64,000 nucleotides of DNA from Methylomarinovum caldicuralii (GTDB lineage: Bacteria > Pseudomonadota > Gammaproteobacteria > Methylococcales > Methylothermaceae). Shown here in pieces: positions 1 through 64,000 of the stretch. The stretch is from contig NZ_AP024714.1 of the NCBI RefSeq assembly GCF_033126985.1, positions 744,001 through 808,000 of the forward strand. Direction: 5' to 3'. Numbering within the stretch: the stretch's first letter is position 1; each line of letters starts with the position of its first letter. Both the position numbers and the translations under genes were made by a program. The notes under the pieces are model-generated. The model had not been told where the DNA came from, searched no databases, and saw only the letters and a list, made by a program, of their open reading frames with translations.

Positions 1-85
1 CCAGGGCTGGACCCTGATCGAAAGGACCCATGACTGGCACACCTTACGCTGGCAGGCGTGGGAGGAACTGCCAGGACTGGCTTGA
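1..85 (+). CDS. C-terminal end of an unidentified protein (partial)
   Basis: Reading the second frame from the window edge gives 27 residues ending ...EELPGLA before a TGA at 83-85. Composition is protein-like (several Trp, Leu, Glu), but I recognise no family. It lies in the same frame as the EAL remnant that follows, yet it does not resemble the upstream part of an EAL domain. I therefore read it as the tail of another gene rather than part of the phosphodiesterase. Too short for any functional statement. Confidence 0.3.
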   Translation, partial: QGWTLIERTHDWHTLRWQAWEELPGLA

Positions 86-445
86 CCCCTGGCCCAGACC
101 CAACCCTTCCTCGCCACCCTCAAATCCCTGGGTTGCCGTCTGGCGCTGGACGATTTCGGCACCGGCTTTTCTTCTTATGCCTATCTGAAACGGCTGCCGG
201 TGGATTATCTCAAGATCGACGGCCAGTTCATCCGCAATCTCAGCCAAGATCCGGTGGACCTGGCCATGGTCCGCTCCATCAACGAGGTCGCCCACATTCT
301 CGGCAAGCGGACGGTGGCCGAGTTCGTCGAATCCGAAGCGATCATGCAACAACTGATAGATCTGCGGGTCGATTACGCCCAAGGTTTCTTCGTCGGTCAA
401 TCGGTACCCCTGAAAACCATTCTGCAAACGCAGCGTCAGGCCTAG
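86..445 (+). pseudogene. 5'-truncated EAL-domain (c-di-GMP phosphodiesterase) remnant
   Basis: The frame encodes only the C-terminal two thirds of an EAL domain. DDFGTG (the catalytic Asp pair), YLKIDG (catalytic Lys), AEFVES (Glu) and DYAQGFFVG are all present. The EAL motif itself, the metal-binding Asn and the ITE glutamate are missing. Homology starts abruptly near LAQTQPF, directly after the in-frame TGA at 83-85. No ATG with a ribosome binding site precedes it; the first usable in-frame start is a GTG at 200, which would make only 81 residues. It is probably a decayed gene that cannot hydrolyse c-di-GMP. Its stop overlaps the GTG start of the next gene (TAGTG). Confidence 0.6.
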
Positions 446-1461
446 TGAAACCCACCTTCCAGCCCCAACTGGTCAACGATCCCTTCGGCGATCCGGCCCT
501 GTACGTGGAGTTTCTGTTCCAGAAACGGGCCCTGCTGTTCGACCTCGGCGACATTCACGCCCTCAGCCCGCGCAAGCTGCTGCGCCTGAGCCACGTCTTC
601 GTCTCCCACGCTCACATGGACCATTTCTACGGCTTCGACTACCTGCTGCGGGTGTGCCTGGGGCGGGCGATGACCCTCCGCCTCTACGGCCCCGCAGGTT
701 TCATCGACCGGGTCGAGCACCGTCTCGGCGGCTACACCTGGAATCTGGTGGAAAATTACGCCGACGAACTGGTCTTCATCGCCCACGAATGGGAGGGCGG
801 GACGACGATGGCCCGGGCCCGCTTTCGCTGCCGCCGGGCCTTTGCCCGGGAAAACCTAAGCGCGGTGCCGGTCGAGGACCGGACCCTGGCGGCCGAGCCG
901 GGCCTGAAGGTGCGCGCCGCGGTCCTCGACCACAAGATTCCCTGCCTAGCCTTCTGTCTGGAGGAAACCGAACACGTCAACATCTGGAAGAACCGCCTGG
1001 AGGAACTGGGCGTTCCCACCGGCCCCTGGCTGCAGGAACTGAAACAGGCCGTTCTGGCCGGAAAACCGGATGACCTGATCATCACCGCCCGCTGGCGCGA
1101 CGGAACGATCCCCCGGGAACGCCGCTTCACCCTGGGCGAACTGAAACGGAAAATCCTCAGAATCGTCCCCGGGCTGCGCGTCGGCTATGTGGTGGACTGC
1201 CGCTACGACCCGCAAAACCTCAAAAATTTGCAGGCTATACTTTCCGGTGTGGACCGGCTTTACATCGAAGCGGCCTTTTCCCAGGAGGAGGCGGAGATGG
1301 CACGGGAAAAATATCATCTGACCGCCTGGCAGGCGGGCGACATCGCCCGGCGTGTCGGCGCCAAACGCCTGGTGCCGTTTCATTTTTCCGCGCGTCATCA
1401 GCAAAATCCCGACCTTCTGTATCGCCAGGCGGCGGAAGGATTCGGCAGGCCCCTGTCATAA
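445..1461 (+). CDS. RNase Z-like MBL-fold metallohydrolase
   Basis: Metallo-beta-lactamase-fold protein of 338 residues, most like the ribonuclease Z/ElaC branch. The zinc motif is SHAHMDHFYG (HxHxDH). Further ligand candidates are LDHKIP, the VVDCRY aspartate and the C-terminal PFHFSARH histidine, in the order seen in RNase Z. Members cleave tRNA 3' trailers or act on other phosphodiesters; which applies here cannot be told. The GTG at 445 overlaps the preceding EAL stop and lets the protein begin just before the DPALYVEFLF strand that opens the domain. Ribosome binding site is weak. Confident on fold, less on substrate. Confidence 0.8.
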   Translation: MKPTFQPQLVNDPFGDPALYVEFLFQKRALLFDLGDIHALSPRKLLRLSHVFVSHAHMDHFYGFDYLLRVCLGRAMTLRLYGPAGFIDRVEHRLGGYTWNLVENYADELVFIAHEWEGGTTMARARFRCRRAFARENLSAVPVEDRTLAAEPGLKVRAAVLDHKIPCLAFCLEETEHVNIWKNRLEELGVPTGPWLQELKQAVLAGKPDDLIITARWRDGTIPRERRFTLGELKRKILRIVPGLRVGYVVDCRYDPQNLKNLQAILSGVDRLYIEAAFSQEEAEMAREKYHLTAWQAGDIARRVGAKRLVPFHFSARHQQNPDLLYRQAAEGFGRPLS

Positions 1462-1474
1462 AAGGGGGAACCGT

Positions 1475-2331
1475 ATGCGGGCGCTGTTCATCCTCATCGC
1501 GTTGCTGCTAGCCGCAACGGTCGGGGCCGCGCCGCGCTGGAGATCCGGCTGCCTTTGACCGGCACCGGCCAGAGCCGGGACGCCTATCAACGGGCTTTGC
1601 TGCGCCTGCTTCTGGACGAGGCCGGCGTCGATTATCGCATCACGATCGTCCCCGTACGCTTCTCCCAGGCCCGCATCATCCACGAGCTGACCCAGGGAAA
1701 ACTGATCAATCTGTACTGGATGGGCACTTCGCCGGAACTGGAACGTCGCCTACTGCCGGTACGGTATCCCATCGATCGCGGCTTGCTAGGCTATCGGCTG
1801 CTGTTCATCCGCGACGATCGCCAGACCGATTTCGATTCCGTTCGCAGTGCGGAAGACTTGGGGAAATTTATCGGCGGTCAGGGAATTGGATGGAGCGACG
1901 TCGCCATTCTGGAAAAGGCGGGATTGAAACAGCGCCAACACCTTTACGAAGATCTGTTCCTGTTGCTCGATGCCGGCCGGATAGACTACTTTTCCCGGGG
2001 GGTCACGGAGATCTTTTCCGAGCTTGACGAATGGCGGCAGCGCTACCCCCATTTGGCGGTGGAGGATCGTCTGGCGCTACATTATCCCTTCGCCATGTTC
2101 TTTTTCGTTTCCCCCAGCCAACCCCGCCTCGCCGCCGCCTTGCGGCAGGGCTTCGAAAAGGCCTATCGCAGCGGCCGTTTCGAACGCTTCTTTTATCAAC
2201 GTTCCGAGATCCGGGAATCCTTATCGCGAGGACGCCTGACCGATCGCCTCGTACTGGAAATTCCCAATCCCTCCCTGACACCGGAAACCCGTGCCATCCC
2301 CGCCCGTTACTGGCACCGCCTGTCCCAATGA
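1475..2331 (+). pseudogene. periplasmic substrate-binding protein, frameshifted
   Basis: A signal peptide (MRALFILIALLLAATVGAA) begins at the ATG at 1475, after an aGGGGgaa-type ribosome binding site, but that frame ends at a TGA at 1556-1558. The mature protein (LEIRLPLTGTGQSRDAYQRA onward, about 265 residues) continues in the frame one base back, up to 2331. It resembles extracellular solute-binding proteins of family 3: an alpha/beta lobe, an ELTQGKLINLYWMGTSPE segment and a YPFAMFFFVSP hinge region. The shift falls around 1530-1540 in a GC-rich run (GCCGCGCCGCGC) with no convincing slippery heptamer. It is either a genuine one-base indel or a sequencing error. The gene overlaps the downstream diguanylate cyclase by ATGA, suggesting a sensor/cyclase pair. 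Confidence 0.7.
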
Positions 2332-3632
2332 AACGACCCCGCTCCGTCGTCCAAAAGCTCATCCGCCTGACCTTCGCCAGCTATCTGGGCATCACCCTGG
2401 TTCTGACAGCGATCCAAATGGCGGTTTCCTGGCGTCAGGAACAAGGCAACCTGGCCAGGGAACTGGCGCTGCTGACCCAGGCCTATCGGAATTCCCTGGA
2501 AAAGGCGGTGTGGGATCTCAATCAATCCCAGATCGACGCCCTGCTGAGCGGCATGCTGTCTCTGCCATCCATCGCTGGCGTGAGCCTGACATACGCCGGG
2601 CATGAAAAACGCCTGGGCCATATTGAAAGGTTTCAGCCTCGCCATGTCCAAACGCTGTTCCTGGACCTGGACCCGCCGTATCCCATCGGGAAACTGACGC
2701 TGTACGCGGAACCCGACATCATCCTGGCGCGGCTGCGTTGGCCTTATCTGGTGCTGATCGGCAACGCCCTCCTCAAGACGTTGGCCCTGTGGATGATTCT
2801 GAGCTGGTTCGGGCGCCGCCTCATCGGCGAACCCCTTCATGCCCTGGAAGACCGGATTTCCAAACTGAACTGGGCGGAGATGCAACGGGGGAAGGAGCAG
2901 ATCGACCGGCTAGCGCAACAACTCGGTCCTGTCCATGGCGATGACGAAGTGGCGCGATTGGCCCGGGCTTTCTCCCGCATGGGTGGACGCCTAGCTGAAA
3001 GCAAGAAAGCCTTGGAACAGCTTCAGCACAACCTGGAGCGTCAGGTCGCGGAAAGGACCCGGCAACTGGAGATTGTGAATCAGCAGCTGGAGGCCAGAAA
3101 CAGGGCGCTGGAGAGACTCAGCACGACCGACACCCTCACCGGAGTGGCCAATCGCGGCAAACTGGAGCAAGTGCTGGAGAACGAGATACTGCGCTGCGAC
3201 CGCTACGACAAGGTGCTCTCCGTCATCTTGACCGATGTGGATCATTTCAAGCATATCAACGATACTTACGGTCATCAGCAAGGAGACCACGTGCTGCAGC
3301 AACTGTGTCGGGTTCTGGAAATACATCTGCGACACACAGACACATTGGGCCGCTGGGGCGGGGAGGAATTTCTGATCGTAGCGACGGAAACCGATCTGAC
3401 AGAAACCGAACGCTTGGCGCCAAGACTGCGTAAAGCAGTGGAACAGCACGATTTCGGTCTGGACCTGCCGGTCACCGCCAGTTTCGGAGTCGCCTGCTAT
3501 CAGCGTCACGACGATCTCGTCTCCCTGTTCGCAAAGGTAGATGCGGCCCTCTATCAGGCCAAAACAGGCGGACGCAATCAGGTTCGGGTAGTGAAGAGTT
3601 CAAAGGGCAGCCGCAATGACGAAACGGCTTGA
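2328..3632 (+). CDS. membrane-bound diguanylate cyclase (HAMP-GGDEF)
   Basis: 434 residues. TM helix 1 at about 16-37, a periplasmic sensor segment to about 130, TM helix 2 at about 135-155, a HAMP-like linker and coiled coil (about 160-260), then a GGDEF domain. The active-site motif is GGEEF at residues 344-348 (WGGEEFLIVA), with DVDHFKHINDTYGH upstream, so synthesis of c-di-GMP from two GTP is expected. The ATG at 2328 overlaps the stop of the preceding binding protein (ATGA). This suggests the periplasmic protein reports a ligand to this cyclase. If the upstream gene is truly broken, translation coupling could suffer. Confidence 0.85.
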   Translation: MKRPRSVVQKLIRLTFASYLGITLVLTAIQMAVSWRQEQGNLARELALLTQAYRNSLEKAVWDLNQSQIDALLSGMLSLPSIAGVSLTYAGHEKRLGHIERFQPRHVQTLFLDLDPPYPIGKLTLYAEPDIILARLRWPYLVLIGNALLKTLALWMILSWFGRRLIGEPLHALEDRISKLNWAEMQRGKEQIDRLAQQLGPVHGDDEVARLARAFSRMGGRLAESKKALEQLQHNLERQVAERTRQLEIVNQQLEARNRALERLSTTDTLTGVANRGKLEQVLENEILRCDRYDKVLSVILTDVDHFKHINDTYGHQQGDHVLQQLCRVLEIHLRHTDTLGRWGGEEFLIVATETDLTETERLAPRLRKAVEQHDFGLDLPVTASFGVACYQRHDDLVSLFAKVDAALYQAKTGGRNQVRVVKSSKGSRNDETA

Positions 3633-4569
3633 CAGCCAGGAAATGACCCTGCTGAGGCTGCGCCTAGGCCGCACCCACCTGGAACAGCGCCTGGGGATGG
3701 AGGCCGACTTCGAACGCCGGGTCTTCGGCGGTCTGGCGCGCAATTTCTTTCACCTCGAGAACTGGTACTCGGTTCACGGTTTCATCCGCGGCTGCCTGCG
3801 GCTGGCGGGCCTGCACGGACGCGGCCGCCGCAACGCCCGCCGCATTCGGGTGATCCGCAACGAGGTGACGATTCCACATCTTCCGTCCGCCTTCGACGGT
3901 TTCACCCTGCTGCACCTGAGCGACCTGCATCTGGACATGAGCCCCGATCTGCCGGCAGCCCTGAATGCCGCGGTGAGCGGGCTGGAATACGACCTCTGCG
4001 TGCTCACCGGCGACTTCCGCGCCCGCACTTTCGGCCCCTGGAAACCGGCGCTGGCGGCGCTGGCCCAGGTCGTCCCGCAGTTGACCGCACCCGCCTTCGG
4101 CATTCTCGGCAACCACGACACGGTGCGTATGGTTCCCGGGCTGGAGGCGCTGGGAATCCGCATGCTGCTGAACGAGGCGGTCACCATCGAGCGGGAGGGA
4201 CAGACGATCTGGCTGGCGGGCGTCGACGATCCCCATTACTACCGCGCCGACAATCTGGAAAAGGCCCTGGATGCGGTGCCGGAAGGGCAGGTGACCGTGC
4301 TGCTGGCCCATTCCCCGGAACTGTACCGCCAGGCCACCTATGCCGGCTGCGACCTGTACCTGTGCGGCCATACCCACGGCGGCCAGATCTGCCTGCCCGG
4401 CGGCATCGCCCTGATGCGCAACGCCGCCGCTCCCTACCGCCTCTGCAACGGCCCCTGGCGCTACGACAAACTTCAGGGTTACACCTCGCGCGGCTGCGGC
4501 GTGAGCGTGGTGGACGTGCGCCTCAACTGCCCGCCGGAAGTGACGCTCCACACCCTGCGGGCTCAATAA
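3616..4569 (+). CDS. YkuE-like metallophosphoesterase
   Basis: 317-residue calcineurin-like phosphoesterase. Metal ligands are visible in order: LSDLHLD (D, H), LTGDFRAR (D), GNHD (N, H), LLAHSPE (H) and CGHTHGGQ (H, H). An N-terminal extension of about 95 residues, mostly basic and without a clear membrane segment, precedes the fold. Family members act on UDP-2,3-diacylglucosamine-like lipids or on cell-envelope phosphodiesters, so the substrate is open. The ATG at 3616 overlaps the diguanylate cyclase by 17 bp; a second ATG at 3643 is an alternative. The gene ends tail to tail, with a 7-bp overlap, against the CarS-like gene. Confidence 0.8.
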   Translation: MTKRLDSQEMTLLRLRLGRTHLEQRLGMEADFERRVFGGLARNFFHLENWYSVHGFIRGCLRLAGLHGRGRRNARRIRVIRNEVTIPHLPSAFDGFTLLHLSDLHLDMSPDLPAALNAAVSGLEYDLCVLTGDFRARTFGPWKPALAALAQVVPQLTAPAFGILGNHDTVRMVPGLEALGIRMLLNEAVTIEREGQTIWLAGVDDPHYYRADNLEKALDAVPEGQVTVLLAHSPELYRQATYAGCDLYLCGHTHGGQICLPGGIALMRNAAAPYRLCNGPWRYDKLQGYTSRGCGVSVVDVRLNCPPEVTLHTLRAQ

Positions 4570-5048
4570 GGCCGCTTGCGGATTCCCAAGCGGTACAGGA
4601 GCGGGGAGATGCTCACCTCGAGGACGAAGAACACCGCCACCAGCAAGAAGATGTCCTCCCAGCGCAACCCGCACCGCTCCCGGATCCACCACAAAGGCAG
4701 CAGGCTTTCGGGGATCTGATCCAGGCCGCGGGCCTTGCCGCTGGGCTCGATGTCCAGGCGCCGCTTGAGGAAGCTGGACAGCAGATCGCCCGCCATCGCT
4801 CCCAAAGCCACCATTAAACCGGTCTCCCAGGACAGGCCGAGCATCAGGGCGGCCGCCGGCGTGGCCAACAGGGCGGCAAGCAGTCCGCGCCAGGTCTTGG
4901 AAGGGCCGAACAGCGGACGGCCGTCCCGCCAGCGCCGCCCCAAATCCACCGGCCAGGCGAAACGCTCGCCGAACAGATCCCAGGCAACCACCGGCGCACC
5001 GTTGGCCACCAGCAGCAGGCACAACAGCTTGAATTCCAGCACGGCCAT
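4563..5048 (-). CDS. CarS-like (CDP-archaeol synthase family) membrane protein
   Basis: About 161 residues with four or five hydrophobic helices. The GPSKTWRG motif after a polar loop, and the GDLLSSFLKRRL helix, match the CDP-archaeol synthase/DUF46 family, membrane cytidylyltransferases related to CdsA. Archaeal members make CDP-archaeol; bacterial homologues are of unknown role, perhaps activating another lipid or polyprenol alcohol. An in-frame TTG at 5061-5063 could add five residues; I chose the ATG at 5046-5048. It is divergently placed from archease with only about 50 bp between, so a shared promoter region is likely. Confidence 0.7.
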   Translation of the reverse strand: MAVLEFKLLCLLLVANGAPVVAWDLFGERFAWPVDLGRRWRDGRPLFGPSKTWRGLLAALLATPAAALMLGLSWETGLMVALGAMAGDLLSSFLKRRLDIEPSGKARGLDQIPESLLPLWWIRERCGLRWEDIFLLVAVFFVLEVSISPLLYRLGIRKRPY

Positions 5049-5095
5049 CCCCAAGATGAACAAACGGGCAAGCCATCATAACAGGGGGAGAACGG

Positions 5096-5527
5096 ATGGC
5101 CGAAGCAGGCTGGGAACATTTCGAACACATGGCCGACATCGGCGTCCGCGGCTGGGGCCCCACCCTGGAGGAAGCCTTCGCCCAAGCGGCCCTGGCCTTG
5201 ACCGCGGTCGTCACCGACCCGGCCCGGGTCGAACCCAGACAGGCGGTCACCATCGAGCTGGAACGCGACGACGACGGCGACCTGGAACTGTTGCTGGTGG
5301 ACTTTCTCGACGCCGTCATCTACGAGATGGCGGTGCGCAAAATGCTGTTCAGCCGCTTCGATGTCGAGATCGACGACCGCCGCCTGCGGGCGACCCTGTG
5401 GGGCGAGCCGGTCGACCGTGCCAAACACCAGCCGGCGGTGGAAGTGAAGGGAGCGACCTTCACCGAACTGAAAGTGACCCGGAGCGACGACGGCCGCTGG
5501 GTCGCCCAGTGCGTGCTGGACGTATGA
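5096..5527 (+). CDS. archease (RtcB cofactor)
   Basis: 143 residues matching the archease family. An N-terminal [11 protein letters not shown] carries the metal-binding aspartate, [15 protein letters not shown] forms the central helix, and the C-terminal VKGATFTEL leads into a conserved Asp-Val end. Archease accelerates guanylylation of RtcB and allows multiple turnovers of RNA ligation. The gene lies 12 bp upstream of rtcB in the same direction, so the two form an operon. Start: ATG at 5096 after a ggggGAGAacgg purine run. Clear identification. Confidence 0.9.
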
Positions 5528-5539
5528 CGAGGTGAAGCG

Positions 5540-6970
5540 ATGGACATCAGCAAGCTCGAACGCATCGACGAAACCTGCTGGCGCATTCCGGCCACCGGCA
5601 AGATGCGGGTACCGGTGCTGATCTATGCCGACGAGGATCTGATCCGCGACATGGACGACAAGGTGGCCGAGCAGGCCGGCAACGTCGCTTCCCTGCCCGG
5701 CATCGTCGGGGCCTGTTACGTAATGCCCGACGCCCACTGGGGCTACGGCTTCCCCATCGGCGGGGTGGCGGCTTTCGATCCCGCCGAGGGCGGGGTGATT
5801 TCCGCCGGCGGGGTCGGTTTCGACATTTCCTGCGGGGTGCGCACCCTCACCACCGGCCTCAAGCGCGAGGAGGTGGAACCGCTGAAGAAATCCCTGGCCG
5901 AGGCGCTGTTCATCCACATTCCCGCCGGAGTCGGCAGCAAGGGTTCGATCTCCCTGAACGATGCGGAAATGGACGCCATGCTCAAGGGCGGAGCGACCTG
6001 GGCGGTGAAACAGGGTTACGGCCGCGAGGAGGACCTGGAACGGATCGAGGAACACGGCTGCATGGCCGGTGCCGACCCGGCCCAGGTGTCGAAAAGGGCC
6101 CGCGAGCGCCAGCGCCGGGAGATGGGCACCCTCGGCTCCGGCAATCACTATCTGGAAGTCCAGGTGGTGGAGGAGATCTTCAACCCGGACGTGGCCAAGG
6201 TCTTCGGCCTGGAGGCGGACGAGGTGGTGGTCACCATCCACTGCGGCTCCCGCGGCCTCGGCCACCAGATCGGCAGCGAATACCTCAAGCTGATGCAGAA
6301 GGCGGCCAAGGAGGCGGGAATCGAACTGCCGGACCGGGAGCTGGCCTGCGCCCCGATCCGCTCCCCGGTAGGGCAGCGTTATCTGGGCGCCATGCGCGCC
6401 GGAATCAACTGCGCGCTGGCCAACCGCCAGATCATCACCCACCTGGTGCGCAAGGTGTTCGCCGAATTCTTCCCCGACCACGATCTCAAGCTCATTTACG
6501 ACGTCTCCCACAACACCTGCAAGGAAGAGGAACACGAGGTTGGCGGCAAGCGGCGGCGGGTCTTCGTCCACCGCAAGGGGGCGACGCGGGCCTTCGGCCC
6601 CGGCCATCCGGCCCTGCCGGAAGCGTTCAGGCTGGTGGGGCAGCCGGTCATCATCGGCGGCTCCATGGGAACCGGCTCCTACATCCTGGTGGGCACCACC
6701 GAGAGCGAACGCCGCTCCCTGTCCTCGGCCTGCCACGGCGCCGGGCGCTGCCTGAGCCGGCGCCAGGCCACCAAAACCTGGAAAGGGCAGCAGGTCATCG
6801 CGGAGCTGGAGCGCCAAGGCATCATCGTCTGCAGTCCGTCGATGCGCGGGGTCGCCGAGGAGGCGCCGCAGGCCTACAAGCCGGTGGATGCCGTGGTGAG
6901 GGCCGCGGACAAGGCGGGACTGGCCAGGCTGGTGGCGCGGCTGCGGCCCCTGGTCTGCATTAAGGGCTAG
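5540..6970 (+). CDS. rtcB: RtcB RNA ligase
   Basis: 476 residues, GTP- and Mn-dependent ligase joining 2',3'-cyclic phosphate (or 3'-phosphate) ends to 5'-OH RNA. Metal ligands and catalytic residues are visible: GFDISCGVR (Cys), GSGNHYLE (His), IHCGSRGLGH (His), YDVSHNTCKEE (His), and the guanylylated histidine in SACHGAGR. Full family length. With archease directly upstream it forms a bacterial RNA repair or tRNA-splicing-type ligase pair. No RtcA cyclase or RtcR regulator is near, so the sigma-54-controlled arrangement of E. coli is absent. Ribosome binding site GAGGTGAAG at 5529-5537 supports the ATG at 5540. Confidence 0.95.
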   Translation: MDISKLERIDETCWRIPATGKMRVPVLIYADEDLIRDMDDKVAEQAGNVASLPGIVGACYVMPDAHWGYGFPIGGVAAFDPAEGGVISAGGVGFDISCGVRTLTTGLKREEVEPLKKSLAEALFIHIPAGVGSKGSISLNDAEMDAMLKGGATWAVKQGYGREEDLERIEEHGCMAGADPAQVSKRARERQRREMGTLGSGNHYLEVQVVEEIFNPDVAKVFGLEADEVVVTIHCGSRGLGHQIGSEYLKLMQKAAKEAGIELPDRELACAPIRSPVGQRYLGAMRAGINCALANRQIITHLVRKVFAEFFPDHDLKLIYDVSHNTCKEEEHEVGGKRRRVFVHRKGATRAFGPGHPALPEAFRLVGQPVIIGGSMGTGSYILVGTTESERRSLSSACHGAGRCLSRRQATKTWKGQQVIAELERQGIIVCSPSMRGVAEEAPQAYKPVDAVVRAADKAGLARLVARLRPLVCIKG

Positions 6971-6993
6971 CGCCGGAGCGGAAACGTTCTGGT

Positions 6994-7659
6994 TCAAGCC
7001 AGCAGAACCGCCAGCACCCCGGTCATGAAAATGCCGTCGAAGGTGCCGGCCCCGCCGATGGAGGCCATGGGCGCTCCGAGCCGGGGGATGTCCCGCAGGT
7101 GCAACACGTCGGCCCCGATCAGCACGCCCAGGGTGCCGCAGATGTAGGCGAACGGCGCCCGGTATTCCTCCCCGCCCAGCACCACGGCCACGGTGGCGGC
7201 GATCAGCGGCGGCAGCAGCATCGGCATGCCGATCCCCATTCCCGGAACCGGGCGGCTGAAGACATAGCTGAGCAGGGCGACGATGGCGGTGCCCAAAAGG
7301 AGCGGCGGCAGGGGCAGGTCCAGTCTGGTGATGAGGTACAGCGAAAACAGCAGCGGAATCAGGCAGCCGCCCACGTTGACGGCGATCACCGTCCGCCCGG
7401 TGAAGGGCAGGGGCGGAGGCCGCAGCAGGCCGAAGGGGGTTTCGATCACCTCCGGCGGCGGCTCGGCGCGGATGCTGAACAGGGGAATGTTGATGCCGCT
7501 GCCGAGCAGGGAACCCAGCAGCATCAGCAGGGTGGCGGTGGGGGACAGCCCCAGGCGCTCGAAGGACAGGGTGATGAGCTGGAGCTGGATGAAGGTCAGC
7601 AGAAACACCAGCAGGAAGAAGAACAGCAGAAAGTGCAGCAGCGAAAACGGCGAACGCAT
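6994..7659 (-). CDS. DUF1614 integral membrane protein
   Basis: 221 residues with about seven hydrophobic helices and short loops. It resembles the DUF1614 family: GSGINIPLFSI after the second helix, NVGGCLIPLLFS, IGADVLHLRD, GGAGTFDGIF near the end. Function is unknown; the fold suggests a transporter-like or intramembrane enzyme core. It follows ahcY with one base between stop and start codons, so the two are probably co-transcribed. It converges on rtcB with 23 bp between, without a visible intrinsic terminator. Confidence 0.7.
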   Translation of the reverse strand: MRSPFSLLHFLLFFFLLVFLLTFIQLQLITLSFERLGLSPTATLLMLLGSLLGSGINIPLFSIRAEPPPEVIETPFGLLRPPPLPFTGRTVIAVNVGGCLIPLLFSLYLITRLDLPLPPLLLGTAIVALLSYVFSRPVPGMGIGMPMLLPPLIAATVAVVLGGEEYRAPFAYICGTLGVLIGADVLHLRDIPRLGAPMASIGGAGTFDGIFMTGVLAVLLA

Positions 7660-7660
7660 C

Positions 7661-9660
<2,000 letters not shown>

Positions 9661-9879
9661 CCCGTCCTCCTTGCCGGCGGCTATGGTCTGCTGACCGGCC
9701 TTTACAGTTTAACCTTCGACGATTTCCAGGGGGCAGGCCTGCGGGCCATGATGGCGACCGCTTTCGGTCTGTTTTTCTTTCTCGCCCTCGACCGCACCCG
9801 CCATCACTGGGGCTACTGGCTGGCGACCTTGGTCATCTGTCTTACAGCCTGGTATTTCTGGCCCTGGCTGGTGATGTGA

Positions 9880-10172
9880 AAACAGGCGGGACAACCTGTT
9901 CCCAAGCCTGTGGATAACCGGGGGACACAGACGGGAGAAAATTTTATCCCCGATTCCTCCACAGGCTTCCCCATCCTGTCCACACCCTTGTGGACAACTT
10001 TTAGGTAACACATCAATTTGATTTATAAGGAAAAAAACCGGTTATCCCGGAAAAACGCGCCGGCTTACAACAACCAAATCTTTCTTCAAGAAAAAAGACA
10101 AAGACTAAGAGTTGTCAGATGGAGGGACTGGAGACTGTATAATGTTTAGCCAATTTTCCCTACCGGACATCT
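9880..10172. other. candidate chromosomal origin (oriC) upstream of mnmG
   Basis: The 293 bp hold no gene. A perfect DnaA box (TGTGGATAA, reverse of TTATCCACA) is at 9909-9917, a one-mismatch box (TGTGGACAA) at 9989-9997, and two-mismatch boxes at 9944-9952, 9955-9963 and 9976-9984. A weaker TTATCC at 10042 follows. From about 10005 to 10115 the sequence becomes strikingly AT-rich compared with its surroundings, including AATCTTTCTT, which resembles an E. coli 13-mer of the unwinding element. mnmG (gidA) adjoins oriC in many gammaproteobacteria, and nearly all genes to the right are transcribed away from it. Inference from sequence and context. Confidence 0.7.
10138..10143 (+). promoter_or_regulatory. 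-10 element of the mnmG promoter
   Basis: A perfect TATAAT lies 29 bp before the mnmG start. The nearest -35-like hexamer, TTGTCA at 10112-10117, is 20 bp away, longer than optimal, so the promoter may depend on the -10 or on an activator. Its position at the edge of the putative origin is like the gidA promoter of E. coli, whose transcription aids origin opening. Confidence 0.6.
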
Positions 10173-12047
10173 ATGGAGTTCCCCAAAGTCTTTGACGTCA
10201 TCGTGGTCGGCGGCGGTCATGCCGGCACCGAGGCGGCGCTGGCGGCCGCCCGCACCGGTGCCAGGACACTGCTGATGACCCAGAACATCGAAACCCTGGG
10301 CCAGATGAGCTGCAATCCCGCCATCGGCGGTATCGGCAAGGGGCATCTGGTCAAGGAGATCGACGCCCTCGGAGGGGTGATGGCGCGGGCCATCGACCGT
10401 GCCGGCATCCAGTTCCGTATCCTCAACGCTTCCAAGGGACCGGCGGTGCGTGCCACCCGGGCCCAGGCCGACCGGACTCTGTACAAGCAGGCGATCCGGC
10501 AGACGCTGGAGAACCAGCCCAACCTGTGGCTGTTCCAGCAGACGGTGGCGGATCTGATCGTCGAACGGGGGCAGGCAGCCGGTGTCGTCACCCAGATGGG
10601 GCTGAGATTCCAAGGTCGCTGCGTGGTCCTGACCGTGGGCACGTTCCTCGGTGGGGTAATCCACATCGGCGAGGCCAACTATGAGGGAGGACGCGCCGGT
10701 GACAGTCCCAGCAACGCTTTGGCCCGCCGCCTGCGGGAGCTGGATTTCCAGGTGGGCCGGCTCAAGACCGGCACCCCACCGCGACTGGACGGCCGCACTC
10801 TCGACTACCGGGCGATGACCCCGCAGCCGGGGGACGAGCCGACGCCGGTGTTTTCCTTCCTCGGCACGCCGGAAGAACATCCCCCCCAGGTGGCGTGCCA
10901 CATCACCCGCACCAACGAACGTACCCACGCCATCATCCGCGCCGGCCTGGACCGCTCCCCCCTGTTCAGCGGCGCCATCGAAGGCGTCGGCCCCCGCTAC
11001 TGTCCCTCCATCGAAGACAAGGTGGTGCGTTTCGCCGAGCGCGATTCCCACCAGATTTTCGTGGAGCCGGAGGGGCTCAACACCCACGAGGTCTATCCCA
11101 ACGGGGTGTCCACCAGCTTGCCTTTCGATGTCCAGCTGGACTTTATCCGCTCGATCCGCGGCTTCGAGAACGCCCACATCACCCGTCCCGGCTATGCCAT
11201 CGAATACGACTTCTTCGATCCCCGCGGCTTGAAGCCGAGCCTGGAAACCAGGGCCATGGAAAATCTGTTCTTCGCCGGCCAGATCAACGGCACCACCGGC
11301 TACGAGGAGGCCGCCGCCCAGGGCCTGATCGCCGGGCTCAACGCCGCCCGCAAGGCCAAAGGGCTGGAACCCTGGTGGCCGCGGCGCGACGAGGCCTACA
11401 TCGGCGTGCTGATCGACGATCTCATCACCCGCGGCACCAGCGAGCCTTACCGCATGTTCACCAGCCGGGCCGAATACCGCCTGCTGCTGCGCGAGGACAA
11501 CGCCGATCTGCGCCTCACTCCCAAGGGCCGGGAGCTGGGGCTGGTGGACGACGCGCGCTGGCGGACCTTCGAACGCAAGGTGGAAAACATCGAAACCTTG
11601 CGCGGCGAACTGGAACGATCCTGGATCCAACCCGACAGCGAGACTGCCAAGCGGCTTGCGGCGGTGCTGAAAAATCCCCTGCAGCGGGAAGCCAGCCTGC
11701 TGGAACTGCTGCGCCGCCCGGAAGTGGACATCGCCCGCCTGCTCGAACTGGCGGAGGTGGACAGCGCCGCTTACACGCCGGCGGAGGTGGAACAGGTGAT
11801 GATTCAGGCCAAGTACGCCGGTTACATCGAACGCCAGCGGGCCGAGATCGAACGCACCCGCCGCTACGAGGATCTGCGGCTGCCCGAAAGCCTCGACTAC
11901 CGCAACGTGGTCGGTCTGTCGCGGGAAGTGCAGGAGAAACTGGCGGCCCGCAAGCCGGCCACCCTGGGGCAGGCAGCCCGGATTCCCGGCGTGACTCCAG
12001 CGGCCATCTCCCTGCTGCTGGTTCACCTCCGGAAGAAAAGCGCCTGA
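10173..12047 (+). CDS. mnmG: MnmG (GidA), tRNA U34 carboxymethylaminomethyl-modifying enzyme
   Basis: 624 residues, full length. FAD- and folate-dependent partner of MnmE that installs the 5-carboxymethylaminomethyl group on wobble uridine of several tRNAs. FAD-binding [13 protein letters not shown] at about 14-26, [22 protein letters not shown], and the C-terminal helical domain are clear. It opens the run of co-oriented genes right of the putative origin and overlaps rsmG by one base (TGATG). The promoter is the TATAAT at 10138. Confidence 0.97.
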
Positions 12048-12664
12048 TGGCCGCAAGTATTCTGACCGCCGGCATCGAGGCTCTGGGACTGGCGCCGACG
12101 CCCGACCGCATCGGCCGCATCCAGCAGCTTTACCGCGGACTGGTGCGTTGGAACCGGGTAGTCAATCTCACCGCCATCGAAGACGAGGCGCGGTTCGTCA
12201 CCCACCACGTCCTCGACAGCCTGGCGATTCATCCGTACCTGCACGGCGGGCGGATTCTCGACGTGGGCACCGGCGCCGGCTTTCCCGGCCTGCCGCTGGC
12301 GGTCTTCTTTCCCGAGCGCCGTTTTGTGCTGCTGGACGCGGTGGCCAAGAAGATCCGTTTCGTGCGCCAGATGGCCCTGGAGCTGGGATTGAACAACGTA
12401 GAGGCGGTCCACGCCCGGGTGGAGGACTATACAGACCCGGCGGGATTTTCTACCATCGTCACCCGGGCCGTCACCGAAGCCGGCCGCAGCCTGTCCCAGA
12501 GTGGTCACCTGCTGGCGCCGGGCGGCAGGTTGCTGGTGATGAAGGGCCGCCATCCGGCCGAGGAACTGGCGGCGCTCCAGGCCCCGCACCGGGTGATCCC
12601 CCTGCAGGTGCCCGGTCTGGAGGCCCGGCGCCACTTGATCGAAATCACACCGAAAACCGAATGA
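12047..12664 (+). CDS. rsmG: RsmG (GidB), 16S rRNA m7G527 methyltransferase
   Basis: 205 residues, SAM-dependent. The SAM motif DVGTGAGFPGLPLA is near residues 70-83, followed by LLDAVAKKIRF and an RAV segment; the C-terminus closes with LVMKG. It methylates N7 of G527 in 16S rRNA. The start ATG at 12047 overlaps the mnmG stop and the stop overlaps the parA ATG, so it is translationally coupled on both sides. Standard gammaproteobacterial order. Confidence 0.96.
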   Translation: MAASILTAGIEALGLAPTPDRIGRIQQLYRGLVRWNRVVNLTAIEDEARFVTHHVLDSLAIHPYLHGGRILDVGTGAGFPGLPLAVFFPERRFVLLDAVAKKIRFVRQMALELGLNNVEAVHARVEDYTDPAGFSTIVTRAVTEAGRSLSQSGHLLAPGGRLLVMKGRHPAEELAALQAPHRVIPLQVPGLEARRHLIEITPKTE

Positions 12665-13446
12665 CCAGAATCATCGCCGTCACCAACCAGAAGGGCGGGG
12701 TGGGCAAGACCACCACCAGCGTCAACCTGGCCGCCTCCCTGGGTGCGACCCGGCGCCGGGCGCTGCTGGTGGACATCGATCCCCAGGGCAACGCCACCAT
12801 GGGCTGCGGGGTGGACAAGAACGAGGCCGAGCCCAACTGCTGCGATCTGCTGCTGGGGGAGACCGGCGCCGAAGCGGTGTTGACGCCGCGGCCGCAACTG
12901 GGATTCGACCTGATTCCCGCCAACGCCGATCTGACCGCCGCCGAAGTCCGGCTGATGCAGGCCGACCGCCGCGAACGCCGCCTCGCCGAGGCCCTGGAGC
13001 CGGTCCGGTCCCGTTACGACTACATCCTCATCGACTGTCCGCCGTCCCTCAACATGCTGACCCTCAATGCCCTGGTGGCCGCCGACGGGGTGTTGATCCC
13101 GATGCAGTGCGAGTATTACGCCCTGGAAGGCCTGTCGGCCCTGCTGGAAACCATCGCTGACATCCGCCGCAGCGTCAATCCCCGCCTGCAGATCGAGGGG
13201 GTGCTGCGCACCATGTTCGACCCCCGCAGCCGCCTGACCCGGGACGTCTCCGAACAACTGCAGGAACACTTCGGCGACCGCCTGCTGCGGACCTGCATCC
13301 CCCGCAACATCCGTTTGGCCGAAGCGCCCAGCCACGGTCTGCCGGTACTCCACTACGACAAATCCTCCCGTGGCGCCCTGGCCTATCTGGCCCTGGCCGG
13401 AGAGCTGGTCGGCCGACACCAAGGAGAAAACGCTCATGGCCGGTAA
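12661..13446 (+). CDS. parA: ParA chromosome-partitioning ATPase
   Basis: 261 residues. Deviant Walker A NQKGGVGKTT at about 10-19, DIDPQGN, Walker B-like ILIDCPPS, and the C-terminal RNIRLAEAPSHGLP, all typical of chromosomal ParA/Soj. It forms ATP-dependent gradients on DNA that move ParB-bound origins. Position after rsmG and near the candidate origin fits. ATGA overlap with rsmG; parB starts 11 bp inside its 3' end. Confidence 0.96.
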   Translation: MTRIIAVTNQKGGVGKTTTSVNLAASLGATRRRALLVDIDPQGNATMGCGVDKNEAEPNCCDLLLGETGAEAVLTPRPQLGFDLIPANADLTAAEVRLMQADRRERRLAEALEPVRSRYDYILIDCPPSLNMLTLNALVAADGVLIPMQCEYYALEGLSALLETIADIRRSVNPRLQIEGVLRTMFDPRSRLTRDVSEQLQEHFGDRLLRTCIPRNIRLAEAPSHGLPVLHYDKSSRGALAYLALAGELVGRHQGENAHGR

Positions 13447-14281
13447 AAAAAAACGCGGCCTGGGACGCGGCCTCGACGCGCTGCTGGGAGAAGCGGCCCT
13501 GCCCCGGGCCGAGTCGCCCCAGACCCTGCCTCTGGAGCGGATCGAGCCGGGCCGCTTCCAACCCCGCCGCGACATCGATCCCGAGCGCCTGGCGGAACTG
13601 GCTGAATCCATCCGTGCCCACGGGGTGGTCCAGCCGGTCGTGGTCCGCCCCCGCGAAAACGACCGTTACGAGCTGATTGCCGGCGAACGGCGCTGGCGGG
13701 CCTCGCGTCTGGCGGGGCTGACGGAAATTCCCGTGGTGGTGCGCCGGCTCGACGATCGCACCGCCCTGGCCCTGGCCCTGATCGAGAACATCCAGCGCGA
13801 GGATCTCAATCCGCTGGAACAGGCCGAAGCCCTGTGCCGGCTGCTGGAGGAATTCGACATGACCCACCAGCAACTGGCCGAAGCGGTGGGCAAGTCACGC
13901 ACCACCATCACCAATCTGCTGCGCCTGCTCGATCTCGAACCGGAGGTCAGACAGTTGCTGGCCGAAGGCCGGATCGAGATGGGCCACGCCCGCGCCCTGC
14001 TGGGACTGGCCGGCGAGCAGCAAGTGCAAATCGCCCGCCAGGTGGCCGACGGCAAACTGACGGTGCGCGCCACCGAAGCCCTGGTGAAGAAACTGCAACA
14101 ACCCCGGGAGAAATCCCGGCAGGACCGGCCTGATCCCGACATCCTGCGGCTGCAGGAGGAGCTGTCCTCCCTGCTCGGGGCGCCGGTCACCATCCGCCAC
14201 GGCCGTGGCGGCAAGGGCAGCCTGGTGATCCGTTACAGCGATCTGGAACAGCTGGAGGGATTGTTGACCCGGATGAGATAA
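13436..14281 (+). CDS. parB: ParB chromosome-partitioning CTPase
   Basis: 281 residues. The basic N-terminus KKKRGLGRGLDALLGE is the ParA-stimulating segment of chromosomal ParB. The CTP-binding core has GERRWRAS and NIQREDLNPLEQA, then a helix-turn-helix and a C-terminal dimerisation region. ParB loads at parS and recruits Smc, which is also encoded in this window. I did not see a convincing parS site here. Start chosen at the ATG at 13436, with AAGGAG just upstream at 13421-13426; an earlier in-frame ATG would extend into parA. Confidence 0.96.
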   Translation: MAGKKKRGLGRGLDALLGEAALPRAESPQTLPLERIEPGRFQPRRDIDPERLAELAESIRAHGVVQPVVVRPRENDRYELIAGERRWRASRLAGLTEIPVVVRRLDDRTALALALIENIQREDLNPLEQAEALCRLLEEFDMTHQQLAEAVGKSRTTITNLLRLLDLEPEVRQLLAEGRIEMGHARALLGLAGEQQVQIARQVADGKLTVRATEALVKKLQQPREKSRQDRPDPDILRLQEELSSLLGAPVTIRHGRGGKGSLVIRYSDLEQLEGLLTRMR

Positions 14282-14295
14282 AGTCGTCGTTCTCC

Positions 14296-14324
14296 TTGAT
14301 TTCAATCAGAGGCGCCGATAGAAT
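14296..14324 (+). promoter_or_regulatory. promoter of the atp operon
   Basis: TTGATT at 14296-14301 and TAGAAT at 14319-14324 are separated by exactly 17 bp, a good sigma-70 match, 27 bp before the atpI start. The gap of only 69 bp after parB leaves no other obvious place for the operon promoter. No parB terminator was seen, so some read-through is possible. Confidence 0.6.
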
Positions 14325-14350
14325 CCGGGTCTTGTGTGTGCGGGGAAGCG

Positions 14351-14722
14351 ATGGCGATCAACGTCGCAGCCGCCGTCGGTCGGGTTCTGATCCTGCAGCT
14401 GGCGGTCGGAGGCCTGGTTTCGCTGGGGATCGGACTGTTCTGGGGCTGGCCGGCGGCCAAATCGAGCGCGCTGGGGGCTTTGATCGCATTCCTTCCCAAT
14501 GCTTATTTCGCCCTCAGGATCGCCCGCAGCCGCGGGCAGACGCCGAAGCAGATCGTGCGCGGCTTCTACCTGGGGGAAGTGGTCAAGCTGGTGTTGACCG
14601 CGACCCTGTTTTTTCTGGTACTGAGGATGCCCGGACTGCAGTTCGGGCCGTTGTTTGCAGGATTTGCGGCGGTTTTGGGCGCGTTCTGGCTCGCCCTGCT
14701 GCTGGAAAAGAAGACCAAGTGA
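14351..14722 (+). CDS. atpI: ATP synthase assembly protein AtpI
   Basis: 123 residues with four hydrophobic helices. It is the AtpI-type small membrane protein that leads atp operons and helps c-ring assembly or Mg2+ supply. ALGALIAFLPNAYFALRIARS and FYLGEVVKLVLTATLFF match the gammaproteobacterial form. The ATG at 14351 follows GGGGAAG; a GTG at 14336 would add five residues. atpB follows after 6 bp. Confidence 0.88.
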   Translation: MAINVAAAVGRVLILQLAVGGLVSLGIGLFWGWPAAKSSALGALIAFLPNAYFALRIARSRGQTPKQIVRGFYLGEVVKLVLTATLFFLVLRMPGLQFGPLFAGFAAVLGAFWLALLLEKKTK

Positions 14723-15808
<1,086 letters not shown>

Positions 15809-15869
15809 GGGCGTCCGCCGCCGGCGGACTGACCGTCCCTTAATCAACGACTGAACGAGGCAAAGGGTC

Positions 15870-16352
15870 GTGAGTATCAACATTACCCTTCTGGGGCAGA
15901 TGATCACCTTCGCGCTTCTGGTGTGGTTCACCATGAAGTACGTCTGGCCGCCCCTGATGGAAGCGCTTGAGGAGCGCAAACGCAAGATCGCCGAGGGGCT
16001 GGAAGCGGCCGAGCGCGGCAAGCAAGAGATGGAACTGGCCGAAAAACGGGCCAAGGAGCTGCTGCGCGAAACCCGCGAGGAAGCCAACGAGATCCTCAAC
16101 AAGGCCCAGAAACGGGCGAACGAGATCATCGACGACGCCAAGGAAGCCGCCCGTCAGGAAGGCGAGCGCCTGATCGCGACGGCCAAGGCTGAGATCGAGC
16201 AGGAAATGCAGCGGGCCAAGGAGAGCCTTAGGGAGCAGGTTTCCCAACTGGTAGTGACCGCAGCCGAACAGATCCTCCAGGAAGAGATCGACGCCGGCAA
16301 ACATCGCCGTATCCTTGAAGAGGTCACCCAGCAACTGGAACAAGTGCCATGA
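15870..16352 (+). CDS. atpF: ATP synthase F0 subunit b
   Basis: 160 residues. One N-terminal membrane helix ([19 protein letters not shown]) is followed by a long Glu/Lys/Ala-rich right-handed coiled coil, the peripheral stalk. The start codon is GTG at 15870 and the stop overlaps the atpH ATG by 4 bp. Usual length and position. Confidence 0.95.
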
Positions 16353-16885
16353 GCGAACCGATCACGCTGGCAAGACCGTATGCCGAGGCCGCTTTCAAGC
16401 ACGCCCTGGAGAGCGGCAAGCTCGAGCAGTGGTCCGAGATGCTCGCTTTCCTCGCCGCGGCCTTGTCCGATCCCGAACTGGCGGCGCTGGCCCAAAATCC
16501 CAAGATCGGCAAGGAGCGGTTTCTCCAGATCCTGCTCGACATCGGCAAGGGCTATCTGGATCAGGAAGGGCAGAATTTCGTCAAGTTGCTGGTTCACAAC
16601 GGCCGCATCACGTTGGCCCCGCAAATCCATGAGCTGTTTGAGCGCTATCGTGCCGAGCACGAAGGGATCGTGGACGTGGAGGTCAGGACCGCCTATCCCC
16701 TGGAAGAAGAGGATCAGGCCAAACTGACCCGGGCGTTGGAAAAGGCCCTGGGCCGGAAAATACGTCTTCAGCTCGCCGAGGACCGCGATCTGATCGGCGG
16801 GGTGGTCATCCGCGCGGGTGACAAAGTGATCGACGGCTCGGTGCGCGGGCGGCTCGAGCGTTTGGCAAAAAGACTCTACAGCTAG
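16349..16885 (+). CDS. atpH: ATP synthase F1 subunit delta
   Basis: 178 residues. N-terminal helical bundle ([11 protein letters not shown]), then a C-terminal [21 protein letters not shown], the OSCP/delta signature. It ties the b-subunit stalk to the alpha3beta3 head. Overlaps atpF by ATGA. Normal length. Confidence 0.95.
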
Positions 16886-16900
16886 AGCGAGAACAGAATT

Positions 16901-18442
16901 ATGCAATTGAATCCTGCGGAAATCAGCGATCTCATCAAAGAGAAGATCAAGGCATTCGAAGGTGCGGTGGAGGCCCGCACCCAGGGCACCATCGTCGGCC
17001 TTACCGACGGCATCGTCCGCATCCACGGTCTTCAGGACGTCATGCACGGGGAGATGCTGGAGTTTCCCGGCGACACTTTCGGCATGGCCCTGAACCTGGA
17101 GCGCGATTCGGTCGGCGCTGTGGTCATGGGTTCCTACGAACACCTGAGCGAGGGTGACTGGGTCAAGTGCACCGGCAAGATCTTCCAGGTGCCGGTGGGC
17201 GAGGCACTGCTGGGGCGCGTGGTCGATGCCCTCGGTCGTCCCGTCGACGGCAAGGGGCCGGTCGAAACCGAACACTTTTCCGAGATCGAGAAGATCGCCC
17301 CCGGGGTGATCGCCCGGCAGTCGGTGGACCAGCCGCTGCAAACCGGTCTCAAGGCCATCGACTCGATGATCCCCATCGGCCGTGGCCAGCGTGAGCTCAT
17401 CATCGGCGACCGCCAGACCGGCAAGACCGCCATCGCCGTCGATACCATCATCAACCAGAAAGGCACCGGGGTGAAGTGCATCTACGTGGCGGTAGGACAG
17501 AAGCAGTCCACCGTCGCCAACATCGTCCGCAAGCTCGAGGAGCACGGTGCGATGGAATACACCACCGTGGTGGCGGCCACCGCGGCCGAATCGGCGGCGC
17601 TGCAGTTCATCGCCCCCTATGCCGGCTGCGCTATGGGCGAATACTACCGCGACCGCGGCGAGGACGCCCTCATCGTCTACGACGACCTCACCAAGCAGGC
17701 CTGGGCCTACCGTCAGGTGTCCCTGCTGCTGCGGCGTCCGCCGGGCCGCGAGGCTTATCCCGGCGATATCTTCTACCTCCACTCGCGGCTGCTGGAGCGC
17801 GCCGCGCGCATCAATGCCGCCGAGGTGGAAAAGCGTACCAACGGCGAGGTGAAAGGCAAGACCGGTTCCCTGACCGCGCTGCCGATCATCGAAACCCAGG
17901 CCGGCGACGTGTCCGCCTTCGTGCCCACCAACGTGATCTCGATCACCGACGGCCAGATCTATCTGGAAACCGACCTCTTCAACGCCGGCATCCGCCCGGC
18001 GGTGAACCCGGGGATCTCGGTGTCCCGCGTCGGTGGTGCGGCCCAGACCAAGATTATCAATAAGCTCGGCGGGGGGATCCGTCTCGACCTGGCCCAGTAC
18101 CGGGAACTGGCGGCCTTCGCCCAGTTCGCCTCCGATCTGGACGAGGCCACCCGCAAGCAGATCGAACGCGGCCAGCGCATCACTGAGCTGCTCAAACAGC
18201 CCCAGTATCGGCCGATGAGCATCGCCGAGCAGGCGGTGTCGCTGTTCGCCGCCACCCAGGGCTACCTGGACGATGTCCCGGTCGACAAGGTCCAGGATTT
18301 CGAGGCCGCGCTGCAGGATTTCGTCAGGTCCGAATACGCCGCTCTCCTCAAGGAGATCAACCGCAGCGGCGACTACAACGACGAAATCGCCGCACAGCTC
18401 AAGGAAGCGGTCGAGAAGTTCAAATCCACCCACGCTTGGTAA
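16901..18442 (+). CDS. atpA: ATP synthase F1 subunit alpha
   Basis: 513 residues, the expected length. N-terminal beta-barrel, then the nucleotide-binding domain with the P-loop GDRQTGKTA near 169-177 and the alpha-specific [17 protein letters not shown]. Non-catalytic nucleotide sites, and the arginine finger to beta. No anomalies. Confidence 0.97.
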
Positions 18443-18448
18443 CGGTCC

Positions 18449-19318
18449 ATGGCAGTCGGCAAAGAGATTCGCACCAAGATCTCGAGTATCAAGAATACTC
18501 AGAAGATCACCAAGGCCATGGAGATGGTGGCCGCCAGCAAGATGCGCAGGACCCAGGACCGCATGCAGGCCACCCGTCCCTACGCCCGGCGGATGCAGCG
18601 GATCATCCGTCACCTGGCCCACGCCCATCCGGAATACCGCCATCCCTATCTGCTGCCGCGGGACGGCAAGCGTGTCGGTATCCTGCTGGTGTCCACCGAC
18701 CGCGGCCTGTGCGGCGGTCTCAACGCCAACCTGTTCCGCGGTCTGCTGCGGCGGATGAAGGAATGGGAGGACGACGGCCACACGCTGGAGCTGAGCGTCA
18801 TCGGCCAGAAGGGCGCCTCCTTCTTCTCCGGTGTCGGCGCCAACATCGTGGCCCAGAAGACCCAGCTGGGGGACGAACCGCATCTGGAGGACATCATCGG
18901 CGTGGTCAAGGTCATGCTCGACAAGTACGACGCTGGCGAGCTGGACCAGCTCTATCTGGTGTTCAACGAGTTCGTCAACACCATGACCCAGAAGCCGGTG
19001 ATCCAAAAACTGCTGCCGGCCGAGGTGGAAGCGGAAGAGGACCAGCTCAAGCATCACTGGGACTACATCTACGAGCCCGACGCCAAGGAGGTGCTCGACG
19101 AGCTGCTCATGCGCTACGTTGAGTCCATCGTGTTCCAGGGGGTGGTGGAGAACAAGGCATGCGAACAGGCAGCGCGGATGGTGGCGATGAAGAGCGCCTC
19201 CGACAACGCCGGCAAGTTCATCGACGAGCTGCAGCTGCTCTACAACAAGGCCCGTCAGGCTTCCATCACCCAGGAGATTTCCGAGATCGTTTCGGGTGCG
19301 GCGGCGATTCAGCAGTAA
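18449..19318 (+). CDS. atpG: ATP synthase F1 subunit gamma
   Basis: 289 residues. N-terminal helix ([27 protein letters not shown]) and C-terminal helix ([20 protein letters not shown]) form the rotating shaft. The Rossmann-like middle starts at [11 protein letters not shown]. Starts 6 bp after atpA. Typical. Confidence 0.96.
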
Positions 19319-20737
<1,419 letters not shown>

Positions 20738-20748
20738 GGTAAGGGAAC

Positions 20749-21183
20749 ATGGCCATGACCATTCATGTGGATATCGTGAGTGCCGAAGCGGAGATTTATT
20801 CCGGGACCGCGGAAATGGTCTTCGCGCCGGCGGAACTGGGCGAGGTGGGCATCGCGCCCCGCCACGCCCCGTTCCTGTCGCGCCTGATTCCGGGGGAGGT
20901 CCGGGTCAAGGTGTCGGCTTCCGAGGAACTGCCCTTCTACGTCTCCGGCGGCATCATCGAGGTCCAGCCCCACGTGGTGACGGTCCTGGCCGACACCGCC
21001 ATCCGGGCCAAGGACATCGACGAGGCCGCCGCCCTGGAGGCCAAGCGCCGGGCCGAGGAGGCCCTTAAGGACCGTTCCGGCAAGATCGACTACGCCAAGG
21101 CCCAGGCGGAGTTGGCGGAAGCGGTGCGACAGCTGCAGATTCTCGAGCGCTACAAGAAGCACAAGGGGAGCTTCGAAAAATAG
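20749..21183 (+). CDS. atpC: ATP synthase F1 subunit epsilon
   Basis: 144 residues. N-terminal ten-strand sandwich ([13 protein letters not shown]) and a C-terminal helical hairpin rich in Ala/Glu/Lys ([11 protein letters not shown]), which inhibits ATP hydrolysis. An ATG at 20755 is an equally possible start. Last gene of the operon, followed by an intrinsic terminator. Confidence 0.95.
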
Positions 21184-21215
21184 CGATTGTCGGCCATGGA
21201 GTTGCGATTTCCGAA

Positions 21216-21251
21216 GGCTCGCCAGTAAAGGTCTTGGCGGGCTTTTTCTTT
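21216..21251 (+). terminator. intrinsic terminator of the atp operon
   Basis: A stem GCTCGCCAG / CTTGGCGGGC (with G-T pairs) and a seven-base loop are followed by a T-rich run (TTTTTCTTTT) at 21243-21252. It sits 33 bp after the atpC stop and before glmU, matching the expected end of the atp transcript. Confidence 0.75.
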
Positions 21252-21295
21252 TGGACTACCTTTCTAATTGTTCCGATTCGAGTAAGGCGATACCC

Positions 21296-22654
21296 ATGTT
21301 GAACGTGGTGATACTGGCCGCCGGCCAGGGGACGCGGATGCGTTCCGATCTTCCCAAAGTCCTGCACACCATCGGCGGCAAGCCGCTGTTGCAGCATGTC
21401 TACGAGCTGGCGGCAAGCCTGCGGCCGGATTCGCTCACCATCGTCTATGGCCATGGCGGGGAACAGGTGAGACGACGGTTCTCCGCCTGGCCGGTGCACT
21501 GGGTCGAACAAGTCCGGCAGTTAGGCACCGGCCACGCGGTGCAGCAGGCCCTGCCCCACCTGGAGCGGGGGCAGGTGCTGATTCTCTACGGCGACGTTCC
21601 CTTACTCCGCAAACCCACGCTGCTGCGCCTGCTCGAAGCCGGCGCCGGCGGCAAGCTGGCATTGCTGACCGTCGAGCTCGAAGATCCCAGCGGTTACGGC
21701 CGCATCGTCCGCGATTCCGGTACCGGCCAGGTGCTGCGGATCGTGGAGGAAAAGGACGCCACCCCGGAGGAGAAGCGCATCCGCGAGGTCAACACCGGCA
21801 TTCTGGCCGTGCCGGCCGAGGCGCTGAAGGTCTGGCTCGGGCGGCTGAACAACGACAACGCCCAGGGGGAATACTACCTGACCGACATCATCGCCATGGC
21901 CGTGGCCGACGGGGTGCCCATCGAGACGGTCGGCGCCGAGCCCGACGAAGTCGAGGGGATCAACAACAAGCGTCAATTGGCGGAACTGGAGCGGGTCTGG
22001 CAGCGCCGTCAGGCCGAAGCACTGATGGATCTGGGCGTGACCCTGCGCGATCCGGAGCGCTTCGACGTCCGCGGAGAAGTCGAGGCCGGCCGCGACGTGG
22101 AGATCGATCCCAACGTGATGCTGGAAGGCCGGATCCGCCTCGGTGACCGGGTCAGGATCGGGATGGGTGCGGTCATCCGCGACGCCGAGATCGGCGACGA
22201 CGTTGAAATCCTGCCTTACAGCGTCATCGACGGCGTCCGCGTCGGGGCCGGGTGCCGCATCGGTCCCTTCGCCCGCCTGCGTCCGGAGACGGTGCTGGCC
22301 GATCACGTCCATATCGGCAACTTCGTCGAGATCAAGAAATCCAGCGTCGGTTCAGGTTCCAAGATCAATCATCTGAGCTATGTCGGGGACAGCGAGGTGG
22401 GGTCCGGGGTCAACATCGGCGCCGGCACCATCACCTGCAACTACGACGGCGTCAACAAGCACCGCACGGTGATCGGGGACGGCGCCTTCATCGGCTCCGA
22501 CACCCAGCTGGTGGCGCCGGTGCAGGTCGGCGAGGGCGCCACCATCGGCGCCGGTTCCACCATCACCCGCGACGCCCCCGCCGGCAAGCTGACCCTCAGC
22601 CGCAGCAAACAGGTCACCGTCGAACACTGGCAACGTCCCCAGAAGAAATCTTGA
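21296..22654 (+). CDS. glmU: GlmU, bifunctional GlcNAc-1-P uridyltransferase / GlcN-1-P acetyltransferase
   Basis: 452 residues. The N-terminal pyrophosphorylase carries LAAGQGTRMRSDLPKVLH. The C-terminal left-handed beta helix has hexapeptide repeats, with NHLSYVGDSEVGSGVNIG and the catalytic His in the KINHLSY region. It makes UDP-GlcNAc for peptidoglycan and LPS. ATG at 21296 follows TAAGGCG; an earlier in-frame ATG at 21251 lies in the terminator T-run and is rejected. glmS follows after 15 bp, so the two work in sequence. Confidence 0.96.
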   Translation: MLNVVILAAGQGTRMRSDLPKVLHTIGGKPLLQHVYELAASLRPDSLTIVYGHGGEQVRRRFSAWPVHWVEQVRQLGTGHAVQQALPHLERGQVLILYGDVPLLRKPTLLRLLEAGAGGKLALLTVELEDPSGYGRIVRDSGTGQVLRIVEEKDATPEEKRIREVNTGILAVPAEALKVWLGRLNNDNAQGEYYLTDIIAMAVADGVPIETVGAEPDEVEGINNKRQLAELERVWQRRQAEALMDLGVTLRDPERFDVRGEVEAGRDVEIDPNVMLEGRIRLGDRVRIGMGAVIRDAEIGDDVEILPYSVIDGVRVGAGCRIGPFARLRPETVLADHVHIGNFVEIKKSSVGSGSKINHLSYVGDSEVGSGVNIGAGTITCNYDGVNKHRTVIGDGAFIGSDTQLVAPVQVGEGATIGAGSTITRDAPAGKLTLSRSKQVTVEHWQRPQKKS

Positions 22655-22669
22655 AGCGAGGCAAGTAAT

Positions 22670-24499
22670 ATGTGTGGCATCGTCGGCGCCATCGCGCAAC
22701 GCAATGTGGTTCCCATTCTGATCGAAGGCCTGCGGCGGCTGGAATACCGCGGTTACGATTCAGCCGGGGTGGCGGTGATTCAGGACGGCGAGATCCGCCG
22801 CCGCCGCAAACAGGGCAAGGTGGCCGAGCTGGCCGCCGCCATCGAGGCCGATCCCATCGAGGGCCGGATCGGCATCGCCCATACCCGCTGGGCCACCCAC
22901 GGGGTGCCGAGCGAACGCAACGCCCATCCCCACGTGTGCCGCAACACCGTCGCCCTGGTCCACAACGGCATCATCGAGAACCACGAAACCCTGCGCGAGG
23001 AACAGATCGCCGCCGGATATGAGTTCACCTCCGAGACCGACACCGAGGTGGTGGTCCATGCGGTTTACGACCAGCTCCAGCGCACCGGTTCCCTGCTGGA
23101 GGCGGTCCAGGCCACGGTCGCGAAACTGGAGGGAGCCTATGCCATCGGGGTGATCAGCGTCACCGAGCCGGATGTACTGGTGGCCTGCCGCAAAGGCAGC
23201 CCGTTGGTGATCGGCCTCGGCATCGGTGAATACTTCATCGCCTCCGACATCGCCGCCCTGCTGCCGGTGACCCGGCGCTTCATCTTCCTCGAGGACGGCG
23301 ACATCGCCGAGCTGACCCCGGAGGGCGTGCGGATCTTCGACGAAGCCGGCAACCCGGTGGAGCGGCCGGTCAAGGACAGCGAGGTCCAGCTCGATGCGGT
23401 GGAACGGGGGGAATACCGCCATTACATGCAGAAGGAGATCTTCGAACAGCCCCGCGCCATCGCCGAGACCCTGGAGGGGCGCTTCAACGGCCTGAAACTG
23501 ATCGAGGAAGCCTTCGGCAACGATGCGCCGGCGGTGTTCGACCGGGTCAAGGCAGTGCAGATCCTCGCCTGCGGCACCAGTTACCATGCCGGCCTGGTGG
23601 CGCGCTACTGGATGGAATCCCTGGCCGGCATCCCCTGCAACGTCGAGGTGGCGAGCGAATACCGCTATCGCGATCCGGTGCTGCTGCCCGACACCCTGGT
23701 GGTCACCATCTCCCAGTCCGGGGAAACCGCCGACACCCTGGCGGCGCTGGAGGAGGCCAAGCGCCGCGGCGCGCTCCATTCCCTGGCCATCTGCAACGTG
23801 CAGGAAAGCTCGCTGGTGCGCGAATCCGACCTGGTGCTGCTGACCCGCGCCGGTCCCGAGATCGGCGTCGCTTCCACCAAGGCCTTCACCACCCAGCTGG
23901 TGGCCCTGATGATGCTGACCCTCGCCTTGGGACGGCGTCACCGCCTCGACCGGGTGACGGAAAAGCGCATCGCCTCCCAGCTGTTCGCCCTGCCGGCCCG
24001 GGTCGAGGACGTGCTGGAACTGGACGACCGGATCCGCGCGCTGTCGGAACGCTTCGCAGACAAGCAGCACGCCCTGTTCCTGGGGCGGGGCAGTCACTAC
24101 CCCATCGCCATGGAAGGGGCCCTCAAGCTCAAGGAAATTTCCTACATCCACGCCGAAGCCTATCCCGCCGGAGAGCTCAAACACGGCCCCTTGGCGCTGG
24201 TGGATGCCGACATGCCGGTGATCGCCGTGGCGCCCAATAACTCCCTGTTGGAAAAGCTCAAATCCAACCTGCAAGAGGTCAAGGCCCGCGGCGGCGAGCT
24301 GTACGTGTTCGCCGACGAGACCCTGGACGTGCAACCCGATGACCATACCCACGTGCTGACCGTGACCCCCACCGAAAACGAGCTGTCGCCGGTGATCTTC
24401 ACCGTGCCGCTGCAGCTTCTGGCCTATCACGTGGCGGTGATCCGCGGCACTGATGTGGATAAGCCGCGCAATCTGGCCAAATCGGTGACGGTGGAGTAG
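22670..24499 (+). CDS. glmS: GlmS, glutamine-fructose-6-phosphate aminotransferase
   Basis: 609 residues. N-terminal CGIVGAIAQ with the nucleophile Cys2, HTRWATHG and the glutaminase domain; two SIS sugar-isomerase domains follow ([22 protein letters not shown]), and the C-terminus ends KSVTVE as usual. Supplies glucosamine-6-phosphate for the GlmM/GlmU route. Co-transcribed with glmU by position. Also a common Tn7 attachment gene; no Tn7 element is seen downstream. Confidence 0.97.
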
Positions 24500-24536
24500 A
24501 GTCAGCGTTTCCAAAGTGAACCTTGAGGAGGAAACG

Positions 24537-24950
24537 ATGAAACGACGCCACTTCATGACCGGCGCCGCCGCCCTGGCCGCCGCCGGGGCAGTGCCGCCCG
24601 TGCTGGCCGCCCCGCCGTCGCCTGCCGGCGGTGTCTATTATACCCAGGACCTGCCGGGTCGCTGGAAAGGCAAGGAGGCCGGCCATGTGCCGCGGATGGA
24701 GGTGCTGGGGCGGGTCGGCGGCCTCCATATCCAGGTGACCACCGCCCACCCGATGGACGGTTGCCGTCATTACATCGTCAAGCACGTGGTTCTCGACGGC
24801 AAATACCGCTTCCTGGACGAGCACGTCTTCGACCCGGAAAAGGACAAGGTGCCGGTGTCCGAATTCAACCTGGGCACCTACCGGGGGCAGATCTACCTGC
24901 TCAGCATGTGCAATCTGCACGACGTCTGGCTGGCGACCTACCGGGTCTGA
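24537..24950 (+). CDS. Tat-exported superoxide reductase (neelaredoxin/desulfoferrodoxin type)
   Basis: 137 residues. The first 25 or so form a twin-arginine signal (KRRHFM, Ala-rich hydrophobic stretch, VLAAPP), so the mature protein should be periplasmic and folded with its iron before export. All five ligands of the SOR Fe(His4Cys) centre can be matched: His50 (AGHVP), His71 (AHPM), His78 (RHYI), Cys125 and His128 (CNLHDVW). The N-terminal desulforedoxin FeCys4 domain is absent. Reduces superoxide to peroxide. Ribosome binding site GAGGAGGAAA supports the ATG at 24537. Stands alone after glmS. Confidence 0.8.
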   Translation: MKRRHFMTGAAALAAAGAVPPVLAAPPSPAGGVYYTQDLPGRWKGKEAGHVPRMEVLGRVGGLHIQVTTAHPMDGCRHYIVKHVVLDGKYRFLDEHVFDPEKDKVPVSEFNLGTYRGQIYLLSMCNLHDVWLATYRV

Positions 24951-25065
24951 CCCGCCCCTCCATTGCTTTTCCGAGAGGTTGGGAAGACACTTCCCAGCCC
25001 TCCTCCCGCAGGCAGGGACGCGGCGGTCTATACTTCTCCTGAAGCAATTTTTTCGGGAGTAAGAA

Positions 25066-25485
25066 ATGAGACACGCCTATCGCCTGAGCGGATGGTGGCT
25101 GCTGGCGCTGCTGGTTCTGGCCGTGCCGGCCTGGGCCGGGGACGACGAGGAGGAGGGGGAGAAGGCGGCCCCGGAGATCGAATATCTGGCCCTGCAGCCG
25201 AAGCTGATCGTCAACCTGGCCGGCCGCCGCCACTATCTGAGCGCCGATGTGCAGCTGATGATCAAGGGCAAGGACAACAAGGAGCGGATCCAGAAGCACA
25301 CGCCGCTGATCCGTCATGCCCTGATCATGCTGTTCAGCGGTCTGCCGCCGGAGCAGGTCGCCGACATTTCCCAGCGCGAGCAGCTGCGGGAGAAGGCGCT
25401 GACGGAAATCCGCAAACTGCTCGACACCTATTCCGACAGCGACGGCCTCAAGGACGTGTTTTTCACCGAATTTCTGGTGCAATGA
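25066..25485 (+). CDS. FliL-family protein, orphan
   Basis: 139 residues. An N-terminal hydrophobic segment ending VPAWAGDDEEEG looks like a cleavable signal or a short anchor. It is followed by an acidic stretch and a FliL-like domain (LALQPKLIVNLAG..RHYLSADVQLMIK, then IRHALIMLFSGL and the C-terminal VFFTEFLVQ). FliL helps load flagellar motors; standalone homologues occur outside flagellar loci with unknown roles. No flagellar gene is nearby. GGGAGTAAGAA before the ATG, and a TATACT at 25029-25034 may be its -10. Confidence 0.75.
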   Translation: MRHAYRLSGWWLLALLVLAVPAWAGDDEEEGEKAAPEIEYLALQPKLIVNLAGRRHYLSADVQLMIKGKDNKERIQKHTPLIRHALIMLFSGLPPEQVADISQREQLREKALTEIRKLLDTYSDSDGLKDVFFTEFLVQ

Positions 25486-25528
25486 GGCTATAATCTTGCC
25501 GGGCAGTCACGCCTGAAGGGAGGAAACC

Positions 25529-25873
25529 ATGCCGTATCTGCGTATCGAGACCAACGTCGAGCTGGATGACGCCAAGACCGACCACTTGCTGTCCGCCGCC
25601 TCCAAGGCGATCGCGGCGGAGCTGGGCAAGCCGGAACGCTACGTGATGGTGCAGGCGACCGGCGGGGCGGCGCTGATGTTCGACGCCAGCCGGGAACCGG
25701 CCGCCTATGTGGAGCTGAAGAGCATCGGCCTGCCGGAAGGCCAGACCCAGCCGCTGTCGCGCTTTTTGTGCGTCTTTCTGGAAAAGGAGCTGGGAATCGC
25801 GCCGGACCGGGTCTATATCGAGTTCATCGACATTCCCCGGAAATTCTGGGGCTGGAACGGCGGGACGTTCTAA
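25529..25873 (+). CDS. MIF-like phenylpyruvate tautomerase
   Basis: 114 residues with the invariant Pro after the initiator Met (MPYLRIETN), the catalytic base of the tautomerase superfamily. Full MIF-like features: KPERYVMVQATGGAALMFDAS, ELKSIG, RVYIEFIDIPRKFWGWNGGTF. Cytosolic; substrate in bacteria unknown. GGGAGGAAA gives a strong ribosome binding site. Ends before a bidirectional terminator. Confidence 0.88.
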   Translation: MPYLRIETNVELDDAKTDHLLSAASKAIAAELGKPERYVMVQATGGAALMFDASREPAAYVELKSIGLPEGQTQPLSRFLCVFLEKELGIAPDRVYIEFIDIPRKFWGWNGGTF

Positions 25874-25884
25874 AGCGGGGAAGG

Positions 25885-25910
25885 AAAGGGCCGGTCGCGA
25901 CCGGCCCTTT
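25885..25910. terminator. bidirectional intrinsic terminator
   Basis: A perfect palindrome of 26 bp whose arms start AAAGGGCC and end GGCCCTTT, with A-rich and T-rich flanks on both sides. It lies between the tautomerase gene and the convergent lipoprotein gene and can serve both. Confidence 0.75.
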
Positions 25911-25915
25911 GCGGC

Positions 25916-26413
25916 TCAGTGCCAGCCGCCGTACTGCTTGGTCAGGTCGCCCTTGAAGCCGGTCGAGGAGCGTTTGCCTCCCTGGCTGGGGCGCATGTTG
26001 ATCGCCGCCCCGGCCGCCTTGGCGATGTTCTCCGGGGTCAGGCCCCCGAGCTGGCGGGCGGATTTCACCACCAGATCGGTGTAGGGGCTGATGTCCTGTT
26101 CCACCGCCTGATTGCTGGTGACCACCGCCAGCAGTTGTTTGTCGTTGGGCAGCTTGGCCACCAGCAGCAGGGGATAGGGAGCGGTGGCGGGGAGGGTGAT
26201 TTCGAAGCGGCCGCTGGCGTCGGCATCCGCGGTCGCCAACAGACGGCCTTCCTCGTCGGTCGCCTCGATCACCGCCAGCGGCACCGGGCCGTTGTCGTCG
26301 CTGACCAGCCCTTTGATGGTTACAGGACCCCGGCCGGTGACGCTGCCGCTGTCCTCGCTGCAGCCGCCGAGCGCCAGCCCCAGGATGAAAATCAGCCAGA
26401 AAAACGGTTTCAT
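25916..26413 (-). CDS. lipoprotein with carboxypeptidase-regulatory-like domain
   Basis: 165 residues. Type II signal peptide with lipobox LALGGC. The mature part has a Thr/Val-rich beta domain (VTIKGLVSDDNGPVPLAVIEATDEEG) like CarboxypepD_reg/Big folds, then a Lys/Arg/Gly-rich tail (RPSQGGKRS). Function unknown; likely in an envelope membrane. GAGGTGA with five-base spacing supports the ATG at 26411-26413. A GTG at 26420-26422 is less likely. Confidence 0.7.
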   Translation of the reverse strand: MKPFFWLIFILGLALGGCSEDSGSVTGRGPVTIKGLVSDDNGPVPLAVIEATDEEGRLLATADADASGRFEITLPATAPYPLLLVAKLPNDKQLLAVVTSNQAVEQDISPYTDLVVKSARQLGGLTPENIAKAAGAAINMRPSQGGKRSSTGFKGDLTKQYGGWH

Positions 26414-26434
26414 GGTCGTCACCTCTTCAGGAAG

Positions 26435-26746
26435 TCATTGGGATGCCTGTTTGCGTTTCTGCCGCTCTTCGTAGGCTTTGCGCTGTTCCGGGGTCGCTTC
26501 GGTCTGATATTTGGCCTTCCATTCCGCGTACGGCATGCCGTAGATCCGCTCCCTTGCGGTTTCGTAGTCCAGTTCGACGCCCCGGGCCTCGGCCTCGGCC
26601 TTCAGCCACTTGGCCAGACAGTTGCGGCAGAAGTCGGCGGTGATCATCAGCTCGATGTTCTGCACCTCCGGATGACTGCGCAAATGTTCGACCAGGCGGC
26701 GGAAGGCGGCCGCTTCGATTTCGGTCTGGAGTCGTTCGTCCATCAT
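26435..26746 (-). CDS. DUF1244 family protein
   Basis: About 103 residues. The core EAAAFRRLVEHLRSHPEVQNIELM and ADFCRNCLAKWL (CxxC pair) match DUF1244, a helical protein of unknown function found across proteobacteria. The C-terminal region is Lys/Glu-rich and charged. Tandem ATGs at 26744 and 26741 (minus strand) are both possible. Lies 22 bp upstream of the lipoprotein gene, same direction. Confidence 0.75.
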   Translation of the reverse strand: MMDERLQTEIEAAAFRRLVEHLRSHPEVQNIELMITADFCRNCLAKWLKAEAEARGVELDYETARERIYGMPYAEWKAKYQTEATPEQRKAYEERQKRKQASQ

Positions 26747-26839
26747 GGTTTTCCGGGGAGGTTGGTTCGGAAGATCCATTGTTGCACAGGGGAAGGGGAC
26801 AGGATAGCATAGCCGGATCGGATCAATTCAGATAGCTGT

Positions 26840-27103
26840 ATGCGGATAGACCGGTTTTTTCACGCTCCCGTACCGCATAACGCAGGCCGGAACCCGGTTC
26901 CCGTCAGGGCGGTCGAAGCGGTGCGGCCGGTTCCTCAGGAGGACTTGCGCCGTCCGCTGAGCGAATTCGTTCAGCGGTCCGGCGCTGCCTTGACCGATTT
27001 GCCCACCGACCGGCGGGTACGTCAGGCGCTCGAGGCTTATCTGAGCCATAGCGCGCCGGAAACCGCAGCGGCAACCTTGTTCGGCGTGGACGTTTACGTA
27101 TGA
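26840..27103 (+). CDS. hypothetical protein upstream of yciB
   Basis: 87 residues, Arg/Pro/Ala-rich, no membrane helix or known motif. Its stop overlaps the yciB ATG (ATGA), which argues for a real, translationally coupled gene. Codon use matches neighbours. No good ribosome binding site is seen. I do not recognise a family. Confidence 0.5.
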
Positions 27104-27645
27104 AGTTATTGTTCGATTTTTTCCCCATCATTCTGTTCTTCGTCGCCTACAAGATCGAAGGCATCTATGCCGCCACGGTGGTGGCCATCGCCGCCACTTT
27201 CGTCCAGGTGGGCTGGATGTGGCTGCGCCACCGTCGGGTCGAAACCATGCATCTGGTCACCCTGGCGCTGATCGTGGTCTTCGGGGGGGCGACCCTGTAT
27301 CTCCACGACGAGCAGTTCATCAAGTGGAAGCCCACGGTGATCAACTGGCTCTTCGGCATCGCTTTTCTCGCCAGCCAGTTCTTCGGCGACAAACCCTTCA
27401 TCCAGCGGATGATGGCCGGCAACATCGAACTGCCGCGGCCGGTCTGGTACCGGCTCAATCTCAGCTGGGCGCTGTTCTTCCTGTTTCTGGGGGCGGTCAA
27501 TCTGGTGGTGGTCTATACCTTCGACACCGACACCTGGGTCAATTTCAAACTGTTCGGGATGCTGGGGCTGACCCTGGCCTTCGTCATACTGCAGGCGGCT
27601 TTCCTGTCCCGTTATCTGCCCGAACCGGAATCAGAACAGGAATGA
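27100..27645 (+). CDS. yciB: YciB / inner-membrane septation protein A
   Basis: 181 residues with five hydrophobic helices ([19 protein letters not shown] at the start is the family signature; [22 protein letters not shown] follows). Involved in cell-envelope maintenance and septation. Linked by ATGA overlaps to the gene before and to yciI after, so at least four genes (to bolA) form one unit. Confidence 0.93.
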
Positions 27646-27950
27646 CCATGCTGTACGCCATCCTTGCCGAGGACGCCCCCGGCACCCTGGGGTTGCGCCG
27701 CGAGAACCGTCCCGCCCATCTGCAACGCCTGGAAGCGCTGCAGGCGGAAGGCCGTCTGCTGCTGGCCGGACCCCATCCCGCCATCGACAGCCCCGATCCG
27801 GGGGAGGCCGGTTTCAGCGGCAGCCTGATCGTGGCGGAATTTCCCAGTCTGGAAGCGGCCCGGGCGTGGGCCGAAGCCGATCCTTATCACAAGGCGGGCG
27901 TCTATGCCCGCGTCATCGTTAAACCCTTCCTGCAGGTATTTCCAAGATGA
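27642..27950 (+). CDS. yciI: YciI family protein
   Basis: 102 residues, ferredoxin-like fold. [41 protein letters not shown] (the conserved Asp near the active His) and VIVKPF match YciI, a small enzyme-like protein of unclear substrate. Start 27642 overlaps the yciB stop; ATG 27648 is an alternative. Overlaps bolA by 4 bp. Confidence 0.9.
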
Positions 27951-28225
27951 GCGATCGCGTCGCGCGGATCAAGGACCGTTTGCAACAGACCCTCTCTCCG
28001 CAACATCTGGAGCTTGTGGACGCCAGCGCCGCCCACGCCGGCCACGCCCAGGCGGGCGGCGCCGGGCATTTCTATCTCACCATCGTCTCCGCGGCTTTCG
28101 CCGGCAAGGGGCCGGTCCAGCGCCATCAGCTGGTCTATCAGGCGCTTGGGGACATGATGCAGAGCGAAATCCACGCCCTCAGCATCCAGGCCTACACCCC
28201 CGAAGAATTTGCAACCAAAGGATGA
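27947..28225 (+). CDS. BolA family protein
   Basis: 92 residues. [23 protein letters not shown] and [28 protein letters not shown] are BolA core elements, with the invariant histidine in RHQLVY. BolA proteins pair with monothiol glutaredoxins in Fe-S trafficking or act as transcription regulators in the cytosol. Coupled to yciI before and to the isomerase gene after. Confidence 0.92.
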
Positions 28226-28230
28226 AATCC

Positions 28231-29115
28231 ATGAAGAAAACGCTACTTTTCACCGCCCTCTCTTTCGCCATGCTGAGCGGCTGCAACGCCGGCGGCAACA
28301 AAGCTTCCGAGGGTCTGTCCCTGGCGCCGGTGGACGAAAAGGACATCGTCGCCACCGTCAACGGCCGTCCGATCTCGCGCCAGGAGCTCGACTACATCAA
28401 GGCGGAAATCACCCGCGGCAATCCCCATGCCAAGATCAACATCCCGGAAGATAAATTGGTCGAGGAGCTGGTCAACCGCGAACTGCTGCGCCAGGAAGCG
28501 GTTCAGAAACAGCTGCCCCGTCAGCCGGATGTGGCCACCCGAATCCGCTATACCGAGCGGGCGGTGCTGTCCCAGGCCGGCGCCCAGGAATACCTGAAAC
28601 AGCATCCTGTCACCGAGGAACAGATCAAGGCCGAATACGACCGCCTGGTGGGGGCGATGAAACAGCAGGAATTCAAGGCCCGCCACATCCTGGTCAAGAG
28701 CAAGGAAGAAGCCGAGGAAATCATCAAGCAGCTGGACCAGGGCAAGGATTTCGCCGAGCTGGCCAAGCAGTACTCCATCGGTCCCTCGGCCAAGAACGGC
28801 GGCGACCTGGGCTGGTTCGTGCCGCAGCGCATGGTCAAGCCTTTCGCCGATGCGGTGGTTGCGCTCAAGGACGGGGAATACACCAAAGAACCGGTGCAGA
28901 CCCGCTTCGGCTGGCACGTGATCCTGCGGGAACAGTCCCGGGCCAAGACTCCGCCCCCTTACGAACAGGTCAAGCCGCAGATCGAGCAGATGCTCAAGCG
29001 CAAGCTGATCCAGCAGCACATTCAGGAACTCAAACAGAAGGCGGACATCCAGCTGAAAACCGCCGCGCAGGAGGCCGCCCCGGCGCCCCAGCCGGCCGAA
29101 ACCGCAACGCCCTGA
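28231..29115 (+). CDS. PpiC-type (parvulin) peptidyl-prolyl isomerase lipoprotein
   Basis: About 294 residues. N-terminal MKKTLLFTALSFAMLSGC is a type II signal with lipobox LSGC. SurA-like N-terminal helices follow, then a parvulin domain at about 145-245 (KARHILVKSKEEAEEII, GDLGWF, GWHVI) and an Ala/Pro-rich tail. Likely envelope folding, periplasmic. AAAGGA eight bases upstream supports the ATG at 28231; the ATG at 28222 overlapping the bolA stop is an alternative adding three residues. Confidence 0.9.
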   Translation: MKKTLLFTALSFAMLSGCNAGGNKASEGLSLAPVDEKDIVATVNGRPISRQELDYIKAEITRGNPHAKINIPEDKLVEELVNRELLRQEAVQKQLPRQPDVATRIRYTERAVLSQAGAQEYLKQHPVTEEQIKAEYDRLVGAMKQQEFKARHILVKSKEEAEEIIKQLDQGKDFAELAKQYSIGPSAKNGGDLGWFVPQRMVKPFADAVVALKDGEYTKEPVQTRFGWHVILREQSRAKTPPPYEQVKPQIEQMLKRKLIQQHIQELKQKADIQLKTAAQEAAPAPQPAETATP

Positions 29116-29138
29116 ATCTGGGGATTCCAAAAGCTTGG

Positions 29139-29163
29139 AAAGGCGCCGTCAGGCGCCTTTCTT
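29139..29163 (+). terminator. intrinsic terminator of the yciB-to-isomerase unit
   Basis: Perfect nine-base stem AAAGGCGCC / GGCGCCTTT with loop GTCA at 29148-29151, then CTTCT. It ends just before the convergent GGDEF gene and may work in both directions thanks to the AAA/TTT ends. Confidence 0.75.
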
Positions 29164-30305
29164 CTATCCGGCCGCCTTGTGTTCGAGCCGGGTCAGAACC
29201 CCGCCGCTTTCCACCTGGTTGCGGCCTTCGCGCTTGGCGACGTAAAGGGCCTGGTCGGCGAGTTCCAACAGGCGCATGAGATCTTCCTTGCCCACCGGAG
29301 AAACCAATTCGGGATCGTATTCCGCCACTCCGATGGAAAGGGTGAGGGAAACCGTATTCTGATTGTGGTCGACGATCTCCAGGTTCTCGATGCGCTGGCG
29401 GATGCGCTCGGCCACCTCGATGCCCCGTTCGAGGTTCGCGCCTGGCAGCAGAGCGACGAACTCCTCCCCGCCATAGCGGGCCAGGACGTCGTTGCTGCGC
29501 AGCTGGGTGCGGATCTGCTGGGCTACCTCCGCCAGCACTAGATCGCCGGTCTGGTGGCCGTAGGTGTCGTTGATTTTCTTGAAATGGTCGATGTCGAGGA
29601 ACAGGCAGGTCAGCGGTTCGCGGGTACGCTGGGCGCGATCGATCTCCTCGCTCAGGCGCTGTTCGAAGAAGCGGCGGTTGTTGACGCCGGTGAGGGTGTC
29701 GATCAGGCTGGTGCGGCGCAGCAGCTCGAAATTGAGGGTGTTTTCCAGGCACACCGACAGCACCGAGCGCAGCCGGTCGAGGAAATCGGTCGCCATGCCG
29801 TAGCTGAAACGGTCCGCCTCGTCGCTGCCCAGGTTGAGGCTGCCGAGCAGCTGGCCGCGCCGCCCCAGCGGCAGCAGCGCGATGCTGGCGGGGCACTCGC
29901 CGGAAAACAGATGGCGGTGGCGGGCTTTGCAATCCCCCAGATAAGGACGGAAGGTGCGGCCGAACCAGTCCTTGAGCGGGTTTTCCTCCGCCACCAGGAT
30001 CAGTCCTGGCAGTTTTTCCGGTTGCAGGCCGTCTTCCATCAGGAACTGGCGCAATTCCCCCTTGCGGTCGATCAGGGTCAGGCTGACGTGGGCCAGGTCG
30101 AACACCGCCCGGGTGTCGGCCAGGACGTGCTCGACCAGTTCGCGCAGGGAGTTGAGGGCGAGCAACTCGGTTTCCAGGGTGTGAAAGCGGTGGAGCTTGT
30201 CGTCGTTCTGGCGGATGCGTTCGATCATCCGGTCGAGATGGCTCTGCAGGATGCAGAGTTCGGTCTGCAGGGCTTCGATCTCCGTCACCGGATCCACCTG
30301 GCTCA

Positions 30306-30306
<1 letters not shown>
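29164..30306 (-). CDS. DUF484/GAF-like sensor and GGDEF diguanylate cyclase
   Basis: 380 residues, no membrane helix, so cytosolic. An N-terminal coiled coil (HLDRMIERIRQNDDKL) and DUF484/GAF-like domain (about 40-195, LRELVEHVLADTRAVFDLAHV) precede a GGDEF domain at about 205-370 with an intact YGGEEF and FLDIDHFKKINDTYGH. Makes c-di-GMP. The ATG at 30304-30306 shares one base with the ligA stop, so the cyclase is translated with DNA ligase, an unusual pairing. Longer upstream reading runs inside ligA and is rejected. Confidence 0.85.
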
Positions 30307-32324
<2,018 letters not shown>

Positions 32325-33023
32325 TCAGGCTTCCCCTCTGAGCTGGCGGCGCCACTGGGCCAGGCGTACCGCGGTGAGCGGCTGGCGGCGGTCGTCCCAT
32401 TCGCTGCCGCCGAGGCGCTGGGCGAGGGCGTGGCAGGTTTTCACCATGATCTCGAAGCTTTCCAGGGGGCGCTTGAGCAGGGGAGGCTGCATGAACAGGG
32501 TCACACCGGGGGTGTGGAATTCCTCCATCCGTTCGATGGGAAAGGTGCCGGGCTTGACCAGGCTGGCGAGGCTGAACAGGGTTTCGCCGCCACGGCGGTA
32601 GTGGAAGATTTCCATCTCGCCGTATTCGAGGCCGAGGTCGGTCAGCGCCTGCAGCAGTTCCGGACCCCGGAACGGCTGATTTTTGGGGGCGGCGATGCTG
32701 AGCTGGATGACTTCCGGCAGATCGGGTGGTGGCGGCGTTTCGTCCGCCGGTTCCGCGGCGGCTTCCGCCTCGGCCTGCTCGGCGTCGGCCACGTCCACGT
32801 CGGGGGTGAGGTTTTCCTCCGCCGGGTTGAGGGAGACGGCGTCGATCTCGTCCACTTCAAAATCGTTCTCCGGCAAAGCCCGGTCCAGGGTTTCGAAGGT
32901 GTCCTTCAGTTCGCGGCGGCGTTTCTTCCAGGAGTCCCACAGGAAGACGCCCACCAGCAGCAGCACGCCGGCGACGGCGAGCACGATGCGCAAGGTGGTC
33001 TTGTCCAGCGATTCCATCTCCAC
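32325..33023 (-). CDS. zipA: cell division protein ZipA
   Basis: 232 residues. N-terminal membrane anchor (TLRIVLAVAGVLLLVGVFLWDSW), a charged and Pro/Glu-rich linker (about 35-105), then the FtsZ-binding domain (QLSIAAPKNQPFRGPELLQALTDLGLEYGEM to the end). Tethers FtsZ to the membrane in the Z ring. Lies between smc and ligA. MEM or MES may be the true start. Confidence 0.93.
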   Translation of the reverse strand: MEMESLDKTTLRIVLAVAGVLLLVGVFLWDSWKKRRRELKDTFETLDRALPENDFEVDEIDAVSLNPAEENLTPDVDVADAEQAEAEAAAEPADETPPPPDLPEVIQLSIAAPKNQPFRGPELLQALTDLGLEYGEMEIFHYRRGGETLFSLASLVKPGTFPIERMEEFHTPGVTLFMQPPLLKRPLESFEIMVKTCHALAQRLGGSEWDDRRQPLTAVRLAQWRRQLRGEA

Positions 33024-33029
33024 TCCCCT

Positions 33030-36000
33030 CTAGGCCGCCATTTCGGCCGCGCGTTTAAGATCCACGGAGACGATGCGCGACACCCCGGGCTCGCGCATGG
33101 TGACGCCGATGAGCTGGTCGGCGATCTCCATGGTGATTTTATTATGGGTGATGAACAGGAATTGTACCCGCTCCGCCATGGATTGCAGAAGCTGACAGAA
33201 GCGACCTACGTTGGCATCGTCCAGCGGGGCGTCCACCTCGTCGAGAATGCAGAAGGGGGCGGGATTGAGCTCGAAGAAGGAAAACACCAGGGCGACGGCG
33301 GTCAGGGCCTTCTCGCCGCCGGAGAGAAGATGGATGGAGCTGTTGCGCTTGCCCGGCGGCCGGGCGACGATGCGCACCCCGGCTTCGAGCGGGTCGTCCC
33401 CGGTCAGCTCCAGCCGCGCCTCGCCGCCGCCGAACAGGGCGGGAAAACGCTGGCGGAAATGACCGTCCACAGCGGTGAAGGTCTCCCCAAAGCGGGTCCG
33501 GGTTTCGCGGTCGATGGTGCGGATCGCCTTCTCCAGCAGAGCCAGGGCGGCTTCCAGATCCTGATACTGGCTGTCGATGAAGTCCAGCCGTTCCCGATGG
33601 GTTTTGTGTTCCTCGATGGCGGCCAGGTTGACGTCCCCCAGGCGGTCCTGATCCCGTTCCAGCTGCTTGAGGCGCTGCTGCCACACGGCCGGATCGGCCT
33701 CGGGCGGCAGGGTCTCCAGCAGGGGTGCCAGCTCGACATCCGCGTCGGTCACTTGCGCGCGGGCGGCGTCGAAACGCACCCGCGCCGCCTCGGCCGCCAG
33801 ACGGGCCTGCTCCACCTGCTGACGGGCCTGGTCGCGGGCCTGTTCCTGCTGGCGGCGCCGGCCTTCCAGGGTCCGCAAGGTTTCCACGGCCTGTTCCAGT
33901 TCCCGCCGGCAGGCGGCCAGCGCCGCCTCCAGTTCCGGACGGCGGGCGCGCAACGCCTCCAGTTGCTCGTGGGCACGGGCGAGGGGTTCGGCCTCCGCGT
34001 CCTGGCGCGCTTCGGCCTCGGCCAGGCGCTGGGACAGTTCCCGGCATTGCCGGTCGCCGCGCTGTAGTTGCCCGGCCAGCAGGTCGGCGGTGCGCTTGGC
34101 GTGTTCCAGCGCGGCTTCCAGCCGGGTGACCTGTTCGCGGCTATGACGGGCCTGGGCGGCAGCGGTCTCGTGGTGCTGGCGGCAACGGTCGAGCCGGGCC
34201 TCGTGGCCTTGGATCTGATCGGTCAGTTCGGTGGTCTGTTGGTGCAGGGTGGCGATCCGGCGGTCCAGGGAGGCCAGTTTGGCGTCGATCCGGCTGCTTT
34301 CCCGTTCGGTTTCCTGACGTTCGCGCGCCAGTTGTTCCAGGCGCTGGCCGGTTTCCCGGTGCTGGCGCTGGGCAGCCTGGTGTTCGGCCTGCAACCGGGC
34401 CAGGGCGGCGTGTTGGTCGCGTTCGCGGGCCTGCAGGGTTTCCTGCTGCCGGGTGTGGGTTTGCAGGGTTTCCTGCAGCCGGGTCAGTTCGGCCTGAACG
34501 CTGCGGTGCTGACGCTGCAGCCGGCCCAGGCGGTCGCGCAGCTCGCGCAGGGTCTTCTGCCGCGCCAGCACCCCGGCCTCCTCGTCGGCGGGGCGGGGGA
34601 GGTGGCAGTGATCGGGACCGACTTGTTCGCCGGCCGGGGTGATCCAGCATTCGTGAGGGGCGAGGCGGTCGCGCCGGGCCAGGGCGGTGGCGAGGTCTGC
34701 GCAGCAGCGGAAGCGGTTCAGGAAGGCGGGCACCGGGCCCTTGAGGATTTTGGCCGCCAGGGTGTCTGGCTGCGGGGGGGCGGCGGTCGCGGTGGCCAGC
34801 AGGGAAAGGCTGGCCGGCGGCGTCTCCGGCGGCATCGGCAGGCTTTCATGGCACAGGGCCTCGAGCCAGTGGCCGAGCGCGGCCTCCAGCGCCTGTTCCC
34901 ACCCCGGTTCCACCTCCAGGGTTTCCCCCAGCCGGGGCAGTTCCTGCCAGCCCTGGCGGGTCAGCCAGTCCTGCAGCGCTTTTTGATCCTTGCCCAGGGC
35001 GTGGCGTTGCAGGGTTTCCAGGGCGCTGATGCGGCCCTGAATGCGGTGGCTTTCACGTTCCAGCCGGGCCAGTTCCCGGCGCTGCTGTTCCCGCTGCTGC
35101 TCGAGAGACTGGATTTCGGCTGCCAGCTGCGCCAGTTGCTGGCGGCACTGGCGGTGGGCGCTCTGGGCCTGGTCGAGGCGCTGCTGCCAGGCGGCGGCAT
35201 CGAAGCGGCCCTGGGCCTGTTCCAGTGCTTCGCGCTGGGCATCGAGTTGCTGCAGGCGCTTTTGCAGCTGGGCCTGCTGGCGCTGCAGGTGCCCGGTTTC
35301 GGATTCCGCCAGCTGCGCTTCGTGCCGGTATTGGCGTTGCCGGTCGCGCAACTGAGCGAAGCGGCGGCGGGCTTCCTGCCATTCGGCTTCGGTCTGACGC
35401 TGACGCTCGGTATCGGCGTGGGCCTGCTTCCGGGCTTCTTCCAGCTCGGTTTCCAGCTGGTGGCGCTGGCGAGCCAGTTCCTCCAGCTGCTGGCGGTCCT
35501 GCGCCAGGGCGGCGCGGGTGCGCTCCAGTTCCCGGCGCCATTCTTCCAGGGTCTGGCGGCGCTGGGCCTTTTTTTCCTCCAGATGCTTGACCGTCTGCTC
35601 GCTGTGGCCGATGTCGGCGTCCAGCTGGTACCGTTTGGCCTGCCATTGCTGCAATTGCTTCTCCAGCCGATCGACCCGCTCCCGGGCGGCGCTGGCTTCG
35701 GCTTCGGCCTGCCGCCAGGCGGCCTCGTGCTGCTTCAGGTCGCGCTCCCTTTCGGCCAGCCGGGCCTGGGTGCGGCGGTATTCGTCGTCGGCCACGCGCC
35801 ACTGCAGGGCCAGAAGCTGATGCTGGCAGATGTGGATCTGGCGCGCCAGGTCGCGGAACTTCTCCGCCTTTTTGGCCTGACGGGCGAGGCGGTTGACCTG
35901 GGTCTGCAGTTCGGCGCGGACGTCGGCGACCCGTTCCAGGTTGGCGCGGGTGTGCTCCAGCTTCAGTTCGGTCTCGCGGCGCCTTTCCTTGTACTTGGAC

Positions 36001-36509
36001 AGTCCTGCGGCCTCTTCGATGAACAGGCGCAGGTCGTCGGGTCTGGCTTCGATGAAGCGCGACACCATGCCCTGTTCGATGATGGCGTAGCTGCGCGGCC
36101 CCAGGCCGGTGCCCAGGAACAGGTCCATGATGTCGCGGCGGCGGCAGCGGCTGCCGTTGAGAAAATACTGGGACTGGCCCTCACGGGACACTTGGCGTTT
36201 GACCGAAATCTGGGCGTAGTTGGCGCACTCGCCCCCGGCGCGGCCGTCACTGTTGTCGAAGATCAGCTCCACCGTCGCCAGCGAGGCCGGCGCCCGCCCG
36301 GCGGCGCCGTTGAAGACGACGTCGCTCATGGCGCTGCCTCTTAGGTGTTTGGCCGAGCTTTCGCCGATGACGAAACGCACCGCGTCGATGAGGTTGGACT
36401 TGCCGCAGCCGTTGGGGCCGACGATGCCGATCAGCCGCCCCGGCAGGACGAGGGTGGTGGGATCGACGAAGGATTTGAAGCCGGCCAGTCTGATCTTTTC
36501 CAGGCGCAT
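33030..36509 (-). CDS. smc: Smc chromosome-condensation ATPase
   Basis: 1159 residues. Walker [10 protein letters not shown] near 32-40, a long coiled coil of Gln/Arg/Ala-rich heptads, a hinge around 500-650, returning coil, then the ABC signature [14 protein letters not shown] and Walker [14 protein letters not shown]. Partner of ScpAB and of ParB loading; ParAB are in this window at 12.7-14.3 kb, but scpAB are not. Start ATG at 36509. Some unusually Arg/Gln-rich coil segments reflect high GC. Confidence 0.95.
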
Positions 36510-36535
36510 GGAATGGTGCCGCCCGCAGGGCGTCT

Positions 36536-36558
36536 AAGCGAAGAATCGCTTATTATAT
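36536..36558 (+). promoter_or_regulatory. inverted repeat and -10 region before queF
   Basis: AAGCGA (36536-36541) and TCGCTT (36546-36551) form a six-base inverted repeat with loop AGAA, followed at once by TATTAT/TTATAT (36551-36558), a likely -10. The region is only 80 bp, between divergent smc and queF. The palindrome could be an operator or the upstream edge of the promoter; no preQ1 riboswitch consensus is visible. Confidence 0.35.
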
Positions 36559-36589
36559 CGACCTTTCTCCCATTCCTTCAGAAAACACC

Positions 36590-36946
36590 ATGACCGCCAA
36601 ACCGAGCAAGCAGCTGGAAACCTTCCCCAATCCCAACCCGCAGCGCGACTACACCATCCGCATCGAGTCGCCGGAATTCACCTGCCTGTGCCCCAAGACC
36701 GGCCAGCCGGATTTCGCCACCATTCTGATCGAGTACGTTCCCGACCAGCGCTGTATCGAACTCAAGTCCTACAAGCTGTATCTGTGGTCCTACCGCGACG
36801 AGGGCGCCTTCCACGAGGCCGTCACCAACCGGATTCTCGACGACCTGGTGGCCGCCTGCCGGCCGCGCTGGATGCGGATCGAGGCCAGGTTCAACGTCCG
36901 TGGCGGCATCTATACCACGGTGACGGCGGAATACCGCAGGGACTGA
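36590..36946 (+). CDS. queF: QueF, NADPH-dependent preQ0 reductase
   Basis: 118 residues, the short (unimodular) form. [18 protein letters not shown] contains the catalytic Cys that attacks the nitrile. [21 protein letters not shown] is the QueF motif, with RFNVRGGI near the end. Reduces preQ0 to preQ1 for queuosine in tRNA. Clear. Nothing links it to the Rieske gene 98 bp downstream. Confidence 0.94.
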
Positions 36947-37044
36947 GCTTCCGGAACCGCAGATCACCCAGCTCCATCGGGCTTGCGGCCCTTGATGCAA
37001 GGCGGCGACGGGACGATAATCGCCGTAAACGGAGGAGGTGCGTC

Positions 37045-38559
37045 ATGGCCGAATTCAAAGTCGCCCGGGAAGCGGATCTGGCCGTCGGCCGGATGAAACA
37101 GGTTCAGGCCGGCGCCACCGCTGTCCTGCTGCTGCGGCTGGAGGACGGTTTCCATGCCCTGGGGGCGCTGTGTCCCCACTACGAGGCGCCGCTGGCGGCC
37201 GGGACCCTGTGCGACGGCCGTATCGTCTGCCCCTGGCACCACGCCTGCTTCGACGCCCGCAGCGGGGCGTTGCTGGAGCCGCCGGGTCTGGATGGCCTGC
37301 CGGTCTATCCGGTGCGGGTCGATGACGGCGAGGTCTGGGTCACGATCCCCGAGCAAAGCCAGTCGCCGCCACCGTCGCGGCGCGATCCCGCCGATTCCCG
37401 TCTGTGCGTGGTGATCGGCGGCGGCTGTGCCGGGGCCTATGCGGTGGAAGTACTGCGTGACCACGGTTTCGGCGGCCGGATCGTGTGGGTCACCGGCGCT
37501 GAGTTTCCCCCCATCGACCGCCCCTTGCTGAGCAAGGGGTATCTGAGCGGCGAGGCGCCGGAGAGCTGGCTGCCGCTGCGAACGCCGGATTTCTATGCCG
37601 CCCGCGACATCGAAGTGGTTGAGGCGTCCGTGACCGCCCTGGCGGCCGATGCCCGGCAGGCGACGCTCAGCAACGGCACGGCGCTCGCTTACGATGCCGC
37701 CATTCTGGCGAGCGGCGCGGTCAACCGCCGGCCGCCGATTCCGGGCATCGATTTGGGCGGGGTCTTTTTCCTGCGTTCCCGGGACGATGGCGAACAGCTG
37801 CGCCAGGCCGCCGAGGCGGCCCGCCGGGCGGTGGTGGTCGGGGCCGGCTTCATCGGCATGGAAGTGGCCCAGAGCCTGCGCCGGCGGGACATCGCGGTGA
37901 CGGTGGTGGCGCCGGAGACGGTGCCCTTCGAACGGGTGCTGGGGCCGGAAATCGGCGCCGCCTTGCACAGGCTGCACGAGGATCACGGGGTGGCGTTCCG
38001 CCTCGGACGCACGGTAAAGGCTTTCGAAGGCGACGGCCGGGTCGAGCGGGTTTCGTTGGACGACGGCAGCGAGTTGGCGGCCGATCTGGTGGTGGTGGGC
38101 GTGGGGGTGCGCCCGGCGACGGATTTCGTCACCGGCGTCAGCAAGGCCGACGACGGCGCAGTCCTGGTGGATGCGGGCCTGCGGGCGGCGGAGGGACTGT
38201 ATGCGGCCGGCGATCTGGCCTGCTTTCCCGACTGGCGCAGCGGCGCGCCGATCCGGGTCGAGCACTGGCGCGTGGCCGCCCAGCACGGCCGCCTCGCCGG
38301 CGCCAACGTGGCCGGCGCCGGTCTGGAATACCGCGGCGTGCCGTACTTCTGGACCCGCCAGTACAACCGCACCCTGCAGTATTTCGGCCACGCCGCGGAC
38401 TGGGACGAGATCCGCTACGACGGCGATCCGGCCGGATACGATTTCATCGCCTATTTCGTCAGGGACGGTCAGGTCCACGCCGTCGCCGGCATGGAGCGCG
38501 AGCGCGAACTGGCCGAGCTGGAGGAGCGCATGCGTCGGGAAGGGCTGTGGCGGCCGTGA
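37045..38559 (+). CDS. Rieske [2Fe-2S] / FAD pyridine-nucleotide oxidoreductase fusion (AIFM3-like)
   Basis: 504 residues. An N-terminal Rieske domain (about 5-105) has Cys43-x-His45 (CPHYEAP) and Cys62-x2-His65 (CPWHHACF) as cluster ligands. A FAD/NAD(P)-binding reductase (GGGCAGAYAVEVLRDH from about 128; second Rossmann VVVGAGFIGMEVAQSL; DLAC near the flavin) follows. Mitochondrial AIFM3 and bacterial ferredoxin reductases share this layout. Electron partner unknown. GGAGGAGGTG gives a strong ribosome binding site. It overlaps nrdJ by 13 bp, so the two are co-translated, which could mean it supplies electrons for ribonucleotide reduction (inference). Confidence 0.85.
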   Translation: MAEFKVAREADLAVGRMKQVQAGATAVLLLRLEDGFHALGALCPHYEAPLAAGTLCDGRIVCPWHHACFDARSGALLEPPGLDGLPVYPVRVDDGEVWVTIPEQSQSPPPSRRDPADSRLCVVIGGGCAGAYAVEVLRDHGFGGRIVWVTGAEFPPIDRPLLSKGYLSGEAPESWLPLRTPDFYAARDIEVVEASVTALAADARQATLSNGTALAYDAAILASGAVNRRPPIPGIDLGGVFFLRSRDDGEQLRQAAEAARRAVVVGAGFIGMEVAQSLRRRDIAVTVVAPETVPFERVLGPEIGAALHRLHEDHGVAFRLGRTVKAFEGDGRVERVSLDDGSELAADLVVVGVGVRPATDFVTGVSKADDGAVLVDAGLRAAEGLYAAGDLACFPDWRSGAPIRVEHWRVAAQHGRLAGANVAGAGLEYRGVPYFWTRQYNRTLQYFGHAADWDEIRYDGDPAGYDFIAYFVRDGQVHAVAGMERERELAELEERMRREGLWRP

Positions 38560-40346
38560 CCGGGGCGCCGTTCCCCCAGGAAATCTCCCGCATCGTCTGG
38601 GAGAGCAAGTACCGCGCTCCGGGCGAGGCCGACATCCGGGAAACCTGGCGGCGGGTGGCGCAGGCGGTGGCCAGTGTGGAGGTGGAGCCGGCGCTGTGGC
38701 AGGACCGGTTCCTGGATTTGCTGGCGGATTTCAAATTCCTCCCCGGCGGCCGCATTCTCGCCGGCGCCGGCATCCGCCGCCAGGTGACCCTGTTCAACTG
38801 CTTCGCCATGGGGCCGATGGAGGACAGCCTCGACGGCATCTTCGAGGCCCTCAAGGAAGGCGCCCTGACCATGCAGCAGGGCGGCGGTGTGGGCTACGAC
38901 TTTTCCACCCTGCGTCCCCGCGGCACCCGGGCCGAAAGCGCCGGCACCGTGGCTTCCGGGCCGGTGTCGTTCATGCACATCTTCGATGTCGGATGCGCGG
39001 TGCTGCTGTCCACCGGCAGCCGCCGCGGGGCGATGATGGCGACCTTGCGCTGCGACCACCCCGACGTGGAGGAATTCGTCGAGGCCAAGCGCGACCCGCA
39101 GGTGCTGCGCAACTTCAACCTGTCGGTGACCGTGTCCGATGCCTTCATGGCGGCGGTGGAACAGGACAGCGACTGGCCTTTGGTGTTTCCCGCCGAGCAG
39201 CTGACCCCCGGCTGCGGCGAGGGCAGCGTGCTGCGGGACTGGCCCGGTTACGACAAACCGGTGCCGTGCCGGATTCTGAAGACCGTCAGGGCCCGCCAGC
39301 TGTGGGACCGGATCATGCACGCCACCTACGAGGTGGCCGAGCCGGGCGTGCTGTTTCTCGACCGCATCAACCGGCTCAACAATCTCCATTACTGCGAGCG
39401 CATCCACACCACCAATCCCTGCTCCGAACTGCCGCTGCCGCCCTACGGCGCCTGCGACCTGGGCTCGATCAACCTGGTGCGGTTCGTGCGCGAGCCCTTC
39501 AGCGACCGGGCCCGGCTGGATCTGGACGCCATCGCCGCCCTGGTGCCGGTGGCGGTGCGTTTTCTCGACGACGTCATCGACCTGTCCGGCTTCCCCTTGG
39601 AGAAGCAGCGCCGCCGCGCCCGCGCCACCCGCCGTATCGGCCTGGGGCTGACCGGCCTGGCCGACACCCTCATCTTCCTGGGGCTGCATTACGACAGCGA
39701 CGCCGCCCGCCGGCTGGCCGAGAAGGTGATGGCGACGATCTGTCACGCCGCCTACCGGGCTTCCATCGCCCTGGCCCGGGAAAAGGGCGCCTTCCCCTTG
39801 TTCGAACCCCGGGTCTATCCCCAGGGTCCCTTCGTCGCCCGGTTGCCGCAGGACATCCGCGACGGCATTGCCGCCCACGGCCTGCGCAACAGCCATCTGC
39901 TCGCCATCGCCCCCACCGGCTCCATCAGCCTGCTGGCGGGCAACGTCTCCAGCGGCCTGGAGCCGGTATTCGCCTGGCGCTATCAGCGCCGCCTGCAGCT
40001 GGGGGGCAGGGAATGCCGCCTGGTGGAGGTGACCGACCCCGCCTGGTCCCTGTGGCGCCGGCGCTACGGCGACGGCGCCTTGCCGGATTTCTTCGTCACC
40101 GCCACCGAACTGTCTCCCGAGGCCCATCTGGCGATGCAGGCGGTGCTGCAGCGCCACGTGGACAGCGCCATCTCCAAGACCATCCACATCCCTGAGGATT
40201 ATCCCTTCGAAGCCTTCCGCGACGTCTATCACCGCGCCTACGAGCTGGGTCTGAAGGGTTGCACCACGTATCGCCCCAATCCGGTCCGCGGCAGCGTCCT
40301 GGTGACCGAACGCCACTGCTGTGACATCGACCGGGAAGGGGATTGA
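38547..40346 (+). CDS. nrdJ: class II (adenosylcobalamin-dependent) ribonucleotide reductase
   Basis: 599 residues, GTG start at 38547 inside the Rieske gene with GGGAAGG upstream. NCFAMG, NPCSELPLPPYGACDLGSINL (active Cys and Glu of the radical site), FLDDVID and APTGSISLLAG match class II NDP reductases. A C-terminal HCCD may be the redox-active pair. It is about 100 residues shorter than many members and lacks an obvious TSCPD/zinc module at the end. Oxygen-independent dNTP supply; needs vitamin B12. Confidence 0.9.
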   Translation: MAAVTGAPFPQEISRIVWESKYRAPGEADIRETWRRVAQAVASVEVEPALWQDRFLDLLADFKFLPGGRILAGAGIRRQVTLFNCFAMGPMEDSLDGIFEALKEGALTMQQGGGVGYDFSTLRPRGTRAESAGTVASGPVSFMHIFDVGCAVLLSTGSRRGAMMATLRCDHPDVEEFVEAKRDPQVLRNFNLSVTVSDAFMAAVEQDSDWPLVFPAEQLTPGCGEGSVLRDWPGYDKPVPCRILKTVRARQLWDRIMHATYEVAEPGVLFLDRINRLNNLHYCERIHTTNPCSELPLPPYGACDLGSINLVRFVREPFSDRARLDLDAIAALVPVAVRFLDDVIDLSGFPLEKQRRRARATRRIGLGLTGLADTLIFLGLHYDSDAARRLAEKVMATICHAAYRASIALAREKGAFPLFEPRVYPQGPFVARLPQDIRDGIAAHGLRNSHLLAIAPTGSISLLAGNVSSGLEPVFAWRYQRRLQLGGRECRLVEVTDPAWSLWRRRYGDGALPDFFVTATELSPEAHLAMQAVLQRHVDSAISKTIHIPEDYPFEAFRDVYHRAYELGLKGCTTYRPNPVRGSVLVTERHCCDIDREGD

Positions 40347-40564
40347 AGGACAGCGCCTGCCGCCAGTGGGTCACCCGCCCCTATCCCCGCTGGGGGGAGA
40401 GCTATTTCGTTGCGGTTCCCCACCGTCGGGAACCGCTGCACCTGCTGTGGCGGGAAGCCGAAAGGCCTCGGGGCGGCCTGCTGCTGGTGCACGGCATGAA
40501 ACCGCCCGTTCCCCAGCGCTTGCTGACCGAAGTGGCGGTCTGGATGGCGGAACGGGCGGGTTGA
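40343..40564 (+). CDS. small hypothetical protein coupled to nrdJ
   Basis: 73 residues from a TTG at 40343 whose overlap (TTGA) with the nrdJ stop implies coupling. Aromatic and Arg-rich, no membrane helix, a compact beta-like stretch (GESYFVAVPHRREPLHLLW) then a helix at the end (LLTEVAVWMAERAG). I recognise no family. It could be an nrdJ accessory or a thin leftover. Codon use supports it. Confidence 0.5.
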   Translation: MKDSACRQWVTRPYPRWGESYFVAVPHRREPLHLLWREAERPRGGLLLVHGMKPPVPQRLLTEVAVWMAERAG

Positions 40565-40571
40565 GAGGGGA

Positions 40572-40937
40572 TCAGCCCAGGGCGGCTTTTTGGTTGCCCC
40601 GGCCCTTGACCTCGCCGCGCTGGATACGGGCGTATTCCTCCAGCTGACGGGCGGCGGCCTGGAAAGCGTCGCGGATGGCGACGTAGGCGTCCTCGTAGGC
40701 GTGGTTGTCGTGGTGCTCGCGGCTGATGACGATTTCCTTGCCGGGCACGGTCAGGTCGATGCGGACGTGATACAGATCGCCCTTTTGATGCTTGTGGTGG
40801 GTGCGTTCCACCATGACGCGGCAGCTGGTGATCTTGTCGTAGTAGCGCTCCAGCTTCTGCGCTTTTTCCTGAATCTTGGCTTCCATGGCGTCGGAATGCG
40901 GCAATCCGCGGAAGGTGACCTGCAATGGTATCTGCAT
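40572..40937 (-). CDS. hpf: ribosome hibernation-promoting factor (HPF/RaiA family)
   Basis: 121 residues: MQIPLQVTFRGLPHSDAMEAKIQEKAQKLERYY and the HVRIDLTVPGKEIVISREHHDNHAYEDAYVAIRDAFQAAARQLEEY body match short HPF/YfiA proteins that bind the 30S decoding centre in stationary phase. Basic C-terminal tail. Convergent with the nrdJ-coupled gene. Confidence 0.9.
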   Translation of the reverse strand: MQIPLQVTFRGLPHSDAMEAKIQEKAQKLERYYDKITSCRVMVERTHHKHQKGDLYHVRIDLTVPGKEIVISREHHDNHAYEDAYVAIRDAFQAAARQLEEYARIQRGEVKGRGNQKAALG

Positions 40938-41063
40938 GATGACTCCTTGTTGCTCGTGAATCGGATGGGATTCGGGGACCTATCTTAGCAAGCCGTCACC
41001 CGGCTTGCCCGGTCCCGGCGCGGCCGCTATGCTGTCGGCAACGGATGGAAACGGGCGCGCGCC

Positions 41064-41648
41064 ATGACCTTCATTGTAGAGATTTTTCCCGGTTTGCGGG
41101 AGATGATGAACTGGCACCCCCTCTGGGTGCATTTTCCCATCGCCTTTCTCAGCGTCTTTTTCCTCGTCGATCTGCTCGCGGCGGTTTTGCGCAGCCGCCC
41201 CCTGTTCGTGGTGGCCAACTGGCTGCTGGGGCTGGGGGCGCTGGGAGCCAGCGTCGCGGCTGCTTTCGGCCTGCAGGCGGCGTTGACCGTTCCCCATCCG
41301 CCGCAGGTCCACGAGATCCTGGAAACCCACCGTTACTTCGCCCTCAACGCCACCGCCCTGGCTTGGCTGCTGCTGATCTGGCGTTTTCTCAACCGCGGGC
41401 GGTTCTGTCTGCTTGGCCGGCTGTTCCATTTGCTGCTGGCGCTGTTCATGGTGCTCAATCTGGTGCTGGCGGCTGACTACGGTGGGCTGATGGTGTACAA
41501 GTACGGCGTCGGGGTGAAGGCGGTGCCGGCCTGGCCGCCCGGTGCCTCAGGCCATCGTCACGGCAGCGCCTGGGACGAGATCCGGGAATGGCTGCACGAA
41601 ATTGTTCCCCACAGCCACGCTTCCGGGCATGAGCACCATCATCACTGA
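41064..41648 (+). CDS. DUF2231 membrane protein with His-rich tail
   Basis: 194 residues with four helices. WHPLWVHFPIAFL and LETHRYFALNA match DUF2231 (conserved His in membrane segments, predicted haem or metal ligands). The C-terminus is markedly His-rich (HRHGS, HSHASGHEHHHH). A metal role is inferred from the histidines and from the copper genes nearby. The final seven bases overlap the convergent TauE/SafE gene. Confidence 0.75.
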   Translation: MTFIVEIFPGLREMMNWHPLWVHFPIAFLSVFFLVDLLAAVLRSRPLFVVANWLLGLGALGASVAAAFGLQAALTVPHPPQVHEILETHRYFALNATALAWLLLIWRFLNRGRFCLLGRLFHLLLALFMVLNLVLAADYGGLMVYKYGVGVKAVPAWPPGASGHRHGSAWDEIREWLHEIVPHSHASGHEHHHH

Positions 41649-42727
41649 ACCGTGAATGCCCCCCAGCGCTGGGGTTCGGTGCAGCGCCACAGGATCAGCC
41701 CGGTGCGCGGCGGGGCGAATTCCACCGCATGGCTGCCCGGCGTCAGCGCGATCTTCAGCCCGAAGCTGGGCACTTCCAGCTCGCTGCGGCAGAAGGCGTT
41801 TTCCGCCACCTCGATTTCCCAGCGTACCGGCGTGCCGACCTGAAGCACGAAGTGATCCGGCTCGAAGTCCTCGGCGTTGACCTGCATGCGGATGATCCGC
41901 AGCGGCTTTGCCGGGGAACGCATCTGGCTCACCCAGGTTTCGGCGCGGGCGATCAGGCTGGCAAGATCGTAATCGCTGCGGGTCAGGATCAGGCCGCGGT
42001 TGAGCATCACCGCCCCCATCAGGATCACCACCACGCTGGAGAATTTCACCAGCACCGGGCCGACGCTCTTGGCCAGGGTGCTGGCGAAGATCCCGAAACC
42101 CAGCATGAGCGGCAGGGTGCCGATGCCGAAACAAAACAGCAGCGCCGCCCCCTGGAGCGGGTCGCCGGTGCCGGCGGCGAGGATGTACATGGCCTGCAGC
42201 GGCCCGCAGACGATCATCAGGCCGTTGAGCAGGCCGATGACGAAGGGGTGGCTGTGCTTCTTGTACTGGCGGCCGAGAAAGCGCATCAGCGCCGGCGGGG
42301 TGCGCAGCTGTACCCGCAGGCGGATGATGCCCAGCAGGTTGAGGCCGAACAGGATCAGAAAGATCCCGGCGGCGATGGCGATCGCCCCCCTCAGCCCCGG
42401 GGTGAAGGCGATAATGCCGCCGAGTGTGGCAAATGCCGCACCGATGGCGGTGTAGGACAGGGTCTTTCCCAGACCGTACCAGAAGTGGGAGAGATAGCGG
42501 GGCCTTCCCAGGGCGGCATCCTGGGTGGTATAGCTGAGCACCAGGGCGCCGCACATGCCCACGCAGTGGAAACTGGTCATGAAGCCGATCATCAGCGCCA
42601 GGGTGTAGTTGACCTGTGACAGGGGGCGGTGGCCGTGAAAGCCCGACCGGGCGTCGAGCCAGACGATGAACAGAATGCCCAGCAGGCCAAAGGCCAAGCC
42701 GAGCCAGCGTTTTAGCGTTGCGGGCAT
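41642..42727 (-). CDS. TauE/SafE-family membrane protein with C-terminal cupredoxin-like domain
   Basis: 361 residues. Six or seven helices with the HCVGMCGA motif (Cys/His/Met pattern of heavy-metal DsbD_2/UreH-like members) up to about residue 250. Then a beta-rich domain of about 100 residues (RIIRMQVNAEDFEPDHFVLQVGTPVRW, FCRSELEVPSFGLK, and LILWRCTEP) resembles cupredoxins, though copper ligands cannot be assigned firmly. Related proteins sit near cbb3 oxidase or copper genes. It diverges from the metal cluster and converges on DUF2231. Confidence 0.75.
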   Translation of the reverse strand: MPATLKRWLGLAFGLLGILFIVWLDARSGFHGHRPLSQVNYTLALMIGFMTSFHCVGMCGALVLSYTTQDAALGRPRYLSHFWYGLGKTLSYTAIGAAFATLGGIIAFTPGLRGAIAIAAGIFLILFGLNLLGIIRLRVQLRTPPALMRFLGRQYKKHSHPFVIGLLNGLMIVCGPLQAMYILAAGTGDPLQGAALLFCFGIGTLPLMLGFGIFASTLAKSVGPVLVKFSSVVVILMGAVMLNRGLILTRSDYDLASLIARAETWVSQMRSPAKPLRIIRMQVNAEDFEPDHFVLQVGTPVRWEIEVAENAFCRSELEVPSFGLKIALTPGSHAVEFAPPRTGLILWRCTEPQRWGAFTVQ

Positions 42728-42840
42728 GGGGCGGAAATCTCCGTGGTTGATCGGCGATGAACCTTTGAGTTAAGCAAGAATCATGTAATCTCTGAAATCC
42801 AGCGGTTTCGCGGCTGCAGTTGTGGAAAGCGGGATGCTAG

Positions 42841-42884
42841 GACTGCGGCATATCCAGCACTTTGCTGGATATGCCGCAGTCTTT
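42841..42884 (+). terminator. perfect 19-bp hairpin followed by TTTT
   Basis: The arms 42841-42859 and 42863-42881 are exact reverse complements with a three-base loop (CTT), then TTTT. Read on the + strand it looks like an intrinsic terminator or attenuator, but no + gene ends here. It may end leaky transcripts, attenuate the metal-cluster leader, or be a structured RNA. Confidence 0.55.
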
Positions 42885-42945
42885 TCCGGAAGTATTTCAT
42901 GGTATTTTATAAAAACATTAATAAAAACAATAGATTAAAAAATAC

Positions 42946-42986
42946 GGCACATTTAGTGCCTAATAAGGTCGATAGTGTTATCGACC
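42946..42986 (+). promoter_or_regulatory. pair of palindromes upstream of the metal cluster
   Basis: GGCAC-ATTTA-GTGCC (42946-42960) and GGTCGATA-GTGT-TATCGACC (42967-42986) are two separate inverted repeats seven bases apart. They end 20 bp before the start of the first small gene, next to an AT-rich putative promoter. Likely operator sites for a metal or stress regulator, but no regulator gene is adjacent. Confidence 0.4.
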
Positions 42987-43006
42987 GTATTCACGAGGTG
43001 ACTGCC

Positions 43007-43252
43007 ATGAGTGAAAAAGCCATTGCCACGGTTTCCCAAGCATCCCAATACGATACCGGATCGCTGCTGCTGGGGACGACCCTGACGGTCGCCGCCCTGA
43101 TCCTGGTGCCTGCCGTGGCCTCCCGGCTGGGGCTGGGCACGGCCCTGACCGGGGCGATGCGCATGGCGCTGATGCGCGCCTCGAGCCGGGCGGTCAACGG
43201 CGGCAAAACCGAGGAATGCGGCGATGTGGGCGGAGGTTTCAGTTGTCATTGA
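43007..43252 (+). CDS. small membrane protein with Cys/His tail
   Basis: 81 residues. One or two hydrophobic helices (GSLLLGTTLTVAALILVPAVASRLG) and a C-terminal CGDVGGGFSCH. The ATG at 43007 follows GAGGTG at 42995-43000. An upstream in-frame ATG at 42899 lies in the AT-rich leader and is rejected. No family recognised; a soft metal site is a guess from the Cys/Cys/His end. Confidence 0.55.
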   Translation: MSEKAIATVSQASQYDTGSLLLGTTLTVAALILVPAVASRLGLGTALTGAMRMALMRASSRAVNGGKTEECGDVGGGFSCH

Positions 43253-43284
43253 GTTTCTAATCTTCCAACCTGTCGGCTGGAGAA

Positions 43285-43311
43285 GGGCGCCAGGGAGGGC
43301 GCCCGTTTTTT
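43285..43311 (+). terminator. intrinsic terminator after the small membrane protein gene
   Basis: Stem GGGCGCC (43285-43291) / GGCGCCC (43298-43304) with loop AGGGAG, then TTTTTT. It separates the first small gene from the rest of the cluster, implying a second promoter downstream. Confidence 0.75.
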
Positions 43312-43320
43312 ATTATCCCC

Positions 43321-43350
43321 CAGGGTCGGTGTTAGAATTGCAGGGTCGGT
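43321..43350 (+). promoter_or_regulatory. ten-base direct repeat around a putative promoter
   Basis: CAGGGTCGGT occurs at 43321-43330 and again at 43341-43350. A TAGAAT at 43333-43338, between them, could be a -10. The 20-bp period (two helical turns) suggests an operator for a dimeric regulator of the metal-binding genes. Confidence 0.35.
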
Positions 43351-43372
43351 ATTGCAACCCCAAGTGGCTTGA

Positions 43373-43555
43373 ATGAGCGAAGAAAAACCCAGCTGCGATC
43401 TCTGTTCCCTGCTGGTGGAAATCCCCGATTTCGAATTGAAGACCAAAGACGGCGTCAAGCGCTTCTGCTGCGAGGGCTGTCTGGGGATCTACCGCATGCT
43501 GCACGAGGACGAGATCGTCGAAGATCCGCAGACCGCGGAAGAAAAAACCAAGTAG
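43373..43555 (+). CDS. small Cys-rich metal-binding protein (ATPase-cat_bd-like)
   Basis: 60 residues. SCDLCSLL ... FCCEGCLGIYRML matches the metal-binding domain (PF12156-like) normally found at the N-terminus of cation P-type ATPases, here as a stand-alone protein with an acidic tail. Cys pairs could bind Cu(I) or Zn(II) and deliver it to the ATPase encoded downstream (inference). The ATG at 43373 has a weak ribosome binding site. Confidence 0.65.
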   Translation: MSEEKPSCDLCSLLVEIPDFELKTKDGVKRFCCEGCLGIYRMLHEDEIVEDPQTAEEKTK

Positions 43556-43564
43556 GAGGTAATC

Positions 43565-43969
43565 ATGGCTCACGTACACGGCGACAAGAAGAAAATGGCC
43601 GAGGCGGCCGCCCATGCTGCCAAGGCTGTCATGCCCGGTCCCCACGGTCCGATGGGTTCCGGCCCCCACGGCCCGATGATGATGGAAATGCACCCCATGA
43701 TGCATGGGGCCGGCAATCCCGGCGCCCATGTGGTCAAAGCCGCTGTTGTTACCACTGGAGGAGGTTTGATGAGTCGTCTATCCCGTCACCCGTTGTTGAT
43801 GTTCGGTCTCGGCGTGGTCGCCGGGGTCGTGGTGTACAAGTACCGCAAGGAGATCATCGCCACGGTCGCCGGCGTCGGTGAGAAAGGCAAGGACTTCGTT
43901 CTCGGCGCCAAGGAGAATCTGGAGGATATCATCGCCGAAACCCAGGAAGAAGGCGAAACCAAGTCCTGA
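43565..43969 (+). CDS. His/Met-rich single-pass membrane protein
   Basis: 134 residues. The first half (about 1-65) is full of His, Met and Pro-Gly repeats (HGDKKKM, GPHGPMGSGPHGPMMMEMHPMMHG), a pattern of copper-binding proteins. A membrane helix (LLMFGLGVVAGVVVYKY) follows and then an acidic amphipathic tail, somewhat like DUF5132. GGAGGT precedes the ATG at 43565. A second ATG at 43769, with its own GGAGGTTTG, could yield the TM half alone. Role in copper capture is inferred. Confidence 0.6.
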   Translation: MAHVHGDKKKMAEAAAHAAKAVMPGPHGPMGSGPHGPMMMEMHPMMHGAGNPGAHVVKAAVVTTGGGLMSRLSRHPLLMFGLGVVAGVVVYKYRKEIIATVAGVGEKGKDFVLGAKENLEDIIAETQEEGETKS

Positions 43970-44565
43970 TGCTCACCCGCAAGATCATTCTGCGCTACCG
44001 CGCCCCCGGGCACGTGCGCTTTCAGCTGCCGCCGCAGTTGTGTCGGCCGCCGGCGGCTCAGGAACTGGTGGCGGCGCTGCGCCAAGTGGACGGGGTGTAT
44101 CGGGTGCGTCTTGGCGGCAACAAGCTGTCGATCCGCTATCACGAGCCCTTCGTTTCCTTCCAGGAGCTGGCCCGCCACCTGCACCGCATCGTCACCGAGC
44201 TGGAACGCAGCGGCAAGCTGGAAGCCCGCTCGCCGGCGCCCCGCCGCCCGCTGCTGGCGCGGGTGAAGGGAAGCCGCCCGGTGCTCTGGATCCGCAATCA
44301 GCTCCAGGCGCTCAGGGAAACCGCCACCGCCTTCGGCATCCTCGCCCGCCGCGGAGTGCTGGGAAAAGGCGGCGCCATCATCGAGGATCCGCGGAAGTTC
44401 GCCTTCGAGTTCGCCAACGACGTGCTGGTGCTGTATCTCATCAAGGTCCACTGGCACCGCATTGTCCACGACTGGCTGCCCCACCCGGTCAGGAACCGCT
44501 ACAACTGGGCGGCAGTGTTCTACCTGACTTATCTGCTGGTGAAGTCACGGCTGCCGAAGCATTAA
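43969..44565 (+). CDS. HMA-like (HMA2-type) heavy-metal-associated protein
   Basis: 198 residues. The N-terminal 70 (IILRYRAPGHVRFQLPPQL to LSIRYHEPFVSFQELARHLHRIV) have the ferredoxin-like HMA shape but no CxxC, like HMA2-type domains. The rest is helical, basic, with a possible C-terminal membrane segment (WAAVFYLTYLLV). It overlaps the previous gene (TGATG), and its N-terminus resembles that of the CopA downstream, which suggests heteromeric contacts. Confidence 0.55.
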   Translation: MLTRKIILRYRAPGHVRFQLPPQLCRPPAAQELVAALRQVDGVYRVRLGGNKLSIRYHEPFVSFQELARHLHRIVTELERSGKLEARSPAPRRPLLARVKGSRPVLWIRNQLQALRETATAFGILARRGVLGKGGAIIEDPRKFAFEFANDVLVLYLIKVHWHRIVHDWLPHPVRNRYNWAAVFYLTYLLVKSRLPKH

Positions 44566-44586
44566 CCATTTTCACGCTGTGGTGGA

Positions 44587-44686
44587 GCCGCAGGAAATGG
44601 GTTCCGGATACGCCGTGAACCCTTCCCTTGGGGCTCGATACTCGGCCATCCAGGCCGAGTACGCTCCTCCACCCGTTCCCTGCGGC
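44587..44686. repeat. structured dispersed repeat, copy 1
   Basis: An element of about 100 bp between the HMA-like gene and copA. Outer arms 44587-44602 and 44671-44686 pair at 14 of 16 positions. A perfect nine-base hairpin TACTCGGCC/GGCCGAGTA (44639-44661) with loop ATCCA lies inside. From 44600 to 44661 it aligns with copy 2 (47925-47986), differing at about 11 of 62 positions. Looks like a REP/MITE-type element. Confidence 0.75.
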
Positions 44687-44706
44687 CCCAGAATTGGGGA
44701 AATACG

Positions 44707-47145
44707 ATGCCGAAACATTTCCAGACCGCCCACCGCTTGAGAAGACGGATCCGCATCATCTCGCCCGTGCTCAAGGGCGATCCGGAAAAGACCTACCTGT
44801 TCGAGATCCTCCTCACCAAGCGCCCGGAGGTCAAGCAGGTCAAGGCAGTGCCGGAGATCGGCTCGGTCACCGTCTGGTTCGATCCCAAGGCCCTGCCGGC
44901 CGAGAACCTGCTCAGGATCTGCGACGCCATCCTCGAGAACCTGGCCACCGCCAAACCGCAGATCGTCGAGAAAAAGCCCGTCGATCCCAACGCCCCGGTG
45001 GTGGAGACCCAGTTCGCCGTCGAGGGCATGACCTGCGCCTCCTGCGCCCTGCTGATCGAAATGCTCTTGCAGCGCGACCCGCGCATCCGCGAGGCCCAGG
45101 TCAACTTCGCCAGCGAGACCGCCACCGTCTGCGGGGCCTTGCCCAAGGAGGACATCTACCGCCTGATCGAGAGGCTCGGCTACCGCGCCCACCCCCTCGA
45201 CACCCTGAGCCAGCGCAAGCTGCTGATGGAACGCGAGCGGCGGCGCATCGAAGATGCCAAACGCCGCTGCGTCCGTGCCGCGCTGCTCAGCGCCCCCGCC
45301 ATCGTCATCGCCATGGTCATGCCCAAAGCGCGGATCTGGCACTGGGTCCAGTTCTTCCTCACCACCCCGGTGGTTTTCGGCAGCGGCCGGCCCTTTTTCG
45401 ACAAGGCCCTCGCCCTGGCCAAGCAGCGCCGCGCCAACATGGACACCCTGGTGGCCCTGGGCACCGGCGCCGCCTATGGCTACAGCGTGCCGGCCCTGCT
45501 GTTGGGGCGCCATCGCGAGCTCTATTTCGAGGCCGCCGCCGGCATCATCACCTTCGTGCTTCTGGGCCGCTGGCTGGAGGAGAAGGCCAAGGGCCAGGCC
45601 CACGAGGCCATCTTCAAACTGCTCGACCTGCAGCCGGAGACCGCCACCCGGATCCGGGACGGCAGGGAAGAGATCGTCCCCATCGATCAGGTCCAGGTGG
45701 GCGACATCCTCCTGGTGCGGCCCGGCGAACGCATTCCCACCGACGGCGAGGTGATCGAGGGCACCACCACCGTCGACGAATCCATGCTCACCGGCGAGTC
45801 GATGCCGGTGGTGAAAAATCCCGGCGATAAGGTGATCGGCGGCTGCATCAACGGCCCCGGCGCCTTCAAGATGAAGGCGACCGCGGTGGGGCCGGACACG
45901 GTGCTGGCGGGCATCGTCCAAATGGTGGACCAGGCCCAGGCCAGCAAGCTGCCGATCCAGAAGACCGTGGACCGGATCTCCGCCGTGTTCGTGCCCACGG
46001 TGATGGGGATCTCGGCCCTGACCTTCGGCGGCTGGCTGGCGGCCGGGGCCCGCTTTACCACCGCCCTCGGCAATGCCATCTCGGTGCTGCTGATCGCCTG
46101 TCCCTGCGCCCTGGGGCTGGCGACCCCGGCGGCGATCATGGTGGGCACCGGCCAGGCGGCCCGCCGCGGCATCTACATCAAGAACGGCGAGAGCCTGGAA
46201 CTGGCGGCCCATCTGACCGCCATCGTCTTCGACAAGACCGGCACCATCACCGAAGGCCGGCCCCAGGTGACTGACTTCATCCCCTTGAGCGACCGGGTCG
46301 ACGCCACCGCGCTGCTGGCCTGGATCGCCGGGGCCGAGGTGCGCTCGGAACACTTCCTCGCCCGCGCCATCGTCGAGTACGCCCAGGATCGTGGCGTGGA
46401 ACCGGCCCCGGCGGAAGACTTCGAAACCCGGCCCGGCGAGGGCATCGCTGCCGAAGTGGACGGCCACCGGCTGCTGATCGGCAACCAAAGCTGGCTGGCG
46501 CGTCACGAGATCCCCCTGGAGGGGCTGGAAGAGGCGATGGAGCGGCTGGCGGGCGAGGGCAAGACCCCGGTGCTGGCGGCCCTCGACGGATGGCCGGCGG
46601 CGCTGATCGGCATCGCCGACCGGCCCCGGCCCAACGCCCGCACCGCCATCGAGCGCCTCCACCGGATGGGCATTCGTACCCTGATGGTGACCGGAGACGT
46701 GGAAACCGCGGCCCGCTGCATTGCCCGGCAAGTCGGCATCGATGAGGTCGTGGCCCACGCCAGGCCCGACGACAAGCTCAGGATCATCCGCCGGCTCCAG
46801 GCCGAAGGCGAAAAGGTGGGGATGATCGGCGACGGTATCAACGATGCCCCGGCCCTGGCGGCGGCCGATGTCAGTTTCGCCATCGGCAGCGGCACCGACA
46901 TCGCCATCCACGCCGCCGACATCACCCTGGTCCAGGGCGACATCGAAAAGGTCGCCGAGGCCATCGACATCTCCGCCTTCACCCTGCGGGTCATCCGCCA
47001 GAACCTGGCCTGGGCCTTCGGCTACAACACCGTGGCGATCCCGGTGGCGGCCCTGGGCCGGCTCAATCCCATGATCGCCTCCGGCGCCATGGCCTTGAGT
47101 TCGGTGTCGGTGGTGCTCAATTCCCTGCGGCTGCAGCGGTGCTGA
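44707..47145 (+). CDS. Cu(I)-exporting P1B-type ATPase (CopA-like)
   Basis: 812 residues. A degenerate HMA-like domain without CxxC (about 10-75), a true HMA with GMTCASC at 107-113, eight predicted helices with the Cu-binding CPC at 465-467, DKTGT (phosphorylated Asp509), GDGINDAP (about 708-715), and the helix 7/8 motifs YN and MxxSS of Cu+ pumps. The normal SEHPLA motif reads SEHFLA (His549-Phe550), an uncommon change next to the ATP site. Exports Cu(I) from the cytoplasm. The small metal-binding genes upstream may feed it. Starts 20 bp after repeat copy 1. Confidence 0.9.
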   Translation: MPKHFQTAHRLRRRIRIISPVLKGDPEKTYLFEILLTKRPEVKQVKAVPEIGSVTVWFDPKALPAENLLRICDAILENLATAKPQIVEKKPVDPNAPVVETQFAVEGMTCASCALLIEMLLQRDPRIREAQVNFASETATVCGALPKEDIYRLIERLGYRAHPLDTLSQRKLLMERERRRIEDAKRRCVRAALLSAPAIVIAMVMPKARIWHWVQFFLTTPVVFGSGRPFFDKALALAKQRRANMDTLVALGTGAAYGYSVPALLLGRHRELYFEAAAGIITFVLLGRWLEEKAKGQAHEAIFKLLDLQPETATRIRDGREEIVPIDQVQVGDILLVRPGERIPTDGEVIEGTTTVDESMLTGESMPVVKNPGDKVIGGCINGPGAFKMKATAVGPDTVLAGIVQMVDQAQASKLPIQKTVDRISAVFVPTVMGISALTFGGWLAAGARFTTALGNAISVLLIACPCALGLATPAAIMVGTGQAARRGIYIKNGESLELAAHLTAIVFDKTGTITEGRPQVTDFIPLSDRVDATALLAWIAGAEVRSEHFLARAIVEYAQDRGVEPAPAEDFETRPGEGIAAEVDGHRLLIGNQSWLARHEIPLEGLEEAMERLAGEGKTPVLAALDGWPAALIGIADRPRPNARTAIERLHRMGIRTLMVTGDVETAARCIARQVGIDEVVAHARPDDKLRIIRRLQAEGEKVGMIGDGINDAPALAAADVSFAIGSGTDIAIHAADITLVQGDIEKVAEAIDISAFTLRVIRQNLAWAFGYNTVAIPVAALGRLNPMIASGAMALSSVSVVLNSLRLQRC

Positions 47146-47147
47146 CG

Positions 47148-47897
47148 ATGACGCGAAGCATCCTGCTGGCGGGATGGCTGGTGCCGGCTTTGGTTTGGGC
47201 CGATCCGGTCGGCCGCGCCATCGATCTTCAGGTGCAGACCCAGCAGGATTCCGCCAAGATCCAAAAGCGCATCGACCAGCTCGACGACGAGACCCGCCGG
47301 ATGGTGGCAGAATACCGCGCCAAGCTGGCGGAGCTGGACGAACTGGAACGCTACAACGGCCAGCTGGAAAAGCTGGTCGCCGACCAGCAGCAGGAGCTGG
47401 CCCTGCGCGAGCGCCAGCTGGCGGAACTGGAGACCCTCAAGCGCAGGCTGTTTCCGTTCATGCTGGAAATGCTGACGGCGCTGGAAAAGATCGTTGAGGT
47501 GGACACACCCTTCCTCACCGAGGAGCGCCGCCAGCGGGTGAAGGCGCTGCGCGAGCTGATGAACCGCGCCGACGTGGCCCTGCCGGAAAAATACCGCCGT
47601 CTGATGGAGGCGTTCCGCATCGAGGCCCGTTACGGTCACAACACCGAAACCTACGAGGGGCCGCTGGTAAACGACGGCCGGCGACGCACGGTGCGTTTCC
47701 TGCGCTTCGGCCGCACCGGGCTGTATTACCTGACCCTCGACGGTCACGAGGCCGGGATGTGGGACGAGAACACCCGCAGTTGGCGCCGGCTGGGGAAAGA
47801 TTTCCTCCGTCCCCTGGATCACGCCCTGCGAATCGCCGCCAAGCAGGCGCCGCCGGATCTGGTGGTGCTGCCCGTGCCGGCGCCGGAGGTCCCATGA
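47148..47897 (+). CDS. DUF3450 periplasmic coiled-coil protein
   Basis: 249 residues. Cleavable signal (LLAGWLVPALVWADP), then a long coiled coil (KRIDQLDDETRRMVAEYRAKLAELDELERY) and a beta-rich end (GRTGLYYLTLDGHEAGMWD). DUF3450 proteins accompany TtpC-ExbB-ExbD-TonB2 clusters and are thought to be periplasmic parts of the energiser. ATG 47148 lies three bases after the copA stop; a GTG at 47139 is possible. Overlaps the next gene by 4 bp. Confidence 0.85.
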   Translation: MTRSILLAGWLVPALVWADPVGRAIDLQVQTQQDSAKIQKRIDQLDDETRRMVAEYRAKLAELDELERYNGQLEKLVADQQQELALRERQLAELETLKRRLFPFMLEMLTALEKIVEVDTPFLTEERRQRVKALRELMNRADVALPEKYRRLMEAFRIEARYGHNTETYEGPLVNDGRRRTVRFLRFGRTGLYYLTLDGHEAGMWDENTRSWRRLGKDFLRPLDHALRIAAKQAPPDLVVLPVPAPEVP

Positions 47898-49321
47898 GCT
47901 TGGGGGGCAGGAAGGTGGGAATCCGGTTCCAGGGACGCTGTGAATCCGTCCCTGGACGCTCGGTACTCGGCCGTCCAGGCCGAGTATTCCCACCTTTCTT
48001 ATGGTTGTGGTGGTTGCTGATGTTGCTGCCCGTGCAGATTCAGGCCGTCACCCTGGAACAGTTGATCGAGACCATCCGCAAAGAGGGGGTGCAGGAGCAT
48101 CGCCACCAGGAAGCCCGGTTGCAGCGTTTCCTCGAGCATCACCAGGAGCGTCAGCGTCTGCTGAAACAGCTCGAGGCCAAAGTGGAGGCCGCCCGGGCCC
48201 GCGCCGATGCCCTCCGTAGCCGGTTCGAGGCCAACGAGAAAAAACTGGCCGAATTGGACCAAAAGTGGCGCCAGGAGGCCGGGGACATGGAGGACCTCTT
48301 CACCCAGGCGCGTCAGAACGCCAGCGCCATCAAGACGATGCTCGCCGGCTCCCTGGTCAACGCCCAAAAGCCGGGGCGGCTGGACTTTCTCGCTGCCCTC
48401 ACCGAACCCCGCCACCGGGCCACCTTGGCCGATCTGCGCCGGCTCTGGGACCTGCTCCTGGACGAGATCGCCGAGGCCGGCCGGGTGGTGCGCTTCCAGG
48501 CGCCGGTCATCGCCCCCGACGGCACCGAGGGTAAGCGTGCGGTGGTGCGGGTCGGGGTGTTCAACGCCTTTTCCGGCGGTCATTATCTGCGTTATCTCGC
48601 CGGCAGCGATCGGCTGCTGGAGCCGGCTCAGCAGCCGCCGGCCCGCTTCCGCCGTCTGGCCGCCGAACTGGAGCAGGCCCAGCAAGGCTGGCATCCGGTG
48701 GCGCTCGATCCTTCCCGCGGCGCCCTGCTGGCGCTGATGATCCAGCAGCCCGACTGGCGCGAGCGCCTGCGTCAGGGCGGGGTGATCGGTTACCTGATCC
48801 TCGCCCTGGGGGCGCTGGGGCTGCTGCTGGCGCTGGTGCGGGGTCTGGTCCTGGGCCGGGTCGCCCGGCGCATCGAGCGCCAGCGCCGCAGCGACGAGCC
48901 GCGTCCGGACAACCCCCTGGGCCGCCTGCAGCTGGCCCTGACCCGGCACAACCACGGCGGCGAGGAGGCGCTGGCGGTGTATCTCGACGAGCTGATCCAG
49001 CAGGAGAGCCGGCGTCTCTATGCCGGTATGACCTTCCTGGCGCTGCTGGCGACGATCTCGCCGCTGTTGGGGCTGTTGGGGACGGTCACCGGCATGATCG
49101 AGACCTTCGACGCCATCGCCCTGTTCGGCACCGGCGATCCCAAGCTCATGTCCGGCGGCATCTCCCAGGCGCTGGTGACCACCCAGGAAGGGTTGGCGGT
49201 GGCGGTGCCGCTGCTGTTGATCCACAGCCTGCTGCGCAGCCGCGCCGACCGCCTCGTCGCCGAGGTGAGTCAGGCCGGGGCCGAACTGCTGGAACGCTAC
49301 AGCGAGGCCGATCATGGCTGA
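47894..49321 (+). CDS. TtpC-like MotA/TolQ/ExbB proton-channel protein
   Basis: 475 residues. Signal-like N-terminus, periplasmic coiled coil (about 60-130) and beta domain, then three membrane helices with the ExbB core (SPLLGLLGTVTGMIETF, then VTTQEGLAVAVPLLLIH), as in TtpC of the Vibrio TonB2 system. ATG 47894 follows GGAGGTCCC. Residues 7-35 are encoded by repeat copy 2 (47912-47996). The hydrophobic signal starts only after it (FLWLWWLLMLLPVQIQA) and no better in-frame ATG exists, so the repeat appears incorporated into the gene. Confidence 0.85.
   Translation: MSLGGRKVGIRFQGRCESVPGRSVLGRPGRVFPPFLWLWWLLMLLPVQIQAVTLEQLIETIRKEGVQEHRHQEARLQRFLEHHQERQRLLKQLEAKVEAARARADALRSRFEANEKKLAELDQKWRQEAGDMEDLFTQARQNASAIKTMLAGSLVNAQKPGRLDFLAALTEPRHRATLADLRRLWDLLLDEIAEAGRVVRFQAPVIAPDGTEGKRAVVRVGVFNAFSGGHYLRYLAGSDRLLEPAQQPPARFRRLAAELEQAQQGWHPVALDPSRGALLALMIQQPDWRERLRQGGVIGYLILALGALGLLLALVRGLVLGRVARRIERQRRSDEPRPDNPLGRLQLALTRHNHGGEEALAVYLDELIQQESRRLYAGMTFLALLATISPLLGLLGTVTGMIETFDAIALFGTGDPKLMSGGISQALVTTQEGLAVAVPLLLIHSLLRSRADRLVAEVSQAGAELLERYSEADHG
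47912..47996. repeat. structured dispersed repeat, copy 2, inside TtpC gene
   Basis: 85 bp with perfect 11-bp outer arms (47912-47922 and 47986-47996, AAGGTGGGAAT/ATTCCCACCTT) and two perfect inner hairpins: ten bases (47928-47937/47947-47956, loop of nine) and nine bases (47964-47972/47978-47986, loop GTCCA). The last shares base 47986 with the outer arm. Folding gives a cloverleaf-like shape. Homologous to copy 1. Confidence 0.8.
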
Positions 49322-49817
49322 CGGACTGTGGACCCTGTTCGACCGTGGCGGCAGCCTGCTGTGGGTGATATTGGCCCTGTCCTGCCTGCTGTGGACCCTG
49401 ATCCTGGAGCGGCTGGATTTCCTCCGCCGCCTGTGGCCGCGGCTGCATTGCCGTATCCTGCAAAACTGGCGGCCGCCGATGAAGCCTGCGGTGGCGGAGC
49501 GCAAGCGTCAGGCGGTGCTGCTGCAGGCCGAGGTGCGGCTGGCGGCCCCCCTGGTGCTGATCGACGCCCTGACCCAGGCGCTGCCGCTTTTGGGGCTGCT
49601 GGGCACGGTCACCGGCATGATCAAGGTCTTCGACGTTCTCACCGTGTTCGGTACCGCCAACGCCCGCGCCATGGCGGCGGGCATTTCCGAGGCCCTGATC
49701 ACCACCCTGGCGGGGCTGGTGACCGCGCTTTCCGGACTGTGGCTTGCCAGCTATCTGCGGCAGCGGGCCCGCGCTGAACGCGACCGCCTGGCCCTGGAAC
49801 TGAGCGGGGAGGACTGA
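49314..49817 (+). CDS. exbB: ExbB (MotA/TolQ/ExbB family)
   Basis: 167 residues with three helices. LPLLGLLGTVTGMIKVFDVLTVFGTANARAMAAGISEALITTLAGL is the proton-channel signature. With ExbD it converts proton flow into TonB movement. Overlaps the TtpC gene by 8 bp. Confidence 0.9.
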   Translation: MADGLWTLFDRGGSLLWVILALSCLLWTLILERLDFLRRLWPRLHCRILQNWRPPMKPAVAERKRQAVLLQAEVRLAAPLVLIDALTQALPLLGLLGTVTGMIKVFDVLTVFGTANARAMAAGISEALITTLAGLVTALSGLWLASYLRQRARAERDRLALELSGED

Positions 49818-49820
49818 GCC

Positions 49821-50225
49821 GTGCCGCGCCAGCGTTTCGAGCCGCCCGCGCCCCCGAGCCTCAACATCACCCCCCTGATCGACATGGTGTTCATCCTGTT
49901 GATCTTCTTCGCCGTCAACGCCTCCTTCACCAAGGAGGCCGGGGTCGAGGTGGAGCGGCCGGCGGCCAGCACTGCGGTGGTCCAGGAACACGCTACCCTG
50001 TTTATCGCCGTCACCGCCGACGGCCGGGTGTGGATCGAGAAGAAAGTGGTCGATCCCCGCGACGTCCAGTCCCACGTGGCCCGCCTCCTGGCCGAGAACC
50101 CCAAGGCCGGGGTGGTGATTCTGGCCGACAAGCGCGCCCCCACCGGGGTGGTGCTGGAAGCGCTCGACGCCGCCCGCCTGGCCGGGGCCGAGCACGTGGC
50201 GGTGGCGGCGACGGTCAAGCCGTGA
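49821..50225 (+). CDS. exbD: ExbD
   Basis: 134 residues, GTG start at 49821. One helix with the channel aspartate in NITPLIDMVFILLIFF, then a periplasmic beta domain (VVILADKRAPTGVVLEALDAARLAGA). Acts with ExbB. Its stop lies 3 bp from the end of the antisense antitoxin gene, which separates it from tonB. Confidence 0.9.
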   Translation: MPRQRFEPPAPPSLNITPLIDMVFILLIFFAVNASFTKEAGVEVERPAASTAVVQEHATLFIAVTADGRVWIEKKVVDPRDVQSHVARLLAENPKAGVVILADKRAPTGVVLEALDAARLAGAEHVAVAATVKP

Positions 50226-50227
50226 AG

Positions 50228-50515
50228 TCAATCCTGCAGCGTTTCCAGAACCGCCTTGGGATTGCGTTCGATCAGCTGCAACAGCACCCGTGCGGCGCCG
50301 CGAGGTTGGCGGCGGCCCTGTTCCCAGTGACGCAAGGTGCCCAGAGAGATGCCAAAGGCAGCGCAAAAGCTTTCCTGGTTCATGCCCAGACGCCGGCGGA
50401 TTGCCTTGACGTCAGGTATGTGGGGCTGGTGCAAGGTTGTCGGAGTCGGTTTTCCCTGGGCATGGCCGATGGCCTCCTCAAGGCCGGCGGCGATTTCGTC
50501 AAATGCTTTGGTCAT
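50228..50515 (-). CDS. HigA-type antitoxin (XRE family)
   Basis: 95 residues. Helix-turn-helix IRRRLGMNQESFCAAFGISLGTLRHWEQGRRQPRG at about 40-75. The ATG at 50513-50515 has GGAG with eight-base spacing; a longer frame to 50536 overlaps the toxin more. Overlaps the toxin gene by 17 bp, toxin first, as in HigBA pairs. Predicted to neutralise the toxin and repress the promoter at 50858-50876. Confidence 0.85.
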   Translation of the reverse strand: MTKAFDEIAAGLEEAIGHAQGKPTPTTLHQPHIPDVKAIRRRLGMNQESFCAAFGISLGTLRHWEQGRRQPRGAARVLLQLIERNPKAVLETLQD

Positions 50516-50849
50516 AATGCTTTCTCCATTGGGCAATCAGTTGTTCGACCATCGCGGCCAGGCGTTTTCTTTCCTCCGCGGACAGGTCTACACGCTCGTT
50601 CTTGCCAAAGACGGTCAACAGATACAGCGGCATGGTCGCATTGTGATAGTAATAAACGATTCTGAGACCGCCGCGTTTGCCTTTGACACCCCGGCCCCAG
50701 CGGAGTTTGCGCAACCCGCCGGTGCCAGGGATGAGAACGCCGGTCTGGGGGTGCTCGGCCAGATAAGCGATCAGGGCGGCTTTTTCCTCGGGCGTCAACA
50801 GACTGGCAGCCTTGCGTTGGAAGACGCCGGTTTCAGCGACGGTGATCAT
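50499..50849 (-). CDS. RelE/HigB-type toxin
   Basis: 116 residues. LIPGTGGLRKLRWGRGVKGKRGGLRIVYYYHNATMPLYLLTVFGKNE is the RelE-family core of ribosome-dependent mRNA interferases. Start ATG 50847-50849. No ribosome binding site; the likely -10 ends nine bases upstream, so the message may be leaderless. Lies antisense inside an exbD-tonB operon. Confidence 0.85.
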   Translation of the reverse strand: MITVAETGVFQRKAASLLTPEEKAALIAYLAEHPQTGVLIPGTGGLRKLRWGRGVKGKRGGLRIVYYYHNATMPLYLLTVFGKNERVDLSAEERKRLAAMVEQLIAQWRKHYDQSI

Positions 50850-50857
50850 GCATGCCG

Positions 50858-50876
50858 ATTGTACGCCATTGGCGTA
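50858..50876 (-). promoter_or_regulatory. HigBA promoter with inverted-repeat operator
   Basis: On the minus strand TACAAT (50858-50863) is a good -10. It overlaps TACGCC-ATT-GGCGTA (50862-50876), a perfect six-base inverted repeat. A dimer of the antitoxin could block the promoter here. The -10 is so close to the toxin ATG that the transcript would have almost no leader. Confidence 0.55.
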
Positions 50877-50896
50877 TCCATGACCAGGAGGATGCC

Positions 50897-51586
50897 ATGC
50901 GCGTGACCCTGTGCGCCGTACTGGCTCTGGCTCTCAATCTGCTGCTGTTCCAGTTCATGGCAGGGCTGATCGCCCGTCACCGGCTGGGATCGCGGCCAAT
51001 CCTCCACGTCCACCGTCTCGACTTCATCCGTCTTCCCGAGGCCGAGGCGGCACCGCCCCCGCCGCGCCGGCGGGCGGTTCCCGAACCGCCGCCCCCGTCC
51101 CGGCCGCCATCGCCGTCATCGCAGCCCACGGCCCCGGTGCGGGGCACGGTGCGGCAACTTCCGGTGCCGGATCTGGCTCTCAAGGTGGAAGTGCCGCTGG
51201 CGGCTTCGGTCAAGGTGGCGGCGCCGGCGTTGCCGTCCCTGCTGGTGGAGGGGGAGACGAGTGGTCCGCCGGGTCCGGTTCACCTGCCACCGCAGCCACC
51301 TTCATTCATCTCCGCTTCGGAGCTGATCCCCGTGGCCCGTATCCCGCCGGTCTATCCCCCCGAAGCCAAGCGGAGGCGGATCGAGGGCTATGTGGTGGTG
51401 GAATTCACCGTCACCGAAACCGGCGAAGTCAAGAACCCCAAAATCATCGAATCCCGTCCTCCGGGGGTGTTCGACCGGGCGGTGCTGCGGGCAGTGCGGC
51501 ACTGGCGTTTCCGGCCAAAGAAGTGGGACGGCAGGCCGGTGGCGGTGCGGGCGCAGCAGAAACTGGAATTCCGGCTGCGGCGATGA
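50897..51586 (+). CDS. tonB: TonB-like energy transducer
   Basis: 229 residues. N-terminal helix (LCAVLALALNLLLFQFMAGLIA), a Pro-rich linker (about 50-150), and a C-terminal TonB domain (PVYPPEAKRRRIEGYVVVEFTVTETG, FDRAVLRAVRHWRFRP). Carries energy to outer-membrane receptors. GGAGGATGCC upstream supports ATG 50897. The receptor gene is not in the window. Promoter is probably internal since the TA pair interrupts the operon. Confidence 0.9.
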   Translation: MRVTLCAVLALALNLLLFQFMAGLIARHRLGSRPILHVHRLDFIRLPEAEAAPPPPRRRAVPEPPPPSRPPSPSSQPTAPVRGTVRQLPVPDLALKVEVPLAASVKVAAPALPSLLVEGETSGPPGPVHLPPQPPSFISASELIPVARIPPVYPPEAKRRRIEGYVVVEFTVTETGEVKNPKIIESRPPGVFDRAVLRAVRHWRFRPKKWDGRPVAVRAQQKLEFRLRR

Positions 51587-52755
51587 AGCGGGTCTGGCTG
51601 CTGCTGTTTCTGTGGCTGGGTGCAGCGCAGGCGGCGACGGTTTCGCCCACCCTGTACCGGGGCCTGCAGCAGGTGGAGAAGCTGCAGCAGCAGGGCGACT
51701 ACGCCGCTTCCCTGGAAAGGCTCAGGAAGCTGGAGCGGCAGGCGGGAAACGGCCTCGAACGGGCCCTGGTGCAGACCTATCTGGCCTACGCCGAGCTGGG
51801 GCTGAACCACCTGGACAAAGCGGCGGCCGCCGCCCGCAGGGCGCTGGAATCGCCCGATCTTCCCGGAGACCTGCGTCCCCAGCTGATGCTGCTACTGGGG
51901 CAGATCGAACTGCAGCGGAGGCGCTTCCGCCAGGCGGCCGCATGGCTGGAAAAAGCCCTGACAGCGATGGAGAAGCCCGATCCTCAGGTGCTGTATCTGG
52001 CCGCCTATGCCCGCTACCGGGTAAAGAATTATTCCAGCGCCATCGGCCACCTGCGCCGGGCCCTGAAACTGCGTGCCCAGGCGCCGGAAGACTGGTACCG
52101 GCTGCTGCTGGCCTGTTACCTGGAAAGCAAGCGCTACCGGGAGGCGGAAACCGCCCTTAAAGCTCTGTTGCAGCGCCATCCCGGCGATACCGCCCTGTGG
52201 CGCCAGCTGACCGCCCTGTATCTGACGGAGAACCAGATCCACCGGGCGCTGGCCGCCCTGGTGCTGGCCTGGCACGCCGGTGACCTGAAGCGGCAGACGC
52301 TGATGGAGATCGTCCAGCTCCACGCCCACCTCGGCATTCCGGAAAAGGCCGCCCGCCTGTTGCGGCAGTGGCGCGAGGAAAAGCGCCTGCCCGATGACCT
52401 GAAGACGCTGTCGCTGGAGGCACAACTATGGCTGGCGGCCCGGGAGCGGGACCGCGCCGCCACAGTCTATGCCACCCTGGCCCAGCGTTACGGCCGCGGG
52501 GAGGACTGGCTGGCCCTGGCCCGGATCGAGCTGGAGCGGGAGCGCTGGCCGGCAGCCCTGACGGCGGCGGAACACGCCCTGCAGGCAGGCGTGAACCCGG
52601 CGGAAGCCCATCTGCTGGCGGGAATCGCCGCCCTGCGGGCCGGCCGCCACTCTCTGGCCGTAAGGCATTTGCGCGCCGCTAGCCGCCACAGGAAACTGGC
52701 CCGGCAGGCCCGTTACTGGCTGCGCTGCGCCCGGCGGGAGCGGCGCTGTCCCTGA
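51583..52755 (+). CDS. TPR-repeat periplasmic protein of the TonB2 cluster
   Basis: 390 residues. Signal peptide (VWLLLFLWLGAAQAA), then repeated helix pairs (at least eight TPR-like units, Ala/Leu/Arg-rich). Matches the TPR protein that ends TtpC-TonB2 operons. Possibly a scaffold for receptors or TonB. ATGA overlap with tonB. Its last 43 bp overlap the convergent PepSY gene. Confidence 0.8.
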   Translation: MKRVWLLLFLWLGAAQAATVSPTLYRGLQQVEKLQQQGDYAASLERLRKLERQAGNGLERALVQTYLAYAELGLNHLDKAAAAARRALESPDLPGDLRPQLMLLLGQIELQRRRFRQAAAWLEKALTAMEKPDPQVLYLAAYARYRVKNYSSAIGHLRRALKLRAQAPEDWYRLLLACYLESKRYREAETALKALLQRHPGDTALWRQLTALYLTENQIHRALAALVLAWHAGDLKRQTLMEIVQLHAHLGIPEKAARLLRQWREEKRLPDDLKTLSLEAQLWLAARERDRAATVYATLAQRYGRGEDWLALARIELERERWPAALTAAEHALQAGVNPAEAHLLAGIAALRAGRHSLAVRHLRAASRHRKLARQARYWLRCARRERRCP

Positions 52756-53462
52756 AACCGGCGTAGCGCCAGATACAGGCCGTAACCGCTCAGGACCACC
52801 GCCAGACCCGCCAATGCCAGGGTCCGCAGCAGCGGATTGTTGATGTCGTCGCGGCTGTGCAAGTCCAGGGTGTGGAGCATCCACAGGAAGTCGAAAACCC
52901 GCCAGCCGTCGTGGCGTATCGCCGTGACGGCGGCAAGTTCGGCGGCCACATAGACGGTCGGATGGCCGGGATGGTCGAAGTGGACCGCCCAGGCCGGCAA
53001 CGGATGGCCGCGGTATTCGTGTCCCGGCGGCAGCTCGGTCAGATAGTCGATCCGGCTGACCGGGGCATCGGGCACAAAAACGCGCTCGGCCAGTTTGCGC
53101 GCCTGATCCCGGTTCAGGGGCGGCAGCCGGCGGCCATCCGCGGCTGTGAACAATGCGGTTCGTTCCCCTGCATCGTTCCGATAGCGGATACGGATGACCG
53201 CCTTGTCCAGCGGCTCGATGAAATCGATGCGTTTCCAGGCACGAATATTTTCGCGCGCCTGCAGGTGCGCGAGTACGGTGGCCAGCACCCGGGGGTTGAT
53301 CTCCCCGGCGGCGACCGGCTGGGGCCGCCGGAGCAGGTGATCACCGTGGATCCAGTCCAGATCGGTCCAGCTGAAGTAAATCCCACCGATAACCCAAGCC
53401 AGAATCTGGATGCCGATGACAATGGCCAGCCACCGGTGGAGTATTTTTGCGACCCGTAACAA
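52713..53462 (-). CDS. PepSY-domain membrane protein
   Basis: 249 residues. N-terminal helix (LHRWLAIVIGIQILAWVIGGIYFSW), a periplasmic PepSY-like domain, a second helix after WMLHTLDLHSRDDINNP (LALAGLAVVLSGYGLYLAL) and a basic tail. Similar proteins are thought to be ferric-siderophore or haem reductase partners. Beside a TonB system, iron or copper handling is plausible. Overlaps the TPR gene by 43 bp at the 3' end. Confidence 0.75.
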   Translation of the reverse strand: MLRVAKILHRWLAIVIGIQILAWVIGGIYFSWTDLDWIHGDHLLRRPQPVAAGEINPRVLATVLAHLQARENIRAWKRIDFIEPLDKAVIRIRYRNDAGERTALFTAADGRRLPPLNRDQARKLAERVFVPDAPVSRIDYLTELPPGHEYRGHPLPAWAVHFDHPGHPTVYVAAELAAVTAIRHDGWRVFDFLWMLHTLDLHSRDDINNPLLRTLALAGLAVVLSGYGLYLALRRFQGQRRSRRAQRSQ

Positions 53463-53486
53463 TGCTTCCGCTTGACGGGAGAAATT

Positions 53487-54374
53487 TTAAAGTTTCAAAC
53501 CGGCAAGATAGTTTTTAAATGCCCCGGCCACCTCGGGATGCTGCAGGGCATAGTCCACTGTGGCTTCCAGATAGCCCAGCTTGGAGCCGCAGTCGTAACG
53601 CTTGCCTTCGAAGCGGTAGGCATAGACCGGCTCCTCGGCCAGCAGCCGGGCGATGGCGTCGGTGAGCTGGATCTCGCCGCCGGCGCCGCAGGGGGTGGTT
53701 TCCAGCAGCGCGAAGATCCGGGGGGTGAGGATGTAACGGCCGACCACGGCCAGGTTGGAGGGGGCGTCTTCCGGCTTGGGTTTTTCCACGATGTGGGTGA
53801 TGCGGCCGAGACGGTCGTCCACCGGCTCGACCGCGACGATGCCGTAACTGGCGGTGGCCTCGCGGGGGACCTCCTGCACCGCCAGCACCGAGCCCTTGTG
53901 GCGGTCGTAGATGTCCGCCATCTGTTTCAGGCAGCCGGGGCCGCCGTTGTTGGCGATGAGATCGTCGGCCAGCAGCACCGCGAAGGGTTCGTCCCCCACC
54001 AGGGGGTGGGCGCAGAGGACCGCATGGCCCAGCCCCAGCGCCTCCGGCTGGCGGGTGTAGGCGCAGCGGACGCCGGCCGGCGGGATGTTGCGCACCATTT
54101 CCAACAACCGGCTCTTGCCGCGCCGTTCCAGCTCGATTTCCAGCTCGAAGGCCTTGTCGAAATGATCGGGGATGTTGCGCTTGTTGCGGCCGGTGACGAA
54201 CACCATCAGCGCCGCGCCGGCCTCCTGGGCTTCCTCGACGCTGTACTGGATCAGGGGTTTGTCCACCACCGGCAGCATTTCCTTGGGGCTGGCCTTGGTG
54301 GCCGGCAGGAAACGGGTGCCGAGGCCGGCGACGGGGAAGACGGCTTTCCTGAGCTTCACGGGCATTTCTCCCAT
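53487..54374 (-). CDS. galU: GalU, UTP-glucose-1-phosphate uridylyltransferase
   Basis: 295 residues. [29 protein letters not shown] at the start, then the GalU-type body ([44 protein letters not shown]). Makes UDP-glucose for exopolysaccharide or LPS. ATG at 54374 or 54365 (after GGGAG); overlaps cysC by 10-19 bp. Clear. Confidence 0.94.
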
Positions 54375-54991
54375 TGTTTGAGTTCTTCGGGGATGGCGGC
54401 GATCTTGCCGTTTTTTTCCAGGTAATCAAGGATCCGGCGGGCGCATTCGTCCAAAGGGTCGCTGCCGGTGTTGACCACAATTTCCGGATTTTCCGGCGGC
54501 TCGTAAGGGGAAGAGATGCCGGTGAAATCCTTGATCTCGCCGCGGCGGGCCTTCTGGTACAGCCCCTTGACGTCGCGCTGCTCGCAGATCTCCAGCGGGG
54601 TGTTGCAGTAGATCTCGATGAAGTCGCCCGGCTCCACCAGCTGGCGCACCATTTCCCGGTCGCGGCGGAAGGGGGAGATGAAGGCGGTCAGGGCGATGAC
54701 CCCGGCGTCCACGAACAGCTTGCTCATCTCGCCGATGCGGCGGATGTTCTCGTGGCGGTCCTTGGCGCTGAAGCCCAGATCGCTGCAGAGGCCGTGGCGG
54801 ACGTTGTCGCCGTCGAAGACATAGGTGCGGCAGCCGCGCAGAAACAGCAGTTCCTCGACCCGGTGGGCCAGGGTGGATTTGCCGGCGCCTGAAAGCCCGG
54901 TGAACCATAGGATGAAACTTCGGTGGCCGTTGAGGCGCTCGCGGTCGCGGCGGGTGACGGTGGCGTTGTGCCAGCGGATGTTTTTGTGCAT
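54356..54991 (-). CDS. cysC: CysC, adenylylsulfate kinase
   Basis: 211 residues. Walker [10 protein letters not shown] near 32-40, the [13 protein letters not shown]-binding motif, and [11 protein letters not shown]. Makes PAPS from APS for sulfate assimilation or sulfation. No CysDN/CysH nearby. Linked to galU by overlap, so a sulfated or UDP-sugar route is possible but unproven. Confidence 0.94.
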
Positions 54992-55101
54992 GGTGGACGG
55001 ATTGATGGTCGGTGAGAGCGATTTAACCTTAGATCGGCTTCGGTTTCCAGTCGCCTTAAGTATGAACTATTTGTGCCATAGCGTCAGGTTGACGGGGCGG
55101 T

Positions 55102-57192
55102 TCATCGCGTCAGCCATTTTTCGAATGCTTCTGCAGGCAGCGGGCGGCTGAAGAGATACCCTTGCCCCAGCCGGCAGCCGTGTTGCAGCAGGAAGCGGCG
55201 CTGGGCTTCGGTTTCCACGCCTTCGGCGAGGGTCTCCAGGCCCAGGGCCTGGCCCAGGGCGATGACGGCCTGGCAGATGGCGGCATCCTCCCGGTCCTCG
55301 GGCAGGTCACGGACGAAGGACTGGTCGATTTTGAGGCAGTGGATCGGCAGGCGCTTCAGGTAAACCAGGGAGGAGTAGCCGGTGCCGAAGTCGTCGATGG
55401 CCAGGGTGATGCCCTGGTCCCGCAGGGCTTCCAGGATACCGATGGCGTCCTCGGCCTTCTCCATGATGAAGCCCTCGGTCACCTCCAGTTCCAGCCGGGA
55501 CGGCGGCAGTCCGGAACGGGCCAGCGCTTGGGCCACCTGATCGCAGATGACGCGGTGGCGAATCTGGCAGCCGGAGACGTTGACGGCGATGCGCCCGAAG
55601 TCCAGCCCCCGGTCGAGCCAGCCTTTCGCCAGCCGGCAGGCGTTCTCCAGCACCCAGGCCCCCAGTTCCAGGATCAGGCCGGTTTCCTCCGCCAGGGGGA
55701 TGAAGCGCGCCGGCGACACCGTCCCCAGTTCCGGATGGTGCCAGCGCGCCAGGACCTCGCAGCCGATGGGGCGGCCGTCGTCCATGTCCACCTGGGGCTG
55801 GAAGTGCAGCTGCAGCTCGCCGGCCTCCAGCGCCCGGCGCAGGGCGCTTTCCAGCAGGATGTGTTCCCGTGCCCGCTCGGTCATCTCCCGGGTGTAGAAG
55901 GCGTAGCTGCCGGCACCTTCGGATTTGGCCTGATACATGGCGGCATCGGCGTTGCGCAGCAGGGTGGCGGCGTCCTCGCCGTCGCGGGGGAACATGCTGA
56001 TGCCGAGGCTGGCGCTGACCGGGATGGTGTGCCCCCCGATCTGGAAGGGCCGCTTCAGCGCGGCGATCACCTTGTCGGCCACCAGGGCGGCGTTCTCCGG
56101 TTCATGGAGATTCTCCAGCAGGAAGACGAACTCGTCCCCGCCGAGGCGGGCCACTGTGTCGTCTTGGCGCACACAGTTTCGCAGCCGTGCGGCCACCTGT
56201 TGCAGCAGCGTATCCCCGGTCGCATGACTGAAACTGTCGTTGACGTGCTTGAAGCGGTCCAGGTCCAGGAGCAGCAGCGCCAGCTGGGTGCGGTGGCGCC
56301 GGGCGTGTTCCAGGGCGTGTTCCAGGGCGTGGTCGAGGCGGGCGTTGAGGCGGGCGTTGAGGAGGGCGCGGTTGGGCAGGCCCGTCAGGACGTCATGGTA
56401 GGCCAGATAGGCCAGCTCCTCCTCGGTGCGCTTCAGGCGGCTGATGTCGGAGAACATGGCCACGTAATGGGTGGTGGCGCCACCCGGGTCGCGCACGGCG
56501 CTGATGGTGAGACACTCCACCACCAGGTCGCCGTCCTTGCGCCGGTTCCAGATCTCTCCCTGCCAGTGGCCGGTTCTCTTGAGGCTGTCCCACAGATTCT
56601 GGTAGAAGCTGCGGTCGTGGCGGCCGGACTTCCACAGCCTCGGAGTCTGGCCGATGATTTCCTCCGGGGCGTAGCCGAGGATCTCGGTGAAGGCACGGTT
56701 GACCTGGAGGATGTGTCCCTCGGAATCGGTGATGAAGATACCCTCGGCGGCGTGTTCGAACACCGTGTCCCACAGGCGCAGCCTTGCCTCGTCGCGGTGC
56801 TGCCGCCGCCGCAGTGCGACCCTCTTGAGGGCGCGGTCAATGGCGGGCAGCAGCCAGGCGAGATTGTCCTTGTTGACGAAGTCCTCCAAGCCGGCCTTGA
56901 GCAGGTCCACCGCGGTTTCCTCCCCCACGGTGCCGGAGACCATGATCACCGGGACCTCGGGGAGATGCTCGAAGATCCACTGCAGCCGGGTGCGGATGTC
57001 GATGCCGGGTAGGGTGTAATCGGTGAGTATCAGGTCCCACGCCTGGGTTTCCAGGGCGGCTTTCAATTCGGCGGCGTCGCGGGCGCGGTGAAGTCTGGCC
57101 TGCAGCCCGCCCCTGCGCAGGTGGCGCTCGAGGAGGTGGAAGTCGGCATCGCTGTCCTCGATGACCAGGATGTTCAGGTCGGCCGGGTTCAT
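55102..57192 (-). CDS. response regulator-PAS-GGDEF-EAL protein
   Basis: 696 residues. REC domain (about 1-125, phospho-acceptor Asp58 in [10 protein letters not shown]), PAS (about 145-265), GGDEF (about 275-430, intact LGGDEF), EAL (about 445-690, written EVLAR, with NVSG, EVTEG, DDFGTG and LKID all present). Both activities possible: makes and breaks c-di-GMP under phosphorelay control. The ATG overlaps the stop of the upstream receiver gene (ATGA). Confidence 0.88.
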
Positions 57193-57632
57193 TGGGAAGG
57201 AGGCGGTGGTTGGTTGAGCGCGAGCCAATATAGCCCGACTTGGGCGACGGCGCGAGTGAACTCGCCGGGATCAATGGGCTTGCGCACGTAGCTGTTGCTC
57301 CCCAGGTAGTAGCTGCGCACCAGGTCCTTTTCGTCGTCGGAGGAGGTCAGGATCACCACCGGCAGGCGGCGGGTGCGGGAATCGCCGCGGATCCGCGCCA
57401 GCACCTCCAGACCGCTGAGCTTGGGCAGCATCAGATCGAGCAGCACCACGGCGGGCAGTTCCTTGCCGGCGCGGTGGGCGTAGGGGCCGGTGGCGAACAG
57501 ATAGTCGAGGGCTTCGGCGCCGTCACGCACCACCTCCACCCGGTTGGCCACGTGGATCTTGTCCAGGGCCCGGAGGGTGAGCTTCTCGTCTTGGGGATTG
57601 TCCTCCACCAGCAGTAGGGTTCGGATGTCCAT
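57189..57632 (-). CDS. Rcp1-like response regulator
   Basis: 147 residues, stand-alone receiver. Acidic pair in VEDNPQDEK, phospho-Asp66 (VLLDLMLPK), Thr in ILTSSD and Lys in VRKPIDP. Likely the direct partner of the sensor kinase upstream, passing phosphate towards the REC-GGDEF-EAL protein. Start 57632 after AGGAGGGCAGC. Overlaps both neighbours. Confidence 0.9.
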
Positions 57633-60441
57633 GATGCTGCCCTCCTTTGGGGGCCAGGGTGAACAGGAAGCGCGCCCCGCCGCCGACTGTGCCCTCGCCG
57701 CGGATCCAGCCGCCGGGGCGGCGGACGATGCGCTGCACCGTCGCCAGCCCGATGCCCAACCCGGGAAACTCGCTCTGGGCGTGGAGGCGTTGGAACGGTT
57801 CGAACAGCTTGGCGGCGAAGGCCATGTCGAAGCCGGCGCCGTTGTCCTCCAGGCAGAAGACCCGTTCGCCGTCCTCCTCCCGGGCGCTGAAACGAATCCA
57901 GGCGTCCTTCCGGCCTGCTGTGTACTTCCAAGCGTTCTCCAAGAGATTCTGGACCAGAATCCGGCACAGGCGCAAGTCGGCTTCCGCCTCCAGGGGGCCG
58001 GGGATCTCCAGGCGCACCCGGCGGTGGGGCTCGCGGCGTCGCAGTTCCGCGAAAATCTCGTGGGTGATCTGGTCGAGCCGCACTGGCTGGCATACCAGTT
58101 CGGCGCGGCTGATGCGCGACAGGGTCAGCAGGCCGTCGATCAACTCCCCCATGCGGTGGGCGCCGGCGGCAATCTCATCCAGAAATTCCCCGGCCCCGGC
58201 GGGCAAGGCCTCACCGTAGTCCTCCTCCAGGGCCTGGGCGAAGCCCTGGATGGCCCGCAGCGGCGCCCGCAGGTCGTGGGAGACGGCGTAGGTGAAGGCC
58301 TCCAGCTCCCGGTTGGCGGCGCTCAGCTCGGCGGTGCGCTCGGCCACCCGCTGTTCCAGGCGGTCGCGGGCGGCCTGCAGCGCCGCCTCGGCCTGTTTGC
58401 GGGCGGTGATGTCGTGCACCAGGACGACGGCCTCGTCGCTGCCGCGCACGGGACTGAGTTTGGCCTCGAACCAGTGTTTGCCGCCGGGCACCTCGAGGGC
58501 GTACTCCAGGGTCACCGGTCCCCCGTCCTGCCGCAGCCGTTCCAGGGCCTCGCTGAAGCGCGCCGCCAGCGGCGGCGGCAGGACCTCCTGCATGGTCTTG
58601 CCGAGGAACTGCTGCGGCGGCACATAGAACAGGTCGGGGTTGGGACTGTGTCCCTCCAGAATGGTGCCGTCGGGACCGATACGGAAGAACAGGTCGGGGA
58701 TGGAATCCAGCAGGGCCTCCAGCAGCGCCCGGCGCGCCTGGGCCTGTTCCAGCAGCTCGTGCTCGCGGCGCTGGCGCCGGGCCAGCTCGCGCTGCAGCAT
58801 CCAGTTCCACAGCAGCACCAGCAGGACGATCACCACCGCGGCCCCGGCGCCGCCGCCCAGCCACCAAAGCACCCGGGGGTCGAGGCCGCGGCGGGGCAGT
58901 CCCAGCCAGCGCGCCAGGATGGCGGCCCGCTCCGGAGGCGGAATGGCGCGCACCAGGCGGTCCAGCAGTTCCGCCAGCCGGGGGCGGTCGGCGCGCACCG
59001 CCAGCCGCAGGGTCAGGGTCGCCTCGGTCACCGGGGCGTGGGGCTGGACCGCCTCCAGCCCGGCGGCCTCCCGCGCCTGCAGGCCCAGGGTCACCTCCAT
59101 CACTGCCGCCTCCGCCCGCCCCCGGGCCACCGCCTGCAGCGCCTCTGCGGGCTTTTCCACCGCCACCAGCTGCAGGCCCGGCTGGCGTTTCAGGAGGTCG
59201 TAGGCAGGGCCGTGGCGGCAGACCGCCACCGGGCGGCCGGCCAGCTCCGCCAGACCGCCGCTGAAGTGGGGCTTGTTGCCACCGAAGATCATCAGCGTGG
59301 TGCGGTGCAGGGGGGGGGTGAGGCGCACGCCGGGCAGGGGGGTGTCGTCGGCGGTGGCGACCACCGCCAGCTCCAGCTCGCGCCGCTGCAGCATCGCCAG
59401 CAGCGCTTCCCGGTGGGGGGCGGGGCGGTAGGCGAGGGTCAGGCCGGTGCGGTCCTGGATCCAGTGCAGCATGTCCACGGCGATGCCGGCGGGGTTGCCT
59501 TGGTCGTCGATGAAAGCGAAAGGCGCGGCGGCGGCCGGGATGCCGATGCGCTGCGGCGGCAGCCGCTGCAGCCAGCGCTGTTCCGCCAGGGTGATCCCGG
59601 TGCCCAGGACCGGGATGGACTCGGCCGCCACCGGCAGCCAGCGGCGGAAGATGGCCTGCCGGTCGGCCTGGGGGATGGCCGCCAGGGCCTTGTCGAGGAT
59701 GCGGGCCAGGATCCCCCAGTCCTTGCGCACCCCGAAGCGCTGGCCGTTCTCCACCATGTCGAAGGCGGCGTTGACCTTGAGGTTGGTGAGGCCGTAATGC
59801 TGCATCAGCCAGGTGTTGACCCCCAGCACCCCGACGTAGGCGTCCGCTTCTCCTGCGGCCACCGCCCGCAGCCCCGCCAGGGGGGTGTCCACCCACACCG
59901 GGACGATGCCGGGATAGCGCTCCAGGGCCTGGCGGGCCGAGGAATAGCCCTTCACCAGGGCCGTTTCCATCCCTGTCAGGGCCTGGGGCCCGGGCAGGGG
60001 CGGGGTGTCGGTGCGGGTCATGATCACCAGCGGGGTGGGGAGGTAGATTGCGGTGAAGGCCAGATAGCTTTCCCGCTCCGGCAGCTTCACCACCGTGGCC
60101 ACCGCGTCGAGGCGGCGCTTGCGGACGGCGTCCAGGATCTCGGTCCAGGCCAGCCCCGCCACCGGCTGGAAATGGATGCCGAGCATCGCCTCCAGGCGGG
60201 CGGCGAAGTCCGCCGCCACCCCGCGGAAGCGCCCCTCCTCGTCGAAGAAGGAATAGGGGGCGTAATCCCCGTCCACGCCCAGGCGGATCACCGGATGGGC
60301 GTCGAGGAAGGCGCGCTCCTCGGGGGTCAGGTCGAGGGCACGGGCGGGGAGGGCGGCGGCGAGGAAAAGCAGCGCAAGCCAGAGCCGGAAAAGGAAACAG
60401 CCGAAGGGAGGGTTACTGCCGGCTGTCCGTTTCCGGGGCAT
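57523..60441 (-). CDS. sensor histidine kinase with two periplasmic binding domains and PAS
   Basis: 972 residues. Signal peptide, two tandem family-3 solute-binding domains (about 35-255 and 275-490), one membrane helix (about 520-545), PAS (about 575-690), HisKA with His722 (SHDLRAPLR) and HATPase (NLLENAWKYT, EDNGAGFDM, GLGIGL). Senses small ligands such as amino acids. It overlaps the response regulator by 110 bp: after LAPKGGQHH it reads the regulator's 5' end out of frame, adding a Gly/Pro/Arg-rich tail that is probably not homologous to other kinases. Confidence 0.85.
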   Translation of the reverse strand: MPRKRTAGSNPPFGCFLFRLWLALLFLAAALPARALDLTPEERAFLDAHPVIRLGVDGDYAPYSFFDEEGRFRGVAADFAARLEAMLGIHFQPVAGLAWTEILDAVRKRRLDAVATVVKLPERESYLAFTAIYLPTPLVIMTRTDTPPLPGPQALTGMETALVKGYSSARQALERYPGIVPVWVDTPLAGLRAVAAGEADAYVGVLGVNTWLMQHYGLTNLKVNAAFDMVENGQRFGVRKDWGILARILDKALAAIPQADRQAIFRRWLPVAAESIPVLGTGITLAEQRWLQRLPPQRIGIPAAAAPFAFIDDQGNPAGIAVDMLHWIQDRTGLTLAYRPAPHREALLAMLQRRELELAVVATADDTPLPGVRLTPPLHRTTLMIFGGNKPHFSGGLAELAGRPVAVCRHGPAYDLLKRQPGLQLVAVEKPAEALQAVARGRAEAAVMEVTLGLQAREAAGLEAVQPHAPVTEATLTLRLAVRADRPRLAELLDRLVRAIPPPERAAILARWLGLPRRGLDPRVLWWLGGGAGAAVVIVLLVLLWNWMLQRELARRQRREHELLEQAQARRALLEALLDSIPDLFFRIGPDGTILEGHSPNPDLFYVPPQQFLGKTMQEVLPPPLAARFSEALERLRQDGGPVTLEYALEVPGGKHWFEAKLSPVRGSDEAVVLVHDITARKQAEAALQAARDRLEQRVAERTAELSAANRELEAFTYAVSHDLRAPLRAIQGFAQALEEDYGEALPAGAGEFLDEIAAGAHRMGELIDGLLTLSRISRAELVCQPVRLDQITHEIFAELRRREPHRRVRLEIPGPLEAEADLRLCRILVQNLLENAWKYTAGRKDAWIRFSAREEDGERVFCLEDNGAGFDMAFAAKLFEPFQRLHAQSEFPGLGIGLATVQRIVRRPGGWIRGEGTVGGGARFLFTLAPKGGQHHGHPNPTAGGGQSPRREAHPPGPGQDPRGQPGGGGA

Positions 60442-60715
60442 GGAGCCAGTACAGGTCGTAGGGGAGTACAAGGGTGTCGAACACGGCCGAGACCGGCAGA
60501 TCGGCGGTCAGGATGGTGGCGACCAGGGTCTGAATCCAGACCGGTTCCCGGCGCTGGCCGGTCACGATCTCGGCCATTTCCCGCAGGTCCTGGCGGACGC
60601 CGGGATAGACGGTCCGTTCCGCCAGCGGGCTGGCGTCCCGGGCCCGGATGCTCGAGCAGCCGGCCAGGAACAGGGTCAGGGCGGCGATGACGAGTAGGGT
60701 GGCGGTCTTTCCCAT
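60413..60715 (-). CDS. YceK/YidQ-family lipoprotein
   Basis: 100 residues. Lipobox LAGC after a hydrophobic signal; the mature part RTVYPGVRQDLREM...LPVSAVFDTLVLPYDLYW matches the YceK family of small outer-envelope lipoproteins. Function unknown. AAGGA eight bases upstream supports ATG 60715. Overlaps the kinase by 29 bp. Confidence 0.8.
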   Translation of the reverse strand: MGKTATLLVIAALTLFLAGCSSIRARDASPLAERTVYPGVRQDLREMAEIVTGQRREPVWIQTLVATILTADLPVSAVFDTLVLPYDLYWLHAPETDSRQ

Positions 60716-60849
60716 GCCGTTTTCCTTGTGTCGTTGTTGCAAGACTTTCTCGCGGATCTGTTTCAGGTCTTCTTCGGCGAGCGCCGTGTCAGTCAGCCCG
60801 AAGGGGATTGGAACCGAAGTCTAGCACAGGTCCCGTTCTAGGATCGGCG

Positions 60850-62970
<2,121 letters not shown>

Positions 62971-63005
62971 CTGTCAACTCCAGTCACGAATTCAGGGCCA
63001 AGCCT

Positions 63006-64000
63006 ATGACCATCCCACTGTCCCAGCGCGTCCAGCGGATCAAGCCGTCACCCACCCTCGCCGTCACCGCCCGCGCCGCCGCCATGCGCGCCGCAGGCCA
63101 TGACGTCATCGGCCTCGGGGCCGGGGAGCCGGACTTCGACACCCCCGAGCACATCAAGCAGGCGGCCATCGAGGCCATCAGGGCGGGGATGACCAAGTAT
63201 ACGCCCGTGGACGGGATTCCCTCTTTGAAACAGGCGGTGATCGCCAAGTTCCGCCGCGACAACGGCCTGGAATACCAGCCGGACCAGATCCTGGTGTCCT
63301 GCGGCGGCAAGCAGAGCTTCTACAACCTGGCCCAGGCGCTGCTGGACGCGGGCGACGAGGTGATCATCCCCGCCCCCTACTGGGTGTCCTATCCCGACAT
63401 GGTGCTGCTGGCCGACGCCAAGCCGGTGATCGTCGCCGCAGGACAGGACCAGAAATTCAAGATCACCCCCGCCCAGCTGGAGGCGGCCATCACCCCCCGG
63501 ACCAAACTGTTCGTCCTCAACAGCCCCTCCAATCCCACGGGGCAGGCCTACAGCCGCGAGGAGCTGGCCGGATTGGCCGAGGTGCTGCTGAAGCATCCCC
63601 AGGTGGTCATCGCCAGCGACGACATGTACGAGCACATCGTCTGGGAGGCGGGCGGTTTCTGCAACATCCTCAACGTCTGCCCCGAGCTGTACGACCGCAC
63701 CCTGGTGCTCAACGGCGTCTCCAAGGCCTATTCCATGACCGGCTGGCGCATCGGTTACGCCGGGGGACCCAAGGAAGTCATCCAGGCGATGAAGAAGATC
63801 CAGTCCCAGAGCACCTCCAATCCCACCTCCATCTCCCAAGCCGCCGCCCAGGCGGCCTTGGAGGGGGACCAGTCCTGCATCGCCGAAATGCTCAAGGCCT
63901 TCAAACAGCGCCACGACTTCGTGGTGGAACGGCTCAACCGCATCCCCGGCATCGACTGCCTGGCCACCGACGGCACCTTCTACGTCTTTCCCAATGTGGA
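63006..64000 (+). CDS. aspartate/aromatic aminotransferase, PLP type I (partial)
   Basis: 332 residues to the window edge; the gene continues beyond. GLGAGEPDFDTPEHIK, NSPSNPTG and the PLP lysine in NGVSKAYSMTGWRIGY are typical of class I aspartate aminotransferases (AspC/AatA, I-gamma branch). Moves amino groups between aspartate, glutamate and 2-oxo acids. The C-terminal Arg region lies outside. ATG 63006 without a strong ribosome binding site; its promoter must overlap uvrB. Confidence 0.93.
   Translation, partial: MTIPLSQRVQRIKPSPTLAVTARAAAMRAAGHDVIGLGAGEPDFDTPEHIKQAAIEAIRAGMTKYTPVDGIPSLKQAVIAKFRRDNGLEYQPDQILVSCGGKQSFYNLAQALLDAGDEVIIPAPYWVSYPDMVLLADAKPVIVAAGQDQKFKITPAQLEAAITPRTKLFVLNSPSNPTGQAYSREELAGLAEVLLKHPQVVIASDDMYEHIVWEAGGFCNILNVCPELYDRTLVLNGVSKAYSMTGWRIGYAGGPKEVIQAMKKIQSQSTSNPTSISQAAAQAALEGDQSCIAEMLKAFKQRHDFVVERLNRIPGIDCLATDGTFYVFPNV

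Follow-up and report, generated by a model that had tools for sequence, protein, structure and literature searches.

Organization of the mnmG locus

The window analysed here is a 64-kb stretch of DNA, bases 744,001-808,000 of the 2,694,844-bp single-contig genome of Methylomarinovum caldicuralii IT-9. Within it, a gap between a 91-codon ORF and mnmG (gidA) is followed by rightward-oriented mnmG, rsmG, parA and parB, and on its other side ahcY and a gene for a HAD-family hydrolase run leftward (Table 1); the rightward gene orientation and the nearby parAB are as a preliminary description of this DNA had given them. That description also took the gap to be the largest gene-free gap, which was not confirmed: a rough ORF caller ranked it 7th, but the caller erred on two or more of the larger 'gaps', 29542-30305 lying within an ORF with a GGDEF-type motif and 12924-13369 overlapping parA. 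The 3' part of the 91-codon ORF is near-identical in M. tepidoasis. Farther left, a 476-aa ORF (window 5540-6970) matches the last 384 of the 961 positions of the NCBIfam intein-containing RtcB-family model, below cut-off. An Rfam search of the whole 64-kb window gave no match.

Table 1. Features in and beside the gap upstream of mnmG, in window coordinates
Feature	Position	Strand	Basis or remark
Candidate oriC	9880..10172 (chromosome 753,880-754,172)	.	293-bp gap, 91-codon ORF to mnmG; boxes, AT-rich tract, skew switch, conservation
DnaA box TTATCCACA, exact	9909..9917	-	Box scan; present in M. tepidoasis (G009) too
Weak DnaA-box-like TTATCCCCG, 2 mismatches	9944..9952	+	Box scan
Weak DnaA box TCCTCCACA, 2 mismatches	9955..9963	+	Occupies position of conserved genus box
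Weak DnaA box CTGTCCACA, 2 mismatches	9976..9984	+	Reads TTGTCCACA in M. tepidoasis
DnaA box TTGTCCACA, 1 mismatch	9989..9997	-	Box scan
Candidate DNA-unwinding element	9999..10156	.	AT-rich; least stable 80 bp = 10077-10156
ahcY	7661..8962	-	TIGR00936; points away from candidate origin
HAD-family hydrolase	8959..9660	-	Points away from candidate origin
91-codon ORF left of gap	9606..9878	+	No Pfam match
mnmG (gidA)	10173..12047	+	TIGR00136, 901 bits
rsmG (gidB)	12023..12634	+	TIGR00138, E 8e-46
parA	12661..13446	+	AAA_31, E 1e-64
parB	13370..14281	+	ParB_N, HTH_ParB, ParB_C

DnaA boxes and AT-rich tract

One perfect and one near-perfect DnaA box, several weaker ones and a sharp AT-rich tract had been claimed for the gap, and all were found: an exact box at 9909, a box with one mismatch at 9989, and three with two mismatches at 9944, 9955 and 9976. 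The first two are the only boxes within one mismatch in the gap. The boxes at 9976-9984 and 9989-9997 combine into an inverted repeat (9977-9996), a palindrome that a promoter scan scored as a terminator-like hairpin; the same scan found no sigma-70-like site in 9600-10400.

The exact DnaA 9-mer occurs six times in the 2,694,844-bp genome and a reversed control motif ten times; thus exact boxes are not over-represented genome-wide. When the gap was dinucleotide-shuffled 20,000 times, an exact box appeared in 50 shuffles, at least two boxes within one mismatch in 43, and both at once in two. Two or more boxes within one mismatch were also found in 21 of the 17,075 sliding windows (285 bp, step 50) of an 864-kb genome sample. 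In the same sample the best 100 bp of the tract (from 9999; 65% AT) was equalled by 0.11% of 100-bp windows, and the duplex instability of the 80 bp from 10077 was matched by 0.10% of 80-bp windows.

There is no GATC in 9880-10172, so that the GATC enrichment of the Dam/SeqA type is absent; such enrichment is a feature of the Dam/SeqA subtype, and oriC in general does not need GATC. The best IHF-like sites in the gap have two mismatches.

GC skew and change points

Skew was sampled in the window and in 40 stretches of 20 kb each, after which 536-868 kb of the chromosome was made contiguous. On the right arm, from 754.0 kb to a dif-like site at 1,484.9 kb, all 11 sampled blocks (unequal in size) were positive; on the left arm 23 of the 25 were negative, one stood at 0.0002 and one, 9 kb beside dif, was positive. 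The placing of oriC beside mnmG in the preliminary description agrees with this: skew passes from negative to positive in the mnmG region, in M. caldicuralii as in four related genomes, and the dif-like site lies near the skew maximum.

The raw cumulative minimum falls at 773,331, 19 kb right of the mnmG gap, and that of M. tepidoasis likewise lies 19 kb to the right (830,236, vs. 811,001 for mnmG). In the window this minimum (29,331) is close to the end (29115) of a mostly rightward gene run from mnmG, where leftward genes start, and a strong strand skew is carried by the genes themselves (beta -0.12); the fit to third-position skew therefore took account of gene strand as well as of the side of the change point. 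As a third candidate site the raw minimum was rejected: it falls within a leftward ORF with a GGDEF-type motif, with no box within one mismatch nearby and no Rfam match.

The main fit, of strand-corrected third-codon-position skew, used codon-usage gene calls for 275 ORFs in 536-868 kb; these calls had the atp genes rightward, but assigned rsmG to the wrong strand. The change point came at 757 kb, with the gap at 753.9-754.2 kb, and the mnmG gap had a log-likelihood loss of 0.59, the raw minimum one of 2.43 and ppnN, whose upstream DnaA boxes are treated below, one of 8.57. The curve is broad, staying within 2 units over 706-771 kb, and 50.5% of the bootstraps (n=200) fell within 20 kb of mnmG and 1% within 20 kb of ppnN. 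In the four related genomes the switch lies 1-3 kb from their own mnmG-side DnaA boxes: at 809 kb in M. tepidoasis (within 2 units over 803-815; mnmG gap 810.8; loss at ppnN 24.7), at 704 kb in G005 (cluster 702.7; ppnN loss 7.4), at 1,123 kb in G027 (cluster 1,124.1; loss 7.6 at ppnN and 16.1 at dnaA) and at 1,306 kb in G012 (range 1,277-1,345; cluster 1,304.1; ppnN loss 3.3). Cruder gene calls, with false minus-strand ORFs over the atp operon, gave the same point in M. caldicuralii and elsewhere 809 or 830 kb (M. tepidoasis), 704 or 700 kb (G005), 1,121 kb (G027) and 1,345 or 1,304 kb (G012); the 830 and 1,345 kb values each came from one of two sets.

Terminus and replication arms

A dif-like 24-mer (up to three mismatches) was found exactly once per genome in 20 of 20 chosen genomes of the order, with 0 control matches. 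The M. caldicuralii site, at 1,484,891, has two mismatches; skew turns between 1,494 and 1,541 kb, the site and the skew maximum being about 60 kb apart or less, and KOPS-like motifs reverse at the site (3:1 before, 0:4 after, within 20 kb). Over the sample, the KOPS-like GGGNAGGG counts are 72:19 for the right arm and 51:106 for the left; the stretch from 644.7 to 754.0 kb gives 18:10, opposite to expectation for an mnmG origin. Four parS-like sites (three exact) lie at 575086-583034 (575.1 and 582.9-583.0 kb), 171-179 kb from the mnmG gap, which is unusually far for parS, and M. tepidoasis has two exact parS-like sites 86-94 kb from mnmG.

The arms of M. caldicuralii measure 731 and 1,964 kb (27:73), dif not being diametrically opposite, and those of M. 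tepidoasis (2,421,873 bp) about 1,134 and 1,288 kb (47:53). An inversion that includes the terminus alters arm lengths and leaves strand skew undisturbed; the 27:73 arms therefore need not count against an mnmG origin, and the difference between the two species would be explicable by rearrangement or by assembly error. Late cell-cycle defects are described for E. coli inversions that make the arms strongly unequal, in a passage of PMC2585057. Minus-strand 16S genes at 649.9 and 2,158.6 kb are co-directional with forks from mnmG, as is the 16S gene found in M. tepidoasis (plus strand); the search returned one there, and two are listed for strain IN45 in part of PMC10950024.

Conservation upstream of mnmG

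Ten genomes of the genus were compared (G000-G009, G000 being M. caldicuralii), eight of them with the full mnmG place; G006 is split there over two contigs and G007 was unmatched. All eight carry DnaA boxes on the upstream side of mnmG, within the gap in six (G000, G009, G003, G001, G008 and G004) and as far as 4.1 kb upstream in the others: the five boxes of G005, two of them exact, stand 3.8 kb from mnmG, and the three of G002, again two exact, at 4.1 kb. Six of the eight have boxes spaced 21-24 bp apart, the later ones facing the first, with an AT-rich stretch after them. In G003, G001 and G008 the array has TTATCCACA in first or second place, and the columns of the weak box at 9955..9963 read T(C/T)ATCCACA in the alignment of G003, G001, G008 and G004. 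In M. caldicuralii and M. tepidoasis the middle box is unrecognisable and the facing box has two mismatches.

Farther afield, the 600 bp before mnmG at 22 loci from other families of the order held a single box in one case and none in the rest. The clusters of G012 and G027, which stand at the skew switch, are 1.4-1.8 kb upstream of mnmG and fall outside the scanned 600-bp stretch. As a yardstick 80 loci were fetched and ten dropped for short flanks; of the 70 named loci left, each with 2.5 kb or more upstream, 40 show at least three boxes per 300 bp no farther than 6 kb from mnmG. These yardstick clusters have 3-6 boxes and mostly start -300 to -600 from mnmG; the M. caldicuralii gap, with two boxes within one mismatch, has fewer.

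The gap resembles the gidA-side oriC of Gammaproteobacteria (the E. coli, Vibrio and Halomonas types) in its DnaA boxes, its AT-rich tract and its location just before mnmG at the switch in skew, and differs from these types in its fewer strong boxes, in its lack of GATC and in its left neighbours (the 91-codon ORF, the HAD gene and ahcY). According to the authors of the DoriC database, prediction gave some Gammaproteobacteria two potential origins, of which the gidA-adjacent one was kept on GATC enrichment (PMC6323995). In M. caldicuralii skew and synteny lead to the same choice, and GATC is absent from the gap.

We think it very unlikely that the boxes only regulate transcription of mnmG, with the true origin at another, unmarked site within some 30-50 kb. 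The interval to which skew resolves the M. caldicuralii switch (706-771 kb), and the raw minimum just beyond it, would leave room for such a site; but apart from ppnN, nowhere else in 536-868 kb are there two boxes within one mismatch per 300 bp, the M. tepidoasis switch is resolved to a far narrower interval that contains its mnmG gap, and the raw minimum sits near a boundary between rightward and leftward genes that carry strand skew of their own. The boxes of G005 and G002, moreover, are 3.8-4.1 kb from mnmG and so are not at the mnmG promoter.

A DnaA-box cluster upstream of ppnN

The densest cluster of DnaA boxes in the 864-kb sample is not that of the mnmG gap, but lies 110 kb from it, at 644,525-644,990 of the chromosome, with six boxes within one mismatch, two of them exact, in 0.4 kb. 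It is upstream of ppnN, identified by its PpnN_C and DUF4478 domains, and boxes recur upstream of ppnN in seven of the eight genus genomes having the gene (the exception is G002). Since this cluster has more boxes than the gap, we tested which of the two sites skew follows.

An origin at ppnN, with the mnmG boxes as a relic or a DnaA-controlled promoter, would suit the richness of the cluster and its recurrence in the genus, the parS-like sites of M. caldicuralii, which are nearer to it than to mnmG, and the 18:10 ratio of KOPS-like motifs between the two sites. Skew, however, is mostly negative for about 60 kb rightward of the cluster, the change-point fits of M. caldicuralii, M. tepidoasis, G005, G027 and G012 all lose likelihood there (see above), and the rRNA operon at 649.9 kb would be head-on with forks from ppnN. 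Synteny of sampled stretches adds a rearrangement: in M. tepidoasis the counterpart of the 602-656 kb segment with ppnN is at 900-952 kb, on the opposite flank of mnmG, where it forms three pieces, each inverted and partly reordered, and its flanks at 602.0 and 656.2 kb adjoin (743.7 / 743.8 kb); yet the skew switch of M. tepidoasis stays at mnmG. We therefore rejected the cluster as the origin on the change points together with its location in M. tepidoasis, and consider such an origin highly improbable. In M. caldicuralii this 54-kb segment includes an rRNA operon.

The ppnN cluster may instead be compared with E. coli DARS2, for which part of PMC4585315 gives six DnaA boxes, one IHF site and one Fis site; we took the rppH-mutH gap of E. 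coli, which also contains the small annotated gene ygdT, as DARS2 from the 2.97-Mb position given in a passage of PMC5742627. The two look alike in a core of three boxes: two convergent ones lie 14 bp apart, and another precedes them at a spacing of 10 bp in the rppH-mutH gap (> 10 > 14 <) and of 12 bp in the ppnN cluster. The ppnN core (> 12 > 14 <) was found in five of the eight genus genomes scanned (G000, G009, G005, G004 and G003), its third box having 1-2 mismatches. Under the strict rule it went uncalled in G001, G002 and G008, and so did E. coli DARS2 itself, because its middle box has two mismatches. The likeness may extend to the IHF-like sites around the core, which, within one mismatch, occur in four of the five genomes scanned and not in G004, a count made without a chance control. 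Gene neighbours and the letters of the boxes differ between the two. We treat this resemblance, drawn from box arrangement, as a lead and claim no membership.

The dnaA locus

The dnaA gene (101-1423, plus strand) lies 754 kb from the mnmG gap in M. caldicuralii, as against about 40 kb between dnaA and oriC in E. coli. The distance between dnaA and mnmG is 0.58-0.81 Mb in M. caldicuralii, M. tepidoasis and G005 (dnaA at C2:119017 in the last) and about 80 kb in G012 and G027. DnaA-domain matches of near-equal score were also obtained for three 275-aa frames (L003, L004 and L005), which are probably helper ATPases of one insertion-sequence family; a 2-kb repeat of M. caldicuralii, apart from these frames, recurs in M. 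tepidoasis.

The preliminary description had named cumulative GC skew as a check, with a minimum elsewhere, for example near dnaA, as the result that would speak against it; no sign change was seen at dnaA, where the blocks sampled to either side of position 1 have negative skew, and no box within one mismatch was found in the 5.8 kb around the gene (about 3 kb each side). An origin beside dnaA, which is its common place in many bacteria and is what the numbering of the records suggests, both complete genus records starting dnaA at about base 101, is thus rejected for want of skew switch and box, and is hardly credible given also the likelihood loss at dnaA in G027, where the gene is 80 kb from the change point. 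With the origin at mnmG, transcription of dnaA, a plus-strand gene of the left arm, would run against the fork that copies it.

The probable origin of M. caldicuralii

We conclude, with a probability of about 88%, that window 9880-10172 is the chromosomal oriC of M. caldicuralii, of the gidA type. This reading rests on the DnaA boxes, the unstable tract, the skew switch, the dif-like site near the skew maximum and the genus-wide occurrence of boxes on the mnmG side. Judged from its sequence, the mnmG gap has the parts of a standard DnaA-dependent origin, at the usual gidA-side place, and would be a known kind of origin. Among the matches listed in a search of open-licence PMC articles we found no literature on the origin of M. 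caldicuralii, which is no proof of absence.

By analogy with known oriC biology, DnaA from the distant dnaA gene would bind the box array in the left half of the gap, oligomerise toward mnmG and melt the AT-rich tract at about 9999-10156. Helicase would be loaded at the melted tract and two forks would leave, firing being bidirectional as at known origins: the rightward one through mnmG-rsmG-parAB-atp, the leftward one through ahcY and past dnaA on round the circle. The forks would meet near dif, at 1,484.9 kb.

Comparison with E. coli further leads us to suggest, at less than even confidence, that Methylomarinovum pairs an mnmG-side oriC with a DARS2-like DnaA-reactivation element upstream of ppnN. 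Such an element would have been kept even though two sister species differ in the side of the origin that carries its 54-kb neighbourhood; in this lineage 0.58-0.81 Mb separate dnaA from oriC, and the M. caldicuralii arms stand at 27:73.

The analysis places the origin of a thermophilic methanotroph, the record of which takes its numbering from dnaA, and so allows a correct interpretation of gene dosage, strand bias and replication timing. It also tells the origin apart from a look-alike, since DnaA-box number alone would favour the ppnN site. M. caldicuralii and M. tepidoasis offer a natural test, carrying a DnaA-box-rich segment on opposite sides of the origin.

Follow-up and report, generated by a model that had tools for sequence, protein, structure and literature searches.

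We propose that a 93-nt copy of a dispersed hairpin repeat has inserted just after the start codon of a TtpC-like gene of Methylomarinovum caldicuralii and was kept there in frame, and that the arms of this repeat family template each other and thereby flip the core enclosed by them; we hold this reading as a whole to be likely. Repeats of this kind are known, as intragenic palindromes of the RPE, REP and ERIC type. What is new here is the combination of variable self-complementary arms with inversions inside genes. Coordinates refer to a stretch of 64,000 nucleotides (the window) of this genome, designated G000, and the features discussed are listed in Table 1; other genomes are designated G001 and upward, and loci by L numbers.

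Table 1. Positions in the window of the repeat copies, the TtpC-like gene and its neighbours
Feature	Position	Strand	Basis or remark
Whole repeat copy in the TtpC-like gene	47908..48000	+	93 nt, 31 codons; relatives without the copy
Left arm of the outer stem, TtpC copy	47908..47931	+	arm length of 24 bp from 31 copies of the own genome
Conserved two-hairpin core, TtpC copy	47932..47986	+	alignment and covariance model R1; ~5 nt shorter at its end than the usual 60 nt
Right-arm remnant TTCCCACCTTTCTT, TtpC copy	47987..48000	+	together with the core end ~15 nt short relative to full copies
Second family copy (L015), intergenic	44583..44690	+	upstream of a heavy-metal P-type ATPase gene
TtpC-like gene of the MotA/TolQ/ExbB family, with insert	47894..49321	+	475 aa; MotA_ExbB E 4e-27
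Shine-Dalgarno GGAGG for ATG 47894	47885..47889	+	sequence; relatives similarly arranged
DUF3450 gene	47148..47897	+	stop overlaps the TtpC-like start (ATGA)
ExbB gene	49314-49817	+	same cluster
ExbD gene	49821-50225	+	same cluster

A repeat copy at the 5' end of the TtpC-like gene

The label TtpC-like, given to the gene in an earlier sequence-only reading, suits both its MotA/TolQ/ExbB-family product and its neighbourhood of DUF3450, ExbB, ExbD and TonB genes. The reading frame is open across the insert and in phase with the gene. Counted from ATG 47894, the insert extends from the last base of codon 5 to codon 36. The repeat had previously been assigned to residues 7-35; its location in frame held, but its limits had to be widened to 47908-48000. 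As had also been stated, the hydrophobic signal comes only after the repeat, with the stretch FLWLWWLLMLLP beginning near residue 35. The copy folds at -58.6 kcal/mol (z = -8.1 against dinucleotide shuffles) into a closed stem topped by two hairpins. Full copies of the family measure 108 nt (a 60-nt core and two 24-nt arms) and the TtpC copy 93 nt, each divisible by three, and the ~15 nt missing from its right side are likewise a multiple of three. Elsewhere in this cluster, window positions 49060-49236 and 49583-49759 form a direct repeat of 70% identity that corresponds to paralogous MotA/TolQ/ExbB domains of adjoining genes.

Comparison with TtpC homologues lacking the repeat, which the sequence-only reading had named as a check, revealed a short signal peptide directly after the equivalent ATG, without an insert (MTKLWWLLGLLPLLAFGA..., MKRSATAWLTVFWIILALP..., MKQVKWILVLSLFGFL...). 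Following the DUF3450 gene, the orthologous N-termini are MTKLWWLLGLLPLLAFGADFQ in Methylohalobius SKW56 (G001), MKRSATAWLTVFWIILALPQWAQA in G008 and MKQVKWILVLSLFGFL in G016. When the flanks of the M. caldicuralii insert are joined without the 93 nt, the result is MSLGGWLWWLLMLLPVQIQA, an ordinary-looking signal peptide. The absence of the segment from the relatives and the normal look of the joined flanks thus support the view that it is an insertion. A search with the flanks of the TtpC insert gave no match in the close relative G009, hence no close empty site.

Copies, structure and distribution of the family

The claim of a dispersed structured repeat was borne out, the repeat being far above chance. 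BLASTN recovered 21 copies at E<2e-5 from the own genome (2.69 Mb, one contig), and the covariance model found 36 copies there, 47 in G009 and 52-95 in G005, G002 and G004. Matches to the model at E<=1e-5, often in many copies, occur in 32 genomes among the 151 of the order; the figure for the class (a gammaproteobacterial sample) is 43 of 274. The related intergenic copy reported at 44.6 kb was confirmed. It lies between an ORF ending at 44565 and one starting at 44707, is also present in G009 in identical orientation, and was paired unsupervised within the window with the TtpC copy (44593-44661 with 47918-47986, 80% identity over the aligned pair).

Aligned with one another, the own copies define a ~60-nt core that forms two hairpins and shows covariation within it. 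The core is enclosed by an outer stem that has a different sequence in each copy and still pairs; the length of this stem, 24 bp, was established from 31 copies of the own genome. Arm pairing over positions 1-24 is 0.85 and falls to background from position 25 onward; arms re-dealt between copies give 0.52. Identity between copies is 0.82 in the cores and 0.41 in the arms (0.30 when shuffled). Open frames number 4.1 of six per element, compared with 3.2 of six in its own shuffles. The 24-bp arms correspond to the terminal inverted repeats of MITEs, though their sequence varies between copies. Mobility driven by a RAYT was rejected since a search of the own genome for a Y1/RAYT transposase (PF01797) gave no match despite the 36 copies.

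Inversions and coupled arm changes at shared sites

Among the copies compared, G000 and G009, whose flanks are ~94% identical (~6% different), share about 26 sites. The core has the same orientation in 19 pairs, one of them involving a G009 site with two adjacent copies, and is inverted between collinear flanks in 7. In six of these seven, the flipped core is the best match among the compared copies of the other genome, once with 100% identity. The cleanest inversions are L003/L106, L016/L099 and L130/L118; some of the other inverted sites have indels in their nearest flanks. At L097 (G009:C1:1408564-1408773), two adjacent copies lie where the own genome has one (L020), which suggests a local duplication of the element. 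Among sites occupied in one genome only, three have a clean empty counterpart bearing direct repeats of 5-6 nt; several others are decayed and retain remnants of the arms. At L014/L153, L095/L162, L103/L165 and L119/L167 the core is missing and remnants of the arms are left, probably a record of hairpin-driven deletion.

In the arms of orthologous copies of the two genomes, we counted 38 double changes that preserve a pair, and 43 double changes in all as against ~10 expected if both sides changed independently. In well-aligned pairs, the arms change by 7-10% and adjacent intergenic DNA by 9%, the core being slower. Faster-than-neutral evolution of the arms, suggested by a first count of 14% versus 5%, disappeared in this comparison and was discarded.

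We suggest that, during replication, template switching at the hairpin would let the arms template each other. Such mutual templating would keep them complementary while their sequence drifts, and would occasionally invert the core in place. Template switching is known to homogenise arms and invert spacers, including in yeast coding DNA (PMC8604942); it is also reported to give rise to RNA stems and to preserve them (PMC8794818). Both of these features of template-switched inverted repeats, homogenised arms and inverted spacers, are found in the present family, for which template switching between arms would be the simplest single process to account for the coupled arm changes together with the inversions.

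A somewhat unlikely alternative is that stem pairing is maintained because an RNA or DNA structure, such as a processing signal, is under selection, and that the inversions arise separately by recombination. Covariation is present in stem and core alike, and Ysr224, a relative discussed below, is catalogued as an expressed RNA. Because the arms change no faster than neighbouring intergenic DNA, selection on pairing could still cause the coupled changes. However, in-place inversion at 7 of 26 sites points to a DNA-level process acting between the arms, so that one process would cover both facts, and several copies have decayed by partial deletion.

In-frame copies in other genes and the start of the TtpC-like gene

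Template switching of this sort could also operate inside genes. Given its symmetric arms and mostly open frames, the element could invert there without loss of the frame and swap ~20-30 residues for a different peptide. A copy was counted as lying in a gene only if its ORF has Pfam domains to either side of it; most other copies are also spanned by long ORFs, which we disregarded because spurious ones are common in this G+C-rich genome. Between the winged-helix and DEAD-associated domains of an Lhr-type helicase, a copy is present in G000 (L130, G000:C1:1690260-1690325), G009, G008 and G004 (L118, L239 and L240). The copy is oriented + in G000 and - in the other three, with the frame open in all, and its core codes for QGRREPFPGGSNRGHPGRERPE in G000 versus QGVRGPDDRDLSPQGRVHGVPE in G009. 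Partial copies are present in the helicase of G003, G005 and G007; G001, G002, G006 and more distant species have the helicase without the element. In an AcrB/CusA-type RND pump, the copy is in - orientation in G009 and G003 and in + orientation in G007, with the frame open both ways (L124/L262 at G009:C1:682005-682069, L263 and L265); the pump of G004 and G011 is without it. As judged from these sequences, related copies in two genes appear to have flipped in place between species with the reading frame unbroken.

The sequence-only reading had offered two fates for the TtpC insert, acceptance as coding sequence or destruction of the original start. The second is contradicted: ATG 47894, the GGAGG four bases before it and the overlap of the ATG with the TGA of the DUF3450 gene are all intact, and relatives begin at an equivalent position, so the original start has been kept. 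The first is plausible because the insert is open in frame and two more genes contain in-frame copies. The insert therefore looks to have been accepted as coding sequence with the original start retained; the gene would still be translated from 47894, with the insert as a putative long basic n-region of the signal peptide. By this account, a structured miniature repeat of ~108 bp (a 24-bp stem and a two-hairpin core of ~60 nt) would have inserted just past the start codon and been retained since its length, 93 nt after a one-sided loss of ~15 nt, is divisible by three and leaves no stop in frame.

Alternatively, the insert might be an effectively untranslated leader, with translation now starting at a TTG just downstream (in LWLWW) and the hairpin influencing translation of the operon at the RNA level. 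For REPs close to the 5' ends of genes, a non-coding post-transcriptional role has indeed been argued (PMC3733652), and the very stable hairpin of the insert begins ~15 nt past ATG 47894, at the edge of an initiating ribosome. We nevertheless judge a leader to be unlikely, because the original ATG, its GGAGG and the ATGA coupling are preserved as in relatives, no Shine-Dalgarno sequence precedes the downstream TTG, the insert is open and in phase, and two other genes have in-frame copies in their middle.

Origin of the arms

The arms might instead be unrelated target sequence, the target being copied in inverse or the core inserting into the loop of an existing palindrome. Arms that differ per copy around a conserved core, and the retention of one arm at some unoccupied sites, are in line with such an origin. 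Against it, recently amplified copies in G002, G004 and G005 have arms in common and even sequence beyond the arms. In G005, core and arms were recently amplified within longer, MITE-like repeats with TTTACAAA/TTTGTAAA terminal repeats (L184-L193); in G004, the core lies in units of ~170 nt, some in tandem, bounded by TTACCGTGAAA and GGGGTGA..TTCATGA (L196-L215). Since these recent amplifications in other members of the genus share arms between copies, the arms belong to the element. Moreover, a weak arm pattern is common to the copies, as seen from the arm identity above the shuffled value, and both arms are absent at the empty sites of L116/L157 and L117/L158, and nearly so at L105/L159. Target-derived arms, including insertion into pre-existing palindromes, were thus rejected as very improbable.

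It is scarcely credible that misassembly of a palindromic region produced the inversions: although hairpins are difficult to sequence, at ~108 bp the element fits within an ordinary read, and both orientations occur in several independent genomes, inside open genes without frameshifts.

Relation to known repeats and small RNAs

The Rfam family RF02770, Ysr224 ('Yersinia sRNA 224'), gave hits at the element that span its full model (1-107) in 7 of 11 loci, with a best E of 5e-5 and scores of 19-30 bits (best 29.5), which are below the gathering score of 70. The two are alike in core order and hairpins (ACGCcGuaAAuaCauCCaUGUAgGCuCG...CaUCCcuGG...ACGC), but Ysr224 is annotated as an sRNA and not as a repeat. 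On this sequence likeness, Ysr224 appears to be a distant member of the family. It has been placed among the 20 most prevalent 'sRNAs' (PMC9029176), a prevalence that fits a dispersed repeat.

Several systems resemble the present family in part. Rickettsia palindromic elements are likewise palindromic miniature repeats in frame inside unrelated protein genes (PMC10969869), and the same location in otherwise normal genes is seen here in the TtpC-like gene, the Lhr helicase and the RND pump. Compared by description, however, RPEs have conserved peptides, whereas here arms and peptides vary by copy and the orientation flips. The CGTC-1 heterodimers of Halothiobacillus neapolitanus, paired hairpins in a longer palindrome of 41 bp, look alike in design and have 'attcacg' beside the palindrome, which the present core also has on its reverse strand (PMC3733652); yet that palindrome has one consensus, in contrast to a 24-bp stem that varies per copy. 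GTAG/CGTC-tagged REPs also occur inside ORFs, some of them at N-termini, and CGTC REPs are defined by a CGTC tag, a stem of 8-9 bp starting with A-T pairs, a loop of 4-5 and a CCA tail (PMC3733652). Hairpin 2 of our core has an 8-9 bp stem and a 5-nt loop, yet it follows GCGT and begins with A-C, so that neither the CGTC tag nor the A-T start is clearly recognisable. The enterobacterial MITE-like hairpins ERIC (RU-1), YPAL (RU-2) and RU-3 are also found in frame in genes, including signal-peptide genes, and are described with TA target duplications (PMC2759123), none of which were seen for the present family. Correia repeat enclosed elements are short repeats that also invert in place (Elbeyioglu 2017, in PMC10969869); as far as that account goes, they lie mostly upstream of genes and carry promoters, whereas the present family flips inside genes too. 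We found no description in the open-access literature of in-place inversion inside genes for such repeats.

A possible in-frame flip module

A full-form element amounts to 36 codons with symmetric arms and frames that are mostly open in both directions. We tentatively advance the idea, to which we give less than even weight, that this hairpin repeat, widespread in gammaproteobacteria, is a natural module for in-frame flipping that would insert into genes, invert by template switching and exchange a peptide without a frameshift, possibly within populations. It would be a natural example, from bacteria, of short inverted repeats that seem to alter protein sequence by flipping, at orthologous sites of close species. 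Covariation in a stem, usually taken as proof of a functional RNA, can accompany flipping at the DNA level, and Ysr224, an often-annotated 'small RNA', may largely be a dispersed repeat. No carriage of the own core by a plasmid or phage was found, and the Ysr224-like core gave no match among 20,395 E. coli records. A weak partial Ysr224-like core, unannotated, is present on large plasmids of Pantoea agglomerans (e.g. NZ_CP016890.1:192123-192165).
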